The translations under genes and the position numbers were made by a program. Positions 1 to 64,000 of a stretch of DNA of 64,000 nucleotides are shown here, one piece after another. The stretch comes from Rariglobus hedericola (GTDB lineage: Bacteria > Verrucomicrobiota > Verrucomicrobiia > Opitutales > Opitutaceae), in assembly GCF_007559335.1 (NCBI RefSeq), contig NZ_VMBG01000002.1:1170501-1234500 (forward strand), given 5' to 3'. Numbering within the stretch: position 1 is the stretch's first letter; every line of letters begins with the position of its first letter. The notes beneath the pieces are model-generated. The model had not been told where the DNA came from, searched no databases, and saw only the letters and a program-made list of their open reading frames with translations.

Positions 1-446
1 AGCAGGTCAACAACCCCGCGCTCTCCAGCGATGCCAAGGCCAAGTCCCAGGCTGACCTAGAGGCCAAGGGCCAGGAAATTCAGCGCAAGCAGAACGATGT
101 GAATCAGTTCCGCGCCAACACCCAACGTTCCCTTCAGCAGCGCATCAACAACTTCAAGCAGTTCCTCCTCGAGGAAATCAGCAAGATCGCCATTGATATC
201 GCCAAGAAAAAGGGTGCCACCCTGTTGCTCGACAAGTCAGGTCCGACCTTGATCGGCGTTCCCAGCGTTCTCTATTTCGATGCTGGTTATGATATCACCG
301 AGGATGTCGCCAAGGAGATCAATAAAGAGCGTCCGGCCGGCTCCGTGTCCGCCTCGACCTCGACTTCCACGTCGACGTCGGCTCCTGCCGCCAAGCCCGC
401 TTCGAGCGAGGCTCCTTCGGTGTCCTTCCCCGGCGCCAAGAAGTAA
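1..446 (+). CDS. OmpH/Skp-family periplasmic chaperone, C-terminal part
   Basis: The reading frame is open from the first bases of the window, so the true start and the signal peptide lie upstream; the gene is truncated by the window edge, not broken. The visible part is a Gln/Lys/Arg-rich helical segment followed by a conserved-looking stretch (AIDIAKKKGATLLLDKSG, then YFDAGYDITEDVAKEIN) typical of Skp/OmpH proteins. These are periplasmic holdases that escort outer-membrane proteins to the BAM complex. The tail is low-complexity Ser/Thr/Ala/Pro. The placement directly before lpxD is the classic bamA-skp-lpxD order, which supports the call. A strong terminator follows, so lpxD probably has its own promoter. 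Confidence 0.85.
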   Translation, partial: QVNNPALSSDAKAKSQADLEAKGQEIQRKQNDVNQFRANTQRSLQQRINNFKQFLLEEISKIAIDIAKKKGATLLLDKSGPTLIGVPSVLYFDAGYDITEDVAKEINKERPAGSVSASTSTSTSTSAPAAKPASSEAPSVSFPGAKK

Positions 447-474
447 TCCAAAGCTGGTTAACTCCGGTTTGTGT

Positions 475-503
475 AAACCCCGCTCACAAGAGCGGGGTTT
501 TTT
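475..503 (+). terminator. Rho-independent terminator after the skp-like gene
   Basis: Inverted repeat AAACCCCGCT / AGCGGGGTTT around a 6-nt loop (CACAAG), followed by a run of T. It lies between the skp-like gene and lpxD and should separate their transcripts, at least partly. Confidence 0.9.
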
Positions 504-561
504 TGTGCGTGGATCGGTCAGCCATTGCCATGGTTCCGGCCGCGGCCCACGTTTTTGAAGT

Positions 562-1617
562 ATGCAGCTCGCTTTCAGTGCCGCCGAGATTGCGGTCATC
601 GTTCAGCCTCTTTCATCCAAAGGATCCACCTCTGCTACCGTGCAGGGTATCGCTTCATTGAGCTCGGCGCGACCGGGCGATCTTTCGTTTTTGGGTAACC
701 CCAAATACAAGACCGAGGTGGCCGCGACCACGGCGTCGATCGTATTGCTGCCTCCGGATTACACGGGCGAACCCGCGCCCGACCAGCAGTTCCTGTTTGT
801 TGAAAAACCCTCGGTTGCGCTGGCCCGCTTGTGTGCGCGTATCGAGCAATTGCTTTGGCCCAAGCCGGCTCCGGGAATTCATCCGACCGCCGTTATCGCT
901 GCGGATGCGCACATTGACGCTTCGGCCACGATCGGTCCGATGTGCGTGATCGAGGAGGGTGTGGTCATCGGTGCGCGCACACATGTGCAGGCCCAGGCGT
1001 TTATCGGACGGAATGCACGTATCGGTGCTGATTGCTGGCTGATGCCTCGGGTGAGTGTTTCTACGGAGTGTGTCATTAAAGACCGGGTCCGTCTGCAGGT
1101 CGGCGTGATCATCGGATCCGATGGATTTGGTTACGAATTTATGCAGGGCCGGCACGAGAAGGTCCCGCAAGTCGGCAACGTGGTGCTCGAAAACGACGTT
1201 GAAATTGGCGCCAACAGCACGCTCGATCGCGCCCGCTTCAGTCGCACTGTGATCGGCGAAGGCACGAAAATCGATAATCTGGTGCAAATCGGCCACAATG
1301 TCGTGATTGGCAAACACTGTCTGATCTGTGCCCAAGCCGGCGTCTCCGGCAGCACGACCATCGAGGATTATGTGGTCTTGGGTGGACAGGCGGGTATCGC
1401 CGGCCATCTCACCATCGGCAAAGGCTCAAAGGTCGACGGGCAGACGGGCGTCAATTCCGACCTCGCGCCGGGCAGCTTCGTCAAGGGTTCGCCCTGCATG
1501 CCTTATAATCTCGAGCAGCGCTTCAATGTGCTGAAGAAAAAGCTCCCGGACCTGTTCAAACGGGTCGATGCGCTCGAGACTGTTGCGGAAGAGCTAAAAA
1601 AGTCTTCCGCCGCGTAA
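562..1617 (+). CDS. lpxD: UDP-3-O-acylglucosamine N-acyltransferase LpxD
   Basis: Third step of lipid A synthesis: N-acylation of UDP-3-O-acyl-glucosamine with an acyl-ACP donor, in the cytoplasm. The 351-residue protein has the short N-terminal LpxD domain (about 1-100; ASLSSARPGDLSFLGNPKY is characteristic). A left-handed beta-helix of hexapeptide repeats (about 105-320) and a C-terminal helix follow. His245 in QIGHNVVIG and His282 in AGHLTIG align with the active-site histidines of E. coli LpxD. The length is close to the family norm (about 340). Its neighbours, a skp-like gene upstream and prs downstream, are consistent. The gene supports an LPS-containing outer membrane in this organism. 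Confidence 0.97.
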   Translation: MQLAFSAAEIAVIVQPLSSKGSTSATVQGIASLSSARPGDLSFLGNPKYKTEVAATTASIVLLPPDYTGEPAPDQQFLFVEKPSVALARLCARIEQLLWPKPAPGIHPTAVIAADAHIDASATIGPMCVIEEGVVIGARTHVQAQAFIGRNARIGADCWLMPRVSVSTECVIKDRVRLQVGVIIGSDGFGYEFMQGRHEKVPQVGNVVLENDVEIGANSTLDRARFSRTVIGEGTKIDNLVQIGHNVVIGKHCLICAQAGVSGSTTIEDYVVLGGQAGIAGHLTIGKGSKVDGQTGVNSDLAPGSFVKGSPCMPYNLEQRFNVLKKKLPDLFKRVDALETVAEELKKSSAA

Positions 1618-1647
1618 CATTCCTGACACGGTTGTCACCTTCACCAC

Positions 1648-2595
1648 ATGACCGCGCCTCGCCTGAAAGTTTTCTCCGGTAACTCCAATCGTCCTCTCGC
1701 CGAGGAGATCTGCCAGCACATCGGAATGCCGCTGGGCGAAGCCACGGTGACCAGTTTTCCCGATGGCGAGTCCTTCGTGAAAATCAACGAGAACGTGCGT
1801 GGCCATGATGTTTACATCATCCAGCCGACCTGCACGCCGACGAACCAGTCATTGATGGAGTTGCTCATCATGATCGACGCGGCCAAGCGCGCCTCGGCCC
1901 ACCGCATCACGGCCGTCATGCCTTTCTATGGCTACGCCCGTCAGGATCGTAAAGACCAGCCGCGCGTGCCCATCACTGCCAAGCTCGTCGCCAACCTTCT
2001 CGTCGCCGCCGGCGCGAACCGTATCCTCACGATGGATCTGCACTCGCAGCAGATTCAGGGTTTCTTCGATATTCCGGTTGATCACCTTTTTGCCTCGCCG
2101 GTCTTTTTCAAGTATCTCGAGCAGTTCAAGGGCGACAACATGGTCGTCGTTTCCCCCGATGTCGGTGGCATGAAAATGGCCGCTGCTTACGCCGGTATCC
2201 TCGGTGCGCAACTGGGTATGGTCTGGAAGAAACGCACCAACGCCACGACCGTCGAGACGGTCAACGTCGTGGGCGATGTCGCCGGCAAGGACGTGCTGCT
2301 CGTGGATGATATCACCGAGACCGCGGGCACCCTCGCAAATGCCGCCAAGATTATGCGCGACAGTGGCGCCCTGAGCGTTCGCGCCGCCGTCAGCCACGCC
2401 TTGCTCAGTCCGATTGCATACGAGCGTCTCGCGCTCGGCCATATCGACGAGCTCATCACCACCAATTCCGTGCCGGTTGATACGCGCGGACTGCCTATTA
2501 AAGTTCTCAGCATCGCCAGCCTCATGGCCGATGCCATCGTGCGCATCAATAACAACGAGAGCGTCACGAGCCTGTTTAAGATCAAGGGCTTCTAA
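1648..2595 (+). CDS. prs: Ribose-phosphate pyrophosphokinase
   Basis: Makes PRPP from ribose 5-phosphate and ATP for purine, pyrimidine, histidine, tryptophan and NAD synthesis. The 315-residue protein is collinear with bacterial PRPP synthetases: KVFSGNSNRPLAEEI at the N-terminus, PYGYARQDRK-like PFYGYARQDRKDQPR, the DLHSQQIQGFF motif, and the PRPP-binding loop VLLVDDITETAGT near residue 215. It begins 30 bp after lpxD in the same direction, so it may be co-transcribed. No oddities are seen. Confidence 0.97.
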   Translation: MTAPRLKVFSGNSNRPLAEEICQHIGMPLGEATVTSFPDGESFVKINENVRGHDVYIIQPTCTPTNQSLMELLIMIDAAKRASAHRITAVMPFYGYARQDRKDQPRVPITAKLVANLLVAAGANRILTMDLHSQQIQGFFDIPVDHLFASPVFFKYLEQFKGDNMVVVSPDVGGMKMAAAYAGILGAQLGMVWKKRTNATTVETVNVVGDVAGKDVLLVDDITETAGTLANAAKIMRDSGALSVRAAVSHALLSPIAYERLALGHIDELITTNSVPVDTRGLPIKVLSIASLMADAIVRINNNESVTSLFKIKGF

Positions 2596-2667
2596 GCGGG
2601 CGGGACGGTGGTGGAAGACGGTTTGCGGTGGAACATTTCACTGTCAGGTTCTGTCCTGAAGCCGTCC

Positions 2668-4101
2668 ATGAAAACCAAGTTTTTATCCCGTGCCGTGGCC
2701 GCCTCGCTGGCGGTCTCGTTGTTCTCCATCGCTAGCGCGCAGGAAAAACCCTCCGCGCCCAAGCCCGACATCAAGTTCGACAGTTCAGCGATAGGCGATG
2801 GCGGCGGTCGCCTGGTGACCAGTTATGCTGATGTGGTGGAGCCCGTGCAGAAGGCGGTGGTCTCGGTTTACTCCACCAAGACCATTCGTGAGCGCGTGCG
2901 CATCGACCCGATGCTGCGGCAGTTTTTTGGCAATCAGGTTCCATCCGAGCGCGAGTCGAAGCAGAAGGGCCTCGGCTCTGGTGTGATTGTATCACCAAAT
3001 GGATACATCCTCACCAACAACCATGTCGTGGCCGATGCCGATGAGCTCAAGGTCTTGCTGGCCGATGGTCGCGAGTTCGTTGCGCGGGTGATTGGCACCG
3101 ATGAGAAAACCGACGTCGCCGTCATTAAAATTGAAAGCGAGGGACTGCCGGTGCTTTCACTGGCCGACAGCGACAAGCTGCGTGTGGGCGACATTGTCTT
3201 CGCGGTGGGTAATCCGCTCGGCGTCGGCCAGACGGTGACGATGGGCATCGTTTCCGCCACGGGCCGCAACGATGTGGGCATCCTCGCCAATGATCAGATC
3301 GGCGGCTACGAAAACTTTATCCAGACGGATGCATCGATCAATCAAGGCAACTCCGGCGGCGCGCTGGTGGATGCGAAAGGCCGTCTCGTCGGCTTGAACA
3401 GCGCGATTCTGTCGTCGAGCGGCGGCAGCATCGGCATCGGTTTTGCGGTGCCGACTAACCTCGCGGTTTCCATTTTGAACAGCCTCATCGCGACCGGAAA
3501 AGTGCAGCGCGGCTACCTCGGAGTCGCTGGACAAAACCTCGATCCGAAGCTCGCTGAAAGTCTCGGCGTGCCGGCCACGACCAAGGGCGTCGCGATCAGT
3601 GATGTCGTCAAAGATTCGCCGGCCGCCGCCGCCGGTCTGAAGCGCAATGACATCATCACGAAAGTGGATAATCGCGTGGTGGATTCTCAGCTCACGCTGC
3701 GTCTCAATGTCTCGCAGATCGTGCCCGGCACCGAGGTCGGCGTCACGGTTCTCCGCGACGGCAAGGAGAAGGGCTTCAAGGTCAAATTGGGCAGTCTCGA
3801 CGAGCAGGCCGGAACTTCCAATGAGATCATTCCGGGCGTCACGGTGAAGACCCTCGATGATGAACTTCGAAACCAGTTCAAACTCGATCGCCGTGTGGAG
3901 ACCGGCGTCGTGATCACGGCGATCGACGACAATTCACCGTATGCGGAAATTCTCGTGCCGGGCCTGTTGATCGTGGAGATCAACCGCAAGCCGGTGACCG
4001 ATGTGCAAAGTGCCGCTGCGGCGATCAAGCCGGGCCTGAATGCGCTGCTCGTTCAATATCGCGGCGTGCTGCGTTACGTGACGATCAACGTGAAGAAATA
4101 A
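2668..4101 (+). CDS. DegP/HtrA-type periplasmic serine protease
   Basis: Periplasmic protease/chaperone of the trypsin-like HtrA family (Do-like), acting on misfolded envelope proteins. I chose the ATG at 2668 because it begins directly with a signal peptide (MKTKFLSRAVAASLAVSLFSIASAQ); an in-frame start at 2608 would add 20 uncharged-looking residues before it. The catalytic triad is visible as His119 (TNNHVVA), Asp149 (KTDVAV) and Ser229 (GNSGGAL). Two PDZ domains follow (about 285-375 and 385-475). The 477-residue length is typical of DegP/DegQ. Proximity to skp-like and lpxD genes makes this an envelope-biogenesis neighbourhood. Confidence 0.94.
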   Translation: MKTKFLSRAVAASLAVSLFSIASAQEKPSAPKPDIKFDSSAIGDGGGRLVTSYADVVEPVQKAVVSVYSTKTIRERVRIDPMLRQFFGNQVPSERESKQKGLGSGVIVSPNGYILTNNHVVADADELKVLLADGREFVARVIGTDEKTDVAVIKIESEGLPVLSLADSDKLRVGDIVFAVGNPLGVGQTVTMGIVSATGRNDVGILANDQIGGYENFIQTDASINQGNSGGALVDAKGRLVGLNSAILSSSGGSIGIGFAVPTNLAVSILNSLIATGKVQRGYLGVAGQNLDPKLAESLGVPATTKGVAISDVVKDSPAAAAGLKRNDIITKVDNRVVDSQLTLRLNVSQIVPGTEVGVTVLRDGKEKGFKVKLGSLDEQAGTSNEIIPGVTVKTLDDELRNQFKLDRRVETGVVITAIDDNSPYAEILVPGLLIVEINRKPVTDVQSAAAAIKPGLNALLVQYRGVLRYVTINVKK

Positions 4102-4133
4102 ACGGACGAGCCGGACGCGCGTTGTCCGATGAG

Positions 4134-4172
4134 CAACAAAAAGGCCGCGCTGAAAAGCGCGGCCTTTTGTTG
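4134..4172. terminator. Bidirectional terminator between convergent htrA-like gene and sucD
   Basis: Perfect inverted repeat, left arm CAACAAAAAGGCCGCGCT, GAAA tetraloop, right arm AGCGCGGCCTTTTGTTG. Arms start with A-runs and end with T-runs, so it can work on both strands. Confidence 0.9.
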
Positions 4173-4205
4173 TCGGTCGAGGACCGATGAATGCCGGCAG
4201 TTCTT

Positions 4206-5129
4206 TTAGTTCAGCGACACACCCTTGGCCTTGGCGGCGCGGAGGAGGGCGTCAGCCATGTCGGAGGGCGTTTCGGCGACCTCGATGCCGCACTCTTTGA
4301 AGACGGCGATCTTGGCTTCGGCGGTGTCCTCGTGGCCACCGACGATGGCGCCGGCGTGACCCATGCGGCGACCGGCGGGAGCGGTGGCACCGGCGATGAA
4401 ACCGGCGACGGGCTTCGTGCAGTTGGCCTTGATCCAGCGGGCGGCCTCGACCTCGGCGTTGCCGCCGATTTCACCGATGAGGATGATGCCCTTGGTGTCG
4501 GGGTCTGCGTTGAACAGCTTGATGACGTCGAGGTGGCTGGTGCCGTTGACCGGGTCGCCGCCGATGCCGACGGAGGTGGACTGGCCGAGGCCCTTGGAGG
4601 TGATTTGGAAAACCGCTTCGTAGGTGAGGGTGCCGGAGCGCGAGACGACGCCGACGTGGCCCTTCTTGTGGATGTAGCCGGGAGCGATGCCGATGCGGCA
4701 GCCGCCCTTGGATCCTTCGCCGGTGCCGGGGGTCACGAGACCGGGGCAGTTGGGGCCGATGAGGCGGGTCTTGGCGCCTGACATGGCGCGCTTCACGCGG
4801 ATCATGTCCTTGATCGGAATGCCCTCGGTGATGCAGACGGCGAGGTCGAGACCGGCGTCAACGCATTCGAGGATGGCGTCGCCCGCGAAGGGCGGCGGCA
4901 CGAAGATCGTGGAGACGGTGGCGCCGGTGGCTTTGGCGGCATCGACGACGGTGTTGAAGATCGGAACCTTGACGCCGTTGTGTTCGAAGAACTGACCGCC
5001 CTTGCCGGGCGTGACGCCAGCGACGACCTGCGTGCCATAGTCGATGGACAGCTGGGCATGTTTGCCGCCGAAGGCACCTGTGATGCCCTGGATCATGATC
5101 TTGGTTTCGGGAGTGATGAGAATGCTCAT
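4206..5129 (-). CDS. sucD: Succinyl-CoA synthetase, alpha subunit
   Basis: ADP/GDP-forming succinate-CoA ligase alpha subunit, TCA cycle, cytoplasmic. The 307-residue protein starts MSILITPETKIMIQGITGAFG, with the N-terminal CoA-binding Rossmann domain (TGxxGxxG-like) and the active-site phosphohistidine in GRRMGHAGAIVGG near the C-terminus. The length is slightly above the usual 290 or so, mainly through a short insert near GEGSKGGCRIGIAPGYIHKKG. It lies downstream of sucC with a 44-bp gap on the same strand, so the two subunits are one operon. Confidence 0.97.
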   Translation of the reverse strand: MSILITPETKIMIQGITGAFGGKHAQLSIDYGTQVVAGVTPGKGGQFFEHNGVKVPIFNTVVDAAKATGATVSTIFVPPPFAGDAILECVDAGLDLAVCITEGIPIKDMIRVKRAMSGAKTRLIGPNCPGLVTPGTGEGSKGGCRIGIAPGYIHKKGHVGVVSRSGTLTYEAVFQITSKGLGQSTSVGIGGDPVNGTSHLDVIKLFNADPDTKGIILIGEIGGNAEVEAARWIKANCTKPVAGFIAGATAPAGRRMGHAGAIVGGHEDTAEAKIAVFKECGIEVAETPSDMADALLRAAKAKGVSLN

Positions 5130-5173
5130 GGGATGTAGGATCTATTTTGGATTTATGATTTTCCCTGAGCGGT

Positions 5174-6355
5174 TCAGGCGACGAGTTTGACGATCTTCTG
5201 AGCAGCGTCGGCCATGGTGTCGCCGGAGACCAGCGCGAGGCCGGACTTGGCGAGGGTTTCCTTGCCCTTGGCGACGTTGTTGCCTTCGAGGCGGACGACG
5301 AGGGGGAGCTTGAGGCCGACTTCCTTGACGGCTTCGACGATGCCCTCGGCGATCACGTTACAGTCCATGATACCGCCGAAGATATTAACGAAGATGCCCT
5401 TCACGTTGGCATCGCCGAGGATGATCTTGAAGGCCGCCACGACCTTTTCCTTGGAGGCGCCGCCGCCGACATCGAGGAAGTTCGCGGGGTTGCCGCCGTA
5501 GTGTTTGATGATGTCCATCGTGGACATCGCGAGGCCGGCACCGTTGACCAAGCAAGCGATGTTTCCGTCGAGGGCGATGTAGGCGAGGTCGTATTTGGAG
5601 GCCTCGATTTCCTTCGGGTCTTCCTCGTTCAAGTCGCGGAGGGCGACGATCTCGGGGTGGCGGAAAAGGGCGTTGGAATCGAAGGAGACCTTGGCATCGA
5701 GCGCGAGGACGCGGTCGTCGGGGGTGGTGATGAGCGGGTTGACCTCGACCATGGCGGCGTCGGTTTCCCAGAAGAACGTATAGAGATTACGAATGAGCTT
5801 GGCGGCGTTCTTGGACTCGACGGCATTGAGGCCGAGTTTGAAGATGAGTTCGCGGACCTGGAAGTCGGCGATGCCGTAAGCGGGATCGATGAGGATCTTG
5901 AAGATCTTCTCGGGGGTGTCGTGGGCGACGGTTTCGATGTCCACGCCGCCTTCAGTGGAGGCGACGATCACGGGCTTCGAGGTGGCGCGATCAAGGAGGA
6001 TGGCGAGGTAGTATTCCTTTTTGATGTCGCTGGCGTGGGTGAAGTAGATCGTCTGCACCTTGCGGCCGGCGGGGCCGGTCTGGATGGTAACGAGCGTGTT
6101 GTTGAACATCTTCTTCGCGTAATCGAGGGCGTCGGCCTTGGTCTTGGCGAATTTGACGCCGCCCTTGAAGCCGTCGGTAAAGGTGCCCTTGCCGCGCCCA
6201 CCGGCGTGGATCTGCGACTTCACCACAACGGGTGCGTCGGGGAGCTGCGCAAGCGCGGACTCGAATTCGGCTGGGGATTTGGCGGCTACACCTTGGGGGA
6301 CGGAAACTCCGAATTTTTCGAAGAGCGCCTTGGCCTGATACTCGTGGATGTTCAT
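5174..6355 (-). CDS. sucC: Succinyl-CoA synthetase, beta subunit
   Basis: ATP-grasp beta subunit partnering SucD in the substrate-level phosphorylation step of the TCA cycle. I place the start at the ATG giving [17 protein letters not shown], the canonical SucC N-terminus; an upstream in-frame ATG at 6376 would add seven residues and has no family support. The protein is 393 residues, close to the family size. The ATP-grasp domain covers about 1-235, and [13 protein letters not shown] near residue 315 matches the conserved CoA-ligase loop. It is first in the sucCD operon and divergent from the CII-like gene at 6481. Confidence 0.97.
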
Positions 6356-6480
6356 GTGGAACCCAAGAGTTGCCACAATGGGGCAGGGGATGGCACGAAA
6401 AAACCGGCGCTACGCGGTTTATGTAAGGCGAAATGTGTGCGGAGTTGCGTTTGTCTAATGCGGAGGCACGCTCCGCCGCC

Positions 6481-6960
6481 ATGCAATCGCACGAGGTCCT
6501 GAAGGAGGTCTTGAAGCAAACGAGCGCCAAACAGATCGCCGCCGACATGGGGCTGTCGCTTTCGTTAATTTACAAATGGACGGAGTCGCCGGCTGACGAC
6601 GCCGGCAGTGGCGCGAGCAACCCGCTGGACCGTATCGATCAGTTGTTGAAGAGCACCGGTGATCGCCGCATCGCCCAATGGGTCTGCGAACGGGCCGGAG
6701 GCTTCTTTATCGCCAATCCGGCGCCCAAACCGCATCCGTTTCAGTTAATTCCGATCGCGAACGAAATCGTGCAGGAGTTCGCCGATATGCTGGCGGTGAT
6801 CGCCGTGGCATCCTCCGACAGCAAAATCACCAAAGACGAGGCGAAGCAGATCCGCCGCCGCTGGGAAGAGCTGAAAAGCGTGACGGAGGGTTTTGTTCAC
6901 GCTTCCGAGCTGGGGAACTTCTCCGCGCTCAAAAATGAGCTCGAAAACAATCAGTCCTGA
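6481..6960 (+). CDS. CII-like helix-turn-helix protein
   Basis: A 159-residue protein whose N-terminus (HEVLKEVLKQTSAKQIAADM, then GLSLSLIYKWTE) reads as a helix-turn-helix resembling phage CII-type regulators. The rest (LDRIDQLLKSTGDRRIAQWVCERAGGFF and a helical C-terminus) also resembles that family. I chose the ATG at 6481; an in-frame ATG at 6433 would add 16 residues not needed by the domain. There are no phage genes nearby, so a chromosomal regulator is more likely than a prophage remnant. The target is unknown. It is divergent from sucC and upstream of the sigma-54-linked porin, but neither position proves a target. Confidence 0.6.
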   Translation: MQSHEVLKEVLKQTSAKQIAADMGLSLSLIYKWTESPADDAGSGASNPLDRIDQLLKSTGDRRIAQWVCERAGGFFIANPAPKPHPFQLIPIANEIVQEFADMLAVIAVASSDSKITKDEAKQIRRRWEELKSVTEGFVHASELGNFSALKNELENNQS

Positions 6961-7121
6961 GCGGTTTTAGGTTAAAATTGGGATAAGATTAGGATGAAAA
7001 TTCATCATAAGGGTGCGTGATAGGCGTAGGTCCACCTGTCGATTTACCTACAGAAACCAGTGTTTTGAGCCGTAAACGGGCAGGCGCGTGGGCGGGGTGA
7101 TGTTAATTGGAGCTTGCAGAA

Positions 7122-7138
7122 TTGGCAGGCAAGTTGCT
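7122..7138 (+). promoter_or_regulatory. Candidate sigma-54 (-24/-12) promoter for the porin gene
   Basis: TTGGCAGGCAAGTTGCT fits the RpoN consensus TGGCACG-N4-TTGCW: GG and GC are separated by exactly 10 bp and the TTGCT half is perfect. A start about 12 bp downstream of the GC would give a leader of about 70 nt before the ATG at 7219. No clear NtrC enhancer site was recognised upstream, though the stretch from 6961 is AT-rich and includes the palindrome GATGAAAATTCATC. Confidence 0.6.
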
Positions 7139-7218
7139 GAAGTCGGTGCCGGGAGTGCCTTGTATGAATAAAACCCATGCGAGGCCCTTGCCGACCTACA
7201 CATCAACAAACACAAGCA

Positions 7219-8202
7219 ATGATCAAAAAACTCACTGGTTTGGCGTCCATCGTGGCGCTCGCATCCGTCGCTCAGGCGGAAGTTAAGATTAACGAAAACC
7301 TTTCGCTCGATGGTTACGCCATCGGCTCCTACTCGTCCGTCGAGGGTGCTGCCGCTCCGGGCCAGACCACGAACGACACCTTCCTTGACAGCGGCAGCCG
7401 CCTGTTCGACTCCGTCAAAGTTGCCGTCAACGGCACCTACGGTGACTTCAGCGGCAAAGTCAGCGTTCTCCTCCAGAGCGTGAACAACACCAGCAACGAG
7501 TCGGGCGGCCTCCTCGATGCTTACCTTACCTACACCGCTGGCTCCCTCGCTATCACCGGTGGTAAGTTCAACAGCTGGCTCGGCTACGAGTCCTTCGACT
7601 CGCCGAACAACGCTTTCATCAGCTACGGCCTCTCTGGCTACGTCGCCAACTACGCGACTGGCGCCAAGGTTGAATACATCACGGACACCCTGTCCGCTGG
7701 CGTTTCCGTTCGTGACTCCCTGACCGCCGGCGACGGCTTCTACCAGGGCGACGGCGACTTCTCCGACAACCTCGGTTACGAAGCCTACGTCCTCTACTCC
7801 GGCATCGACAAGCTCACCCTGTTCGCAGGCGCCGGCTTCGGTGACCTCGATGGTGGCGACCTCTCGACCTACAACGCTTGGGCCAGCTACGCGTTCACCG
7901 AGAAGTTCTCCCTCGCGCTCGAATACGCCAAGACTGATGACTCCACCGCCGCTGTTTTCGCGGGTGACGTCACCAACTCCTGGCTCCTTCAGGGCACCTA
8001 TGTCGTCAATGACTCCGTTTCTGTTTCCGGTCGCGTGACCGCTCAGGACACGAAGGCCGGCGACGGTCTCGGCTACGGTGTTGCTTCGACCTACACCATC
8101 ACCGAGAACTTCGCGGTTAAGGGCGAAGTCACCAAGACCGACTTCAACAATGGCGCTGGCGACGTGTTCACCTACGCCATCCAAGGTTTGTTCAAGTTCT
8201 AA
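7219..8202 (+). CDS. Outer-membrane porin-like beta-barrel protein
   Basis: A 327-residue exported protein. The start at 7219 gives a clean signal peptide (MIKKLTGLASIVALASVAQA) cut before EVKINENLSLDGY. The mature part alternates short hydrophobic and polar stretches rich in Gly, Tyr, Ser and Asp, ends in Phe (FTYAIQGLFKF), and lacks transmembrane helices, as expected for a beta-barrel porin (OmpL/bbp2-like). The terminal Phe is the usual BAM recognition residue. It sits immediately upstream of urtABCDE and has a sigma-54-type promoter like urtA, so a role in letting urea or other small nitrogen compounds cross the outer membrane is a reasonable inference. The solute itself is unproven. Confidence 0.8.
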   Translation: MIKKLTGLASIVALASVAQAEVKINENLSLDGYAIGSYSSVEGAAAPGQTTNDTFLDSGSRLFDSVKVAVNGTYGDFSGKVSVLLQSVNNTSNESGGLLDAYLTYTAGSLAITGGKFNSWLGYESFDSPNNAFISYGLSGYVANYATGAKVEYITDTLSAGVSVRDSLTAGDGFYQGDGDFSDNLGYEAYVLYSGIDKLTLFAGAGFGDLDGGDLSTYNAWASYAFTEKFSLALEYAKTDDSTAAVFAGDVTNSWLLQGTYVVNDSVSVSGRVTAQDTKAGDGLGYGVASTYTITENFAVKGEVTKTDFNNGAGDVFTYAIQGLFKF

Positions 8203-8224
8203 TTTTTTGGTCTAACCAAAAAAT
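8202..8224. repeat. Perfect inverted repeat at the porin stop codon
   Basis: ATTTTTTGGT-CTA-ACCAAAAAAT: 10-bp arms, 3-bp loop, beginning on the last base of the porin stop codon and lying 21 bp before a GC-rich terminator. It may be an mRNA 3-prime stabilising hairpin or a protein site. Confidence 0.6.
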
Positions 8225-8245
8225 CGGAATTCTACTCATTGCTAG

Positions 8246-8275
8246 GGCCGGGGCCTAATCGCCCCGGCCTTTTTT
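8246..8275 (+). terminator. Rho-independent terminator of the porin gene
   Basis: GGCCGGGGC / GCCCCGGCC with loop CTAATC, followed by TTTTTT. It separates the porin transcript from urtA, consistent with each having its own promoter. Confidence 0.93.
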
Positions 8276-8312
8276 GTGCCTGAATAGGACGACTATACAT
8301 TTTTTCCTCAAG

Positions 8313-8330
8313 TTGGCAAAGCGGGTGCTA
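8313..8330 (+). promoter_or_regulatory. Candidate sigma-54 (-24/-12) promoter for urtABCDE
   Basis: TTGGCAAAGCGGGTGCTA has GG-N10-GC spacing and the TTGGCA half of the RpoN consensus; the -12 half is GTGCT instead of TTGCT. An AT-rich tract (TATACATTTTTTCC) lies just upstream. Initiation about 12 bp past the GC would leave a leader of about 60 nt, which contains a small GTCGC/GCGAC hairpin. Nitrogen control is the common situation for urea transporters. Confidence 0.55.
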
Positions 8331-8399
8331 TTGGGATGTCACCCCATCTGTCGCCGTTTTAGCGACCAGAGGGTTTAAAATTAACCAAGTCCCAAACAC

Positions 8400-9659
8400 A
8401 TGTTCAAAGTAACTCAGTTGATGACTGCCGGTGCGCTCGCGCTCGGCACGATGATTGGCTCAGCCCGTGCCGCGGATACCGTCAAAGTCGGTGTTCTCCA
8501 CTCCCTTTCCGGCACGATGGCGATCAGCGAAACCTCGCTGCGCGACGTGCTGCTGTTTACCTTCGATGAGATCAACGCCAAGGGCGGCGTTCTCGGTAAG
8601 AAAATTGAACCGGTCGTCGTTGATGGTGCCTCCAACTGGCCGCTCTTCGCTGAAAAAGCCAAGCAGCTCCTCGAAGAAGACAAGGTCGCCGTGACCTTCG
8701 GTTGCTGGACCTCGGTTTCCCGCAAGTCCGTTCTTCCCGTTTACGAAAAGAACAACGGTCTCCTTTTCTACCCCGTGCAATACGAGGGCCAGGAAGAGTC
8801 CAAGAATGTGTTCTACACCGCCGAAGCCGTTAATCAGCAGGCCACCCCGGCCATCGATTATCTCCTCGAGCAGGGCTACACCAAGTTCTACCTGATCGGC
8901 ACCGACTACGTTTATCCTCAAACAACCAACCTCGTGCTGCTGGAATATCTCCTCAGCAAGAAGGTCCCCATCGAGAACATCGGTGGCGGTTTCAAGAAGG
9001 ATGAGTCCGGCAAGATCATCTCCGCTGGTAAATACACTCCCTTCGGTCACACCGACTACCAGCAGATCGTTTCCGAAATCAAACAGTTCTCCGCTGGCGG
9101 CAAAACCGCTGTTGTTTCCACGCTGAACGGTGACACCAACGTTCCTTTCTTCAAGGAATACGCTGCTGCCGGCCTCACCGCCGAAATCGCCCCCGTCGTT
9201 TCCTTCTCGATCTCCGAGGACGAATTCCGCGGTCTCCCTGCCAAGCAACTCGTGGGTCAGCTCGGCTGCTGGACCTACTTCCAGTCAATCAAGAGCGACG
9301 CCAACAAGGAATTCGTGAAGAACTTCCAGAAATGGCTCAAGACCACGACCGTCCCTGGCATCGTCAAGGAAGGCCGCGTCACCTGCTCGCCGATGGTGCT
9401 CAGCTACGACGGTGTTTACCTCTGGAAAGCCGCTGTTGAGAAGGCTGGTTCCTTCGATGTCGACGCCGTGCGCGCCGCCCTCCAGTCAGGCCTGTCCTTC
9501 GATGGTCCTGGTGGCAAGGTCACCACCCAGAAGAACATGCATCTCACCAAGAACGTGTTCATCGGTGAAACCACCGCCAAGGGTCAGTTCAAGATCCTCA
9601 AGGAGTTCAAAGATGTTTACGGCGAGCCCTGGCTCCTCGGTAAATTCAAGGCTGAGTAA
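8400..9659 (+). CDS. urtA: Urea ABC transporter, substrate-binding protein
   Basis: Periplasmic urea receptor of the Urt ABC importer. The 419-residue protein has a signal peptide (residues 1-24, ending GSARA|AD) and the UrtA hallmarks: [50 protein letters not shown] and [15 protein letters not shown]. It resembles Leu/Ile/Val-binding proteins but these motifs distinguish the urea/amide group. It is first in urtABCDE. A strong hairpin with a T-run follows, which would let receptor mRNA exceed membrane-component mRNA. Confidence 0.96.
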
Positions 9660-9722
9660 AATTAGCCAATCGGTTTGTGCCATCAGGCACAGGCCTTGCT
9701 AGCAGTCCCGTTCATACGGGAG

Positions 9723-9756
9723 GAGCGGCTCCTTCACAGGAGCCGCTCTTTTTTTT
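9723..9756 (+). terminator. Intra-operon terminator between urtA and urtB
   Basis: GAGCGGCTCC / GGAGCCGCTC (10 bp, perfect) with loop TTCACA and eight T. It lies between the receptor gene and the permease gene of one operon, so partial termination is likely. Confidence 0.9.
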
Positions 9757-9786
9757 GGCCCGCAGGCCCTCTTATTTATCGATTCC

Positions 9787-11502
9787 GTGCGCACTTACAT
9801 CCGGCTGATTTTCACCACTCTTACGCTCTGGCTTGCTGCCAGCAGCTCTCTCTCGGCCGCAGAACCACGCGCCACGTTGGTGGAGGCGATGCTGGCCGAT
9901 AACGACGCCCGCAAGATCGAGTTGATCACTTCCCTTGCCGGGGAGGTCGATGAATCGATCAAGCCGCTGTTGATCGCATGGCGCGAAGACGGCCTGTATC
10001 TTTATGAACCGTCTGGCGCCACTCCGGTGCCGGTTCAATTGACTGGTGAAAAGGATGCCGATGATGCCCGTGCCGCGGTTCGCGTTGATACCGGTGCTCC
10101 GCTGGTGGATGCCGAGGGCAAACCGGTCCATCTCGTGGCGGGCGATCTCAACGCAGTAGAGCATACGTCCATGCTCCGGCGTGCGATGAAGGGCGTGCTT
10201 GATCTGATCGATATCGGATCTCCCGACGCCAAGAAGCGCCTCCAGGCGATCCAGACTATCGGCTTTGCGCAGGAGACGGATAAGATCCCTGCGTTTCAAA
10301 AACGCCTCGCCATCGAGGAAAATTCAAAAGTGCGCCGTGCGCTGCGCGAAGCCATTGCGGTCACGCAACTCAAGGATCCGAGCGACGCGGTGAAGCTGGC
10401 GGCGGTCAAGGAGCTTAAGGAACTCCATTCGCTTTCCAGCTACGATTTGATCCGCACGGCCATGCGCGAGGCCGACGCGGCAAAATCCACCGAGCTCGCG
10501 ACCGAGGCCAAGGCGGCGCTCGTCGCGATCGACAATCACAAGTCCAACATCAACTTTTTTGGCACTCTTTTCCGGGGACTCAGCTTGGGAAGCATTCTGT
10601 TGATCGTGGCCATCGGCCTCGCGATTACCTTCGGCCTGATGGGTGTCATCAACATGGCGCACGGTGAGATGATCGCGATCGGTGCCTACACCACTTACCT
10701 CGTCGAAAATATTTTTGGCGCCGGTATCACGATTCCATTTTTCGGATTCAGCCTCGCGATACCGGGCATGAATACGACGGGGGCTTTTTATCAGACCTAC
10801 TTTCTGTTCGCGCTGCCGTTGAGTTTTCTGACGGCCGCGGTGGTCGGGATCGGCCTTGAACGCAGCATCATTCGTTTTCTTTACCGCCGCCCGCTGGAAA
10901 GCTTGCTCGCAACATGGGGTGTTTCGCTCCTGCTCCAGCAAGGTCTCAAGCTTATGTTTGGCTCGAATAATGTGCAGGTCAGCAGCCCGAGCTACTTGAG
11001 CGGCAACTGGACTGTTAACGATATTATCTTCGGCTGGAATCGCGTGTTCGTGATCGGTTTCGCCGGACTGATCGTATTCGGCGTGTGGTTGATTCTCACC
11101 AAGACGCCCCTAGGTTTGCTGATCCGTTCGGTGATGCAGAACCGCGGTATGGCTTCCTGTATGGGCGTGCGCACAGAACGTGTGAACATGCTTACCTTCG
11201 GTCTGGGCAGTGGTCTCGCCGGCCTCGCCGGAGCGTTCATCAGCCAGATTGGCAACGTCGGTCCATCGCTTGGCCAGAACTACATCGTCGACTGTTTTAT
11301 GACGGTCGTGGTGGGCGGCGTGGGCAATCTCGCCGGCACGATCTATAGCGCGCTTGGCATCGGTCTGGTCGATCAGTCGTTGCAGCAGATTTTGCTCAAT
11401 CCCGTGCTCGGCAAGATTCTCGTGCTCGTGGCGATCATTCTGTTCCTGCAATGGCGTCCATCGGGTCTGTTTGTGACCCGAAGCCGCAATCTCGACGATT
11501 GA
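9787..11502 (+). CDS. urtB: Urea ABC transporter, permease UrtB
   Basis: Inner-membrane permease of the urea importer. The 571-residue protein has two parts: a signal-like N-terminus plus a soluble region (about 25-260) and a LivH-type permease (about 265-565) with the landmark VINMAHGEMIAIGAYTTYLVE. The long N-terminal extension is normal for UrtB and separates it from LivH. The start is GTG at 9787, which leaves the hydrophobic leader RTYIRLIFTTLTLWLAASSS intact. Continues the operon after the terminator-like hairpin. Confidence 0.95.
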   Translation: MRTYIRLIFTTLTLWLAASSSLSAAEPRATLVEAMLADNDARKIELITSLAGEVDESIKPLLIAWREDGLYLYEPSGATPVPVQLTGEKDADDARAAVRVDTGAPLVDAEGKPVHLVAGDLNAVEHTSMLRRAMKGVLDLIDIGSPDAKKRLQAIQTIGFAQETDKIPAFQKRLAIEENSKVRRALREAIAVTQLKDPSDAVKLAAVKELKELHSLSSYDLIRTAMREADAAKSTELATEAKAALVAIDNHKSNINFFGTLFRGLSLGSILLIVAIGLAITFGLMGVINMAHGEMIAIGAYTTYLVENIFGAGITIPFFGFSLAIPGMNTTGAFYQTYFLFALPLSFLTAAVVGIGLERSIIRFLYRRPLESLLATWGVSLLLQQGLKLMFGSNNVQVSSPSYLSGNWTVNDIIFGWNRVFVIGFAGLIVFGVWLILTKTPLGLLIRSVMQNRGMASCMGVRTERVNMLTFGLGSGLAGLAGAFISQIGNVGPSLGQNYIVDCFMTVVVGGVGNLAGTIYSALGIGLVDQSLQQILLNPVLGKILVLVAIILFLQWRPSGLFVTRSRNLDD

Positions 11503-11567
11503 TCACGCCAGTCCGCAACCCGCCTGTATTTCGACCATCGACTTCCGTTTAGCGCTTCCTCTTTCGC

Positions 11568-12728
11568 ATGCCTTCACTTTCCACCCGCCACAAAATCGAG
11601 CTGATCGCCGTCGGCGTGATCGCGTTGTTTTTCATCGTGATCTTCCCGCTGCTCAATGCCCACGGCATGGTCAGCAACTTCACGATTAATCTTTGGGGCA
11701 AATACCTCTGCTACGCGCTCCTCGCGATCTCAGTCGATTTGCTCTGGGGTTACACCGGCCTGCTCAGTCTTGGCCAGGCGCTCTTCTTCAGTTTGGGCGG
11801 TTACATGATGGGCATGTATCTCATGCGCATGATCGGTGAGCTCGGCCAATACAAGAAACCGATTCCCGACTTCCTCGTGTTCCTCGGTTGGACGGATCTC
11901 CCGAAATTTTGGGTTCCGTTTTCGAGTTTCCCTTTTGCCGCCGCGATGATCCTGCTCCTGCCGGGCCTTCTGGCTTTGGTGTTTGGTTTCCTCGCTTTCC
12001 GGTCGCGAGTGAAGGGCGTTTATTTCTCCATTCTTACGCAGGCTCTCACGTATGGCGCGTCGCTGATGTTTTTCCGCAACGACATGCTGATGGGCGGCAA
12101 CAACGGCTTCACGGATTTCAAGTTTATCCTCGGCTATGATCTGCGCGATGCCGTCACGCAACGCGGTCTGTTTATTGCCACGGCGGTGGTGCTGCTGATC
12201 GTTTATGTCGGACTTCGCGTGCTCAGCTACACGAAGTTCGGCTTGGTTCAGAAGGCCATCCGCGACGGAGAAAATCGTGTGCTCTTCAGCGGCTATGCGA
12301 CTGCGCATTTTAAACTCTTTATTTTCCTCATCGCCGCTCTGATCGCTTCCATTGGCGGTGCGCTTTACGTTCCGCAGGTTGGCATCATCAACCCGTCCGA
12401 GATGACGCCGGACAAGTCCCTTGAAGCCGTCGTCTGGTGCGCGGTGGGCGGACGAGCCACGCTGATCGGTCCGATCATCGGCGCTATTGGTGTCAACTCG
12501 CTGAAGAGCTGGGCCTCCCGCGCGGCCCCCGACTACTGGCTCGTTATCCTTGGCGGTATGTTTGTCATCGTCGTGCTTTTGTTGCCCGGCGGCATCGTGA
12601 GCATTCCCGCACGCCTCAAGGCACTCTGGCAGCGGTTCAATAAAAAGCCTGCGGAGCCCGAACCGCCTAAACCTGCCGCTCCTCCGCAAGAACCCAACGT
12701 GACACCCGCTTCCACTCCATCCCTCTGA
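11568..12728 (+). CDS. urtC: Urea ABC transporter, permease UrtC
   Basis: Second, LivM-type permease subunit. The 386-residue protein is mostly hydrophobic. It contains [20 protein letters not shown] and the cytoplasmic loop that contacts the ATPase ([17 protein letters not shown]). The last 25 or so residues are a Pro/Ala-rich tail ([14 protein letters not shown]) of no clear function. Six bases separate its stop from urtD. Confidence 0.95.
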
Positions 12729-12734
12729 TACGCC

Positions 12735-13505
12735 ATGACCCAGCCTAAATACATGCTTACGGTCGAGGGCGTCTCGAAGACCTACGACGGTTTCAAGGCC
12801 ATCACCGACCTGAATTTCTATCTCTTCGAAGGTGAACTGCGCACCGTCATCGGTCCGAACGGTGCCGGTAAATCCACCTTCTTCGATCTCATCACCGGTC
12901 GCGCCAAACCCGACAAGGGCAAGATCGAGTTCGGCATGAACACCGACCTCACCAAGATGAACGAATACGAGATCAACCGTCTCGGTATCGGCCGCAAGTT
13001 CCAGACGCCCTCGGTTTTCACCGAGCACACGGTTTATAACAACATCGTGCTCTCACTCGTCGGCTCGCGCGGCGTGTTCGCATCTATCTTCAAGCGCCTT
13101 TCCTCCACCGAGCGCGATCGTATCGACGAATTGCTCAAGTTGGTCCGTCTTGATACCAAGCGTGATTGGAAAGCCGGTATGCTGGCCCACGGAGAGAAGC
13201 AGTGGCTCGAGATCGGCATGCTCCTCGCCCAAGAGCCCAAGATTCTCTTGGTGGACGAACCCGCGGCGGGCATGACCGACGAGGAGACGCATCGCACCGG
13301 CGAACTCCTCATTTCGCTCGCCGGCAAGCACAGCATTGTCGTCATCGAGCATGACATGACTTTTGTTAAGCAGATCGCCCGTGACGGCCAGGTCACGGTC
13401 CTTCATCAAGGTAGTGTCTTGTGCGAAGGAAAATTCGATGCTGTTCAATCCAATCCGAAAGTCCGCGAAGTCTATCTCGGCCGCGGAAAAAGCGGCGGAA
13501 AATAA
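12735..13505 (+). CDS. urtD: Urea ABC transporter, ATPase UrtD
   Basis: LivG-type ATP-binding subunit of the urea importer. The 256-residue protein has Walker A GPNGAGKST, the UrtD-type signature HGEKQWLEIGMLLAQ in place of a canonical LSGGQ, and Walker B ILLVDEPAAGMTDEE. KFQTPSVFTEHTVYNNI is typical of UrtD. It would pair with UrtE as a heterodimeric motor. Twelve bases separate it from urtE. Confidence 0.95.
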   Translation: MTQPKYMLTVEGVSKTYDGFKAITDLNFYLFEGELRTVIGPNGAGKSTFFDLITGRAKPDKGKIEFGMNTDLTKMNEYEINRLGIGRKFQTPSVFTEHTVYNNIVLSLVGSRGVFASIFKRLSSTERDRIDELLKLVRLDTKRDWKAGMLAHGEKQWLEIGMLLAQEPKILLVDEPAAGMTDEETHRTGELLISLAGKHSIVVIEHDMTFVKQIARDGQVTVLHQGSVLCEGKFDAVQSNPKVREVYLGRGKSGGK

Positions 13506-13517
13506 TACGCGCTCCCC

Positions 13518-14276
13518 ATGACCACGGAACCCGTTTCACTCACTTCTCCCAGCGCCATCACGACGCCTCCCTTGCTTCAGGTCACCAATGTCGAGACCGA
13601 CATCGGTGGCTCGCGCATCCTTCGCGGGGTGAGCCTGGAGGTGCGCGCCGGCGAACTCGTCGCCCTGATGGGGCGCAATGGTGTCGGCAAGACGACCACG
13701 CTGCGTTCCATCACCGGCGTGCGCGGCATCCGCGCCGGCACCATCACACTTGATGGCAAACGCATCGACAAACTCTCCATCGATGCCCGCGCCCGGGCCG
13801 GCATCGGTTATGTCCCGCAAGGCCGTGATATTTTCCCGCACCTGACGATTGAGGAAAACCTTCGGGTCGGCCTGGTCGTCCACGGACGCAAGGGCACGGA
13901 GGCGAAGGATGCGCTTGAGCGGGTATTCACGCTATTCCCTGTCCTCAAGGAGATGCTGTCCCGCAAGGGCGGCGTGCTTTCCGGCGGACAACAGCAACAG
14001 CTTGCCATTGGTCGCGCGCTCCTGACCAAGCCGAAGCTCCTCATTTTGGATGAGCCGACCGAAGGCATCCAGCCGTCGATCATCGACCTGATCGGCGACA
14101 CGTTAAAAAAGCTCAAGAACGAGGGCGAACTCTCCATTCTCCTCGTCGAGCAATACGTGGATTTTTGCCGTGAGATATCCGACCGCTTTTACGCGATGGA
14201 TCGCGGTGCGGTGACGATTTCAGGCCCGATTTCCGCACTCACCGACGAAGTCGTTAAAGAGCACTTGCAGGTGTAA
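13518..14276 (+). CDS. urtE: Urea ABC transporter, ATPase UrtE
   Basis: LivF-type ATP-binding subunit, 252 residues. Walker [10 protein letters not shown], signature [16 protein letters not shown], Walker [36 protein letters not shown] fits UrtE. The N-terminus has a 15-residue Ser/Thr/Pro-rich extension before the core domain. It is the last transporter gene; ureA begins 59 bp later, so transport and hydrolysis could be one transcript. Confidence 0.95.
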
Positions 14277-14294
14277 GACTTGATCTGCCGGATT

Positions 14295-14329
14295 GTAGCT
14301 CTGGACTCTCTGCTCTTAGCTCTCAGCTC
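14295..14329. repeat. Five tandem heptamers upstream of ureA
   Basis: Read on the minus strand this stretch is five in-register 7-bp units: GAGCTGA, GAGCTAA, GAGCAGA, GAGTCCA, GAGCTAC. It ends 6 bp before the ureA start codon, in place of a visible Shine-Dalgarno sequence. No complementary second arm was found nearby. Confidence 0.6.
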
Positions 14330-14335
14330 GTCACT

Positions 14336-14638
14336 ATGCACCTGACTCCCCGCGAACGCGAAAAGCTCCTCATCGTTACTGCCTCCGACCTGGCCCGACG
14401 TCGTCAGGCCCGCGGGCTGAAGCTCAACTATCCCGAGTCCATCGCCATCATCTCCTACGAGATCATGGAAGGGGCGCGTGACGGAAAAACCGTCGCCGAG
14501 CTCATGAGTTTCGGCACCACGCTGCTCACGCGCGACCAAGTCATGGAAGGCGTGCCCGAGATGATCCATGATGTGCAGGTCGAGGCCACGTTCCCCGACG
14601 GCACCAAACTCGTCACCGTTCACAATCCCATCCGCTGA
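14336..14638 (+). CDS. ureA: Urease gamma subunit
   Basis: Smallest structural subunit of the nickel urease. The 100-residue length is the family standard, starting [23 protein letters not shown] and containing [21 protein letters not shown]. It precedes ureB by 3 bp. The upstream region is a heptamer repeat, so the translation signal is not obvious. Confidence 0.97.
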
Positions 14639-14641
14639 GCC

Positions 14642-14953
14642 ATGATCCCCGGTGAAATCATCACGGCGCCCGACGCCCCTGCGCTCGACGCCAACCTCGA
14701 TCTCGAAACCAAGATCATTCAGGTCGCCAACACCGGCGATCGTCCGATTCAGGTCGGTTCGCATTATCACTTTTACGAGTCCAATGCGGGCCTGCGTTTC
14801 GATCGCGAGGCGACTCGTGGCTTTCGCTTGAACATTCCCGCCGGCACCGCCGTGCGCTTTGAGGCTGGCGATACCAAGCAAGTCGAACTCGTTGCGCTCA
14901 CCGGCCTCCGCGAGGTCTGGGGACTCAACGCCAAGATCAACGGCAAACTCTGA
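14642..14953 (+). CDS. ureB: Urease beta subunit
   Basis: 103-residue structural subunit, starting [20 protein letters not shown] and containing [18 protein letters not shown], the conserved beta-subunit core. Separate from UreA as in most bacteria; Helicobacter-type fusion is absent. The ureC start follows after 19 bp. Confidence 0.97.
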
Positions 14954-14972
14954 TCTACTGCTCACATTCCCC

Positions 14973-16739
14973 ATGCCTCTTAAGCTTACCCGCCGCCAAT
15001 ATGCCGAGATGTTCGGCCCCACCGTCGGTGACCAAGTCCGCCTTGCTGACACCGAGCTCTTCATCCAAGTGGAACGCGACCTCATTGCCGAGGGCGGCGG
15101 TTATGGTAACGAAATCAAGTTCGGCGGCGGCAAGGTGCTGCGTGACGGCATGGGACAGTCGCCCACCGCCACCGATGCAGAATCGCTCGATCTGGTGATC
15201 ACCAACGCGCTGATCCTTGATGCGAAGCTCGGCATCATCAAAGCCGACATCGGTATCAAGCACGGTCTCATCGTGGGTATCGGGCATGCCGGTAATCCCG
15301 GTATTCAGCGTGGCATCGGTTCGGTTTATCCCGATCCGAAGACGGGCAAAAAAAATCCGATGATCGTCGGTGCCGGCACCGAGGTATTGGCGGCCGAAGG
15401 CAACATCATCACGGCGGGCGGCATCGATACGCACATTCATTTTATCTGCCCTCAACAGATCGACGAAGCGATCAGCTCAGGCGTCACCACCATGATCGGC
15501 GGTGGCACCGGCCCCGCTCACGGCACGCTCGCCACGACCTGCACGCCGGGACGTTGGAATCTCCATCGCATGCTCGAAGCCGCCGAGGCTTATCCGATGA
15601 ATCTCGGCTTCCTCGGCAAGGGGAACTGCGGCACCGCCCAACCGCTCCGCGATCAAGTCCTCGCCGGCGCCATCGGTCTCAAGCTCCACGAAGACTGGGG
15701 CACCACGCCTGCTGCCATTGATACGTGCCTCGGTGTTGCCGAGGAGTTTGATGTGCAGGTCGCCATCCATACCGATACGCTCAACGAAGCCGGTTTTGTC
15801 GAGGACACGCTGGCCGCCTTCAAGGGCCGTGCGATTCACACTTACCATTCCGAAGGCGCGGGCGGCGGGCACGCTCCCGATATCATTCGCGTATGTGGCG
15901 AGGCCAATGTCCTCCCGTCTTCGACCAACCCGACGCGTCCGTTCACGGTTAACACCATTGATGAGCATCTCGACATGCTGATGGTGTGCCATCACCTCGA
16001 TCCGAAGATTCCCGAGGACGTGTCGTTCGCCGAGTCGCGCATCCGTCCCGAGACGATTGCCGCCGAGGATCGTCTGCACGACATCGGTGCGATCTCGATG
16101 ATGTCGTCCGATTCACAGGCGATGGGCCGCATCGGTGAAGTCATCTGCCGAACCTGGCAGACGGCGCACAAGATGAAGATGCAGTTCGGCCCGCTCACGC
16201 ATCCTTCGCATCCGGCCGCGGACAACTATCGCGCGCTGCGTTACGTGGCCAAATACACGATCAACCCGGCGATCACGCACGGCATGGGGCACATCATCGG
16301 CTCGGTGGAAGTCGGCAAGCTGGCGGATCTCGTGCTGTTTAAGCCTGCGCTCTTCGGCGTGAAACCCGAGCTGATTCTCAAGGGCGGGTTCATTGCGTGG
16401 GCGAACATGGGTGATCCCAATGCGTCGATTCCCACCCCGCAGCCGATGTTCTATCGTCCGATGTTTGGCGCAACCGCGCGTGGGGTTGCTTCGACCAGCC
16501 TGACCTTTGTTTCGGAAGCGGGTTTGCGCGACGGTGGGCTGCAGGAGCTCGGCCTCAAACGCCGTCTCGAAGCGGTGAAGAGCTGCCGCAGCGTGCGCAA
16601 GACCGACATGGTTCACAACGATGCCATGCCGAAGATCGTGGTCGATCCGGAGACCTATCACGTCACCGCCGACGGCGTGCACCTGACCTGCGAGCCGGCA
16701 AAAGTGCTGCCGATGGCCCAACGGTATTTCCTATTTTAA
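14973..16739 (+). CDS. ureC: Urease alpha (catalytic) subunit
   Basis: Nickel-dependent hydrolysis of urea to ammonia and carbamate. I chose the ATG at 14973 ([20 protein letters not shown], canonical); longer in-frame starts overlap ureB and have no family support. All active-site residues are visible: His154 and His156 (DTHIHFICP), carbamylated Lys237 (GLKLHEDWG), His266, His292, Cys339-His340 of the flap and Asp380. The protein is 588 residues against about 570 usually; the excess lies near residues 111-130 ([18 protein letters not shown]), before the conserved GTEVLAAEG. Confidence 0.98.
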
Positions 16740-16748
16740 TCGGCTTGT

Positions 16749-16806
16749 TGCAGGAGTGGCTTTACGGCGCGATGTTTCTGAACCGCGGCGTAAAGCCGCT
16801 CCTGCA
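16749..16806. repeat. REP-like palindrome between ureC and ureE
   Basis: 23-bp arms at 16749-16771 and 16784-16806, based on TGCAGGAGYGGCTTTACG, with two mismatches and a 12-bp loop. No T-run follows, so it is unlikely to be a simple terminator. The sequence style is that of dispersed extragenic palindromes. Confidence 0.7.
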
Positions 16807-16820
16807 CCGCGAACTTCGTC

Positions 16821-17291
16821 ATGATTTTGGTCTCAGCTCCCGTAATGTCTCCGGCGCTCGCGCTCCCCGTGGTGGAGCTGCGTGCCGAGCGGCGCACGTT
16901 GATGAAACGCCTGTGGCGAGGTGTGGCGGCGGACGGGACGGAATTCGGTTTCGAACTGGCTTCACCGCTCAAGCATGGAGACACGTTTTTTCAATCAGAC
17001 ACCGTGCGTTACGTGGCCGTGCAGGAATCGGAGCCCGTGCTGGAGATTCTGATGGGCGAACTGCCGGCCTCGGCAACAGCGGGAATCGGCTGGGCGGTGG
17101 GGAACTTGCACCTGGAGTTTTCATCCGAGGCGACGCGGTTACTCACGCCGGACGAACCGGCCGCCCGTCAGTTGTTCGCGCGGATTCAAATCGATTATAC
17201 GCCGACTACCGCGGTATTTCGCCCGGGCCGGTTTAAACGCAGTGTCAGCACACCTCTCGTCGATGAGCTCGGCCCCAGTCACAAGCACTGA
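16821..17291 (+). CDS. ureE: Urease accessory protein UreE-like
   Basis: Nickel-delivery metallochaperone for urease maturation. The 156-residue protein has the UreE layout: an N-terminal peptide-binding-like domain (about 15-80), then the metal-binding domain around AVGNLHLEF, which corresponds to the GNRH motif. The distal metal-binding HDH segment and the long His-rich tail of Klebsiella UreE are absent; only SHKH remains at the end. The position between ureC and ureF supports the call. An alternative start is ATG 16845. It overlaps ureF by 29 bp. Confidence 0.82.
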   Translation: MILVSAPVMSPALALPVVELRAERRTLMKRLWRGVAADGTEFGFELASPLKHGDTFFQSDTVRYVAVQESEPVLEILMGELPASATAGIGWAVGNLHLEFSSEATRLLTPDEPAARQLFARIQIDYTPTTAVFRPGRFKRSVSTPLVDELGPSHKH

Positions 17292-17982
17292 CGCACGCTG
17301 GCTGGTCGGCCTCTTGCAGGCGGGTGATTCCTATTACCCGACGGGTGCTTACGCGCATTCGTTTGGGCTGGAAGGATTGGTTCAGTCCGGCGTGGTGCGC
17401 GATCGGACAACGCTGCGGGAGTTTGTCTTTTTATCGGTGCTGCCAAATCTGCGACAGGCCGAGTTGCCGCTCGCCGCACAGGCGTATGCGGCATTTGAGC
17501 CGACGGCTCCGGACTGGGCGAAGGTGGGTGAACTCTGTGTGCTGGCCCATGCGTTGAAGAGTGCGAAGGAAGCGCGCACTGCGACCGAGAATATCGGGCG
17601 TCAGCGGGCCGAACTCACCTCGACGCTTCATGCGCATCCTTTGGCGCAGGAGTATCTGAAACGTGCGGCCGAGGCCGGATGGCCGTTTTCATCGGCGATT
17701 TCAGCCGCTTTGGAGGGACGCGTGTTGGGCGCTCCATTGGAAGCGGTGCTGGTGGGAGTGATGTATTCATCGGTCGCCGGTCTGCTGGCGGCGTCGATGA
17801 AGGTGCTGCGTATCGGTCAGAATGCCACGCAGACACTGCTCACCGAGGCGCTGTCGCAGGCGCCCGCTTTGATTGATGCAGCCTCGGTCGTGCCGATGGA
17901 TGAGATCGGTTGGTTTAACCCGTGGCTCGATATCGCGGCGGCTCGCCATGAGACCGCGGATGGCCGCATGTTTATTTCTTAA
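17263..17982 (+). CDS. ureF: Urease accessory protein UreF
   Basis: Scaffold of the UreDFG maturation complex that gates nickel transfer. The 239-residue protein contains [19 protein letters not shown], the diagnostic N-terminal motif. The rest is helical. The start is uncertain: ATG 17263 or GTG 17242, seven residues earlier, both overlapping the end of ureE. Four bases separate it from ureG. Confidence 0.93.
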
Positions 17983-17986
17983 AACT

Positions 17987-18610
17987 ATGTCTTCTCGTGC
18001 TCCTCGTATCGGCATTGGTGGTCCGGTTGGTTCCGGCAAGACGATGCTCTGTCTCAAGCTCTGCCAGCAGTTGCGCCTGCGTTACTCGATGGCGGTCGTG
18101 ACCAACGATATCTACTGCTCCGAAGATGCGCAGTTTCTCGTTCAACACAGCGCGCTGCCGGCGGAACGCATCGCGGGTGTAGAGACGGGCGGGTGTCCGC
18201 ACACGGCGATCCGTGATGACACGACGATGAACGAGCAGGCGTGCCGTGCGCTGGAGACGAAATTTCCCGACCTCGATCTCGTGCTGGTGGAGAGTGGCGG
18301 CGACAATCTCACGGCGACGTTTTCGCCGGAGCTGGTCGATCAATTCATCTACGTGATCGACGTGGCCGAGGGAGATAAAATCCCTCGCAAGGGTGGCCCG
18401 GCCATCCGGCACAGCGATCTGCTCATTATCAACAAAATCGATCTGGCTCCGCTAGTCGGCGCGGATCTCGGCGTGATGGACCGCGACTCCAAGATTCAGC
18501 GTGGGGCGAAGCCGTTTTTGTTTTGTGATCTGAAGCGTGAGCATAATCTCGACGCCGTCATCGCATGGATCGAGCGCGAGGTGTTGTTTGCACGTAAAGC
18601 GAAAGCCTGA
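17987..18610 (+). CDS. ureG: Urease accessory GTPase UreG
   Basis: GTPase that powers nickel insertion into urease. I chose ATG 17987, which gives [19 protein letters not shown], the expected N-terminus with the P-loop GPVGSGKT; longer frames overlap ureF. The 207-residue length is standard. [12 protein letters not shown], the Cys-Pro-His nickel-binding motif, and the guanine-specificity motif NKID ([15 protein letters not shown]) are visible. The stop shares one base with the ureD start (TGATG). Confidence 0.97.
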
Positions 18611-19443
18611 TGGCGCAGTTTCACGGACAACTCTTTCTGCGGGCCGAGGCGCGGGCCGACGGCCAAACGGCGATCGGTGCGCAGGCGTTTCGCGCGCCGT
18701 ATCATGTGAGCAAACCTTACTGGGATACAGAGACGCGCACGCTGCTGGTGCAGGTCGTGAATCCGACGGCGGGGATTTTGTCGGGCGACCGGTTGGAGTC
18801 GTCCGTTGAAGTGGCCCCCGGCGCGGCGATGTTGCTGACGACGCCGAGTGCGAGCCGGGTTTTTAAAATGCGTGAAGGCGAGGCGAACAGCACGCAGCGG
18901 TTTGTCGTCGAAAGCGGCGGCTGGCTGGAGGTGTTGCCCGAGCCCGTGGTGCCGCATCGCGGAAGTGTGTTTCACCAACGCACCGAGTTGATCGTCGCCG
19001 CGGACGGGGCGGCGTTTTATGCCGACCTGCTTCTGCCCGGGCGCGTCGCGCACGGCGAAGCGTGGGAATGGAAAAAACTCGTGCTCGAACTCGATGTGCG
19101 GCGCGACGGCGAGCGGTTGTTGCACGAACGCTTCGAGCAGGATGGGGCGGGATTGCGGGCGCTGGCGGCGTTGGCCGGAGCGGGCGAGGGCGCGTGTTTT
19201 GGTAACGCCGTGGTGATCGGTCCGGGACTCGGTGCCGAGACGGCGCCAGCCTGGCGTGATCAGTTGCATGCGCTGCACACCGACGGCGTGTGGCTGGGCG
19301 CGAGTCAGCTGCGGCTTGGCGGCGGCTGGAGCATCAAGTTTGTCGCGCCGGACGGCGTGAAGTTGAAGCAGACGTTGAACGCCATCCGGCGAATTTTAAC
19401 GCCGTTGTGCCCGCACCTTGCGTGCGATGCGCGGAAGCTTTAA
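18610..19443 (+). CDS. ureD: Urease accessory protein UreD (UreH)
   Basis: Binds apourease and recruits UreF-UreG for nickel loading. The 277-residue protein contains the family core NPTAGILSGDRLESSVEVAPGA followed by TTPSASRVFKM. It is translationally coupled to ureG through a one-base stop/start overlap. It is last in the ureABCEFGD order, whereas many operons start with ureD. Its stop codon overlaps the stop codon of the convergent hupE-like gene. Confidence 0.94.
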   Translation: MAQFHGQLFLRAEARADGQTAIGAQAFRAPYHVSKPYWDTETRTLLVQVVNPTAGILSGDRLESSVEVAPGAAMLLTTPSASRVFKMREGEANSTQRFVVESGGWLEVLPEPVVPHRGSVFHQRTELIVAADGAAFYADLLLPGRVAHGEAWEWKKLVLELDVRRDGERLLHERFEQDGAGLRALAALAGAGEGACFGNAVVIGPGLGAETAPAWRDQLHALHTDGVWLGASQLRLGGGWSIKFVAPDGVKLKQTLNAIRRILTPLCPHLACDARKL

Positions 19444-20039
19444 GCCACCAGCATCACCGCACCGACGGTCGCGACGCCGGCACCGGCTGCCTTGGCGAAC
19501 CAGGAAGACTGGCTTGCGCTGAGTTTGCCGAGGGCGAGGCCGACGCTATGGAGGGCAACCGTCGCGATGACGAAACCAAGGCCGTAGGACAGGCCGTTGG
19601 AGTTGGCGGGGATTTCAGCGCCGTGGGCGATACCGTGGAAAAGGGCGAAAAGGGCGGTGAGGCCGAGGCCGGCGTAAATCGGCAGGCGTTTCGCCATCGC
19701 GATCATGAGGCCGAAGACGAGCAGCGAGGCGGCGATCATTTGTTCAACAGCGGGGAAGGCGACGCCTTGAGTGCCGATGGCTGCTCCGAGCGTCATCACG
19801 CCGACGAAAGTCGCGGGAATGAGCCAGCGGCCGCGGCCGCCGATCTGCATCGCCCAGACACCGACGGCGATCATGGCGAGCAAGTGGTCGAGGCCGAAGA
19901 TGGGGTGTTGGAAACCGCCGGCGAAGTCCCAGGTGAGATCGTGGCCGCCGTCGTGGCCGGGATGGGCGGAAGCAATCGCCGGCAGTGCGGCGAGGACTGC
20001 GATCATCTTGAAAACGCGGGCGGCGAGGGGACGTTTCAT
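19440..20039 (-). CDS. HupE/UreJ-family nickel permease
   Basis: Predicted inner-membrane nickel (or cobalt) transporter. I chose the ATG at 20039 (MKRPLAARVFKMIAVLAALP), which starts with a signal-like segment ending IASA, followed by HPGHDGGHD; a start ten residues upstream is possible. Several membrane segments follow, including FGLDHLLAMIAVGVWAM with the conserved His-Asp pair and ALFHGIAHGAEIP. The 199-residue length is typical. Adjacent to the urease accessory genes, it likely feeds nickel to urease, although it is on the opposite strand. Confidence 0.88.
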   Translation of the reverse strand: MKRPLAARVFKMIAVLAALPAIASAHPGHDGGHDLTWDFAGGFQHPIFGLDHLLAMIAVGVWAMQIGGRGRWLIPATFVGVMTLGAAIGTQGVAFPAVEQMIAASLLVFGLMIAMAKRLPIYAGLGLTALFALFHGIAHGAEIPANSNGLSYGLGFVIATVALHSVGLALGKLSASQSSWFAKAAGAGVATVGAVMLVA

Positions 20040-20098
20040 GTGGGTAAGGATAAGCAAATTACGGGCCACGAAGTCAGGCTTTTTCGCGGGTGTCGGAA

Positions 20099-20851
20099 TC
20101 AGCGGGCGAGCAATTGTTTGGTCAGGAATGCGGTCTGCAGTGCGCTAATCTCTTTGATGCCTTTTTGGGCGAGGGCGACGAGGCTGATCAGTTGCTCGTA
20201 GGTGTAGGTGGATTCTTCGCCGGAGCCTTGGACTTCGACGAATTTACCCTGGCCGGTCATCACGATGTTGAAATCCACTTCGGCGTCTTTGTCTTCCAAA
20301 TAGGGGAGATCAAGTAACTCGCGTCCTTCGAGGAGCCCCACGCTGATAGCGGCGACGCTGTCCACGAGCGGGTTTTCGGGAATGCGTTTGGCATCGAGGA
20401 GCGTCTGGATGGCGAGGCGGGCAGCGAGGTAGGCGCCGGTGATGGAGGCGGTTCGGGTGCCGCCGTCGGCCTGAAGGACATCGCAATCAATCCAGAGGGT
20501 GTTCTCGCCAAGTTTTTTCAGGTCGAGCACGGCGCGCAGGGAGCGACCAATCAGGCGCTGGATCTCAACGGTGCGGCCATCGATTTTGCCGCGGGAAATG
20601 TCGCGCTGCTTTCGCTCATGCGTGCTGTAGGGAAGCAATGAATACTCGGCGGTGAGCCAGCCGCCGGGGACGCGCTGTTGTTTCATCCACGAAGGAACCT
20701 TGGGTTCGATGGTGGCGGCGCAGATGACGCGGGTGTTTCCGTAGGAGACGAGGACCGAGCCGGTGGCGTGCGGGGCGATGCCGGCTTCAAAGGTGATCGG
20801 GCGGAGCTGGTCGGCTTTGCGGCCATCGGCGCGGAGGGCGGGAGACGTCAT
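20099..20851 (-). CDS. rph: Ribonuclease PH
   Basis: Phosphorolytic 3-prime exoribonuclease for tRNA 3-prime trimming. The start at 20851 gives MTSPALRADGRKADQLRPITFEAG, matching the family N-terminus; a start 19 residues earlier lacks family support. Conserved elements are GSVLVSYGNTRVICAATIE, DCDVLQADGGTRTASITGAY and DLPYLEDKDAEVDFN. The 250-residue length is near normal. Next to it, 20852-20995 is the divergent promoter region shared with the dehydrogenase gene at 20996; nothing specific was recognised there. Confidence 0.96.
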   Translation of the reverse strand: MTSPALRADGRKADQLRPITFEAGIAPHATGSVLVSYGNTRVICAATIEPKVPSWMKQQRVPGGWLTAEYSLLPYSTHERKQRDISRGKIDGRTVEIQRLIGRSLRAVLDLKKLGENTLWIDCDVLQADGGTRTASITGAYLAARLAIQTLLDAKRIPENPLVDSVAAISVGLLEGRELLDLPYLEDKDAEVDFNIVMTGQGKFVEVQGSGEESTYTYEQLISLVALAQKGIKEISALQTAFLTKQLLAR

Positions 20852-20995
20852 AAGAAAAAACGGTATCCGCCGGATCACCCGCACCGCGACAGCAAAAATC
20901 GGAGACATGTGCGGACGGGGCGCGAGGAGGTTTAGTCCCTAGTTAACTATGATATTGTTTCCTTTTCCCATCTGCGGTCATCTCATCATCCGACC

Positions 20996-21988
20996 ATGCC
21001 CAAGGGCCTTATCTTACTCGAATCTCACGCTTATGAATTGATCTACGGCGAGACCTTGCGCGCCAAGATCTCCCGACGCGTTGATCTGGTGCCCGGGTTG
21101 CACACGAAAGAGTCGATCCAAGCCAATCCCTCGTTGCTGGCCGATGTAGAGGTGATTTTTACCGGTTGGGGCGCTCCGGAGATGAACGCGGAATTCCTGG
21201 CGGCGGCGCCGAAACTGCGCGCGGTTTTCTATGGTGCGGGTTCGATCAAGGCCATGACGCCTGATGCGTTTTGGGAGCGTAATATTGCGGTGACCAGCGC
21301 GTATGCGATGAATGCGGTGCCGGTTTCCGAGTTCACGCTCGCCTCGATTCTTCTGTCGCTGAAACGCACGTGGTATTACGCGCTCGAGACGAAGCGACTC
21401 GGTGCCTATCCTGAAAAAGTAAAGCCGCCCGGCGCCTACGGAACCAAGGTGGGCTTGATCTCCTTCGGCATGATCGGACGTCTCGTGCGCGAACGGTTGC
21501 TACCCTTCAATCTCGATGTGTGGGTTTACGATCCGTTTCTCACGCCGGAGCAGGCCGCCGAGTTCAATGTCACCCTGGTCTCGCTCGATGATATTTTCCG
21601 GCACTGCGATGTGGTTTCACTGCACACGCCCTGGCTCAAGCAGACCGAGGGTATGATTCAGGGGAAGCATTTTGAACTGATGAAGTCCGGCGCGACCTTC
21701 CTGAACACGGCGCGCGGTGCGATCGTGAACGAACCGGAGATGATCCAGGTGCTCGCTCGTCGTCCGGAAGTGACGGCGCTACTCGACGTGACTTGGCCCG
21801 AGCCTCCCGTGCCGGGCTCTCCGCTGTATTCATTGCCCAACGTCGTGCTGACGCCACACATCGCCGGCTCCCAGGAAACCGAATGCCGTCGTATGGGCCA
21901 GTTGATGGTGGACGAGTTCGACCGCTGGGCGAAAGGCGAACCGATGCGCTGGGCGATTTCCAAGGATAAAGCGGCCATCCTGGCTTGA
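20996..21988 (+). CDS. D-2-hydroxyacid dehydrogenase family protein
   Basis: NAD(P)-dependent oxidoreductase of the phosphoglycerate/D-lactate dehydrogenase superfamily; the substrate cannot be read from sequence. The 330-residue protein has the nucleotide-binding region GLISFGMIGRLVRERL (about 157-172) and the catalytic Arg in NTARGAIVN. The usual Glu and His are in DVTWPEPPVPGSPLYSL and VVLTPHIAGS. It is divergent from rph and 43 bp upstream of aroB, which does not reveal a pathway. Confidence 0.9.
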   Translation: MPKGLILLESHAYELIYGETLRAKISRRVDLVPGLHTKESIQANPSLLADVEVIFTGWGAPEMNAEFLAAAPKLRAVFYGAGSIKAMTPDAFWERNIAVTSAYAMNAVPVSEFTLASILLSLKRTWYYALETKRLGAYPEKVKPPGAYGTKVGLISFGMIGRLVRERLLPFNLDVWVYDPFLTPEQAAEFNVTLVSLDDIFRHCDVVSLHTPWLKQTEGMIQGKHFELMKSGATFLNTARGAIVNEPEMIQVLARRPEVTALLDVTWPEPPVPGSPLYSLPNVVLTPHIAGSQETECRRMGQLMVDEFDRWAKGEPMRWAISKDKAAILA

Positions 21989-22031
21989 GCGAGGATTTGA
22001 CCCACGGCGCCGCCTGACGTTTAACCCGTTC

Positions 22032-23117
22032 ATGATCGAGAGTCTCACCGTCAACCTGGGCGCACGCAGTTACCCCATCCAATTTGGGGTCAATGCCGCG
22101 GCTGCCGTGCGTGCAGAGGTCGATGCGCTGATCACGGCGGGTCGCAAGGTGGTCGTGGTCACCGATCGGAATCTGGCCAATGCGCAGCGGGATACACTGG
22201 AAACGATGTTTGGCGGACAACCGATGCTGGTGCTTGAGCCCGGCGAGGAAACCAAGTCGCTGACGGAGCTCGGGCGCGTGCTGGACTTTCTGGCGGAGCA
22301 TCGCATCGACCGCGGTGGCGCCTTGTTTGCGGCGGGCGGCGGTGTGATCGGCGATCTGGCCGGATTTGCGGCGGCCAGCTATTTGCGGGGCATCGCATTT
22401 TATCAGGTGCCCACGACATTGCTCTCAATGGTGGATAGTTCGGTGGGCGGGAAAACCGGTATCAATCTCAAGGCGGGCAAGAACCTCGTGGGTGCGTTTC
22501 ATCAGCCGAAGGGTGTGTTCATCGGCACGGGTCTGCTCACCACGCTGCCGCCGCGGGAGTTTGCGGCCGGTATGGCCGAGGTCATCAAGACCGGACTGTT
22601 GGGTGATGCCGCGCTGTTTGCCCAGCTGGAAGCAAAGACGCTGACGGTGGAAAGTGCGGAGCTCGGTGCGGTCGTGCGGCGCTGCTGTGCGTTGAAGGCC
22701 GGCGTCGTCGAAGCCGATGAACATGAGACCGCGAAGGAAGGCGGACGCGCGTTGCTGAATCTCGGCCACACGTTTGGCCACGCGATCGAACAGGTGACGG
22801 GCTACGGGCATTACCTGCACGGGGAAGCGGTTGCCATCGGCCTGGCGGCGGCTGCACGGCTGTCACAGAAGCTCGGATACATTGGTGCGGTCGAGGTGGC
22901 GCGCATCGAGGCCGTGCTGACGGCGCACGCACTGCCTGTGAAGCTACGCGAGGCTTTGCCGCTCGCACCGCTGATGACGGCGATGGCGCGCGACAAGAAA
23001 GTGCGCGCGGGTGCGTTGCGCTTTGTCGTGCTGAAATCTCTCGGCGTGGCGGCGACGCAGGGTGATATCGATCCGAAGTTAGCCGAGGAGAGTTTTCGCG
23101 AAGTCGGCGCAACGTAA
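22032..23117 (+). CDS. aroB: 3-dehydroquinate synthase
   Basis: Second step of the shikimate pathway (DAHP to 3-dehydroquinate), NAD- and Zn-dependent. The 361-residue protein has the NAD-binding GGGVIGDLAGFAAASYLRG, the VDSSVGGKTGIN active-site strand, and metal ligands in MAEVIKTGLLGD, LGHTFGHAIE and YLHGEAVAIG. The length is typical. A small conserved-looking gene follows after 18 bp in the same direction. Confidence 0.97.
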   Translation: MIESLTVNLGARSYPIQFGVNAAAAVRAEVDALITAGRKVVVVTDRNLANAQRDTLETMFGGQPMLVLEPGEETKSLTELGRVLDFLAEHRIDRGGALFAAGGGVIGDLAGFAAASYLRGIAFYQVPTTLLSMVDSSVGGKTGINLKAGKNLVGAFHQPKGVFIGTGLLTTLPPREFAAGMAEVIKTGLLGDAALFAQLEAKTLTVESAELGAVVRRCCALKAGVVEADEHETAKEGGRALLNLGHTFGHAIEQVTGYGHYLHGEAVAIGLAAAARLSQKLGYIGAVEVARIEAVLTAHALPVKLREALPLAPLMTAMARDKKVRAGALRFVVLKSLGVAATQGDIDPKLAEESFREVGAT

Positions 23118-23135
23118 CCTGACGGATCACGAACC

Positions 23136-23774
23136 ATGTCCGCCATCGACGAAGGAATTGTCCGCGAGTATTTTGAACAGAACGGATTTCTCGTGCGTCA
23201 GGTGCGCAAGTATCAGGTGCAGGCGCGCAAGAAGACCGGCGACGAAGAGATCGATCTGCTGGTTTATAACCCGTCGTGGCAGCGCGGTGAACGGAAGCCC
23301 GATTTCTTTTTGTTCTCCAACGAGCTGCCGCTGGTGCACCGCGCGATGATCGCGGTGAAGGGCTGGCACACGGGCGTGTTCACGCCGAACATGTTGAAGA
23401 GCTCGCCGGAGATTTTCCGCTTCCTCGAGGACAACGTCATGAAGGAGGCCACGCGGTTTTTCCCGGCGGCAGAGACGGCCGAGGAGGGCGAAGACCAACT
23501 CACGAAAATCTTGGTGCTGCCTAGCCTGCCGACGCAGGAACCATTTCGTTCTCAAAGCATCGCAATGCTCAAGGAGCGCGGCGTGGACGCGATCATCTCG
23601 TTTCGCTCCATGCTGCTCGACCTGATCGAGAAGACCGAAATCAACCGCAACTACGGCAAGAGCGATACGTTGCAGGTGATCCGTATTCTTAAGAATTACG
23701 ATCTGCTCAAAGATGCGCAGATGGACCTGCTGTCCGAGCGCGGATCGAGCTTTGTGCGTAAATCCAAAGGATGA
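23136..23774 (+). CDS. Uncharacterised protein, possibly restriction-endonuclease-like fold
   Basis: 212 residues, soluble, no signal peptide or membrane segment. I do not recognise a named family. The N-terminal half (EYFEQNGFLVRQVRKYQ, then GDEEIDLLVYNP, PDFFLFSNELPLVHRAMIAVKGWHTG) has a helix, a strand with an acidic residue (EIDLLV) and a strand with Lys (IAVKGW). This recalls the order of PD-(D/E)xK nuclease-like folds, but the usual Glu before the Lys is Ala. The second half predicts helices and strands (LTKILVLPSLPTQ, GVDAIISFRSMLLDLI). It follows aroB by 18 bp, so co-expression is likely. Confidence 0.6.
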   Translation: MSAIDEGIVREYFEQNGFLVRQVRKYQVQARKKTGDEEIDLLVYNPSWQRGERKPDFFLFSNELPLVHRAMIAVKGWHTGVFTPNMLKSSPEIFRFLEDNVMKEATRFFPAAETAEEGEDQLTKILVLPSLPTQEPFRSQSIAMLKERGVDAIISFRSMLLDLIEKTEINRNYGKSDTLQVIRILKNYDLLKDAQMDLLSERGSSFVRKSKG

Positions 23775-23783
23775 TAAGAGATC

Positions 23784-24206
23784 ATGATTCGCATCACGTT
23801 ATTCATTGTCGCTTGTTTTGCTTTTTGCGGGAGCCTGCGTGCGGATACAGATGATGACACGATCCAGTTTCTTTTGAAAAAAAGCATGGTGGTAGTTGAT
23901 GGAACTATCGAAGCATCTCCGATGGGTGTTTTTAATGAGGATGGGGTGATCGACTATGTGATCAAATTGACAGATGCAAAGTCACTCGTGGGCGGCACTG
24001 TTCCGCTGCGGATATCGATTTCGGCCAGTCGGTTTTATGAATCCGAAAAAGACGAACTTCCCCTTTTGAAAAAGGGACAGAGGGGCATCTTTTTTTTAGT
24101 TTTAAAGCCAAATAACACGCCTGTTTATCGCGCGTCGGACTTGTGGATCTCGATCCAACCTTACTCTGTGCCATTGGAGCGACGTATCCTGGCGCTGACG
24201 AAGTAA
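23784..24206 (+). CDS. Small exported protein of unknown function
   Basis: 140 residues with a signal peptide (MIRITLFIVACFAFCGSLRA), then a mostly beta-strand mature part (VVVDGTIEASPMG, VIDYVIKLTDAKSLVGG, RGIFFLVLKPNN). I do not recognise a family. Base composition is visibly less GC-rich than the flanking genes and codon choice is less biased, which could mean recent acquisition or weak expression. It starts 9 bp after the gene at 23136 and ends 23 bp before lpxA. Confidence 0.6.
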   Translation: MIRITLFIVACFAFCGSLRADTDDDTIQFLLKKSMVVVDGTIEASPMGVFNEDGVIDYVIKLTDAKSLVGGTVPLRISISASRFYESEKDELPLLKKGQRGIFFLVLKPNNTPVYRASDLWISIQPYSVPLERRILALTK

Positions 24207-24229
24207 ACCAAGCGTTCATTTTTTATAAA

Positions 24230-24988
24230 ATGCCCACGATTATTCATCCCTCGGCGATTGTTGAAGATGGCGCGCAGCTTGGCGTTGATTGCGAGATTCT
24301 CGCCCGGGCGATTGTCACGCGGCATGCCGTGCTCGCGGATCGGGTGGTAGTTCATCCCGGCGCGGTGGTCGGCGGCGATCCGCAATACATCAAGTTCGAC
24401 CGGGCTACGCCCAGCTTTGTGCGGGTGGGCGAGGGAACGGTGATTCGCGAAAACGTGACGCTCAACCGCGCAATTCATGCGGGTAACTCCACGGTGATCG
24501 GGGCGCGTTGTTTTCTGATGGCGAACAGCCACCTCGGCCACGATTGCGCGCTGGGCGACGACGTGGTGTTGGCCAACAACGTTATGCTGGCCGGGCATGT
24601 GGACGTGGGTAGTTTCACGTTCATCGGTGGTGGCGCGGGCATTCATCAGTTTTGCCGCATCGGCGAAAGCGCGATGATCAGCGGGCTCTCGCGCATCTCG
24701 CGCGATCTGGCACCGTTTACGATCACGGCGGAGCGAGATGAAGTGTCGGGATTGAATCTGGTCGGGTTGAAGCGCCGCGGGTTTTCACGCGAAGCGATTG
24801 GTGAATTGAAAACTGCGTTTCGTGCCGTGTATTTTGGCCTTGGGAATATTCGTGAACTGGCGGCCACGGCGCTGGCCAATGGAAATTACACGACCACGGA
24901 AGCGCGGCGCTTTTTGGAGTTTTTCGCGGGTGGCAAGCGCGGCTTTGCGCGGTCGGCACGCACCACCACGGAGGCGTCAGATGCCTAA
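24230..24988 (+). CDS. lpxA: UDP-N-acetylglucosamine O-acyltransferase LpxA
   Basis: First step of lipid A synthesis. I chose ATG 24230 (MPTIIHPSAIVEDGAQLG); longer frames run through the preceding gene. The 252-residue protein is a left-handed beta-helix (about 5-185) with a helical C-terminus. The catalytic His lies in NNVMLAGHVDVG, and IHQFCRIGESAMISG and GLKRRGFSREAI match the family. It is slightly shorter than E. coli LpxA (262). It overlaps pdxA by 8 bp, so the two are translationally coupled. lpxD is far away at 562; the usual lpxD-fabZ-lpxA cluster is not present. Confidence 0.95.
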   Translation: MPTIIHPSAIVEDGAQLGVDCEILARAIVTRHAVLADRVVVHPGAVVGGDPQYIKFDRATPSFVRVGEGTVIRENVTLNRAIHAGNSTVIGARCFLMANSHLGHDCALGDDVVLANNVMLAGHVDVGSFTFIGGGAGIHQFCRIGESAMISGLSRISRDLAPFTITAERDEVSGLNLVGLKRRGFSREAIGELKTAFRAVYFGLGNIRELAATALANGNYTTTEARRFLEFFAGGKRGFARSARTTTEASDA

Positions 24989-25901
24989 ACTGGCATTTAC
25001 GTGCGGCGATCCGGCGGGCGTGGGTCCGGAGATCATTGAGGCGTGGCTGAGTGCACATGCCGCCGAACTGATCGCGGTGGCAGTGATCGGTCCGGCGCGG
25101 TGGCTGGCGACATTGCCCGAGGGTGTGGATCGAGTCGCGGTGGGACCGGCCGATTATGCGGCCACGCCTGGCACACCGGATGAGACCGGTGCGCGAATCG
25201 CGTTGGCGGCAATGGAGACGGCCGCGGCCGGGTGTCGAGACGGACGGTTCGCCGGTGTGGTCACCGGGCCGGTGAGCAAGGCGCGTCTGGCGGATGTGGG
25301 GTATCCGTTTCCCGGGCAGACGGAGTTTTTTGCAGATCGTTGGGGGGGGGCGCCGGCCATGGCGTTTTGCGGCGGGAAACTGCGCGTGGTGCTACTGACC
25401 TGGCACGTGCCGTTGCTCGAAGTGGGCGAACATCTCACGCCGGAAAACTTTGAGCGCACGGTCGCGGCGGCGGATGCGCTGGCGAAATCCGAAGGCATCG
25501 CGCAACCACGCATCGCGGTGTGCGGGCTGAATCCGCACGCAGGCGAAGGCGGTCTGCTGGGGGACGAGGAACTCACGACGATTGATCCTATTCTCGACGG
25601 GCTTCGCGGGGAGTTTCCGGGACTGTCGCGCACGTTGTCGGGCGACACGGCGTTCGCGCGGCAATTGCGCGGTGAGTTCGATGTGGTGATTGCGCTGTAT
25701 CATGACCAAGGACTCGCGCCGCTGAAGGTGATCGATTTTGACGAGGCGGTGAATGTGACGCTGGGGCTGCCGTGGGTGCGCACGAGTCCGGATCACGGGA
25801 CGGCGTTTGGCATCGCGGGCAAAGGTGTGGCGAGCGCAACGAGTTTCACCAACGCGGTGACAGTGGCGAGGCGGTTGATGGCGGTGCGCGCGACGAATTA
25901 A
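24981..25901 (+). CDS. pdxA: 4-hydroxythreonine-4-phosphate dehydrogenase
   Basis: Pyridoxal phosphate synthesis through the DXP-dependent route. I chose ATG 24981 (MPKLAFTCGDPAGVGPEII), the canonical N-terminus. Metal-binding and active-site motifs are present: TGPVSKARL, GQTEFFADRWGG, VVIALYHDQGLAPLKVIDF with the metal-binding His-Asp, and TSPDHGTAFGIAGKG. The 306-residue length is somewhat shorter than E. coli PdxA (329). It overlaps the end of lpxA by 8 bp. Confidence 0.95.
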   Translation: MPKLAFTCGDPAGVGPEIIEAWLSAHAAELIAVAVIGPARWLATLPEGVDRVAVGPADYAATPGTPDETGARIALAAMETAAAGCRDGRFAGVVTGPVSKARLADVGYPFPGQTEFFADRWGGAPAMAFCGGKLRVVLLTWHVPLLEVGEHLTPENFERTVAAADALAKSEGIAQPRIAVCGLNPHAGEGGLLGDEELTTIDPILDGLRGEFPGLSRTLSGDTAFARQLRGEFDVVIALYHDQGLAPLKVIDFDEAVNVTLGLPWVRTSPDHGTAFGIAGKGVASATSFTNAVTVARRLMAVRATN

Positions 25902-25980
25902 GCAGGCGGTCGGCTTGACGCGGACGGTTTAGCGGGGACGGTTCGCTCGCATAGCGAATTTTCCACTTCAACCAACCATC

Positions 25981-27012
25981 ATGGACTACAGACAACTGGG
26001 CGGATCAGGACTCAAGGTGCCGGTGCTGACACTCGGCACGGGCACGTTTGGCGGTAACAACGAATTGTTTCGCGCCTTCGGCACGAGCGATGTGGCCGAG
26101 GCCACACGGATCGTGGACGTCGCGCTGGAGGCCGGGCTGACGATGTTCGACAGCGCGGATATTTATTCGAACGGAAACTCCGAGAGCATCCTTGGCGAGG
26201 CGATCAAGGGACGTCGCGACCAGGTGCTCATCTCGACCAAGGCGACGTTTCGTTTTGGCGAGGGGCCGAATGACGTGGGCTCGTCTCGGCATCATTTGTT
26301 GCGCGCGGTCGAGGGGAGTTTGAAGCGATTGGGGACGGACTACATCGACTTGTTTGAGCTGCACGGTTTCGATGCGTTGACGCCGGTCGAGGAGACGTTG
26401 CGGACGCTTGATGATTTGGTGCGCGCGGGGAAAATCCGCTACATCGGCGCGTCGAATTTCTCGGGCTGGCACTTGATGAAGTCACTCGCGCATTCGGACA
26501 AACACGGGCTTTCTCGGTATGTGGCGCATCAGGCGTATTACTCGCTCGTTGGTCGCAGCTATGAGTGGGAATTGATGCCGCTGGCGCTCGACCAAAAAGT
26601 CGGCGCGATGGTGTGGAGTCCGCTCGGTTGGGCGCGGCTCACGGGCAAGTTCCGGCGTGGTCAGCCGCTGCCCAAGGACACGCGGTTGCAGTCACAACTG
26701 GCGATCGACGTGGGCCCGCCGGTGGAGGAAGAATATCTCTACAAAGTCGTCGATGTGATCGACGAGGTGGCTGCTGAGACGGGCAAGACAGTGCCGCAGA
26801 TCGCGATCAACTGGTTGCTGCAGCGTCCGTCGGTTTCGAGCGTGATCATCGGCGCGCGCACGGAGGAGCAGTTGCGTCAGAATCTCGGCGCGATCGGCTG
26901 GAATCTCACCAAGGAGCAAGTCGCGAAGCTGGATGCGGCGAGTGCGACGACGAAGGCATATCCGTATTTTCACCAAGCGGGATTTGGTGAGCGGAATCCG
27001 TCGCCGGTTTGA
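25981..27012 (+). CDS. Aldo/keto reductase
   Basis: NADPH-dependent oxidoreductase of the aldo/keto reductase superfamily, TIM barrel, 343 residues. The catalytic tetrad is visible: Asp and Tyr in DSADIYSNGNSE, Lys in LISTKATF and His in FELHGFD. The cofactor-binding end SVIIGARTEEQLRQNLGAIGW is typical of the YajO/YghZ-like groups. The substrate is unknown. The 79 bp before it hold nothing recognised. Confidence 0.92.
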   Translation: MDYRQLGGSGLKVPVLTLGTGTFGGNNELFRAFGTSDVAEATRIVDVALEAGLTMFDSADIYSNGNSESILGEAIKGRRDQVLISTKATFRFGEGPNDVGSSRHHLLRAVEGSLKRLGTDYIDLFELHGFDALTPVEETLRTLDDLVRAGKIRYIGASNFSGWHLMKSLAHSDKHGLSRYVAHQAYYSLVGRSYEWELMPLALDQKVGAMVWSPLGWARLTGKFRRGQPLPKDTRLQSQLAIDVGPPVEEEYLYKVVDVIDEVAAETGKTVPQIAINWLLQRPSVSSVIIGARTEEQLRQNLGAIGWNLTKEQVAKLDAASATTKAYPYFHQAGFGERNPSPV

Positions 27013-27042
27013 GCGCGAAGCAAGAAACGGAAACCCAAAATC

Positions 27043-28044
27043 ATGGCGCGCTTGAAAGACATTCCCCGTTCGGTGCTCGACCTCTCGCCGGTAGTGGCGG
27101 GCGGGACGGTGGGTGGGGCATTGCGCGAGAGCGTGCGGTTGGCGCAGCATGCGGAGGCGCTCGGCTATCATCGTTACTGGGTGGCGGAGCATCACAACAT
27201 GGTCGGCATCGCGAGTGCGGCTACTTCGGTGGTGATCGGTCAACTCGCGGCGGCGACGGAGCGGATTCGCGTTGGGTCGGGTGGGATCATGCTGCCGAAT
27301 CACGCGCCGCTGGTGATCGCCGAACAGTTCGGAACGCTGGAGGCGTTGTTTCCGGGTCGCATCGATCTGGGATTGGGCCGGGCGCCGGGGAGCGATCAGG
27401 CGACGGCGCGGGCGTTGCGACGGACGCTCGGGACGAACGGTGATGATTTCCCCGAGTTGCTGAATGAGTTACGCGGATACTTTCAACCGGCGCGGCCCGG
27501 ACAACCGGTGCGCGCGGTTCCAGGGGCGGGATTGGACGTGCCGATCTGGCTGCTGAGCTCGAGTGGGTTTAGCGCCCAACTGGCGGGAGTCCTCGGGTTG
27601 CCGTTTGCGTTTGCGGGGCAGTTTTCGCCGCACGCTATGGTGGCGTCGTGCGAGTTGTATCGGAATTCGTTTCAACCGTCCGGCGCGCTGCTCGAGCCGT
27701 ATGCGATGGTGGGCATCAATGTGATCGCCGCGGACACCGACGAGGAGGCGCGGCGGCTGGCGACGTCGCATCAGCAGGCGTTTCTCAATTTGATCAGGGG
27801 GCGTCCGGGACAGTTGCCGGCGCCGGTCGAGAGCATGGACGGGCATTGGTCGCCGGAGGAAGCGGCGGCGGTCGCGGGGAACCTGAGCGCATCTATTACA
27901 GGCGGGCCGGAGACGGTGCGACGGGGGTTGGAGGCGTTGCAGGCGAAGACGGGGGCGGATGAGATTATCATCAACGCTATGATTTTTGATCCGGTTGCGC
28001 GGATACGATCCTATGAGATCGTGGCGGATGTGTGGGGCGCGTGA
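27043..28044 (+). CDS. LLM-class flavin-dependent oxidoreductase
   Basis: Luciferase-like FMN-dependent monooxygenase, 333 residues, TIM barrel. [44 protein letters not shown] is the start of the MsnO8/YhbW-type group (read here as consecutive short motifs [21 protein letters not shown]). [14 protein letters not shown] and [14 protein letters not shown] follow. The substrate is unknown. It begins 30 bp after the aldo/keto reductase gene, so both oxidoreductases may be co-expressed. Confidence 0.92.
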
Positions 28045-28097
28045 AGCTGACCCGCCGTGACGCTTGATAAACGCGCGGCACGGCCAATACTGCTGAT

Positions 28098-28502
28098 ATG
28101 TCCGTTGCCGAATCCACCGCTGTCGCTCCCTTGCCTGTCGTCACCCTTCCGCCCGAAGGCGTGCGCGAAGGTAACGAGAATCTGGTGAAACTGACCGAGG
28201 CGGCGGGTGTGAAAACGAGGGCGTTGATCGTGCGCGAACAGCAGGGCGATTTTCTGCGGGTGGCGATCTCGGGCGGCGGTTGCAACGGCCTGAGCTACAA
28301 GCTGCGTTTCGCCAAGGAGCCTAAAAAAGGCGACATTCTGGTGCGCACGGGCGGCGTGGCGGTGATCGTGGATCCAAAGACGGCGCTTTATCTGAAGGGG
28401 ACGGTCTTGGATTTCTCCAACAAGCTCATTGCCGGAGGGTTTAAGTTTTCGAACCCCAACGCCAAGGCGAGCTGCTCCTGTGGCGAGAGTTTCAGCGTAT
28501 AA
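28098..28502 (+). CDS. A-type iron-sulfur carrier (IscA/ErpA/HesB family)
   Basis: Carrier for Fe-S cluster assembly and delivery. The 134-residue protein has the three invariant cysteines: Cys62 in GGGCNGLSY, and Cys126 and Cys128 in SCSCGESF. VDPKTALYLKGTVLDFSN is typical. A 30-residue N-terminal extension precedes the domain. No other isc or suf gene is nearby, so it could serve as ErpA. Confidence 0.94.
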   Translation: MSVAESTAVAPLPVVTLPPEGVREGNENLVKLTEAAGVKTRALIVREQQGDFLRVAISGGGCNGLSYKLRFAKEPKKGDILVRTGGVAVIVDPKTALYLKGTVLDFSNKLIAGGFKFSNPNAKASCSCGESFSV

Positions 28503-28607
28503 CCGGGGTCGCAGGGCGGACTTTCCGCGGATTGGCTACTTCTTGGTTGTCTTCGCCGGTGGTCTTGGCGAAATTTTGCACGTCCCAAACTCCGAACCTC
28601 CTTATTG

Positions 28608-29291
28608 ATGGCCAACTCGTTTCCTTCGTCGGGCGGCAACCGCCCCGGTTATTTCCAGCGTCGTAACAACGACCCTTTTGCTCACATCCGTCGCAACGCA
28701 CGGATCAAGGAACCTGAAATCCGCGTCATCAGCCCTGAGGGCCAGCAGCTCGGCATCATGCAGACCGAGCGCGCATTGGCGCTCGCGCAGCAGTTCAATC
28801 TCGACCTCGTCGAGATGGCGGCGACCGCGAAGCCGCCCGTTTGCCGCATCATGGATTTCGGCAAATACATTTACGAAGAGCAGAAGAAGGCGAGTCACGC
28901 CAAGACGACCGCCACGAAGCTCAAGGAAATCGAGTTCACGCCGCGTATCGCCGGCGGCGATTTCCTCACCAAGATCCGTCACGCCGAGGAATTCCTCGAT
29001 CACGGCAACAAGGTGAAGCTCCGCCTGAAGTTCCGCGGCCGCGAAATGGCGCACACCGAAATCGGTTTTGCGCTGATGCAAAAGGCGTTGGCCGAGCTCG
29101 AAGGTATGGGTCATCCGGACAACCAGGCCAAGCTCATGGGCAAGCAGATCAACGTCATGTTGACCCCGCTCCCCGCCAACAAGCGCAAGCGCAAATACAC
29201 CCTCGATAAGGGTGAAGAGGCGATCGACGACACCGGTTCCGATCACGGCCACGAAGACGCTGCTGACGACGAGGCATCCCCCAAGGCCTGA
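28608..29291 (+). CDS. infC: Translation initiation factor IF-3
   Basis: Binds the 30S subunit and proofreads initiation. The 227-residue protein has the N-domain (NARIKEPEIRVISPEGQQLG, LVEMAATAKPPVCRIMDFGKYIYE) and the C-domain (FRGREMAHTEIGFALMQKAL). A TTG codon lies directly before the ATG at 28608. The C-terminal 25 residues (DDTGSDHGHEDAADDEASPKA) are an acidic extension beyond the usual end. The usual partners rpmI and rplT do not follow; an amidase gene does. Confidence 0.96.
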   Translation: MANSFPSSGGNRPGYFQRRNNDPFAHIRRNARIKEPEIRVISPEGQQLGIMQTERALALAQQFNLDLVEMAATAKPPVCRIMDFGKYIYEEQKKASHAKTTATKLKEIEFTPRIAGGDFLTKIRHAEEFLDHGNKVKLRLKFRGREMAHTEIGFALMQKALAELEGMGHPDNQAKLMGKQINVMLTPLPANKRKRKYTLDKGEEAIDDTGSDHGHEDAADDEASPKA

Positions 29292-29307
29292 ATGGCCTTT
29301 GCGGTTC

Positions 29308-30354
29308 ATGGTCAGGTTGCCTTATAGTTTCCTCATGAGCGCGGTTTTTACCGCGCTCATTTTCTTTTCGGGAGTTTCGTCCGAGGCGGCGCCGCCAACG
29401 CGCAATCCCGCCGGATCCAGCTCGACCTACATCAAGGTGGCGGGCGTCAATTATGTGGATGCCCGCGTGTTTTTTGCCCGCAACGGTTTCAAGGGGGCCT
29501 GGATCGAGCGCGGCAAAAGCCTGCGCTTCCAATCAGCCACCAGCCAGATCGACATCGAAGCCGACAAACGCGATGCGGTGATCAACGGCCTGCGTGTCTT
29601 GATGGGCGAGCCGGCGGTGTTTCGCGGCAGCACGCTTTATGTGAGCCGTATCGATGCGGATAAATTATTCCTGCCGATTCTGCGTCCCTCTTCGGTGACG
29701 ACTCCGCCTGCTCCGGCATTGCGCGTCATCGTGATCGATGCGGGTCATGGCGGACAGGATACCGGCACGCAGAACAAGCCCTTCAAGCTGGATGAAAAAG
29801 TCTTCGCGCTCGATGTGGCGATGCGCCTGCGCACGTTGCTGGTGAAGCAGGGCTACAAGATTGTCATGACGCGCACCGATGATCGCTTCGTTCCACTGCC
29901 GCAGCGCGCGGAAATCGCGAACAAGGCCGGCGCGGATTTATTCATCAGTATTCATTTTAACGCGGTGGGCGGATCTCCCACGGTCCGCGGTTCGGAGACC
30001 TACGTGATGACTCCGCAATACCAGCGCTCCACCGGCAGTCCGCGCCGTGATCCCAGTGACAACGTTGCGAATCCGGGCAATCGCAACGACCCGTGGAATA
30101 CACTGCTGGGTTATCATATGCATGACCAGGTGGTCGGCAAACTCGGCAGTCTGGACCGTGGTTTTAAACGCGCCCGTTTCGCCGTGCTACGGTTGGTGAA
30201 CAGCCCCGGTGTGCTGATTGAGGCGGGCTATCTTTCCAATAACGACGAAGCGAAACGCATCTCGACTTCGGCGTATCGGCAGTCGCTGGCCGAGGCACTC
30301 GCCCAAGGCGTGCGCGCCTACGCCGTGGCGATCACGCCGGTGAAGACGAAGTGA
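29308..30354 (+). CDS. N-acetylmuramoyl-L-alanine amidase (Amidase_3)
   Basis: Zn-dependent peptidoglycan amidase for cell separation or wall turnover. ATG 29308 gives MVRLPYSFLMSAVFTALIFFSGVSSEA, a signal peptide; ATG 29335, nine residues later, is also possible. A domain resembling the copper-amine-oxidase N-terminal fold (about 40-125) precedes the catalytic domain (about 135-340). Zn ligands and catalytic Glu are seen in VIDAGHGGQD, LDEKVFALDV, SIHFNA and VLIEAGYLSN. The region has no LysM or SPOR domain. It starts 16 bp after infC. Confidence 0.92.
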   Translation: MVRLPYSFLMSAVFTALIFFSGVSSEAAPPTRNPAGSSSTYIKVAGVNYVDARVFFARNGFKGAWIERGKSLRFQSATSQIDIEADKRDAVINGLRVLMGEPAVFRGSTLYVSRIDADKLFLPILRPSSVTTPPAPALRVIVIDAGHGGQDTGTQNKPFKLDEKVFALDVAMRLRTLLVKQGYKIVMTRTDDRFVPLPQRAEIANKAGADLFISIHFNAVGGSPTVRGSETYVMTPQYQRSTGSPRRDPSDNVANPGNRNDPWNTLLGYHMHDQVVGKLGSLDRGFKRARFAVLRLVNSPGVLIEAGYLSNNDEAKRISTSAYRQSLAEALAQGVRAYAVAITPVKTK

Positions 30355-30424
30355 GCGGGAAGGGGGCGGGTCCTTTGGTTTTCGACGCCCTGCTTGATCG
30401 CGATTCGTTAGCAGTCGGACCGGT

Positions 30425-31207
30425 TTATCGGGAATAAGCCTGACGGTATTCAGATGCGGAACGTCCAAAGAATTTTCGAAAGGCGCGGCAAAAATTCTCC
30501 GCGTTAGGGTAGCCGACTTCCGTGGCGACCACTTTGATCGACAGGTTGCCGGTGGCCAGCGTGTGTCCGGCGATGCGCAGGCGTTTCTGAATCAGGTATT
30601 GGTGCGGACTCTCGCCCAAGTGCGCGCGAAACAACATGTGCAGATGGGACACGCTCACGTCGGCCGCCTTCGCCACGTCTTCCAATGACAGGGGCTTCGC
30701 GTAGTTTCGGTTGATGAAATCGGTCGCGAGACTCAATTGCGTGGGGACGGCCTGGGTTCGCGCGAGCGAGCGAGAGCGCTCCAACTCGAATTCGAAACGC
30801 GATAGAATCAGGTTTCCGATCACGTCCCGATCCAACGCGGCGTAGTGGAACGCGTGCAGCATCTCCTCCATGAAGGTGTGCATCGATTTGCGGTCCTTCC
30901 ACTGAAACACCCGCGGCCAATCCGAAGGGAAGCCGTCCTGTGCACACTCGAACCAGACGACATAGCAGTTGTAGTAGCTGCCCGGCGGAGAATCTGAAAC
31001 CGATATCTGCCCGCCCTGATGGCAAAACACCGCGCTTTCGCCGTGCAACACCGGCGTTTCTTCCAGGCCATAGACCGAGCCTTCCTGGATGATTTCGAAC
31101 AATACCTCGTTTTGTTCCGATGAGGTCGGCTTTCGCGATCCGCCCAGCGGACTCGCGTAGGTGCCAAGCCGGGTCAGGCGGGGCGGTAGGTTTAGCCAGT
31201 GATTCAT
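30425..31207 (-). CDS. AraC-family transcriptional regulator
   Basis: 260 residues: an N-terminal AraC-type sensor region (cupin-like; about 1-150) and a C-terminal pair of helix-turn-helix motifs (about 155-258; LSLEDVAKAADVSVSHLHMLF and TEVGYPNAENFCRAFRKFFG). The ATG at 31207 was preferred to a TTG at 31219. It is divergent from the sugar isomerase gene at 31306 across a 98-bp gap that holds an inverted repeat, so control of the isomerase/oxidoreductase pair is a likely role. Confidence 0.9.
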   Translation of the reverse strand: MNHWLNLPPRLTRLGTYASPLGGSRKPTSSEQNEVLFEIIQEGSVYGLEETPVLHGESAVFCHQGGQISVSDSPPGSYYNCYVVWFECAQDGFPSDWPRVFQWKDRKSMHTFMEEMLHAFHYAALDRDVIGNLILSRFEFELERSRSLARTQAVPTQLSLATDFINRNYAKPLSLEDVAKAADVSVSHLHMLFRAHLGESPHQYLIQKRLRIAGHTLATGNLSIKVVATEVGYPNAENFCRAFRKFFGRSASEYRQAYSR

Positions 31208-31269
31208 AGTTTTAGTCAATTCGCATCTGGAATATCTTCTGGTAAGGTAGAAACGGTCAACCCCTCACG

Positions 31270-31286
31270 TAGCTTTTGACAAGCTA
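31270..31286. promoter_or_regulatory. Candidate operator in the araC-type/isomerase divergent region
   Basis: TAGCTT-TTGAC-AAGCTA, perfect 6-bp arms with a 5-bp spacer, ending 19 bp before the isomerase start codon. The TTGACA inside it has no suitably spaced -10 before the start codon, so it is read as an operator candidate only. Confidence 0.35.
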
Positions 31287-31305
31287 GCCCCTCACCATAA
31301 CTCCC

Positions 31306-32121
31306 ATGACACCGCAAATCACCGTTCAGTTATACAGCGTTCGCGATCTCGCGAAGCAGGACTATGCCGGCACCATCCGCACCATCGCCGAAACCGGTTT
31401 CGGCTGCGTCGAGCCCGCCGGTTATCCCGGATATTCCGCCAAGGAAGCCGCCAAGCTTTTCCAGGAACTCGGTCTGAAGGCGCCCACCGCACACATCGGT
31501 CTGCCCATCGGCGACAACAAGAACGCCATCATCGAGGAAGCTCTCCTCATGGGGCACAAGTATCTCATCACCGGCTGCCCGCCGAAGTTCCGCGAGCACT
31601 ACACCTCGCTCGACGGTGTGAAGGCCATGTGCGAGCTCTACTGCGAAGCCGCCGCCAATCTTGCCCCGCACGGCATCCAGGTCGGCTACCATAATCACGA
31701 CTGGGATCTCATCGAGGTTGAAGGCCGTCGTGCCCACCAGATCTTCCTTGAGAACACGCCCGACACGGTTGTTTACGAAGCCGATATTTTCTGGGTTTCC
31801 CGCGCTGGTCTCGACCCGGCTGCGTTCATCCAGGAAATCGGCGCGCGCGGCAAGGTCCTCCATTTCAAGGACGGCATCGTCTCCAATCAGGCGACCTTCA
31901 AGGAAGCCACCACCGAGAGCGGCAAGATCATGGTGAGCGACTCCATTCCTTTCCGCGCCGCCGGCACGGGCCAGGTTGACCTCGTCGCCGCTTCGAAGGC
32001 CGTCCGTCACGCAGACTACATTGCCGTCGAACTCGACAGCTTCGAAGGTGACATGATGCAGGCGATCAAAGACAGTTACGCCTACCTCACATCCAACAAA
32101 ATCGCTCAGGGCAAAAAATAA
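31306..32121 (+). CDS. Sugar phosphate isomerase/epimerase family protein
   Basis: 271-residue TIM-barrel protein of the xylose isomerase-like/AP-endonuclease-2 superfamily. It begins TPQITVQLYSVRDLAKQDY, a common start of this group in sugar catabolism loci. Metal-binding residues fit YHNHDWDL, YEADIFWVSR, LHFKDG and VELDSFEG. The 12-bp gap to the Gfo/Idh oxidoreductase makes a two-gene operon, a pairing common in inositol- or keto-sugar-type degradation. The exact substrate is unknown. Confidence 0.88.
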   Translation: MTPQITVQLYSVRDLAKQDYAGTIRTIAETGFGCVEPAGYPGYSAKEAAKLFQELGLKAPTAHIGLPIGDNKNAIIEEALLMGHKYLITGCPPKFREHYTSLDGVKAMCELYCEAAANLAPHGIQVGYHNHDWDLIEVEGRRAHQIFLENTPDTVVYEADIFWVSRAGLDPAAFIQEIGARGKVLHFKDGIVSNQATFKEATTESGKIMVSDSIPFRAAGTGQVDLVAASKAVRHADYIAVELDSFEGDMMQAIKDSYAYLTSNKIAQGKK

Positions 32122-32133
32122 ACGGACCCCGTC

Positions 32134-33237
32134 ATGGCTAAACAAATCGGTATCGGAATCATCGGCTGCGGCAACATTTCGCAGGCCTACTTCAACGGAG
32201 CTAAACTTTTCGAAGTGCTCAAGGTCGTGTCCTGCGCGGACCTCAAGACCGAGCTCGCCGAGGCCAAGGCCTTGGAAAACGGCTGCAAGGCCCAGACCGT
32301 GGACGAACTCCTCGCGAATCCTGACGTGCAGCTGGTCATCAATCTGACCATCCCCGCCGTTCACGCGAAGATCAGCCTCGCCGCGCTCAACGCCGGCAAG
32401 CACGTCCACAGCGAAAAGCCCCTCTCGGTCAGCCTTAAGGACGGCCAGAAAATCATGGAGACCGCCAAGGCCAAGGGCCTGCTGGTCGGTTGTGCTCCCG
32501 ACACGTTCATGGGTGGCGGCTTCCAGACCTGCCGTAAACTCGTCGACGACGGCTGGCTCGGCAAAGTCGTGGGCGGCACCGCGTTCATGATGAGCCGCGG
32601 CCCTGAGAGCTGGCACCCGAATCCTGCTTTCTTCTACGAGACCGGCGCCGGCCCCATGTTCGACATGGGCCCGTATTACATCACCGCGCTCGTGCACTTG
32701 CTCGGCCCCGTGAAGCGCGTGAGCGCGATCACGACCAAGGCGTTTGATCAACGCATCGCCACCTGCAAAGAGCAGTTCGGCAAGTTGCTCCCCGTCGAGA
32801 TTCCCACGCATTACTCGGGCTCGCTGGAGTTCCACTCCGGCGCGGTCATCACGGCGACCATCTCGTTCGACGTGTATGCCCACGGCCACAGCCCGATCGA
32901 GCTCTACGGCACCGAAGGTTCACTCAAGGCTCCGGACCCGAACACCTTTGGCGGCCCGATCCAGATGTGGACGTCCTCGACCAAGGAATGGCAGACGCAG
33001 GCCTTCAGCCACCGTTACCTGATGAACTCGCGCAGCATCGGCGCCGCCGATCTCGCATATGCGATTCTGAGCAACGGCAAGCGCAAGCACCGCGCGAGCG
33101 GCGCGCTGGCTCTCCACGCGTTGGAAGTCATGCACTCCTTCGAGCAGTCGTCGAAAACCGGCAAGAGCATCGTGATTCAGTCCCGCCCCGAGCAGCCCCA
33201 GGCGCTGCCGCTCGGCCTGATCGAAGGTCGCCTCTAA
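32134..33237 (+). CDS. Gfo/Idh/MocA-family oxidoreductase
   Basis: NAD(P)-dependent sugar oxidoreductase, 367 residues. The N-terminal Rossmann fold begins IGIGIIGCGNISQAYFNG, followed by the family motif SEKPLSVSL with its active-site Lys, and a C-terminal alpha/beta substrate domain (about 130-345; the acid residues in DMGPYYITALVHLLG are typical). It follows the isomerase gene by 12 bp and ends before a strong terminator. It likely works with the isomerase in sugar or polyol catabolism under the AraC-type regulator. Confidence 0.92.
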   Translation: MAKQIGIGIIGCGNISQAYFNGAKLFEVLKVVSCADLKTELAEAKALENGCKAQTVDELLANPDVQLVINLTIPAVHAKISLAALNAGKHVHSEKPLSVSLKDGQKIMETAKAKGLLVGCAPDTFMGGGFQTCRKLVDDGWLGKVVGGTAFMMSRGPESWHPNPAFFYETGAGPMFDMGPYYITALVHLLGPVKRVSAITTKAFDQRIATCKEQFGKLLPVEIPTHYSGSLEFHSGAVITATISFDVYAHGHSPIELYGTEGSLKAPDPNTFGGPIQMWTSSTKEWQTQAFSHRYLMNSRSIGAADLAYAILSNGKRKHRASGALALHALEVMHSFEQSSKTGKSIVIQSRPEQPQALPLGLIEGRL

Positions 33238-33272
33238 GACGCAGCTCCATCCCGACCCAGTCGGTGAAAATC

Positions 33273-33309
33273 AAAGCGGCCAATCCTGCGAAAGATTGGC
33301 CGCTTTTTT
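33273..33309 (+). terminator. Rho-independent terminator of the isomerase/oxidoreductase operon
   Basis: AAAGCGGCCAATC / GATTGGCCGCTTT around an 8-nt loop (CTGCGAAA), followed by T-run. The rest of 33310-33468 upstream of the LacI gene holds only a weak TTTGA-CTGCGA-TCAAA repeat at 33430-33445. Confidence 0.93.
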
Positions 33310-33468
33310 GCGTCTATCTGGGAAACCGTCTGGGCTGATAATTTGCCAGGGTCGGTCGCGTGCTCGCCGGTGGCCTGTGGTGCTGCGTTTCTCCGTGAGG
33401 CCTGACCATCAAATGAAGCGACGGTCTTCTTTGACTGCGATCAAAGCCGGCTATCAACTGGGGATTGC

Positions 33469-34485
33469 ATGAATGTAACGATGGAAGACATCGCCAAGGA
33501 TTGTGGGATTTCCATGATGACGGTTTCCCGCGTGATCAGCGGGAAGGGGCTTGTGAGCGCGGCCACCCGGGAAAAAGTGTTGGAAGCCGTCAAACGGCTC
33601 GATTTTCAAATCAACACCGTCGCGAGTAATCTGGCGCGCAGTCGCTCGGGATTTATCGGGATCGCGCTGCCGTTTCACGGCCTGATCGGCTCGGACTATT
33701 TCGGTGAAATCGTGCGCGGCGTGCAATCGGTGCTCATGGACACCGAGTGGGATATTTCGCTGTTCGACATCCGCGCCCGCACGTTCGAGGACGGCGCCAA
33801 ATTGCAGCAGTTGCACCGGACGCGAAAGGTCGACGGCCTCCTGGTGATCGCGCCCAACGCTCACGAGGCGTTTCTCGAAACATTCAGTTCGATGCGCCTG
33901 CCGCTCGTGGTGGTGGGCAAGCGGGTTGATCATCGCGGCGTGTGTTGCGTATCGTGCGACGACTACCAAGGCATCGAATCGATGTGTGAACATCTCCACG
34001 GGCTGGGCCATCGCCGTATTGCTTTTGTCGGCGGGCCGGCCGGTTTTTCGGTGGCTCATGCGCGCGAACAAGCGTTCCTGGACTTCTGCGCAAGGAAGCG
34101 GTTATCGAAGAAAAGCCGACCCTTGTGGAGAGGGGATTATTCGTTCAAGTCGGGCTGCGATGCGGGGCTGGCTTTGTTGCAGACGGAAGAGCGGCCAACT
34201 GCGATCATCGCGGCCAACGATGCGATGGCACACGGGTTGATTGAGGCGACGCGGGAGTTGCGCCTGACTGTTCCGCGCGACGTTTCCATCGGCGGTTTCG
34301 ATGATCTGCCCAGTTCGGAGAATATACATCCTGCGCTCACCACGGTGCATCAGCCGGTTTTCGAAATGGCGGCCCACGGAGCGCGCCTCTTGGTCGAGGC
34401 TCTGAACAAACAAGTCCGCCCCGAGGGGCGATCGTTGCTTAAGGTGCGATTGATTGTGCGCCAATCCACCGGTTCGATAGCTTAA
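33469..34485 (+). CDS. LacI-family transcriptional regulator
   Basis: 338 residues: an N-terminal LacI helix-turn-helix (MEDIAKDCGISMMTVSRVIS, hinge helix near AVKRLDFQINTVASNLARS) and a periplasmic-binding-protein-like effector domain (about 62-335; HGLIGSDYFGEIVRG, TAIIAANDAMAHGLIEA, SIGGFDDLPSSE). Such regulators usually bind sugars. The nearest match for a target is the palindrome at 34521-34534, 35 bp after its own stop and just before the SGNH gene. A second near-identical site precedes the PEP-CTERM gene. I infer it controls both. Confidence 0.93.
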   Translation: MNVTMEDIAKDCGISMMTVSRVISGKGLVSAATREKVLEAVKRLDFQINTVASNLARSRSGFIGIALPFHGLIGSDYFGEIVRGVQSVLMDTEWDISLFDIRARTFEDGAKLQQLHRTRKVDGLLVIAPNAHEAFLETFSSMRLPLVVVGKRVDHRGVCCVSCDDYQGIESMCEHLHGLGHRRIAFVGGPAGFSVAHAREQAFLDFCARKRLSKKSRPLWRGDYSFKSGCDAGLALLQTEERPTAIIAANDAMAHGLIEATRELRLTVPRDVSIGGFDDLPSSENIHPALTTVHQPVFEMAAHGARLLVEALNKQVRPEGRSLLKVRLIVRQSTGSIA

Positions 34486-34520
34486 GAAAACGGTATCGGG
34501 ATTGACGCCTAGGTATGTTG

Positions 34521-34534
34521 TGTTAGCGCTAACA
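34521..34534. promoter_or_regulatory. LacI-type operator before the SGNH hydrolase gene
   Basis: TGTTAGCGCTAACA is a perfect 14-bp palindrome with the central CG of LacI-family operators, ending 37 bp before the start codon at 34572. Confidence 0.7.
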
Positions 34535-34571
34535 TTATTTGTTTTTAATACCCCATTCTTGTCGCTTCTGT

Positions 34572-36962
34572 ATGAAATACTTTGGCCCCCTGATCGTTCC
34601 GATGCTTCTGACTGCGGCTTTATCCGCACGGCAGGAAGTGTTGTTTGTCGGCAATAGCTTCACCCACGGACACGAGAATCCCGTGATGGTCTACAACAAG
34701 GCCAACATCACCGATGCCAACGCGTCAGGCTACGGCGGTGTTCCGGGAATTTTCAAAAAGCTCACGGACCAGGCTGGGCTAGATTACGGCGTGACCATCG
34801 AAGCGGTGAGCTCGCAGACGTTTTCGTATCACCTGGCCAATCGAGCGACGATCATTGCCGATCCGAAATGGAACGTGGTGGTGTTGCAGGAGAACAGCAC
34901 GAGGCCGCTGCCATCGAACAAAGGGGGCGAGCCCGCATTGTTTCTCAGCGGCGGCGACGGTTTGCAGGATTTGATACTCAGTGCGAATCCGGATGCGCGT
35001 GTGTTGCTCTACGAAACCTGGGCATCGCCTACCTCGGCCGATGGCAACGGCTATGCGGGCAATTTGCAGGCTATGCAAAACGATCTGCACGACGCCTATT
35101 ACAGGCTGTATTATCGATCCAAGCGCACGTCGGGGAAAATAGATTTCACGGGAATGGTGAGGGTGGGCGACGCGTTTCTCCGTGCCGTAGATGGCGGTTA
35201 CGCGGACCCGAACGCGGATGACGGGTTTATGCCCGGAACATTTTACCTCTGGTCCACCGGTGATCACCGTCATGCCGGAAAATACGGGAGCTATCTTTCC
35301 GCGGTTCTGTTCTACGCGAAGATCACGGGACTCGATCCTCGAGATATTGGCGCGGGAACCGGAACTGCGGCGGCCGATCTGGGGATCAGTGCGACGCATG
35401 CGGCTCAAATTCACCTCGTCGCTTACGAAACGCAGAACCTGCCGGAGCCGGAACCGCCCGCGCCGCTGTTGCCGGCGATCAACCGGCTGTTATCAGGCGT
35501 CAGTCCTTACAATTGGAACAACGCGTCGAACTGGACTGCGGGCGCGTTGACGACTGAGCACGGCGTGTTGATTGATGCGAGTTCTCCGGCGAGTTCGATC
35601 GTGGCCAACAGCACGCAGGGCAGTCCGACGTCCTCGGTAAAAAATCTGAGCTTCGACATCGGCGGCGCGACCAAGGCCGTTCAGGCAAACGCCACGGTGA
35701 CGACGACGCGCATTCTCAATCTCACGGGAGGCACGGACGCATTGGGAGGGACGTCGCTTTTACACCTGAGCAATGCAACGACGGGAACAGTTAATATCGG
35801 CACGAACCCAGGTTGGGGAAAACTCGTGATCACGCCCTCGGCCGATGGTGACATCGTGGTGGAAAACGCCGCGGCCACGCTCGTCTTGGGATCGACATCG
35901 GAAATTTCCGGAGCGATCAGTCTTGGAAAACGAGGAGTGGGGAGCTTGGTGTTTATCGGTGCGAATACGTTCGGCACCGGCGCCGCCAATCTCCTCGACA
36001 TCTTTGAGGGCTCGGTCGTGGCCAACACTGCGATTTCGGGAGCGAACTCCGCGACCGGCGCGGCGGGTGTGCGCGTGCGTTCTGCGGCGATATTGAGCGG
36101 AGTCGGCCAGATCACGCCGGGATCGGCGAAACGGGTGAGTATAGATGCCGGCGGCAGCATCGCGCCGGGCCCGGGTTTGGGAACGTTGACGATCAACGGA
36201 GCCGCCACCACGGGCAGCGTCTTGGGATTGGCGTCCGGCGCGCGATTAAACATTGAGCTGAACACTGCGGGAGCAAGCGACTTTCAGTCGGACAAAATCT
36301 CGGTGTTAAACGCTGCGACAGGCGATGTCGTGTTCTCCGGAGCGAGCGTCGATTTCAGTGATCTTTCGGCGGGACGATTACCTGCGGGCGACTATGTGTT
36401 GTTCACGGCTTCTTCGGGTGCAGCCTATGCGGGACTTTCGGTGGACGGGTCGGGGCGTATTCTTTCCGGTTTGACCATCGACTCGGGACTCGACGCTTAC
36501 AATGCTGGTTTGTGGGTGGTTGGCGGCTCGATCGTGGCGAGGCTGTCGCCTAAACCTTATACGCTTTGGCGAAACCGTTGGTTTACGCCTACCGAGCAGC
36601 AAAACTCCGCGGTTAGCGGTGACTTGGCGGTTATTATGGGAGACGGCATTTCCAACCTGATGAAATACGCGCAAGGCCTCGAGCCCAAGACGGTCGCCGC
36701 GGCGTTCTCGCCGTTGGAGGCGGGCGCGAGCGTGATCGACGGGCACATGCATCTGGCAATTTCTTATCACGAGGCTCTGGAGGCCACGGATCTCGATTAC
36801 GTGATAGAGGTTTCTTCGGATCTGAACGCGTGGTATTCGGGATCGAGATACACGATGGAGACAAGCCGGACCAATACCGGTGACGGTCTGACGCGAATTG
36901 TTTCTGCGATCGTTGTGAGACCGGAACACCGCTTCGCCCGGTTGCGAATCACTCGGCGTTGA
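34572..36962 (+). CDS. Secreted SGNH hydrolase with beta-strand repeat region
   Basis: 796-residue exported protein. ATG 34572 starts the signal peptide MKYFGPLIVPMLLTAALSA. Residues about 21-290 form an SGNH (GDSL-like) hydrolase: nucleophile Ser29 in GNSFTHG, VVVLQEN at 102-108, and the Asp231-His234 pair in DHRHAGKYGS. About 305-660 is a repetitive beta region (NWNNASNWTAG; GAISLGKRGVGSLVFIGANTF; SGVGQITPG) like autotransporter-associated strand repeats. About 665-796 is a C-terminal domain (DGISNLMKYAQGLEPK, LDYVIEVSSDLNAWYSG) common in Opitutaceae surface proteins. No outer-membrane barrel or PEP-CTERM tail is seen. It probably deacylates or cleaves a glycan outside the cell; the substrate is unknown. 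Confidence 0.8.
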   Translation: MKYFGPLIVPMLLTAALSARQEVLFVGNSFTHGHENPVMVYNKANITDANASGYGGVPGIFKKLTDQAGLDYGVTIEAVSSQTFSYHLANRATIIADPKWNVVVLQENSTRPLPSNKGGEPALFLSGGDGLQDLILSANPDARVLLYETWASPTSADGNGYAGNLQAMQNDLHDAYYRLYYRSKRTSGKIDFTGMVRVGDAFLRAVDGGYADPNADDGFMPGTFYLWSTGDHRHAGKYGSYLSAVLFYAKITGLDPRDIGAGTGTAAADLGISATHAAQIHLVAYETQNLPEPEPPAPLLPAINRLLSGVSPYNWNNASNWTAGALTTEHGVLIDASSPASSIVANSTQGSPTSSVKNLSFDIGGATKAVQANATVTTTRILNLTGGTDALGGTSLLHLSNATTGTVNIGTNPGWGKLVITPSADGDIVVENAAATLVLGSTSEISGAISLGKRGVGSLVFIGANTFGTGAANLLDIFEGSVVANTAISGANSATGAAGVRVRSAAILSGVGQITPGSAKRVSIDAGGSIAPGPGLGTLTINGAATTGSVLGLASGARLNIELNTAGASDFQSDKISVLNAATGDVVFSGASVDFSDLSAGRLPAGDYVLFTASSGAAYAGLSVDGSGRILSGLTIDSGLDAYNAGLWVVGGSIVARLSPKPYTLWRNRWFTPTEQQNSAVSGDLAVIMGDGISNLMKYAQGLEPKTVAAAFSPLEAGASVIDGHMHLAISYHEALEATDLDYVIEVSSDLNAWYSGSRYTMETSRTNTGDGLTRIVSAIVVRPEHRFARLRITRR

Positions 36963-36967
36963 GAATA

Positions 36968-36997
36968 AAAAAACCGCCTGCACAGGCGGTTTTTTTA
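36968..36997. terminator. Bidirectional terminator between SGNH and PEP-CTERM genes
   Basis: AAAAAACCGCCTG / CAGGCGGTTTTTT with a 2-nt loop. It lies between convergent genes and has A/T runs on both sides. Confidence 0.9.
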
Positions 36998-37027
36998 GGG
37001 CGGACGGTTTTGATGCCGTGAGGCGAA

Positions 37028-37798
37028 TCAGCTCCGGCGGCGGCGCATCACCAGCGCCGCAAAGGCCGCAAGGCCGGCAAGCACGCCGAACGAGCCGGGT
37101 TCGGGTATGACGGAGTAGGCGCCGACCACGCTGGGGTCCAGCAGGCCGCCACCGTTGATGGAAATTCCGGTGACGCTGGCAATGGCGCCGAAATCCGTCA
37201 CGCCGAGGTCGGTGAAGGAAAACGAGACACCTGATAATTTGCCGCCGGTGAGGGTGCCGGTGCCCGTGTTGTAATCGACATTGGCCAGCGAAGTCTGCGT
37301 GAAGTTGGCGGCGAGAAGGCTGAGCGTGAACGAGCCGACCTGCACGTTGGAAGCGTTGATCAACGTGACGGTGAAGGGATCGCCGTAAGTGGTGGTCGGA
37401 GTGGTTTCGAGAACGAAGAACCGGGTGGATGCATTAAGGGTGAGACCCGTGAACTGGAAGCGTCCGCTGTTCATGTTGTTGACGGCGTCGTTCACCGTCA
37501 GGCCAGAAGCAGCCGCGTTCGAATCGGTCGGAGCGGTGCCGATCGAGTAAGGCGTGTTGTTGACGGCTGTGACGTTGTTGGCGACGGCGCCAAGCAGTCC
37601 GCTGAACGTGCCTTCGCTGGTAGTGAGTGTTGTCACAGTCGCGTTGCCCGTTATGATTTCGGGTGAACCGGCGGTGAAGCTGCCGGAGAGGCCGATATCG
37701 GTGACTTGGAGCGGAGTCGCGTGCACAAGTGGCAGTCCTAGAGCGATGGCCAATAGCGAAACGAGGGATGCGGCGCGTGAGGTTAAGCGAGGCTTCAT
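37028..37798 (-). CDS. PEP-CTERM surface protein, function unknown
   Basis: 256-residue exported protein. ATG 37798 gives a signal peptide (MKPRLTSRAASLVSLLAIALG, then LPLVHA); an upstream frame extends beyond the operator and is rejected. The mature part is beta-rich, with low Cys and many Thr, Ser, Asn and Gly. It ends in a textbook PEP-CTERM tag: VIPEPGSFG at about 230, a hydrophobic segment (VLAGLAAFAALVM) and RRRRS. The exosortase at 58596 is a plausible sorting partner. A LacI-type operator lies 57 bp before its start, so it is likely co-regulated with the SGNH gene. Confidence 0.88.
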   Translation of the reverse strand: MKPRLTSRAASLVSLLAIALGLPLVHATPLQVTDIGLSGSFTAGSPEIITGNATVTTLTTSEGTFSGLLGAVANNVTAVNNTPYSIGTAPTDSNAAASGLTVNDAVNNMNSGRFQFTGLTLNASTRFFVLETTPTTTYGDPFTVTLINASNVQVGSFTLSLLAANFTQTSLANVDYNTGTGTLTGGKLSGVSFSFTDLGVTDFGAIASVTGISINGGGLLDPSVVGAYSVIPEPGSFGVLAGLAAFAALVMRRRRS

Positions 37799-37855
37799 AA
37801 AGATGGGGTTACTTCTCTTGAAAATGGCAGAGGGTAGTTGTTTTTCAACCCTAAA

Positions 37856-37869
37856 TGTTAGCGTTAACA
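37856..37869. promoter_or_regulatory. LacI-type operator before the PEP-CTERM gene
   Basis: TGTTAGCGTTAACA (TGTTAACGCTAACA on the minus strand) differs by one base from the palindrome at 34521 and matches it in position relative to the gene, 57 bp from the start codon at 37798. Bases 37870-38003 hold nothing else recognised. Confidence 0.65.
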
Positions 37870-38003
37870 TTCAGGGATTCGATTTGTGGAAAACGGCTGG
37901 TTTAAAGCTGGCTGCTTGCGACGATTAGATGGAATCCTTTTTGAAAACTGAAAGCAGGGGCTCTGTCTTGAGGCTAGAATTTAGCGATTTGACGGCCTAT
38001 TAC

Positions 38004-38031
38004 AAAAAAGCCCGACCGATAAAGGCCGGGC
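38004..38031 (-). terminator. Terminator of the odhA-odhB-lpdA genes
   Basis: On the minus strand GCCCGGCC-TTTATC-GGTCGGGC is followed by a T-run. It lies 27 bp downstream of the lpdA stop. Confidence 0.85.
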
Positions 38032-38057
38032 GGTAATTGCGATGCGAACGGGTGTCT

Positions 38058-39437
38058 TTAGATCGCGTGGATGGCGCTCTTGCTTACGGCCATCGCGGCT
38101 TCTTTGACGGCTTCGGACATCGTAGGGTGGGCGTGGATCGTGCGAGCTAGGTCTTCGGCGCTGCCGCCGTATTCCATGTGCGTGACGATCTCGCTGATGA
38201 GTTCGCCGGCGTTTTTGCCGAGGATCTGGGCACCGAGGATTTTGTCGGTCTTGGCGTCAGCGATGATTTTGACGTAGCCATCGCCGGCGTCGTTCGCGAG
38301 GGCGCGGGCGTTGGCGGCAAAGTTGAATTTGCCGACGTTGATCGCGAGGCCCTTGGCTTTGGCGGCGTCTTCACCGATACCCACAGAGGCAACCTCGGGC
38401 TCGGTGTAGATGATGGCGGGCATGAGATCCCAGTTCACGTGACCGTGCTTGCCGGCGATCCATTCGGCGACGGCGACGCCGTCTTCCTCGGCTTTGTGCG
38501 CAAGCATCGGACCATCGATGACGTCACCGATTGCCCACACGCCTGCAGCGGTGGTCTTGAGGTGGGCGTCGACCTTGATGCGTTTTTTGTCGGTGAGTTC
38601 CACGCCGGCTTTGTCGAGGTCGAGGTTGTCGGCGTAGGGACGGCGGCCGACGGCGACGAGAACTTTGTCGGCGGGGAATTCGAGGACCTTGCCCTCGCGT
38701 TCGGCGGTGAGGATGCCTTTGGAGAAGCCGGTGACCTTAGCGCCGCACTCGATTTTGAGTCCCTGTTTCTGGAGCAGGCGGGTGAAGTTGCGGACGATGT
38801 CGTCGTCGTTGGCGGCGGCGATCTTGGGGAGGAACTCGACGATGGTGACCTCGGAGCCGAGGCGGGCCCAGACGGAGCCGAGTTCGAGGCCGATGGCGCC
38901 GCCGCCGACGACCACGAGTTTCTTGGGGACCTCGGTGAGGGTGAGAGCCTCGGTGCTGGAGATGACGGTCTTGCCGTCGAACTTCATGAATGGCAGCTCG
39001 ACGGGGGCCGAGCCGGTCGCGATGACGATGTTCTTGGCCGTGAGCGATTGGTCGCCGACGGCAACGGTGTTGGCGGAGGTGAACTTCGCTTCGCCGGTGA
39101 TGACGGTGATCTTGCGGGCCTTGGCAAGGAGGGCGACGCCGCCGGTCATCTTGGCGACGATGCCGTCCTTCTTTTTGAGCATGGCGGCGATGTCGATGGA
39201 GACGCCGTCGATTTTGATGCCGTGTTCGGACGCGTGCTTTTGCGCGAAGAGGAAGTGCTCGGAGGAAGCGAGCAGGGCTTTGCTGGGAATGCAGCCGACG
39301 TTGAGGCAGGTGCCGCCGAGTTCGGCGCGTTTGTCGATGAGGGCGACCTTGAGGCCGAGCTGCGCGGCGCGGAAGGCGCACACGTAGCCGCCGGGGCCTG
39401 CGCCGATGACGATGAGATCGAAGGATGGGGAGGACAT
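38058..39437 (-). CDS. lpdA: Dihydrolipoyl dehydrogenase (E3)
   Basis: FAD enzyme reoxidising dihydrolipoyl groups of the 2-oxoacid dehydrogenase complex. The 459-residue protein has the FAD site VIGAGPGGYVCAFRAAQ, the redox disulfide Cys44/Cys49 in GGTCLNVGCIPSK, a second dinucleotide site VVVGGGAIGLELGSVWARLG and the C-terminal His-Glu in HAHPTMSEAV. It is third behind odhA and odhB, separated from odhB by a palindromic repeat. Confidence 0.97.
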   Translation of the reverse strand: MSSPSFDLIVIGAGPGGYVCAFRAAQLGLKVALIDKRAELGGTCLNVGCIPSKALLASSEHFLFAQKHASEHGIKIDGVSIDIAAMLKKKDGIVAKMTGGVALLAKARKITVITGEAKFTSANTVAVGDQSLTAKNIVIATGSAPVELPFMKFDGKTVISSTEALTLTEVPKKLVVVGGGAIGLELGSVWARLGSEVTIVEFLPKIAAANDDDIVRNFTRLLQKQGLKIECGAKVTGFSKGILTAEREGKVLEFPADKVLVAVGRRPYADNLDLDKAGVELTDKKRIKVDAHLKTTAAGVWAIGDVIDGPMLAHKAEEDGVAVAEWIAGKHGHVNWDLMPAIIYTEPEVASVGIGEDAAKAKGLAINVGKFNFAANARALANDAGDGYVKIIADAKTDKILGAQILGKNAGELISEIVTHMEYGGSAEDLARTIHAHPTMSEAVKEAAMAVSKSAIHAI

Positions 39438-39441
39438 TGTA

Positions 39442-39523
39442 TTTAACGCAGAGTCGCAGAGGCGCGGAGAGAAGCCGGGATGGCCTGCGGATGGACTCCG
39501 CGTCTCTGCGCCTCTGCGTTAAA
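39442..39523. repeat. Palindromic repeat of 8-bp units between odhB and lpdA
   Basis: Left arm 39442-39470 and right arm 39495-39523 are inverted copies with three mismatches. Each is made of octamers of the form NCGCAGAG or close variants, flanked by TTAA. The same family recurs at 44543-44633. Confidence 0.85.
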
Positions 39524-39526
39524 AAA

Positions 39527-40762
39527 TCAGACGCTGAGGAGAAGGCGGGTCGGGTCTTCGATGGCCTGCTTGATTTTGACGAGGAAGGTGACGGCTTCTT
39601 TGCCGTCCACGAGGCGGTGGTCGTAGCTGAGGGCGAGATACATCATCGGACGGATGACCACCTGACCGTTGAGGGCGACGGGGCGATCGTTGATCGCGTG
39701 GAGTCCGAGGATCGCGCTCTGGGGGGCGTTGATGATCGGGGTGGAGAGCATCGAGCCGAAGATGCCGCCGTTGGTGATGGTGAAGCAGCCGCCTTCAAAA
39801 TCGGGGAGGCCAAGTTTGCCGTCGCGGGCTTTCTTGGCGACTTCGCCGATGGCCTTCTCGATGCCGGCCATGTCGAGTTTGTCACAGTCGCGCACCACGG
39901 GGACGACAAGGCCCTTCTCGGTGGAGACGGCCATGCTGATGTCGAAGTAGTGGTTCTGGATGACCTCGTCGCCGTCGAGCTGGGCGTTGATGGCGGGAAC
40001 GTCTTTGAGTGCCTGCACGACGGCCTTGGTGAAGAAGCTCATGAAGCCGAGCTTCACGCCGTTCTTTTTGACGAAGTCGTCCTGATATTTTTTGCGGAGC
40101 TCCATGACGGCGGACATGTCGACCTCGTTGAAGGTGGTGAGCATGGCGGCCTCGTGCTGGGCGGAGACCAGGCGCTTGGCGATGGTCTGGCGGAGTTTGC
40201 TCATCTTGACGCGGGAGCGGCGGCCGGTGGCGGGTGCGGTGACCACGGGCGCGGAGGCAGGCAAAGCGGAAGAGGGGGCGGCGGCGACAGCGGCGGAAAC
40301 CGTCGAGGCTTTCGGAGCGGATTCGGCGGCAGCGAGGACATCGCCCTTGGTGACGCGACCGGCTTTACCGGTGCCTTCGACCTTGCTGACGTCGATGTTG
40401 GTCTCGGCGGCAACGCGACGGACGGCGGGCGATTGCTCGGTGGAGGCGGCAGTCTTGGCGGGCGCGGGGGCGGCTTCCTTTGCGGCCGGAGCGGCAGCGG
40501 CGGGTGCAGGAGTGGCGCCGGCGGCGGAGGAATCGATGGTGGCGACGACTTCACCGATTTTCACTTCGGTGCCGGGCTGAACCTTGAACGTGATCTTGCC
40601 GGCGGATTCGGCGACGCCTTCTGAGGTGATTTTGTCGGTTTCGAGTTCGAAGAGGGGCTGGTCCTTCTTGACGACGTCGCCGTCGGCGACGTGCCACTTG
40701 GCGAGGACGCCAGAGCTGATGGATTCGCCGAGGGGCGGGATTTTGACTTCGATGAGGGACAT
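39527..40762 (-). CDS. odhB: 2-oxoglutarate dehydrogenase E2, succinyltransferase
   Basis: Core of the 2-oxoglutarate dehydrogenase complex. The 411-residue protein has a lipoyl domain (about 1-75; Lys44 in [10 protein letters not shown]), an Ala/Pro-rich linker, an E3-binding domain ([20 protein letters not shown], about 120-160), and a catalytic domain (about 180-411) ending in [16 protein letters not shown] with the active-site His. The N-terminus [18 protein letters not shown] is characteristic of succinyl-type E2. Palindromic repeats flank it on both sides. Confidence 0.96.
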
Positions 40763-40775
40763 GGGTCGGAGGAGA

Positions 40776-40875
40776 AGTAGCGAGTAGTGAGTAGCGGGTA
40801 GTGAGTAGGAGGGCAGCGAGTGGCGGGGGAGTAACGGCTTGGATGCTCGCTACTCACTACCCGCTACTCGCTACT
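40776..40875. repeat. Palindromic repeat of 7-bp units between odhA and odhB
   Basis: Left arm 40776-40809 and right arm 40846-40875 (inverted) are built of heptamers of the form TAGYGRG. The left arm carries one extra unit. The repeat fills almost the whole gap between the odhA stop and the odhB start, 13 bp before the odhB ATG. Confidence 0.85.
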
Positions 40876-40878
40876 TTT

Positions 40879-43620
40879 TCAGATCGCGAACGCGTCCTTG
40901 AGGAAGGCGGCGAGTTCGCGTTTGTGGATGGCGAGCGAGCCGACGGCCGGGGAGGCGGAGGCGTCGCGACCGATGTAGGCGGCCTTGCGTCCGAAGATCG
41001 TCTCCAATTCGGGAGCGATGAAGGTCCAGGCACCGTTGTTCTGGGACTCTTCCTGACACCAGATGAGCTTCGTCTTGCCGTAGGTCTTGGCGACCTCGGC
41101 GAGCTTGTCCTTGTGCAACGGATACAACTGCTCGACGCGCACGATGGCGGTGTCGGTGATTTTGTTGGCCGTGCGATAGGCGTCCAAGTCGTAGTAAACC
41201 TTACCGGAACAGAGGATCAGGCGCTTGGCGGTTTTCGGTGCGCTCGGATCGTCGATGATCTCCTGGAATGCGCCGGTGGTGAAATCCTCCATCTTCGAGG
41301 TGGCGGCAGGGGAACGCAGAAGAGACTTGGGCGACATGATGATGAGCGGCTTGCGGAAGTCGCGTTTCATCTGGCGGCGCAGCGCGTGGAAGTAGTTCGC
41401 CGGAGTGGTGATATTGGCGACCTGCATGTTGTCCTCGGCGCACAGCTGGAGGAAGCGTTCGAGACGGGCGGAAGAATGCTCAGGGCCCTGACCCTCGTAG
41501 CCGTGAGGCAGGAGGAGGACGATTCCGCTCATGCGCTGCCATTTCGATTCGGAGGAGGCGAGGAACTGGTCGATTACGACCTGGGCACCGTTGGCGAAGT
41601 CGCCGAACTGGGCTTCCCAAATGCAGAGCATCTGGGGGTAATCGAGCGAGTAGCCGTAATCGAAGCCGAGCACGGCGGCCTCCGAGAGCAGGGAGTTGTA
41701 AACGCAGAAACGCTCCTGCTTGTCGTCGATGTTGAGGAGCGGGACGTATTTCTCGCGGGTGTCGGAGTCGTAGAGAACGGCGTGGCGGTGGCTGAAGGTG
41801 CCGCGTTCGCAGTCCTGGCCGCTGAGGCGGACGGGCGTGCCCTCAGTGAGGAGGGTGCCGAACGCGAGCGCTTCGCCGAAGCCCCAGTCAACCGGACCAC
41901 CTTCCTTGTGGGCCTGGATGCGTGTCTCAAGGATACGCTTGATCTTCGGGTTGATCTTAAAGTTGGACGGGATCTTGGTGAGGCCGTTGACAACCTTCGT
42001 GAGCGTGTCGGCGGAGACGCCGGTGGGCACGGGAACGTGGCTGTAACCGGGTTGGAAGATCGCAGTGGAGCCGGTGAACGGACTGGTGGTCTGGCCGGCG
42101 GCGGCGGTGGCGGCCTCGGCGGCCTTGGCCTTCTCGAAGGACGCTTCCATCGCGGCGGTGTATTCGGCTTTGATGGCCTCGGCACCGGCAGCGCTCAGCG
42201 TGTCTTCCTTGATCAGGCGCTCGGAGTAAGGCGTGGAGATGAGCGGGTGGGCGGCGATCTTCTTGTAGAGAACCGGCTGGGTGAACGCGGGTTCGTCGGC
42301 CTCGTTGTGGCCGTGGCGGCGGTAGCAATACATGTCGATCACGACGTCGCGCTGGAACTTCACGCGGAATTCGAGGGCGAGACGCGTCACGTAGCAGACG
42401 GCCTCGGGGTCGTCGCCGTTGACGTGGAACACGGGGGCTTCGATGAGCTTGGCGACGTCGGTGCAGTAACGCGTCGAACGGGCGTCGGCAGGCTGGGTGG
42501 TGAAGCCGATCTGGTTGTTGATGACCAGGTGGACGGTGCCGCCGGTGCGGTAGCCGGGGAGCTGGGAGAAGTTAAGGGCCTCGGCGATCACGCCCTGGCC
42601 GGCGAACGCGGCGTCGCCGTGTATCAGGAAAGGGCATACGCGACGGCGCTCGACATCGCCACGGATGCGCTGGCGTGCGCGGGCCTTGCCCTCGACCACG
42701 GGGTTGACGATTTCCAAGTGCGACGGGTTGGCGGCGAGGCGGACCTCGACGGTCTTGCCGGAGGTGGTCTTGAGCTCGGCCTCGTAGCCGAGATGGTATT
42801 TCACGTCGCCGTCGCCGCCGACGGTGTTGGGAATGTAGTTTTCCGAGAACTGCTCGAAGAGGACGTCGAACGGCTTGCGAAGGATGTTGGTGAGGACGCT
42901 GAGACGGCCGCGATGGGCCATGCCCATGACGATCTCTTCGACGCCGACCTCGGGGCTGTATTCGATCATGGCATCGAACGCCGCGATCATGGTTTCGCCA
43001 CCTTCGAGGGAGAAACGCTTCTGGCCAACGAAGCGCGTGTGGAGGAATTTCTCGAAGAGCTCGGCCTTATGGAGGCGACGGAGGATGCGGACCTTCTGGT
43101 CGCGGGTGAACGACGGACGGTTGTGCGTGGCCTCCATGCGGGACTGGAGCCAGTCGCGCGCATCGAGATCCTGCATGTAGAGATACTCGACGCCGATGTG
43201 ACCGCAGTAGGTTTCGTTCAGCGCGGTGATGAGCGCGCTGAGCTTCATCTGGCCGCCGCTCTTGAAATTGCCGACGGAGAAAGACTCGTTGAGGTCGGCC
43301 TCGGTCAGGCCGAAGTGCTGGTAGTTAAGACGGGGGAAAGGGGAGGGCGGCGGGCTGAGCGGATCGAGATGCGCCTGCATGTGACCGTGGGCGCGGTAGG
43401 CGTTGATGAGGCGGAGAACTTGCGCCTGTTTCGAGCTGTCCAGGACGTTCACCGGAGACGCGCCGACGGCGGCGAGACCGGAGCCGTTGCTGCCGAGGGC
43501 AAAACCTTGGAAGAAGGCGCGCCACGTCGGATCGACGGAGTCGGGGTTATTGAGCCATGCGTTGTAGGCCGCTTCGATGACTTCGGAGTTGGCGCGCGTG
43601 GGGAGGGACAGGGAGTTCAT
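40879..43620 (-). CDS. odhA: 2-oxoglutarate dehydrogenase E1
   Basis: Thiamine-diphosphate-dependent decarboxylase of the 2-oxoglutarate dehydrogenase complex. The 913-residue protein begins with the E2-docking segment found in OGDH E1 (IEAAYNAWLNNPDSVDPTWRAFF as short motifs AYNAWL, VDPTWRAFF). It has LGMAHRGRLSVL and HGDAAFAGQGVIAE for ThDP binding, and a transketolase-like pyrimidine domain from about 560 (FSHRHAVLYD). The length is typical (about 930). It is first of odhA-odhB-lpdA. The 204 bp upstream (43621-43824) are AT-rich with promoter-like TTATTATAG on the minus strand but no confident -35. Confidence 0.96.
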   Translation of the reverse strand: MNSLSLPTRANSEVIEAAYNAWLNNPDSVDPTWRAFFQGFALGSNGSGLAAVGASPVNVLDSSKQAQVLRLINAYRAHGHMQAHLDPLSPPPSPFPRLNYQHFGLTEADLNESFSVGNFKSGGQMKLSALITALNETYCGHIGVEYLYMQDLDARDWLQSRMEATHNRPSFTRDQKVRILRRLHKAELFEKFLHTRFVGQKRFSLEGGETMIAAFDAMIEYSPEVGVEEIVMGMAHRGRLSVLTNILRKPFDVLFEQFSENYIPNTVGGDGDVKYHLGYEAELKTTSGKTVEVRLAANPSHLEIVNPVVEGKARARQRIRGDVERRRVCPFLIHGDAAFAGQGVIAEALNFSQLPGYRTGGTVHLVINNQIGFTTQPADARSTRYCTDVAKLIEAPVFHVNGDDPEAVCYVTRLALEFRVKFQRDVVIDMYCYRRHGHNEADEPAFTQPVLYKKIAAHPLISTPYSERLIKEDTLSAAGAEAIKAEYTAAMEASFEKAKAAEAATAAAGQTTSPFTGSTAIFQPGYSHVPVPTGVSADTLTKVVNGLTKIPSNFKINPKIKRILETRIQAHKEGGPVDWGFGEALAFGTLLTEGTPVRLSGQDCERGTFSHRHAVLYDSDTREKYVPLLNIDDKQERFCVYNSLLSEAAVLGFDYGYSLDYPQMLCIWEAQFGDFANGAQVVIDQFLASSESKWQRMSGIVLLLPHGYEGQGPEHSSARLERFLQLCAEDNMQVANITTPANYFHALRRQMKRDFRKPLIIMSPKSLLRSPAATSKMEDFTTGAFQEIIDDPSAPKTAKRLILCSGKVYYDLDAYRTANKITDTAIVRVEQLYPLHKDKLAEVAKTYGKTKLIWCQEESQNNGAWTFIAPELETIFGRKAAYIGRDASASPAVGSLAIHKRELAAFLKDAFAI

Positions 43621-43824
43621 GGAGGGTTAAGCAAAAAAGACGCGTTTACCGAAGGGGGTTTGGATACACGTCGAGCTCGCTTTATTAAGGTCTATAATAA
43701 TGAAAAATCTTTATTATCCTGCATGACAAAGACCCGTTACTCAAGTGTCATCCAGCGACGCTGCCGCCATAGACTACGTTGTGAAATTTTCTAACTGACC
43801 GAAGTGGCGGCTTAATTAGTTTTG

Positions 43825-44085
43825 ATGATTCGTATGGAAACTCAGATCAAAGACTCTCTTATCAACCTCTTGGCTGCGATTAAGGCATCTAATGGCCAAA
43901 TCATTCGCGATGAGATGGCGCGTCTGGATGAATTTCTTGAAGCGGGCCGGGACACGTTGCATCCGCAACTCGTTCATTTTCTGGAGAAAAGGAGCTATGC
44001 GAAGGCCGTCCTGTTCCTGGGCGGTGAAAGCGATATTCCGGTGGGAATCTGCGGAGGGAAGGCGGGGCGGACTTCGGGTAATTAA
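43825..44085 (+). CDS. Small protein of unknown function
   Basis: 86 residues, no signal peptide or membrane segment. The first 70 residues are amphipathic helix-rich (IKDSLINLLAAIKASNGQII, DEMARLDEFLEAG), and the end is glycine-rich (FLGGESDIPVGICGGKAGRTSG). A Cys and a short Gly-rich C-terminus recall zinc-ribbon ends, but only one Cys is present. The start may be ATG 43825 or ATG 43834. Composition is less GC-rich than the neighbours. The preceding gene is divergent; the next, an SUI1 gene, starts 48 bp later. Confidence 0.5.
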   Translation: MIRMETQIKDSLINLLAAIKASNGQIIRDEMARLDEFLEAGRDTLHPQLVHFLEKRSYAKAVLFLGGESDIPVGICGGKAGRTSGN

Positions 44086-44133
44086 GCCTCGCGGCTATAA
44101 GTCATTCCGCTGTTTTGGTATCAATTTTAAGTT

Positions 44134-44526
44134 ATGAGCAAAGATAAGATCTCGACGGATGGAGGACAGAATCTGGGGCAAAATCCCTTTGGCGGACTCG
44201 GTGGACTGAGCTTTCCGGCGGGTAATCCGGTTCCTCGGGCGAATGCGCTGTTGCCGGCCAACGAAGCGAAAACCGCCAAGAATCGTGGCCGTGTAGAAGT
44301 GTTGCGCATGACGGCTGGACGCGGCGGCAAAACGGTGACGGTGGCGCGGGCGTTTGTCGGGATCGGTCTGCCGGAAAAAGAACAGCTCGCGAAAAAAATA
44401 CAGAAGGCGTGCGGCTCGGGCGGCACCGTGAAGGACGGGCAGATCGAGATTCAGGGCGACCAGCGCGAGGTCGTGGCGCGGGTGCTTACGGAGGCGGGAT
44501 TCCGTCCGGTGATGGCGGGTGGGTGA
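44134..44526 (+). CDS. SUI1/eIF1-like translation factor (YciH family)
   Basis: 130 residues. The C-terminal two-thirds match the SUI1 fold: RVEVLRMTAGRGGKTVTVARAF, then KKIQKACGSGGTVKDGQIEIQGDQREVV. The N-terminal 45 residues are a variable Gly/Asn-rich region. Bacterial YciH-type proteins bind the 30S subunit and affect start-codon choice; the role here is inferred from family only. A palindromic octamer repeat begins 17 bp after its stop. Confidence 0.9.
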   Translation: MSKDKISTDGGQNLGQNPFGGLGGLSFPAGNPVPRANALLPANEAKTAKNRGRVEVLRMTAGRGGKTVTVARAFVGIGLPEKEQLAKKIQKACGSGGTVKDGQIEIQGDQREVVARVLTEAGFRPVMAGG

Positions 44527-44542
44527 GCGGGTGGGCGAAATA

Positions 44543-44633
44543 TTAACGCAGAGACTCAGAGGCACGGAGAGGCGAAGAAGTCATTTTTCCACGGATCTCT
44601 GCGATACTCCGCGCCTCTGCGTCTCTGCGTTAA
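44543..44633. repeat. Palindromic repeat of 8-bp units, second copy
   Basis: Arms at 44543-44569 and 44607-44633 are inverted copies (TTAACGCAGAGACKCAGAGG consensus) with two mismatches. Same family as 39442-39523. Located between the convergent SUI1 and metF genes. Confidence 0.85.
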
Positions 44634-44660
44634 AAATCTGTTTTACGGCGGCGCTCGGCG

Positions 44661-45539
44661 TTATGCGGCGAGACCCGCTGCGAGGGCGAGGGCGCTCTTG
44701 GCGCGGTTCAGGATGTAAAGGTGATAGCCGGGGGCGCCGTGGGCGAGGAGGTCGCGGATTTGGGTGAGCGCCCAGTCGATGCCGATGATCTCGACGACGT
44801 CGGGGTTCACTTCGGCGACTTCGAGACGGCGGGCGAGTTGCGCGGGCAACACCGAGCCGGAGAGCGTGGCGATGCGCTGGACCTGTTTCACCGAGAGGAC
44901 CGGCATGAGTCCGGGGACAATCGGAACAATAATGCCAGCGGCGCGGCATTTATCGACGAAGCGGTGATAGATAGCGTTGTCGAAGAAGAGCTGCGTGGTG
45001 ATGAACGCGGCGCCGGCGTCGACCTTGCGCTTGAGGGCGTCGAGGTCGGCTTCGAGCGAGACGGCTTCGGGGTGTTTTTCGGGATAGCCGCCGACACCGA
45101 GACAGAAATCGGGGTGGCGGGTTTTGAGAAGCGTGACGAGTTCGTTGGCGTAGCGGAGGCCGTCGGGCGCGACGGTGAACTCGGTGGCGCCCTTGGGCGG
45201 GTCGCCGCGGAGTGTCATGATGTTGCGGAAACCGCCGTCGTAAATCTGGTCGGCGAGCGCGACGAGTTCAGCGCGGCTGTGGCCCACGCACGTGAGGTGG
45301 GGCATTACGGTGAAGCCGAGCTCATCTTTGAGGAGGCGGCTGATTTGGGCAGTGCGTTCGCGGGTAGTGCCGCCGGCGCCGTAAGTGACGGACACGAAAT
45401 CCCAGGGAATCGTCTTCAAAGCGGTGGCGGTCTGACGCAGGGCCTCAACACCGGCGTCGTCCTTCGGCGGGAAGAATTCGAGGGAGCGGAGCGGGCGGTT
45501 TTCGGCGAAGAGCGCGGAGATGGGCCGGTCGGGATTCAT
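44661..45539 (-). CDS. metF: 5,10-methylenetetrahydrofolate reductase
   Basis: FAD enzyme supplying 5-methyl-THF for methionine synthesis. The 292-residue protein contains LEFFPPKDDAG (strand 1 with catalytic Glu), SVTYGAGGTTRERT, HLTCVGHSRAELV and the FITTQLFFDNAIYHRFVDKC stretch. The length is normal. The minus-strand start codon lies 6 bp from a 24-bp near-palindrome that may be its operator. Confidence 0.96.
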   Translation of the reverse strand: MNPDRPISALFAENRPLRSLEFFPPKDDAGVEALRQTATALKTIPWDFVSVTYGAGGTTRERTAQISRLLKDELGFTVMPHLTCVGHSRAELVALADQIYDGGFRNIMTLRGDPPKGATEFTVAPDGLRYANELVTLLKTRHPDFCLGVGGYPEKHPEAVSLEADLDALKRKVDAGAAFITTQLFFDNAIYHRFVDKCRAAGIIVPIVPGLMPVLSVKQVQRIATLSGSVLPAQLARRLEVAEVNPDVVEIIGIDWALTQIRDLLAHGAPGYHLYILNRAKSALALAAGLAA

Positions 45540-45545
45540 TTACGT

Positions 45546-45569
45546 ATCAATGTATGCGCATTCGTTGAT
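45546..45569. promoter_or_regulatory. Candidate operator upstream of metF
   Basis: 24-bp near-palindrome with outer halves ATCAA / TTGAT around an exact ATGCGCAT core; 20 of 24 positions are symmetric. It begins 6 bp upstream of the metF start codon, so a bound regulator would block initiation of transcription or translation. ArsR-type regulators of methionine metabolism often bind such sites. Confidence 0.5.
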
Positions 45570-45593
45570 GTGTTGGCAAGTCGCGAGTGAATT

Positions 45594-45770
45594 GGGTGTG
45601 TTTGATAAATAAATCAGACCATCGCTAATGCTCTACGAGTGAAACGAGAAAAAGTGCTGGGCCGGCGTTGCCCTCGACGGCACGGGCCGCTGGCCCGCCT
45701 CCGTCTCTGTCGCCTTGTCCGAGCACCTTTTCTCGATCACGCTGGCCTGATTTATTTATCAAGCACACCC
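45594..45770. repeat. MITE-like element with 31-bp terminal inverted repeats
   Basis: Terminal arms 45594-45624 and 45740-45770 match as inverted repeats with three mismatches (shared core TTGATAAATAAATCAG, ends GGGTGTG/CACACCC). A second inverted pair lies inside (CGAGAAAAAGTGCT 45645-45658; AGCACCTTTTCTCG 45722-45735). The GC-rich centre has no convincing gene. Its right end overlaps the first base of the rlmN stop codon (45770-45772). No target-site duplication is clear. Confidence 0.65.
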
Positions 45771-46885
45771 TAGGCGCTGGCGAGCTCGCGGTCTTTCTCG
45801 GTTTTGAGGCGGAGTTGTCCGCAGGCGGCGTCGATGTCGTGGCCTTTTTCACGGCGCAAGGTGACGGAGATGCGGGCGTCGCGGAGGACGTCGGCGAACC
45901 GTTCCAGACGCGTGTTTGAGGGGCGTTTCCAAGGGAGCCCTTCCACGGTGTTATACGGGATGAGATTCACGTGGGCGTGCAGGTCGCGGGCGATGTCGCG
46001 GAGCTTTTCGGCCTGCTCGATCATGTCGTTCACTTCCTCGATGAGGATGAACTCGAGCGTCACCATGCGGCCGTGCTTTTCGTTAAAGGCCTTGATCGCG
46101 GGGAGGAGTTTTTCCAGCGGGTAGGCCTTGTTGACGGGCATGATCTTCTCGCGGACCTCGTTGGTCGCGCCGTGAAGCGAGATGGCGAGGCGGATGCCGA
46201 GGGGCTCTTCGGCGAGCTTGAGGATTTTCGGAACGAGGCCTGACGTGGACAACGTGATGCGGCGGGCGCCGACGCCGAGTCCCCATTCGGCGTTCACGAT
46301 GGTGAGGGCACGGATGATGTTGTCGTAGTTGGCGAGCGGTTCGCCCATGCCCATGACCACGATGTTGTCGAAGGAGGCGAGCTCCATGCGGGCGCGGGGA
46401 GTGCGGGCATCCTCGCGGTAGCAAACGTGCAGGAGTTGGGCGACGATCTCGCCGGCGTTGAGGTCGCGCTTGAGTCCGGCGAGGCCGGAGGCGCAGAAGG
46501 CACACGCCATGGCGCAGCCAACCTGCGTGGAAATACAAATGGTCTTACGCGACTCGTCGAGGCCGACGCCTTCTTGGGGGACGCGAATAATAACCGTCTC
46601 GATGAGGGAGCGGTCGCCCATCTCGAGGAGGAGCTTGTCGGTGACGTCGGTGGACTGTTTGCCAAGAACGAGGGAGGCGGGCATGAGTTCGAACGTCTCG
46701 TCGAGCCACGTGCGGAGCGGCTTGGAGAGGTTGGTCATGTCATCCCAGGTGCGGGCGCGTTTTTTATAGACCCACTCGAGGATTTGTTTCGCGCGGAAAG
46801 CCGGCTCGCCCTTCTCGCGGAGGCGAGTGGTGAGGGTGTCGAGGGTCTCGCCGGTGAGCGGCGGCTTGGCGGGCGTGAACTTCAT
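45770..46885 (-). CDS. rlmN: 23S rRNA (adenine-2503-C2) methyltransferase RlmN
   Basis: Radical-SAM methyltransferase for A2503 of 23S rRNA and A37 of some tRNAs. The 371-residue protein has the cluster motif in VGCAMACAFCAS, followed by GLKRDLNAGEIVAQL. It also has VVMGMGEPLANYDNI and the family end GHDIDAACGQLRLK, whose Cys is the methylated residue. The N-terminal helical domain covers about 1-95. The stop codon borders the MITE-like element. It is divergent from the LptF/G gene across 49 bp. Confidence 0.97.
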   Translation of the reverse strand: MKFTPAKPPLTGETLDTLTTRLREKGEPAFRAKQILEWVYKKRARTWDDMTNLSKPLRTWLDETFELMPASLVLGKQSTDVTDKLLLEMGDRSLIETVIIRVPQEGVGLDESRKTICISTQVGCAMACAFCASGLAGLKRDLNAGEIVAQLLHVCYREDARTPRARMELASFDNIVVMGMGEPLANYDNIIRALTIVNAEWGLGVGARRITLSTSGLVPKILKLAEEPLGIRLAISLHGATNEVREKIMPVNKAYPLEKLLPAIKAFNEKHGRMVTLEFILIEEVNDMIEQAEKLRDIARDLHAHVNLIPYNTVEGLPWKRPSNTRLERFADVLRDARISVTLRREKGHDIDAACGQLRLKTEKDRELASA

Positions 46886-46934
46886 GCTTGGAATACGAGT
46901 CGATAGACAGAATTAACAGAATTACAGATTAAAC

Positions 46935-48056
46935 ATGAACCTTCTCCAGCGCCACATCTTTGCGAGTGTGCTTTTCACCTGTGCGGTGGCTGCGGGCGTG
47001 TTCGCCTTCGTGTTAATCGTGGGCAACGCCTTCAGGGATCTGCTCGGATATCTTCTGGCGGGGCAGCTGACGATTGAGACGTTTTTAAAACTGAGCGTGC
47101 TGCTTATCCCTTATGTTGGCGTGCATGCACTGCCGGTGGGCATGTTGACGGGCGTGTTGCTGGTGCTGGGGCGGATGTCGGCCCAGCACGAAGTCACGGC
47201 GATGCGGGCGGCGGGGCTGGGCTTGGGATATTTATCGCGGCCGATCCTCTTGATCGCGTCGGCGGGTGTGGTGCTTTCACTGGGGCTGAACTTTTATTTC
47301 ATGCCGCAGGCACGGACGCTTTACCGCAATGCGGTGAACGATGCGGTGCGGCAGAATCCGTTGCGCATGATCGTTGAGAAAACCTTCATCCGTGATTTTC
47401 CCGGCTTTGTGATTTACGCCGGCGGCAAGCAGGGTGGCGTGCTTGAGGACGTGTGGCTGTGGCGGTTGGACAAAGAAAAACGTGTGACTGAGTTCCTGCG
47501 CGCGAAGACCGGCCGGATCGATTATGACGATGAGTCGAACACGATGAAAGTCGTGTTGGTCGATACGTTTTCAGACCGCCGCAATCCCAAGAGTCCTGAA
47601 GTCTTCGCCAATACGGATACGCAGGTTTCGATGGGCGAGGCGTCGGTCGATATCCCGATGGAAAACCTGTTCGGCCAGCGGGTGGTTTCGCGCAAACCGA
47701 GTCTGATGACGCTCGATCAGTTGCTGGCTATGAAGAAGGAGCTGGCCGTGGCCAAAGCGCCGTTGTCGGAGCGCATGCGCGTCGATGTGGCCCTGAACGA
47801 AAAGGCGGCGGGCTCGCTGATGATCTTCGCCTTTACGCTGCTGGCGATTCCGCTGGGCATCAAAGTCTCCCGCAAGGAAACGATGGCCAATCTCGGCGTC
47901 GCGCTGTTGCTGGCGCTGGGCTATTATTTTCTGACGTTCATGGTGGGATGGCTGGATCGCTCGCCGGCGCTGCGACCCGACCTGTGGGTGTGGCTGCCGC
48001 CGGTGCTGTTTATCAGTCTGGGCGTGTGGATGTTTCGCCGGGTGGAGCGGATATGA
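46935..48056 (+). CDS. LptF/LptG-family LPS export permease
   Basis: Inner-membrane permease of the Lpt machine that moves LPS to the outer membrane. The 373-residue protein has the YjgP/YjgQ layout: membrane segments near 10-120 (HIFASVLFTCAVAAGVFAFV; VLLIPYVGVHALPVGMLTG), a periplasmic domain (about 130-270), and C-terminal segments (about 285-370; NEKAAGSLMIFAFTLLAIPLG). The conserved RMSAQHEVTAMRAAG is the cytoplasmic coupling region. Only one such gene is in the window, so its partner lies elsewhere. Confidence 0.93.
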   Translation: MNLLQRHIFASVLFTCAVAAGVFAFVLIVGNAFRDLLGYLLAGQLTIETFLKLSVLLIPYVGVHALPVGMLTGVLLVLGRMSAQHEVTAMRAAGLGLGYLSRPILLIASAGVVLSLGLNFYFMPQARTLYRNAVNDAVRQNPLRMIVEKTFIRDFPGFVIYAGGKQGGVLEDVWLWRLDKEKRVTEFLRAKTGRIDYDDESNTMKVVLVDTFSDRRNPKSPEVFANTDTQVSMGEASVDIPMENLFGQRVVSRKPSLMTLDQLLAMKKELAVAKAPLSERMRVDVALNEKAAGSLMIFAFTLLAIPLGIKVSRKETMANLGVALLLALGYYFLTFMVGWLDRSPALRPDLWVWLPPVLFISLGVWMFRRVERI

Positions 48057-48061
48057 GCGCA

Positions 48062-48094
48062 AAAAAGGCGGACCCGGCAGGTCCGCCTTTTTTT
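48062..48094. terminator. Bidirectional terminator between lptF/G-type gene and leuA
   Basis: AAAAAGGCGGACC / GGTCCGCCTTTTT with 5-nt loop CGGCA and extended A/T runs, between convergent genes. Confidence 0.92.
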
Positions 48095-48116
48095 GGGAAG
48101 CACGCGGGGCGTGCGG

Positions 48117-49784
48117 TTACTTTTTGTCGAGGGCGCGGTTCAGTGCGCTGACGACGGCCTTGATCGAGGCGAGCTCGATGTTGGTGTCGATGCCCGCGCC
48201 GAAGAACGTGGTGCCGCGCTCGGTTTTGATCTGGATGTAGCTGACCGCGCGCGCCTCGGCACCGCTGCCGAGCGAGTGCTCGGAGTAGCTGACGAGTTCG
48301 AACTTGGGCAGGCCGGCGGCGCGCAAGGATTGCACGAAGGCATCGATCGGGCCGTTGCCGGTGCCGGTGACGATTTTCTCAACGCCATAGGCGAGTAAGT
48401 CGGCCTGGCAGGTGACCGTGCTGGTGCGCTCCATGGTGCGGAATTCGCGCAACGCGACCGGCGACACGCGGTCGATGTATTCGCGAACGAATACGTCGTG
48501 GATGTCCTGCGGCGTGAGCTCGGCGCCCTTGGAGTCAGCGAGGTCGTTGACGACTTTGCCGATCTCCTTGTGCATGAGCTTGGGCAACTGATAGCCGAAC
48601 TCGTTTTCGAGGATGTAGGCGACGCCGCCTTTGCCCGATTGCGAGTTGATGCGGATGATCGCCTTGTAGCTGCGGCCGATGTCAGCCGGATCGATGGGGA
48701 TGTAGATGACATCCCACGGACGGTCCGGGCTCTGGTGGGGCCACGACTTCTTGATGGCGTCCTGATGCGAGCCACTGAAGGCGGTGAAAACCAGTTCGCC
48801 GGCGTAAGGATGGCGCGGATGGATTTCCATGCGCGTGCAACGCTCGTAGACATCGCGGATGTGGTTGATGTCGCTGAAGTCGAGCTTCGGGTCGATGCCG
48901 TGCGTGTAGAGATTCAACGCGACGACGACCAGGTCGAGGTTGCCGGTGCGCTCACCGTTGCCGAAGAGTGTGCCCTCGACGCGGTCGGCGCCGGCCAGCA
49001 ATGCGAGCTCGGTGGCAGCGACGCCGGTGCCACGGTCGTTGTGAGTGTGCAACGACACGATGGTCGCTTCACGGCGCGTGAGGTGCGTGCACATCCACTC
49101 GATCTGGTCGGCGTGGACGTTGGGCGTCGCATACTCGACGGTCGCGGGCAGGTTGAGGATGATCTTGTTGGCCTTAGTGGGCTGCCAGGCGTCCGAGACG
49201 GCCTCGCAGATTTCCAAGGCGAATTCCAACTCGGTGCTCGTGAAACTCTCGGGCGAATACTCGAGGCGCAGGTTCGTGCCGGCGTCAATCAACGCCTGTC
49301 CGTGCTTTTTCAGCAACGACACGCCCTTGACGGCGATGGCCACGATGTCGGCCTTGGACGCGCCGAACACGTAATCGCGCTGCTTGGGCGACGTGGAGTT
49401 GTAGAGGTGAAAAATGACGTTCTTCGCGCCCTTCAATGCCTCGAGGGAACGCGTGATGAGCTCCTCGCGGCACTGGCAGAGGATCTGGATGGAGACATCG
49501 GCGGGTATGCGGTTTTCCTCGATGAGGCGGCGGCAGAAATCGAATTCGATCTGGGACGCAGAAGGGAAGCCGACTTCGATTTCCTTGAAGCCGATTTTCA
49601 CCAGCATATCGAAGAACTCGATTTTCTCTTCGACGTTCATGGGCTGGGCGAGGGCTTGATTGCCATCGCGCAGGTCAACGCTGCACCACGTCGGGGCGCG
49701 TTCGATGACGCGGCCGGGCCACTGGCGGTCGGGCAGGTTTACGGGAGGAAACGGACGGTATTTCGTGACGGGAGCGGATTGCAT
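48117..49784 (-). CDS. leuA: 2-isopropylmalate synthase
   Basis: First committed step of leucine synthesis (2-ketoisovalerate plus acetyl-CoA). ATG 49784 gives MQSAPVTKYRPFPPVNLPDRQWP, matching the long LeuA form; a start eight residues upstream is less likely. The 555-residue protein has SVDLRDGNQALAQPM, FPSASQIEFDFCRRLIEE, SLHTHNDRGTGVAATEL with metal-binding His residues, and a C-terminal leucine-sensing domain (about 430-555). The upstream minus-strand region holds a small reading frame and a hairpin that may regulate it. Confidence 0.96.
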   Translation of the reverse strand: MQSAPVTKYRPFPPVNLPDRQWPGRVIERAPTWCSVDLRDGNQALAQPMNVEEKIEFFDMLVKIGFKEIEVGFPSASQIEFDFCRRLIEENRIPADVSIQILCQCREELITRSLEALKGAKNVIFHLYNSTSPKQRDYVFGASKADIVAIAVKGVSLLKKHGQALIDAGTNLRLEYSPESFTSTELEFALEICEAVSDAWQPTKANKIILNLPATVEYATPNVHADQIEWMCTHLTRREATIVSLHTHNDRGTGVAATELALLAGADRVEGTLFGNGERTGNLDLVVVALNLYTHGIDPKLDFSDINHIRDVYERCTRMEIHPRHPYAGELVFTAFSGSHQDAIKKSWPHQSPDRPWDVIYIPIDPADIGRSYKAIIRINSQSGKGGVAYILENEFGYQLPKLMHKEIGKVVNDLADSKGAELTPQDIHDVFVREYIDRVSPVALREFRTMERTSTVTCQADLLAYGVEKIVTGTGNGPIDAFVQSLRAAGLPKFELVSYSEHSLGSGAEARAVSYIQIKTERGTTFFGAGIDTNIELASIKAVVSALNRALDKK

Positions 49785-49867
49785 AAGCGAAACAATGAAA
49801 CGGAACAATTTAAGCGGTTGAACCTGCGACCGGAAGGACCGGTGGCGGGCGCGGACTTGAACAACGG

Positions 49868-49909
49868 ACGCACAATCAGCCGAACACGCGGCCCTCTGGG
49901 ATCGTGCGT
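49868..49909 (-). promoter_or_regulatory. Hairpin after the leuA leader frame
   Basis: Minus-strand arms ACGCACGATC and GATTGTGCGT (one G-U-compatible difference), with an inner GCCG/CGGC pairing. It starts at the base after the putative leader-peptide stop codon. No T-run follows, so it is not a simple terminator. Confidence 0.4.
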
Positions 49910-49945
49910 CTAGCTAAGTCGAAGCGCCTGAATGATGTTTCGCAT
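49910..49945 (-). CDS. Possible leader peptide of leuA
   Basis: ATG-initiated 11-codon frame, MRNIIQALRLS, ending 125 bp upstream of the leuA start codon. Two Leu, two Ile and one Ala among 11 residues could sense branched-chain amino-acid supply, as in classical leu/ilv attenuators, but the Leu count is modest. The Shine-Dalgarno signal is weak. Known only from position and the abutting hairpin. Confidence 0.35.
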   Translation of the reverse strand: MRNIIQALRLS

Positions 49946-50070
49946 CAAGAGGTCCAATTAGCCTTCGCTGGCCGTCGAAGTCAAGGAACGCGTTGAGAGC
50001 GGTTTCCGCTGTAACCCAAGGGCGTGAGCTGCGTCTTGCCTATCGTGTATGCCGTATCATTTATCTCCCC

Positions 50071-50664
50071 ATGCCCCCCGACGAAGAGACCTTTGACCTT
50101 GCCGGTTGTCTCTCGAGGGTGCGTGCGTCCGACCAGCGGGCGGCTCGGGATCTGGTTGAACATCTGCACCCGATGGTTATTCGCATCGTCCGCGCCCGCC
50201 TCCCGCGCCGCGTCGCCGAGGAAGATCTCACCCAGGAGATTTTTTTAAAAATGTTCACGCGCATCGCACAGTATCAGGGCAACGTGCCTTTCCCTCATTG
50301 GGTCTCGCGCATCGCGGTGACGACCTGCATCGACCACCTGCGCGCCCAAAAACGCCGCCCCGAGTTTCGTTGGGCCGACCTTTCTGAAAACGAGGCCGAC
50401 GTCCTGGATGCCGTGCTCACGAGCGAGAATGACGTCGCCGCCGGTGATGCAATGGCCGCCCACGAACTGGTTCATAAGTTGCTGGGTCAGCTCAAGCCCG
50501 ACGACCGCCTCGTCCTCCAGCTGCTCGACCTCGAGCAAAAAACCCTGGCCGAAGTGGGCGTGCTCACCGGCTGGAACATCACTCTCATCAAAGTCCGCGC
50601 TTTTCGAGCGCGGCGGAAATTGCAAAAGCTGTTTGTGGAATTAAAGAAAAAGGAACGCGCATGA
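50071..50664 (+). CDS. ECF-family RNA polymerase sigma factor
   Basis: 197-residue sigma-70 family factor of extracytoplasmic-function type. ATG 50071 gives MPPDEETFDLAGCLSRV; a start 26 residues earlier is unlikely. Region 2 (about 30-95: EEDLTQEIFLKMFTRIAQYQ, FPHWVSRIAVTTCIDHLRAQ) and region 4 (about 130-190: LKPDDRLVLQLLDLEQKTLA, EVGVLTGWNITLIKVRAFRAR) are present; regions 1 and 3 are not. The next gene overlaps it by 4 bp and encodes a probable membrane anti-sigma factor. Confidence 0.93.
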   Translation: MPPDEETFDLAGCLSRVRASDQRAARDLVEHLHPMVIRIVRARLPRRVAEEDLTQEIFLKMFTRIAQYQGNVPFPHWVSRIAVTTCIDHLRAQKRRPEFRWADLSENEADVLDAVLTSENDVAAGDAMAAHELVHKLLGQLKPDDRLVLQLLDLEQKTLAEVGVLTGWNITLIKVRAFRARRKLQKLFVELKKKERA

Positions 50665-50966
50665 AAACTTCACCCACCTCTTGGAACCGTCTTGTGACGG
50701 CCGCCCGCCTGGCTCCGGCCGATCAGCGGGACGAGACTGCGCCGCATGGCTTTGCCACCCGCGTCAGCGCGCTGGCGATGTCCGCCGGAGAACCGACCTT
50801 CGCGACGCTCTTCGCCCGCTTCTCGCTGCGTTCGCTCGGCGTGTGCGGCCTGCTCATGGTGCTCGGCGTGACGCTTAATCTCAGCTCGGTGGTCAATGCC
50901 TTCGAGAGCGATTCCTCGGTGACCCTTAATGATCCCGTGGCCGAATGGCTTAACGCCTCTTCTTAA
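50661..50966 (+). CDS. Small single-pass membrane protein, probable anti-sigma factor
   Basis: 101 residues: a cytoplasmic-looking N-terminus (SWNRLVTAARLAPADQRDE, residues 1-45, with PHGFATRVSAL), one hydrophobic segment (SLGVCGLLMVLGVTLNLSSV, about 56-76), and a short periplasmic tail. It overlaps the sigma-factor gene (ATGA) and precedes a periplasmic sensor-like gene. Size, topology and position match CnrY-type anti-sigma factors; sequence similarity is not evident by eye. Confidence 0.55.
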   Translation: MKTSPTSWNRLVTAARLAPADQRDETAPHGFATRVSALAMSAGEPTFATLFARFSLRSLGVCGLLMVLGVTLNLSSVVNAFESDSSVTLNDPVAEWLNASS

Positions 50967-50968
50967 AC

Positions 50969-51448
50969 GTGGCCTCCACCGCTAAAATTATTCTCGCCGT
51001 TGGCGGCATCTTTATCGCCGGCGCAGTCACCGGAGGTTTCGTGAGCCTTCGTGTGGCGGACCATCTGGCCCGTCAAAAACGGCTCGTCGAACGCATCGGC
51101 CCGTCCGAGATCGGTGCGCGTCTGGCCGAGCAACTTCAGTTGACGCCCGAGCAAAAGGACAAAATCCGCCCGATCATCACCCGCACGTCCGAAGAGTTGC
51201 GCAAGGTCCGTCGTGATTCGTTCAGCCAGACGGCGGAGCTCGTGTCCAAAATGGATGCGGATTTGGCGAAATTGCTGACCGTTGAACAACAAGCTTTGTT
51301 GAAGGAAATCCGCCAGCGTGAGGAAGAGCGCCGCAAGCAGTGGATGAACGAACGCACCAAGCGTAATAACGAGCGCAACGAACCGCGCCCGCCCGGCGGT
51401 CCGGCGGAAGACGGTGCGCGTCCCTCCGGACCACCGCCGGCGCCCTGA
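50969..51448 (+). CDS. LTxxQ-type periplasmic sensor-like protein (CnrX/Spy-like)
   Basis: 159 residues starting at GTG, two bases after the previous stop. An N-terminal membrane anchor (AKIILAVGGIFIAGAVTGGF) is followed by a helical periplasmic domain (about 30-120) with LAEQLQLTPEQKDKIRPII and the repeat-like KLLTVEQQALLKEI, as in CpxP/Spy/CnrX proteins. The tail is basic, then Pro/Gly-rich. It likely senses metal or misfolding stress and releases the sigma factor through the small membrane protein. Metal ligands could not be assigned. Confidence 0.7.
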   Translation: MASTAKIILAVGGIFIAGAVTGGFVSLRVADHLARQKRLVERIGPSEIGARLAEQLQLTPEQKDKIRPIITRTSEELRKVRRDSFSQTAELVSKMDADLAKLLTVEQQALLKEIRQREEERRKQWMNERTKRNNERNEPRPPGGPAEDGARPSGPPPAP

Positions 51449-51509
51449 TTTTTGGCGGCAGGTTTTCTACGAGCTTGCCGAGTGAGCCCGTCTGGCTGAC
51501 TGGTGGTTT

Positions 51510-51968
51510 ATGCCTGAACCCACCGGCCACATGCTGCATTTCGCTTACGGCGAGGATCTCCCGCATGCCGAGTTCGAGCGCGTGTGCCCGGGCGCACAAT
51601 GGTTCGGCCCCGCAGGACTTGAGGGCTATCAATTGGTGTTTAACGCCGCCGGACGGGCCAACGTGAAAGCGGTCGAGGGCGCGACGGTCTGGGGCGCGTT
51701 GTGGATGGTGCCTGCTTCGTCGCTGCCGATGTTGGACGCTGCGATGGCCGAAGGTTACGAACGCTGCACGCGCCGGATCGTTTCTCCGGCGGGCCCGCGC
51801 ATAGAGGCAATGTTATATCTTTCGACGGCTTCGACGGAAGCGGCACCTGCCGCGGGATTGCTGGACGTGCTGCTGGGCGCCGCGAAAGAAAACCGCCTGC
51901 CCGCAGCTTACGTGAACGAGCTGAAGGCGTTGGGCATGACGGTTAAATCACGCAAAGATTCTCGTTGA
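51510..51968 (+). CDS. Gamma-glutamylcyclotransferase-like (GGCT/AIG2 fold) protein
   Basis: 152 residues. LHFAYGEDLPHAEFERVCPG resembles the YGSNL-type substrate loop of this fold, with FNAAGRANVKAVEGATVWGALWMV as the core strands. The catalytic Glu expected later could be in DAAMAEGYERCTRR, but this was not verified. Such enzymes cleave gamma-glutamyl amines or peptides. It lies 61 bp after the sensor-like gene and just before the SRP RNA. Confidence 0.75.
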   Translation: MPEPTGHMLHFAYGEDLPHAEFERVCPGAQWFGPAGLEGYQLVFNAAGRANVKAVEGATVWGALWMVPASSLPMLDAAMAEGYERCTRRIVSPAGPRIEAMLYLSTASTEAAPAAGLLDVLLGAAKENRLPAAYVNELKALGMTVKSRKDSR

Positions 51969-51999
51969 ACCGCGCGATGACCGCCGCACTGTTCGCGTC

Positions 52000-52095
<96 letters not shown>

Positions 52096-52162
52096 ACTTT
52101 TTTTTCAAGCCGACGGCGGCGGGTAAACCCGCTATGGCCGCCGGTCTGGGCAAGACGCCTGC

Positions 52163-53299
52163 TTACTTGAAGCGCACGCAGACCGGCGCGCCGATTTTCA
52201 CGGTCTGGCCGGTGGGCGTGAGGCGGCCCGTCTGGGCATCAATGGAGAAAAGCACCAGCGAGTCGCCGTCCTGATTGGCGGCGATCAACCAGCGACCGGT
52301 TGGATCGAGGCTGAAATTGCGCGGGTTGCGACCTTGGGTGGAGACGTGTTCGACGGTCGAAAGCGTGCCGGTCGCCGCATCCACGGAGAACACGGTGATG
52401 CTGTCGTGTCCGCGGTTGGAGCCGTAAACGAAACGACCATCGGGGCGAACCAAGACCTCGGCGGTGGTGCTGTGACCGGTGAAGTCGGCGGGGAGGGTGG
52501 GGATGGTTTGCAGGGCCTTGAGTTCGCCGGTGTCCGCGTCGAGCGAGAAGGTCGTGAGGGTGTTCGCCAGCTCGTTGATCACGTAGGCGTGGCGACCGTC
52601 GGGCGACTGGGCGAGGTGACGCGGACCGCTGCCGGCCTCCAGTGAAACCGACGCTGGCTCCGCCGCCGTGAGCGTGCCGGTGGTCGAGTCGACGCGGTAG
52701 GTGTAGATTTTGTCGGTGCCGAGGTCGGCGGCGAAGGCGAATTTCCCATCGGCCGACGGATTAATCGAATGGGCATAGGGCGCTTTTTGGCGCGTGGGGT
52801 GGACGCTTTTGCCCTCGTGCTGGTCGACCGAGGCGGGCGTGGGTTCCTCCAAGCCGCCATCGGTGCGCACGCGGAGCAATGCGACCACGCCGCTGCTGTA
52901 GTTGGCAACCATCACGGCTTTGCCGTCGGGCGTGACGGATACATGGCACGGTCCCTTGCCGGCGGTGGCGGCGGTGTTGATCAAGGTGAGCAAACCATCG
53001 GCCGCGTTGATCGTATAGGCGCTGACTGAGCCGCTGGGTTTGCCGGCGTAGCTCGCACCGGCGCCTTCGGAGACGGCGTAAAGAAAGCGGCGGTCAGGCG
53101 AAAGGGCGACGAACGACGGGTTGGACGCCTCGGCGGCCAGCACGGGTTCACCCAGCTTACCGGTCTCCGTATCGAAACGGGCAACGTAGATCCCCTTGCT
53201 GGACGTCTTGGTGTAAGTGCCGATGTAAACGAGAAGTTCGCGAGCGGAGACGAGTGCGGTGGTCATGACAAAAAGGGTGAGGACGATGAGGGGACGCAT
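52163..53299 (-). CDS. Exported lactonase-family (YbhE-like) beta-propeller protein
   Basis: 378-residue member of the 6-phosphogluconolactonase/Lactonase_7 family, here with a signal peptide (MRPLIVLTLFVMTTALVSA). The propeller repeats contain SPDRRFLYAVSEG, TPDGKAVMVANYSSG, SPDGRHAYVINEL and RPDGRFVYGSNRG, about one per blade. The signal peptide suggests periplasmic action on a sugar lactone; true 6-phosphogluconolactonase activity is therefore doubtful. It is divergent from the ABC-F gene. Confidence 0.88.
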   Translation of the reverse strand: MRPLIVLTLFVMTTALVSARELLVYIGTYTKTSSKGIYVARFDTETGKLGEPVLAAEASNPSFVALSPDRRFLYAVSEGAGASYAGKPSGSVSAYTINAADGLLTLINTAATAGKGPCHVSVTPDGKAVMVANYSSGVVALLRVRTDGGLEEPTPASVDQHEGKSVHPTRQKAPYAHSINPSADGKFAFAADLGTDKIYTYRVDSTTGTLTAAEPASVSLEAGSGPRHLAQSPDGRHAYVINELANTLTTFSLDADTGELKALQTIPTLPADFTGHSTTAEVLVRPDGRFVYGSNRGHDSITVFSVDAATGTLSTVEHVSTQGRNPRNFSLDPTGRWLIAANQDGDSLVLFSIDAQTGRLTPTGQTVKIGAPVCVRFK

Positions 53300-53377
53300 G
53301 GGGCGGGGTGGGGGATGTTTTTACTGAATGATACGGGGATTGCATGCAAGCCGCGGGCTTTGCAAGTTGGGCCGCTT

Positions 53378-55177
<1,800 letters not shown>

Positions 55178-55178
55178 G

Positions 55179-56150
55179 ATGAACCGAACGGACCGGCTCG
55201 TCGGGATGGTGATGCATTTGCAAGGCCGGCGCGTGGTGCGTGCCGAGGAGCTGGCGGAGCACTACGGCATCAGTGTTCGCACGGTGTATCGTGACATCGC
55301 GGCGCTCGGCGAAGCCGGGGTGCCGGTGGTGGGCGAGGCGGGGGTGGGGTATTCGTTGGTGAAGGGTTATCACCTCCCGCCGGTGATGCTGACGGTGGAG
55401 GAGGCCGGGGCGTTGTTTACCGGTGGTGAACTGGCAAAGAAGTTTACGGACGGTTCGCTCGATGCGGCCGTCGATGGCGCACTCAACAAGCTGCGCGCGG
55501 TGCTGCCTGGTGATCGCAAGGATCATCTGGAACACCTCGCCCGCGGCACGGTGATCGCGAGCATGCCGGGATCGCCGGTGGCGGGCGCGGGCGGCGGACC
55601 GCCGTGTCTGGCCGCGGTGCAGCAGGCGGTGGCGCGGCGGCGGGTGCTGGCACTTTCGTATCGGGCGCGGGAAAAACAGGAGGATACGATGCGCGAAGTG
55701 GAATCGCTCGGCGTCGTTTTTTACGGTGGCAACTGGTATCTGGTCGCGTGGTGCCGGTTGCGCAAAGACCTGCGTCATTTCCGCGTGGACCGTATTCAGA
55801 ATCTGGAGCTGCGGTCGGAGACGTTTGGGACGCGCGAGGATTTTTCGCTGAGCCGGCACATCGAGGACTACGCGCGGCAGGGCGAGACCTTTCCGGCCAA
55901 AATATGGCTGGCGCGCGAGGTGCAGGAGCGGGCGCGCGCCGAGAGTTATGCCACGCTGGTGGCGGGGGAGGAACGCGATGGCGGCGCTGAGTTTTCGATC
56001 CTGACGTGGTCTTACGACTGGTTGGCGCGTTGGTTGATGTCATTCGCGGACAAGGCCGAGGCGCTTGAGCCGGTGGTGTTGCGCGACACGGTGCGGGCTC
56101 ATGCCGAGGCGGTGGTGAAGCGGCATCGGAGTCCGCGCAAACGCTCCTGA
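55179..56150 (+). CDS. HTH/WYL-domain transcriptional regulator
   Basis: 323 residues: an N-terminal HTH (about 5-60; RLVGMVMHLQGRRVVRAEEL, YGISVRTVYRDIAALGEAGV), a linker, and a WYL domain (about 135-215; AVARRRVLALSYRAREKQ, GVVFYGGNWYLVAWC) with a WCX-like C-terminal part. This is the YafY-like group, whose members often sense nucleic-acid or small-molecule ligands. It begins one base after the ABC-F stop. The following reductase and nitroreductase genes are its likely, but unproven, targets. Confidence 0.92.
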   Translation: MNRTDRLVGMVMHLQGRRVVRAEELAEHYGISVRTVYRDIAALGEAGVPVVGEAGVGYSLVKGYHLPPVMLTVEEAGALFTGGELAKKFTDGSLDAAVDGALNKLRAVLPGDRKDHLEHLARGTVIASMPGSPVAGAGGGPPCLAAVQQAVARRRVLALSYRAREKQEDTMREVESLGVVFYGGNWYLVAWCRLRKDLRHFRVDRIQNLELRSETFGTREDFSLSRHIEDYARQGETFPAKIWLAREVQERARAESYATLVAGEERDGGAEFSILTWSYDWLARWLMSFADKAEALEPVVLRDTVRAHAEAVVKRHRSPRKRS

Positions 56151-56189
56151 CACAGGGTTGTCAGGGCGGTGTGGCAGACTCGGGGCACG

Positions 56190-56753
56190 ATGAAAAAAGT
56201 AACACTCTATATCGCCGCCAGCCTCGATGGATTTATCGCGCGAACGGATGGGGCGATCGACTGGTTGCCCGTGCCGGACCTCGCCGGCGAGGACTACGGT
56301 TACGGTGAGTTGCTGGAGTCGGTCGATACGCTGCTGCTGGGGCGTAAAACCTACGAGCAGGTGCTCACGCTCGGTCCGTGGCCTTATGAGGGCAAACGCT
56401 GCATCGTATTCAGCGCAACGCGGGCCGGACAACGCGACGACCGGGTGGAGTTTGTCGATTGTGACATCGCGGCCTGCGTGCGTGAACTCAAGGCCGAGCC
56501 GGGCGAGGGTATCATCTGGCTGGTGGGCGGGGCGGAGATCATCGCGGCGTGTCTGGCGGGCGGCGTGGTGGACGAGATTATCCTCACGACCGTGCCGGTG
56601 TTGTTGGGTGAAGGTATCCGGTTGTTTCCAGAAACGACGTGGCTGACGCGGCTGAAGCTGGAGAACGTTCACGCTTATCCCGATGGTTTGGTGCAGCAGA
56701 TCTACTTGATGGCCGCGGTGCCGGTTGAGCCGCAGGCGCTTGCCTTTGCCTGA
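56190..56753 (+). CDS. Dihydrofolate reductase-like (RibD C-terminal domain) protein
   Basis: 187 residues starting at ATG 56190 (MKKVTLYIAASLDGFIARTDG). The DHFR/RibD-C fold motifs are ASLDGFIA, LLLGRKTYEQVL and IIWLVGGAEIIAACL with the NADPH-binding GG. It belongs to the small YyaP/YwjB-like group of unknown substrate. It lies 39 bp after the WYL regulator gene. Confidence 0.9.
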   Translation: MKKVTLYIAASLDGFIARTDGAIDWLPVPDLAGEDYGYGELLESVDTLLLGRKTYEQVLTLGPWPYEGKRCIVFSATRAGQRDDRVEFVDCDIAACVRELKAEPGEGIIWLVGGAEIIAACLAGGVVDEIILTTVPVLLGEGIRLFPETTWLTRLKLENVHAYPDGLVQQIYLMAAVPVEPQALAFA

Positions 56754-56774
56754 GGCCGGCGTTGCGTGTCGGGC

Positions 56775-57347
56775 ATGTCGATTTTTTCCGCGCGCCGCTC
56801 AATCAAGCCTGTTGCGATGGACGCTTCCCGTGAAGTGCCGCGCGAAGTGCTGCTGCAATTATTGGAGGATGCACATTGGGCGCCGACGCACGGGCTGACG
56901 CAGCCGTGGAGGTTTCATGTTTTTGAGGGAGCGGCCCGCGCACGACTCGCGGACGGTTTGCAAGGGCTCTACGATCGCGTGACTCCGACAGCTGCGCGCA
57001 ACGAGGACAAGCGGGCGAAACTCGGGACCACGCCGCGATTGGGTCCGGTCGTGATCGCGGTGGCGGCGCACGTGGAGCCGAACGGAAAGATTCCTGAGAT
57101 CGAGGAAATCGCGGCGGTGTCGTGCGCGGTGCAAAACCTGATGTTATCCGCCCACGAGAAGGGCCTCGGTTCCTTCTGGAGCACGCCGCCCGTCACGATG
57201 TCGGCGGAGTTCGCGACGTGGCTCGGGCTGGATGCGACGCACCGGATGCTGGGCCTGGTTTATCTCGGATATCCCAAGGCCGGGAATGTTCCTGCGACCA
57301 GCACGCGGGATGCCTTGGAAAAGCAGGTGGTTTTCCACGACGCCTGA
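56775..57347 (+). CDS. Nitroreductase-family FMN oxidoreductase
   Basis: 190 residues. FSARRSIKPVAMDASREVPRE begins the nitroreductase fold, with PTHGLTQPWRFHVFEG and GSFWSTPPVTMSAEF as FMN-binding parts and LGLVYLGYPK near the end. The size and motifs resemble YdjA-like short nitroreductases. Start ATG 56775 preferred over GTG 56766. Its stop is 7 bp from the convergent antiporter gene. Confidence 0.9.
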   Translation: MSIFSARRSIKPVAMDASREVPREVLLQLLEDAHWAPTHGLTQPWRFHVFEGAARARLADGLQGLYDRVTPTAARNEDKRAKLGTTPRLGPVVIAVAAHVEPNGKIPEIEEIAAVSCAVQNLMLSAHEKGLGSFWSTPPVTMSAEFATWLGLDATHRMLGLVYLGYPKAGNVPATSTRDALEKQVVFHDA

Positions 57348-57354
57348 CGCGTGC

Positions 57355-58488
57355 TCAGTGGGCCGGTTGTTTGGTGTCGGCGAGGGAAACTTTGGGCAGC
57401 AGCAGGATGGCGGGGATCGTCATGAAGAGACCGACGAGAACCATCCAGGCGGCGGCACGCGGGGCGTTGCCGGCGGTGAGCAACGTGTGCGAGGCCAGTG
57501 CGACGATGGTGAGATTGGGGCACAGCAACAGGAACGAACGGTCGTCTCCGCCCGTTGCAACGATGCGGCAGTGAATGACCAGCCGCCAGCCGATGAGCAG
57601 GGCGGCGGTGGCGATGGCGACAACCCCGGTGACGGAGAACAGATACTGCCACTCGATCTGCAGACCGAGCGCGAAGAAGAAAATCGGGATGAGAAACCGC
57701 CGGCTGATCGGGGCGATGAAATCCTCCAGGGGTTGTCCGTCGTGTTCGATCCGGCTCATGAAGAGCCCGAGGAAAAACGCGGTCTTGGTGGCGGCGAGTC
57801 CGAGGCGGTCACCGACGGCGCAGATGATCAGCACGGCGAGGACGATCAGGTGCATGCGCCAGTGCGTGGCGGTTTTGAGGATGAGGTTGAAAACTGAATC
57901 GAGGCGCGCTGCGAAACGACTGATGAGATAAACGGTGGTGCCGATACCCGCGAGTTTGAGCACGACGAACCAACTGAGGCCTTTTTCGAAGAGAGCGGTT
58001 TCTCCGGCGAGCAGAACGATCGCGATGATTTCCAACGCGAGCATGAGCAGCAGCACGCGGCGGCGGGGTTCGTCGGTGAGGCCGGGATAATGTTTCCAGC
58101 CGAGATATCCCATGCCGACCGAGCAGCCCGTGAAGGCCGCGCAAGCGATGAAGCACCCGAGCCATTGGAGTCCGGCGAGCTGGCCGAGTGCGAGGATCAC
58201 CGGGTATTGCACCAACGCCCAAAGTGCTGCGCGGCGCAACGTAGGCAGGAAATCGCGGAATTTGGGCAGGTCGATTTCGAGGCCGACTTCGAAGAGCAGC
58301 AGTAAGAAGCCGACCTGGCCGGCTTGCACGAGCATCTGCCGCACGTCGGCGTGGGCGATGGGGGCAAGCAAGAGTCCGAAGAGCACAAACACGGGGTAGG
58401 CCAGCGAGGGCCGCCGCAAGACCCGGCACAGGTCGGGCACGCCCATGAACAGCAGGATGAGGCAGATGATGATCTCGATCTCGTTCAT
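57355..58488 (-). CDS. Kef/CPA2-type cation:proton antiporter
   Basis: 376-residue inner-membrane protein; ATG 58488 (MNEIEIIICLILLFMGVPDL) chosen over a 150-residue low-complexity N-terminal extension that overlaps the next gene antisense. About 10-12 hydrophobic segments follow (GQVGFLLLLFEVGLEID, LGQLAGLQWLGCFIACAAF, ATKTAFFLGLFMSRIEHDGQP). The C-terminal TrkA-N (RCK) domain of KefB/KefC is absent, so it resembles the single-domain antiporters. The ion is unknown. Confidence 0.85.
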   Translation of the reverse strand: MNEIEIIICLILLFMGVPDLCRVLRRPSLAYPVFVLFGLLLAPIAHADVRQMLVQAGQVGFLLLLFEVGLEIDLPKFRDFLPTLRRAALWALVQYPVILALGQLAGLQWLGCFIACAAFTGCSVGMGYLGWKHYPGLTDEPRRRVLLLMLALEIIAIVLLAGETALFEKGLSWFVVLKLAGIGTTVYLISRFAARLDSVFNLILKTATHWRMHLIVLAVLIICAVGDRLGLAATKTAFFLGLFMSRIEHDGQPLEDFIAPISRRFLIPIFFFALGLQIEWQYLFSVTGVVAIATAALLIGWRLVIHCRIVATGGDDRSFLLLCPNLTIVALASHTLLTAGNAPRAAAWMVLVGLFMTIPAILLLPKVSLADTKQPAH

Positions 58489-58595
58489 GTTAGTGCGGTG
58501 GGCTGGCCGTGTTGTGGGCTGGCGCGCGGCGGGTGCAAGCGATGATTTACCCCTTGCAGGTTTCGAGCGACGTGACCCCTTGTTGAATAAATTCC

Positions 58596-60161
58596 ATGGC
58601 CACGGTAGAAATCCAGTCATCCGCGGGGACGCGCCCGGCAGCTCCGGCGCATGGCTGGTCGTGGGGATTGTTGGTGCTGATCTGGACGCCCTTGCTGTGG
58701 CGGTTGGCGCGCATGTGGCGCTCCGAAACGGAGCAGCTGTTTGGCTTTGGTGTGCCGGTGCTGGTCGCGTGGTTGTTATGGCAGCGACGCGATGAATGGA
58801 CGAAGCCGGCGGTCGCCGCCGCGCGCGGAGCATCCGGAATCGCCGGCACCGCCGCGGTGGTGCTGGCGCTGGCGCTCGTGGTGCTGGAGGCAAATCCGCT
58901 ATGGCCGAAAGCGGTTTGGGCGGGCACGGGCGCGGCACTGGTGCTGACCCTTGCGGTGATTGCGATGGGGCATGGCTGGCACGGTGCGCGCAAGGCGGCG
59001 CCGGTGCTGGTGTTGATGCTGACGGCGTTGAAATGGCCGACGTTTATCTACGAGCCAGTCATGCACACGCTGATGCATTTCAACGCGGTGATCGCGGCGG
59101 AGCTGGTGAATTTTTCCGGCACGCCCGCGATGGTGCAGGGCAACGTGATCGAAGTGGCTCGCGGCATGGTCGGCGTGAATGAAGCGTGCAGCGGACTGCG
59201 GTCGTTGCAGACAGTTATCATGATGGCGCTGTTTCTTGGTGAGATGGATCGCTTTCGCCTGCGCCGGCGCCTGGTGCTGTTGGGCGGTGCAATTCTCGCG
59301 GCGCTGCTGGTGAACATCGTGCGCACCACGGTGCTGACCTGGGTGTTTGCCAATCGCGGACCTGCGGTGGAAGAACGCTGGCATGATCCGGCTGGCGTGA
59401 TCGCGTTGTTCGTGACGCTGGCGTTGGTGTGGCTGTGGTCGGAGCGGGTGGGGAGTCGTCAGCCGGCGGCTGAGATCGAGCCGGTTGCTGAGGTGAACAC
59501 CGGTGTGCGTGCGCCCGCGTGGCGTCCGTTGGCGTTGGCCGTGGCCTGTGTGGCGGTGGGCGAGGTCGGCACGCAGGTGTGGTATGGGGCGCACGAACAG
59601 GGAATTGCCGAGCAACGGGTAAGCTGGTCGCTCGCCCCCGCGGCGGATTCAGGTTGGAGCGCGGTGGAAGTGCCCGCGCAATCGGCGGAGATCCTGCGTT
59701 ACGAAAGCGGTGATTCGTTTGCGCGCGAATTGACGGCACCCTCGCGGCAGTTGCTGGCGTTTGCCTTCCGGTGGAGCGCGGATCTGGCTCGCATCGGCAT
59801 GCCCGAGGTCCATGATCCACGGGTATGTTTACCGTCGGTCGGCGCGGTGGAGGAAGCGGAGCTGCCCGATGAACGCGTGACAGTGGACGGGATCGAAGTG
59901 CCGTTTCGTTTTGTGCGGTTTCGTCAGGGGCTGATGACGCAGCATGTGTGGTTCTGTCTGTGGAGCACGCGGGCGGGGCGGGCCGACTCCACGCGCTTGC
60001 AGGGCGGGGATATCACGCAACTTCGCTGGGAGCGGGTGCGTGCGGGGCTGCGCAACGACGAGCGCGAGCAGTTGATTTTTTTCGTGCAGGGTGAACCCGA
60101 TGACGAGAGCGCCGCGCACTCTTTGCGCGACGCGGTGTTGACCTTGATGCAACGGCGTTAG
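58596..60161 (+). CDS. Exosortase with EpsI-like C-terminal domain
   Basis: 521-residue membrane transpeptidase that processes PEP-CTERM tags. The N-terminal exosortase domain (about 20-285) has several membrane segments and the catalytic triad-like Cys198 (NEACSGLRSLQ), Arg243 (NIVRTTVL) and His263 (RWHDPAG). After a gap a periplasmic EpsI-like domain (about 310-520) contains HDPRVCLPSVG with Cys411. Fusion of the two is known in some exosortases. It is followed by a TPR protein and a PEP-CTERM protein, so it likely sorts at least that one. The subtype could not be assigned. Confidence 0.88.
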   Translation: MATVEIQSSAGTRPAAPAHGWSWGLLVLIWTPLLWRLARMWRSETEQLFGFGVPVLVAWLLWQRRDEWTKPAVAAARGASGIAGTAAVVLALALVVLEANPLWPKAVWAGTGAALVLTLAVIAMGHGWHGARKAAPVLVLMLTALKWPTFIYEPVMHTLMHFNAVIAAELVNFSGTPAMVQGNVIEVARGMVGVNEACSGLRSLQTVIMMALFLGEMDRFRLRRRLVLLGGAILAALLVNIVRTTVLTWVFANRGPAVEERWHDPAGVIALFVTLALVWLWSERVGSRQPAAEIEPVAEVNTGVRAPAWRPLALAVACVAVGEVGTQVWYGAHEQGIAEQRVSWSLAPAADSGWSAVEVPAQSAEILRYESGDSFARELTAPSRQLLAFAFRWSADLARIGMPEVHDPRVCLPSVGAVEEAELPDERVTVDGIEVPFRFVRFRQGLMTQHVWFCLWSTRAGRADSTRLQGGDITQLRWERVRAGLRNDEREQLIFFVQGEPDDESAAHSLRDAVLTLMQRR

Positions 60162-60172
60162 TGTTTCCGCAC

Positions 60173-61936
60173 ATGATCGAACGCCTGCGAAAGAAAAAAA
60201 CCGCGCTCGTGCTGCGTTATAGAAACTGGCGCGGGCGGATCTATGAGGGGCAGTTTGCGATGATCCGCGCGGCGGTGATTGGCGTGGTCGTGCTTATTTT
60301 GGCGGGCGTCGGGTATGTCGCGGGGCGTCCGGTGTGGGATAAATGGCGGTATCAGCGCGCCATGTCCCAGGCGATGGACTACGCGGAGCGTCAGGACTAC
60401 CGTAGCTCGATGCTGGCGTTGAAGCGCGCGACCGAACTCGCGCCGATGGATCTGGCAACGTGGCGCGAGGTATCCGACCGCCTCGCCGAGCTGGGTTCGC
60501 CGCAGGCGATCGTGGCGCGTGAAAACGCGGTGCGGCTGGCGCCCGGTGACATGACCATGCGGCTCGCGCTCGTGGGCGAGGCGTTGCGCTTTGGTCAGAT
60601 TGATGTCGCCCACGAGGCGCTGGATACGATCGACGAAGCGGCGCGTCGGGACGCGGCGTTTCACCGGCTGGCGGCGGCGGTGGCGATGGCGACGGGGTCG
60701 GAAGCCGATCTCGAAACCCACCTTGAAGCGCTCGTGGCTGCGGAGCCGAAGGATGCGATTGCGCGTTTCAATCTCGCGGCCGTGCGCGTGTGGCAGACCG
60801 ATGAACGAAAGCAGGCGCTGGCCCTCGCGGATTTGGAGCAACTCACGCTGGTGCCCGAGGCGCGGGTGCGGGCTTCGTTGGAGTTGCTCAAGCATGCCGC
60901 CCGCATCCGCGATGGCGACCGGGCACGCGTCGTGGTGGATTTGCTCACGCAACGTCTCGGCGTGCGCGGTTCATCGGTGGCCGCGGCCGCAGGCGAACCG
61001 GCCGGCTGGCAGGCGTTGTTACAAGGTCTCCAGGAAGCCGCCGCGGCGGGCGATGCCGCCGATGTTGCGCTCGTGGCGCGCTGGCTGGGCGATGTGCGCC
61101 TGCGTCGTGAAGCACTGGTGTGGATCGAAGGTCTGCCGGATGAAAAACGTAACGCACCCTCCGTCCTGCGCGTGGCGGCGGGCCTGAGCGCGGAGCTGGA
61201 GGATTACGACCGGTTGGAGCCGTTGTTGCTGGCGGGTGGCCTAGGGCCGTTGCCGCCCGACGCGGTGAGGTTGTCCGTCGCAGCGCAACTCCAGCGCCTG
61301 CGTTACCAAAAGTCCCGCGGTCGCGCCACGTGGGAGGACGCGCTGACCGCGTGCGGCGAATCCGTGCAGGCGCTCACCGGCCTGGCGACGCTGGCCGACA
61401 TCTGGGGCGACGCCGAGGGCAACGAGCGCGTTCTCCAGGAAATCCTGAAGCGCCAGCCGAAGACGCATTGGGTGTATCTGGCCTTGCGCAACCGGTATTC
61501 CGCGCAAGGCGACACGATGAAGTTGTGGCAACTTTACGGCAGCTGGGCGCAGGCGCGTCCGGATGATCCGGAGTTTGCGCGCACGTGGATCTCGCTCGGA
61601 TTGGCGCTGGACCGGATCACGCCCGACTCCGCCCGCGGTGCCATCCAGCGCGGTGAGCAACCCAAGGCCTCGCCGCTCGATCAGGCGCTGGCTGCGGCTA
61701 TCCACGCCCGCGCCAAACGCCGCGCTCCCGCCCTCGCGCTCCTAGACGCGATTCCGGCCGCAGTCCGCTCCCGTCCGGATATCGCTTATTGGCGGGTGGT
61801 AGTGCTGGCCGGCGAACCTTCGCGGGCGGATGAAGCCCGTGCCGCGCTGTTGTTTGCCCGTCGTGCCGGACTGCTGCCGGAAGAGAACGCCTTGCTGGAC
61901 GCCGCCGAACGCAAATTAGGGCGTGCTGTGAAATAA
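60173..61936 (+). CDS. TPR-repeat membrane protein
   Basis: 587 residues; ATG 60173 (MIERLRKKKTALVLRYRNWRG) preferred to a GTG at 60161. A cytoplasmic basic segment, one membrane helix (AAVIGVVVLILAGVGYVAG, about 33-52) and a long helical region with TPR-like repeats (DYAERQDYRSSMLALKRATELAPMDLATW as consecutive motifs DYRSSMLALKRA, ELAPMDLATW; QAIVARENAVRLAPGDM; IHARAKRRAPALALLDA). It begins 11 bp after the exosortase gene. A scaffold role in sorting or cell-surface assembly is inferred from position. Confidence 0.85.
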   Translation: MIERLRKKKTALVLRYRNWRGRIYEGQFAMIRAAVIGVVVLILAGVGYVAGRPVWDKWRYQRAMSQAMDYAERQDYRSSMLALKRATELAPMDLATWREVSDRLAELGSPQAIVARENAVRLAPGDMTMRLALVGEALRFGQIDVAHEALDTIDEAARRDAAFHRLAAAVAMATGSEADLETHLEALVAAEPKDAIARFNLAAVRVWQTDERKQALALADLEQLTLVPEARVRASLELLKHAARIRDGDRARVVVDLLTQRLGVRGSSVAAAAGEPAGWQALLQGLQEAAAAGDAADVALVARWLGDVRLRREALVWIEGLPDEKRNAPSVLRVAAGLSAELEDYDRLEPLLLAGGLGPLPPDAVRLSVAAQLQRLRYQKSRGRATWEDALTACGESVQALTGLATLADIWGDAEGNERVLQEILKRQPKTHWVYLALRNRYSAQGDTMKLWQLYGSWAQARPDDPEFARTWISLGLALDRITPDSARGAIQRGEQPKASPLDQALAAAIHARAKRRAPALALLDAIPAAVRSRPDIAYWRVVVLAGEPSRADEARAALLFARRAGLLPEENALLDAAERKLGRAVK

Positions 61937-62068
61937 TTTAATGCAAGTAAGTGAGTCCTGTTAGGCTTTGGTAAATAAACGGTTAAACACGAGCGAAGTT
62001 GGGTCGAAAGACGGGAGGGGAAGACACTGTTGACAGATGGAAATCTGGACACTCTGTCTGCTCACAAA

Positions 62069-63184
62069 ATGAGGACTTCACCCTATATGGCTTTCTTGGC
62101 CGCACTGGCCATTATTCCATTCTTGGGCGCGCCTGTGCAGGCCGGCTTGGAACAACAGATTGCGACCTTTGACCAGCTGACCAGCGGTTATGGCGTGATG
62201 ACGATGGGCAACGCCACCGTGGGCGGTAACTACGGTGACACCCAGGGCGGTATCGCGGTGGGCGGCAACCTGACGATCAGCGGCGGCGATTCGCAATGGG
62301 CCGAGCATTCCAGCGCGGGCTCCAAACCGACCTTTTACGTCGCCGGACAGCTGAACCTCACCGGTAATCAGGAAATCCGCATCAAGAACGGCTACGCTTA
62401 CTTGCCGAATGCCACCGGAACGTGGAATGCGGCCGATAAACGCCTGACGCTTTCAAGCGGCGGCAAGGTCTATACGGGCGGTTCCTCAGACCCGCTGGCC
62501 GGCACTGATCCGCGTTCGACCTCGGGCGGTGCGCCTTGGAACTGGGCCGCCCTTAACAGCAGCTTGGTCAACGTCTCCAACGCCCTCGCGGCGGCCTCCT
62601 CGACCGGCACCATCGGCGTGTCCGGCCAGAACATGACCTTCAACACCAACGGCCAGACCTCCGGCGTGGCCGTGTTCACCCTCGATGGCAGCAAGTTCCA
62701 AGGCACGATCTACGACGCCAACGGCGACGGCGTCTTCGACCAGAACAACGAGCGCATCAGCAACTTCGCGGTGAACATCCCCGCCGACATGGTTTACGTG
62801 ATCAACGTCGTGAACTTCGGCGGCAAAACCCTGTTGGACGGCATCAACACCAATACGGATACCGACAGCAACTCGCGCCTGCTCTGGAACATCATTCCGT
62901 CCAACGGCAACACCGGCACCGTCACGCTCGGCAAAGACGGCTCGACCTTCAACGGCAGCGTGCTCGCCCCGCTGGTCGATGTTAAAAACAACAACGGCAC
63001 CGCCACCAACGGCCAGATCATTGCCGGCAGCTACACGCATAATGGCGGCGAACTCCACTACACCGAGTTCAGTGCGCCGGTTTCGTTCTCCGCCGTGCCC
63101 GAGCCGGGCACTTGGGGATTGTTTGGTATCGCCGGTTGCGCCGTCATGATGGCCATGCGCCGCAACCGCCGTCGTCGCGCCTGA
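62069..63184 (+). CDS. PEP-CTERM choice-of-anchor A family protein
   Basis: 371-residue exported protein; ATG 62069 gives MRTSPYMAFLAALAIIPFLG and cleavage near VQA. The mature region is beta-rich and repetitive (GGNYGDTQGGIAVGGNLTIS, FYVAGQLNLTG, TFNGSVLAPLVDVKNNNG), as in the choice-of-anchor A fold. The C-terminus is a PEP-CTERM tag: VPEPGTWG (about 343), hydrophobic GLFGIAGCAVMMAM, and RRNRRRRA. Probable cargo of the exosortase encoded 2 genes upstream. The 132 bp before it hold a TTGACA at 62030 without a good -10. Confidence 0.9.
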   Translation: MRTSPYMAFLAALAIIPFLGAPVQAGLEQQIATFDQLTSGYGVMTMGNATVGGNYGDTQGGIAVGGNLTISGGDSQWAEHSSAGSKPTFYVAGQLNLTGNQEIRIKNGYAYLPNATGTWNAADKRLTLSSGGKVYTGGSSDPLAGTDPRSTSGGAPWNWAALNSSLVNVSNALAAASSTGTIGVSGQNMTFNTNGQTSGVAVFTLDGSKFQGTIYDANGDGVFDQNNERISNFAVNIPADMVYVINVVNFGGKTLLDGINTNTDTDSNSRLLWNIIPSNGNTGTVTLGKDGSTFNGSVLAPLVDVKNNNGTATNGQIIAGSYTHNGGELHYTEFSAPVSFSAVPEPGTWGLFGIAGCAVMMAMRRNRRRRA

Positions 63185-63323
63185 GGCGCCCTAACGCGTG
63201 CTGCGCCTCGGTGACGCGCAGTGGCGCGCGGTCCTGCAACTGTTACGCACGGGGTAAATCGCGTGATTATCCGCAGCCCGCAGTTGCTTGATGGGGGCCG
63301 GTCCGCTCTGTGAGCGGCTCCAC

Positions 63324-64000
63324 ATGGAAAGCCACGTTCCGATCGCCGCCGCCCGCCCGTCGTCCGCTCCCGTCATTCCGGCCGGGCGCCTGCTCGTCCT
63401 CGTGCTGGGCGCGCTCACCGCGCTGGGGCCGCTCGCGATCGACATGTATCTGCCCGCGCTGCCGTGGATCGCGCGCGATGTGGGCGTCGATCTTGGCGCG
63501 GTGCAACTCACACTCTCGGTTTTCTTGATCGGTGTCGCCGCGGGCCAGGCGCTCTACGGGCCGATTGTTGATCGCTGGGGACGCCGCTGGCCGCTGCTCA
63601 TTGGCATGGCCATCTTCGTGGTCGCGGCGGTGGGCTGCGCCTATGCGCAGTCGATGAAGAGCCTGCTCATCTGGCGGCTGATCATGGCGCTCGGCGGCTC
63701 GGCCAGCATGGTGATTCCGCGGGCGGTGGTGCGCGATCTGTTCGGCGAGAAGGATTCGGCGCGCGTGCATTCGGTGCTGATGCTGATCCTCGGCGTGTCG
63801 CCGATCCTGGCGCCCACGCTCGGCGGACAACTGCTCAATTTCACCGGCTGGCGGGGGATTTTCTGGGTGCTCGCGGGCATCGGTATCGCGTGCACCGTGG
63901 CGATCCTGATCTGGCTGCCCGAGTCGCTCCCGCGCGAGTCGCGTTCGCCGGTCGGCGTAGGGCGTGCGCTCAAGACTTACGGACGCCTGCTCACGGATCG
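63324..64000 (+). CDS. Bcr/CflA-type MFS multidrug transporter, N-terminal part
   Basis: The frame runs open to the window edge, so the gene continues beyond it. The visible 225 residues contain ALTALGPLAIDMYLPALPWIA, VQLTLSVFLIGVAAGQALYGPIVDRWGRRWP and the MFS motif GPIVDRWGRRWPLL, plus further membrane segments (LIWRLIMALGGSASMVIPRAVVRDLF). These are hallmarks of the Bcr/CflA drug:proton antiporter group. ATG 63324 gives MESHVPIAAARPSSAPVIPAG before the first helix. The preceding 139 bp show nothing else. Confidence 0.88.
   Translation, partial: MESHVPIAAARPSSAPVIPAGRLLVLVLGALTALGPLAIDMYLPALPWIARDVGVDLGAVQLTLSVFLIGVAAGQALYGPIVDRWGRRWPLLIGMAIFVVAAVGCAYAQSMKSLLIWRLIMALGGSASMVIPRAVVRDLFGEKDSARVHSVLMLILGVSPILAPTLGGQLLNFTGWRGIFWVLAGIGIACTVAILIWLPESLPRESRSPVGVGRALKTYGRLLTD

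Follow-up and report, generated by a model that had tools for sequence, protein, structure and literature searches.

A predicted sigma-54-controlled porin and urea transporter locus in Rariglobus hedericola and its relatives among the Verrucomicrobiota

Uptake of urea across the outer membrane is seldom assigned to a named porin, and a locus in which a porin gene precedes the genes of a urea transporter raises the question of whether both are switched on together and whether the porin serves as the entry for the same solute. The urt operons are commonly under nitrogen control. According to the original prediction, made for Rariglobus hedericola (Opitutaceae), two sigma-54 promoters connect such a porin gene with urtA, and the porin is an outer-membrane channel for urea or small amides induced together with the transporter. 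The window, i.e. the whole stretch of DNA analysed here, comprises 64,000 nt (positions 1,170,501-1,234,500 of the forward strand of NZ_VMBG01000002.1, assembly GCF_007559335.1). The features of the locus, in window coordinates, are as follows.

7122-7138, forward strand: predicted sigma-54 (-24/-12) promoter of the porin gene; 16.5 bits, conservation
7219-8202, forward strand: porin, BBP2, with signal-like N-terminus; Pfam PF07642, E 2.2e-12; AlphaFold2 barrel prediction
8244-8275, forward strand: intrinsic terminator 3' of the porin gene; stem-loop 8244-8271 and T tail
8313-8330, forward strand: predicted sigma-54 (-24/-12) promoter of urtA; 14.1 bits, conservation within the genus
8400-9659, forward strand: urtA, periplasmic urea-binding protein; NCBIfam TIGR03407
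9684-9700, forward strand: third sigma-54-like site, in the urtA-urtB gap; 14.1 bits
9707-9756, forward strand: conserved dyad CCCGTTCATACGGG (9707-9720), terminator hairpin (9723-9748) and T run
9787-11502, forward strand: urtB, permease; NCBIfam TIGR03409
11568-12728, forward strand: second permease ORF of the transporter, assigned by position
12735-13505 and 13518-14276, forward strand: two ABC ATPases of the transporter; Pfam ABC_tran
14988-19443, forward strand: downstream urease genes (alpha subunit, UreF, UreG, UreD); Pfam

Judged by curated protein models, the transporter is a Urt urea ABC transporter, as both UrtA (495.8 bits, cut-off 492.75) and UrtB (370.4 bits, cut-off 250.3) score above the NCBIfam cut-offs. 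The porin start at 7219 was chosen by homology; the first ATG of the same ORF is at 7177. Between the porin and the divergent sucC lies a small HTH gene (6433-6960; Pfam Phage_CP76, 29.1 bits), which is found beside sucC also in loci of the genus and in several loci of the family. Elsewhere in the window, a match to Rfam 5_ureB_sRNA (84 bits, 15138-15468, reverse strand) runs antisense to the urease alpha gene and may reflect conserved coding sequence, not an RNA, and a bacterial small SRP RNA is located at 52000-52098 on the forward strand.

Both sites named in the original prediction are present, TTGGCAGGCAAGTTGCT at 7122-7138 and TTGGCAAAGCGGGTGCTA at 8313-8330, each with the GG-N10-GC core. 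From the end of the site to the ATG, the distance is 81 bp for the porin and 70 bp for urtA (8400), in agreement with the predicted spacing of about 80-70 bp. In a hand-written RpoN weight matrix with a maximum score of 19.9, the two sites reach 16.5 and 14.1 bits, respectively. The pattern by itself is not enriched: TGGCA-N7-TGC with at most one mismatch occurs 62 times in the window versus 66 expected, and the whole genome has 5 exact matches to TTGGCA-N7-TGCT versus 12 to the backwards pattern. Three exact matches to TGGCA-N7-TGC are found in the 64 kb window, two of them being the porin and urtA sites. The five exact matches in the genome are these two, one before amtB-glnK, and two (L056, L057) set aside as background, with no nitrogen gene beside either. 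Thus, the letters alone prove nothing, and the case is carried by position and conservation.

Conservation was followed at increasing phylogenetic distance. Among 13 genomes of the genus (that of R. hedericola included), all 10 visible upstream regions of the porin slot, the window among them, contain a site of 12.8-17.3 bits, in which the seven core letters are identical in 10/10 while the flanks agree at 48% of positions. In one of these genomes (G063), in which the porin pair and urtA are separated by about 130 kb, one site precedes the pair and another precedes urtA. Tandem duplication of the porin was seen in three genomes of the genus (G063, G070 and G071; window 7219-8202 compared with L126, L127 and L125), and comparison within the genus indicates a much higher rate of evolution for the porin than for UrtA.

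In the family, UrtA was detected in 24 of 60 genomes (E at most 1e-100), and a porin homologue lies directly 5' of urtA in 17 of 23 extended loci; L041 and L053, not counted among the 17, are cut by a contig end, and L054, one of the 17, is cut inside the porin. For every porin upstream region that could be scored (17/17, window included), the best site has GG-N10-GC; it lies 81-171 bp before the start used and reaches at least 11 bits in 11 of the 17, the weakest having 4.5 bits (L039). In L045, L046, L047 and L049, for which no upstream porin could be found, a site of 11.7-15.5 bits directly precedes urtA. Over 19 family loci and both strands, the density of sites of at least 11 bits is 2.09 per kb in the three gene gaps (23 in 11 kb) versus 0.045 per kb elsewhere (22 in 489 kb).

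A census by porin sequence alone, using neither the site nor urtA, provided 74 loci, whose record titles name Verrucomicrobiota groups except for two reading only "bacterium". In 61 of them, urtA follows the porin within 600 bp. Leaving out L212, L254 and L257, which begin inside the porin, and L240, which is too short, 57 porin-urtA loci were testable. All 57 have GG-N10-GCT at -45 to -142 from the porin start, a plain pattern that is also present in 15% of 122-base background tiles; the stricter GGCA-N8-GCT was found in 56/57 versus 0.65% of such tiles. Scores of at least 8 bits were obtained for 54 of these loci and of at least 11 bits for 44 (1.55% of 260 bp background tiles reach 11 bits), each scored site being the best matrix match of its region. 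Among the census loci, L204 of IMCC26134, a complete genome, combines the porin-urtA pair with a 15.1-bit site. Since the census loci share ancestry and in many cases recur in the genome sets, these counts are not independent trials.

At the level of the phylum, 32 of 288 genomes have urtA (E at most 1e-90). Five of these were already represented above, and each of the other 27 contributed a single locus; the additional place in G244 was omitted, as was L166, cut at urtA, so that 26 loci remain. By our reading, a site of at least 11 bits precedes the first gene in 23/26; L179 and L184 have no site of 9.5 bits before the first gene, and L180 has one of only 9.9. Judged from these comparisons, the porin-side site is old and widespread.

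Conservation of the urtA-side site has a narrower range. It is present in 7 of the 8 genus loci showing the region (the exception is L134 of G060), with an identical core and flanks agreeing at 64%, and a site of at least 11 bits was found in only 4 of 60 porin-urtA gaps of named loci. It therefore seems to be mostly a trait of the genus of R. hedericola, uncommon outside it. Of the gene order and the two sites, the order and the porin-side site thus recur widely in relatives, and the urtA-side site mostly within the genus. That the -24/-12 matches arose by chance, as their lack of enrichment in the window and the genome might suggest, is hardly credible in view of their being kept at fixed places while the flanks change, and this conservation shows, as far as sequence comparison goes, that neither site is an accident.

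The intrinsic terminator following the porin (8244-8271) would explain why urtA has a promoter of its own. A terminator-like hairpin was found in 21 of the 60 named-locus gaps, and all 4 gaps with the second site are among these 21; the remaining 17 hairpin gaps lack one. Fisher's test for the association gives p 0.012, uncorrected for kinship.

Such promoters require the appropriate sigma factor, and the rpoN gene sought on the basis of the original prediction was indeed found in the genome as one match (E 5.1e-58); rpoN is present in 59 of 60 family genomes. The sigma-54 activator domain was found at 12 genomic places, five of them weak (E 1e-6 or worse), and five of the 12 were compared with NCBIfam. 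The closest activator is that at C1:653299; its best match, spanning the model end to end, is to NtrC, but at 493.6 bits it stays under the cut-off of 558.6; the other four are further from the model, so that none of the 5 activators compared of the 12 is an NtrC at the curated cut-off.

The exact match 93 bp before amtB-glnK (cluster C1:1436499) is an indication of nitrogen control. P-II genes occur twice in the genome, both times next to amtB, and only the C1:1436499 cluster is preceded by an exact site. No site of at least 8 bits was seen upstream of glnA, or within about 400 bp of the second cluster, amtB-amtB-glnK; hence the predicted nitrogen regulon would be partial. Taken together, sigma-54 control of the porin and urtA units is a strongly supported prediction.

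Enhancers for a putative activator were sought in upstream regions. In 39 such regions, matches to the canonical NtrC dyad showed no enrichment (mean 6.87, versus 6.76 in shuffles). A perfect dyad before amtB, TGCACGTCTGACGTGCA, was rejected as an NtrC enhancer; it is followed by a T run and sits past the end of the upstream gene, and was therefore taken as a terminator. Among k-mers counted in 28 upstream regions, two 6-mers occur in 15 and 13 (shuffle maximum 12) and one 8-mer in 6 (maximum 5), the 7-mers staying below the maximum; as the leading 6-mer is CGCCGC, nothing firm follows. An ATGA-N7-TCAT dyad at 6989-7007, some 130 bp 5' of the porin-side promoter, is complete in 4 of the 28 regions (the window, L126, L130 and L134, all of the same genus), with closely similar copies in L125 and L127. 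It is a candidate enhancer, or it could belong to the end of the preceding gene.

A separate problem is what passes through the porin. The protein scores 47.3 bits with Pfam PF07642 (cut-off 26.2), and its AlphaFold2 model, built from 42 sequences, has a mean pLDDT of 84.8 and 16 long strands; by both the family score and the predicted fold it is assigned as a BBP2 beta-barrel porin. The best 50 PDB structure matches are mainly general porins from Vibrio, Burkholderia, Rhodopseudomonas, Neisseria and enteric bacteria (13-18% identity; TM-scores about 0.5-0.7). A PDB sequence search with the porin profile gave no match at E up to 1, and a plasmid search with the porin gave none. The modelled fold thus says that the protein is a porin, not which solute it conducts.

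One alternative would accept the promoters as real and nitrogen-linked, and regard the porin, raised under nitrogen shortage, as a general channel which admits small solutes, nitrogenous or other, and is not tuned to urea. The resemblance to general porins, at low identity, is in line with it, and so is a 99% complete genome of the genus in which no urtA was found (G068) and which nevertheless has a homologous porin with a 17.3-bit site (L129 2587-3697, reversed strand). Porins without urtA within 600 bp also still carry sites (9/13 at 11 bits, several of the 13 being cut by contig ends). On the other hand, urtA follows the porin in most loci of the census by porin sequence (61/74), and a second, unrelated family occupies the same slot. 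We consider the general channel somewhat doubtful, and a putative outer-membrane urea channel the best reading. The original prediction is partly supported: sigma-54 control of both units is strongly backed by rpoN, site conservation and amtB-glnK, and selectivity for urea or amides is putative. In one locus (L224 3501-5847), the porin adjoins ureG- and ureD-like ORFs, recognised by eye from UreG and UreD of the window, and not urtA, and has a 9.7-bit site.

The second family emerged from the phylum loci, where the first gene encodes a BBP2-type porin in 8 of the 26 (L185 and L188 as weak matches), another protein in 10, and UrtA in 8. The ten other proteins belong to a single family; once over-long starts are allowed for, its members have about 275 residues and are 28-57% identical to the first member, with no Pfam match above the cut-off for any of the 10. 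They are presumably barrels, given weak sub-threshold porin matches in 2/10, a start resembling a signal peptide and an aromatic terminal residue. A member of this family, 51% identical to the L187 protein, fills the porin slot of G060, a genome of the genus of R. hedericola; it has no significant similarity to the window porin, and the site preceding it, TTGGCAGGCGGGTTGCT, departs from that of the porin in the window at two letters of the spacer. That unrelated families should alternate in the slot while the promoter type stays the same would argue for a shared job in the outer membrane.

The gap between urtA and urtB holds a third site (9684, 14.1 bits), absent from the original prediction. 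It reaches at least 8.5 bits in 8 of 9 genus loci and is weak in L124. Six bases after it begins the dyad CCCGTTCATACGGG, followed by a strong terminator, and the spacing between site and dyad is kept in 8/9 loci, L134 being two bases longer. Nine of the 13 genus genomes have a single copy of a 17-base pattern that surrounds the dyad; the other four, which have none, are those without a urtA match. Eight of the nine matches are in the urtA-urtB gap; the match of G064 adjoins unrelated genes, and its own urtA-urtB gap has an altered copy. Among the nine related sequences, which are few, two-sided changes affect 5 of 11 pairs of the terminator stem and 1 of 5 of the dyad. Support is poor for the first helix (64% of cells paired), into which part of the third site falls, and all Rfam matches in the gap are far below gathering scores.

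This element could be solely a device for differential expression, in which a hairpin and terminator lower permease mRNA relative to that of the binding protein, with the third site weak or vestigial. Hairpins with T tails follow urtA in many of the 22 family gaps, and within the genus the third site is followed by the terminator, which should halt most transcripts from the site short of urtB. However, the -24/-12 letters are kept within the genus, as is their distance to the dyad (8/9 loci), and outside it the site, where present, is often 3' of the terminator (e.g. L032, L034, L036 and L053), where it could serve urtB as a promoter would. We give this explanation an even chance. The conserved site at 9684, the invariant dyad loop and the compensatory changes in the terminator suggest another, rather unlikely one: that the gap encodes a sigma-54-driven small RNA or an attenuator. 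Its transcript would start at about 9711, 12 bases from the GC and inside the dyad, and end at about 9756, giving an RNA of only about 45-50 nt, induced by nitrogen shortage and acting in trans or tuning urtB.

NrsZ is a nitrogen-regulated small RNA. Another one, GlnZ, derives from the 3' end of glnA (PMC9731577). For the small-RNA reading, the likeness of both to the urtA-urtB element consists in an RNA near the 3' end of a nitrogen gene together with a terminator; GlnZ and NrsZ are RNAs, whereas the present element is known from DNA and is likened to them by layout.

For the locus as a whole, the sites and their conservation, rpoN, the gene order, the predicted barrel and the terminator sequence are observations; we infer promoter activity, nitrogen as the signal and urea as the cargo of the porin, and regard it as probable that this is a nitrogen-scavenging urea cluster read by sigma-54, with the porin as the outer-membrane entry. 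An enhancer-binding activator responsive to nitrogen shortage would switch the cluster on together with amtB-glnK. The promoter at 7122 would give porin mRNA ending mostly at the terminator 8244-8271, the promoter at 8313 would restart transcription for urtA, and the third site at 9684 is situated between urtA and urtB. Urea would pass the outer membrane through the porin, be bound by UrtA in the periplasm, be imported by the other Urt proteins and be split by urease.

The closest precedent of a urea/amide porin paired with such a transporter is fmdCABDEF of Methylophilus methylotrophus, which is reported to be induced by formamide and urea and repressed by high ammonia (PMC10781810). That cluster is accompanied by a formamidase and the R. 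hedericola locus by urease; in the latter, sigma-54 sites precede both the porin gene and urtA, a further one lies in the urtA-urtB gap, and the likeness is one of description. The fmdC porin of comammox Nitrospira belongs to another phylum and is reported there as an annotation. A comparative study ties sigma-54 to control of the bacterial exterior, its promoters of transport and envelope genes being of the same -24/-12 type as at the R. hedericola locus (PMC3162934); urea, porin, Opitut and Verrucomicrobi do not occur in its main text. We found no earlier account of a sigma-54-controlled porin-urt locus in Verrucomicrobiota, which is weak evidence of absence because few subscription papers were covered. 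New here are the phylum-wide evidence for the promoters, the finding of a second barrel family in place of the porin, the arrangement of promoters and terminators, and the element between urtA and urtB.

Alongside the small-RNA or attenuator reading of the urtA-urtB gap, the two barrel families may represent interchangeable urea porins under one type of promoter. Two families, BBP2, whose Pfam name indicates no substrate, and one unknown to Pfam, are linked to urea import across Verrucomicrobiota by their gene order and the nitrogen-type promoter which they share.
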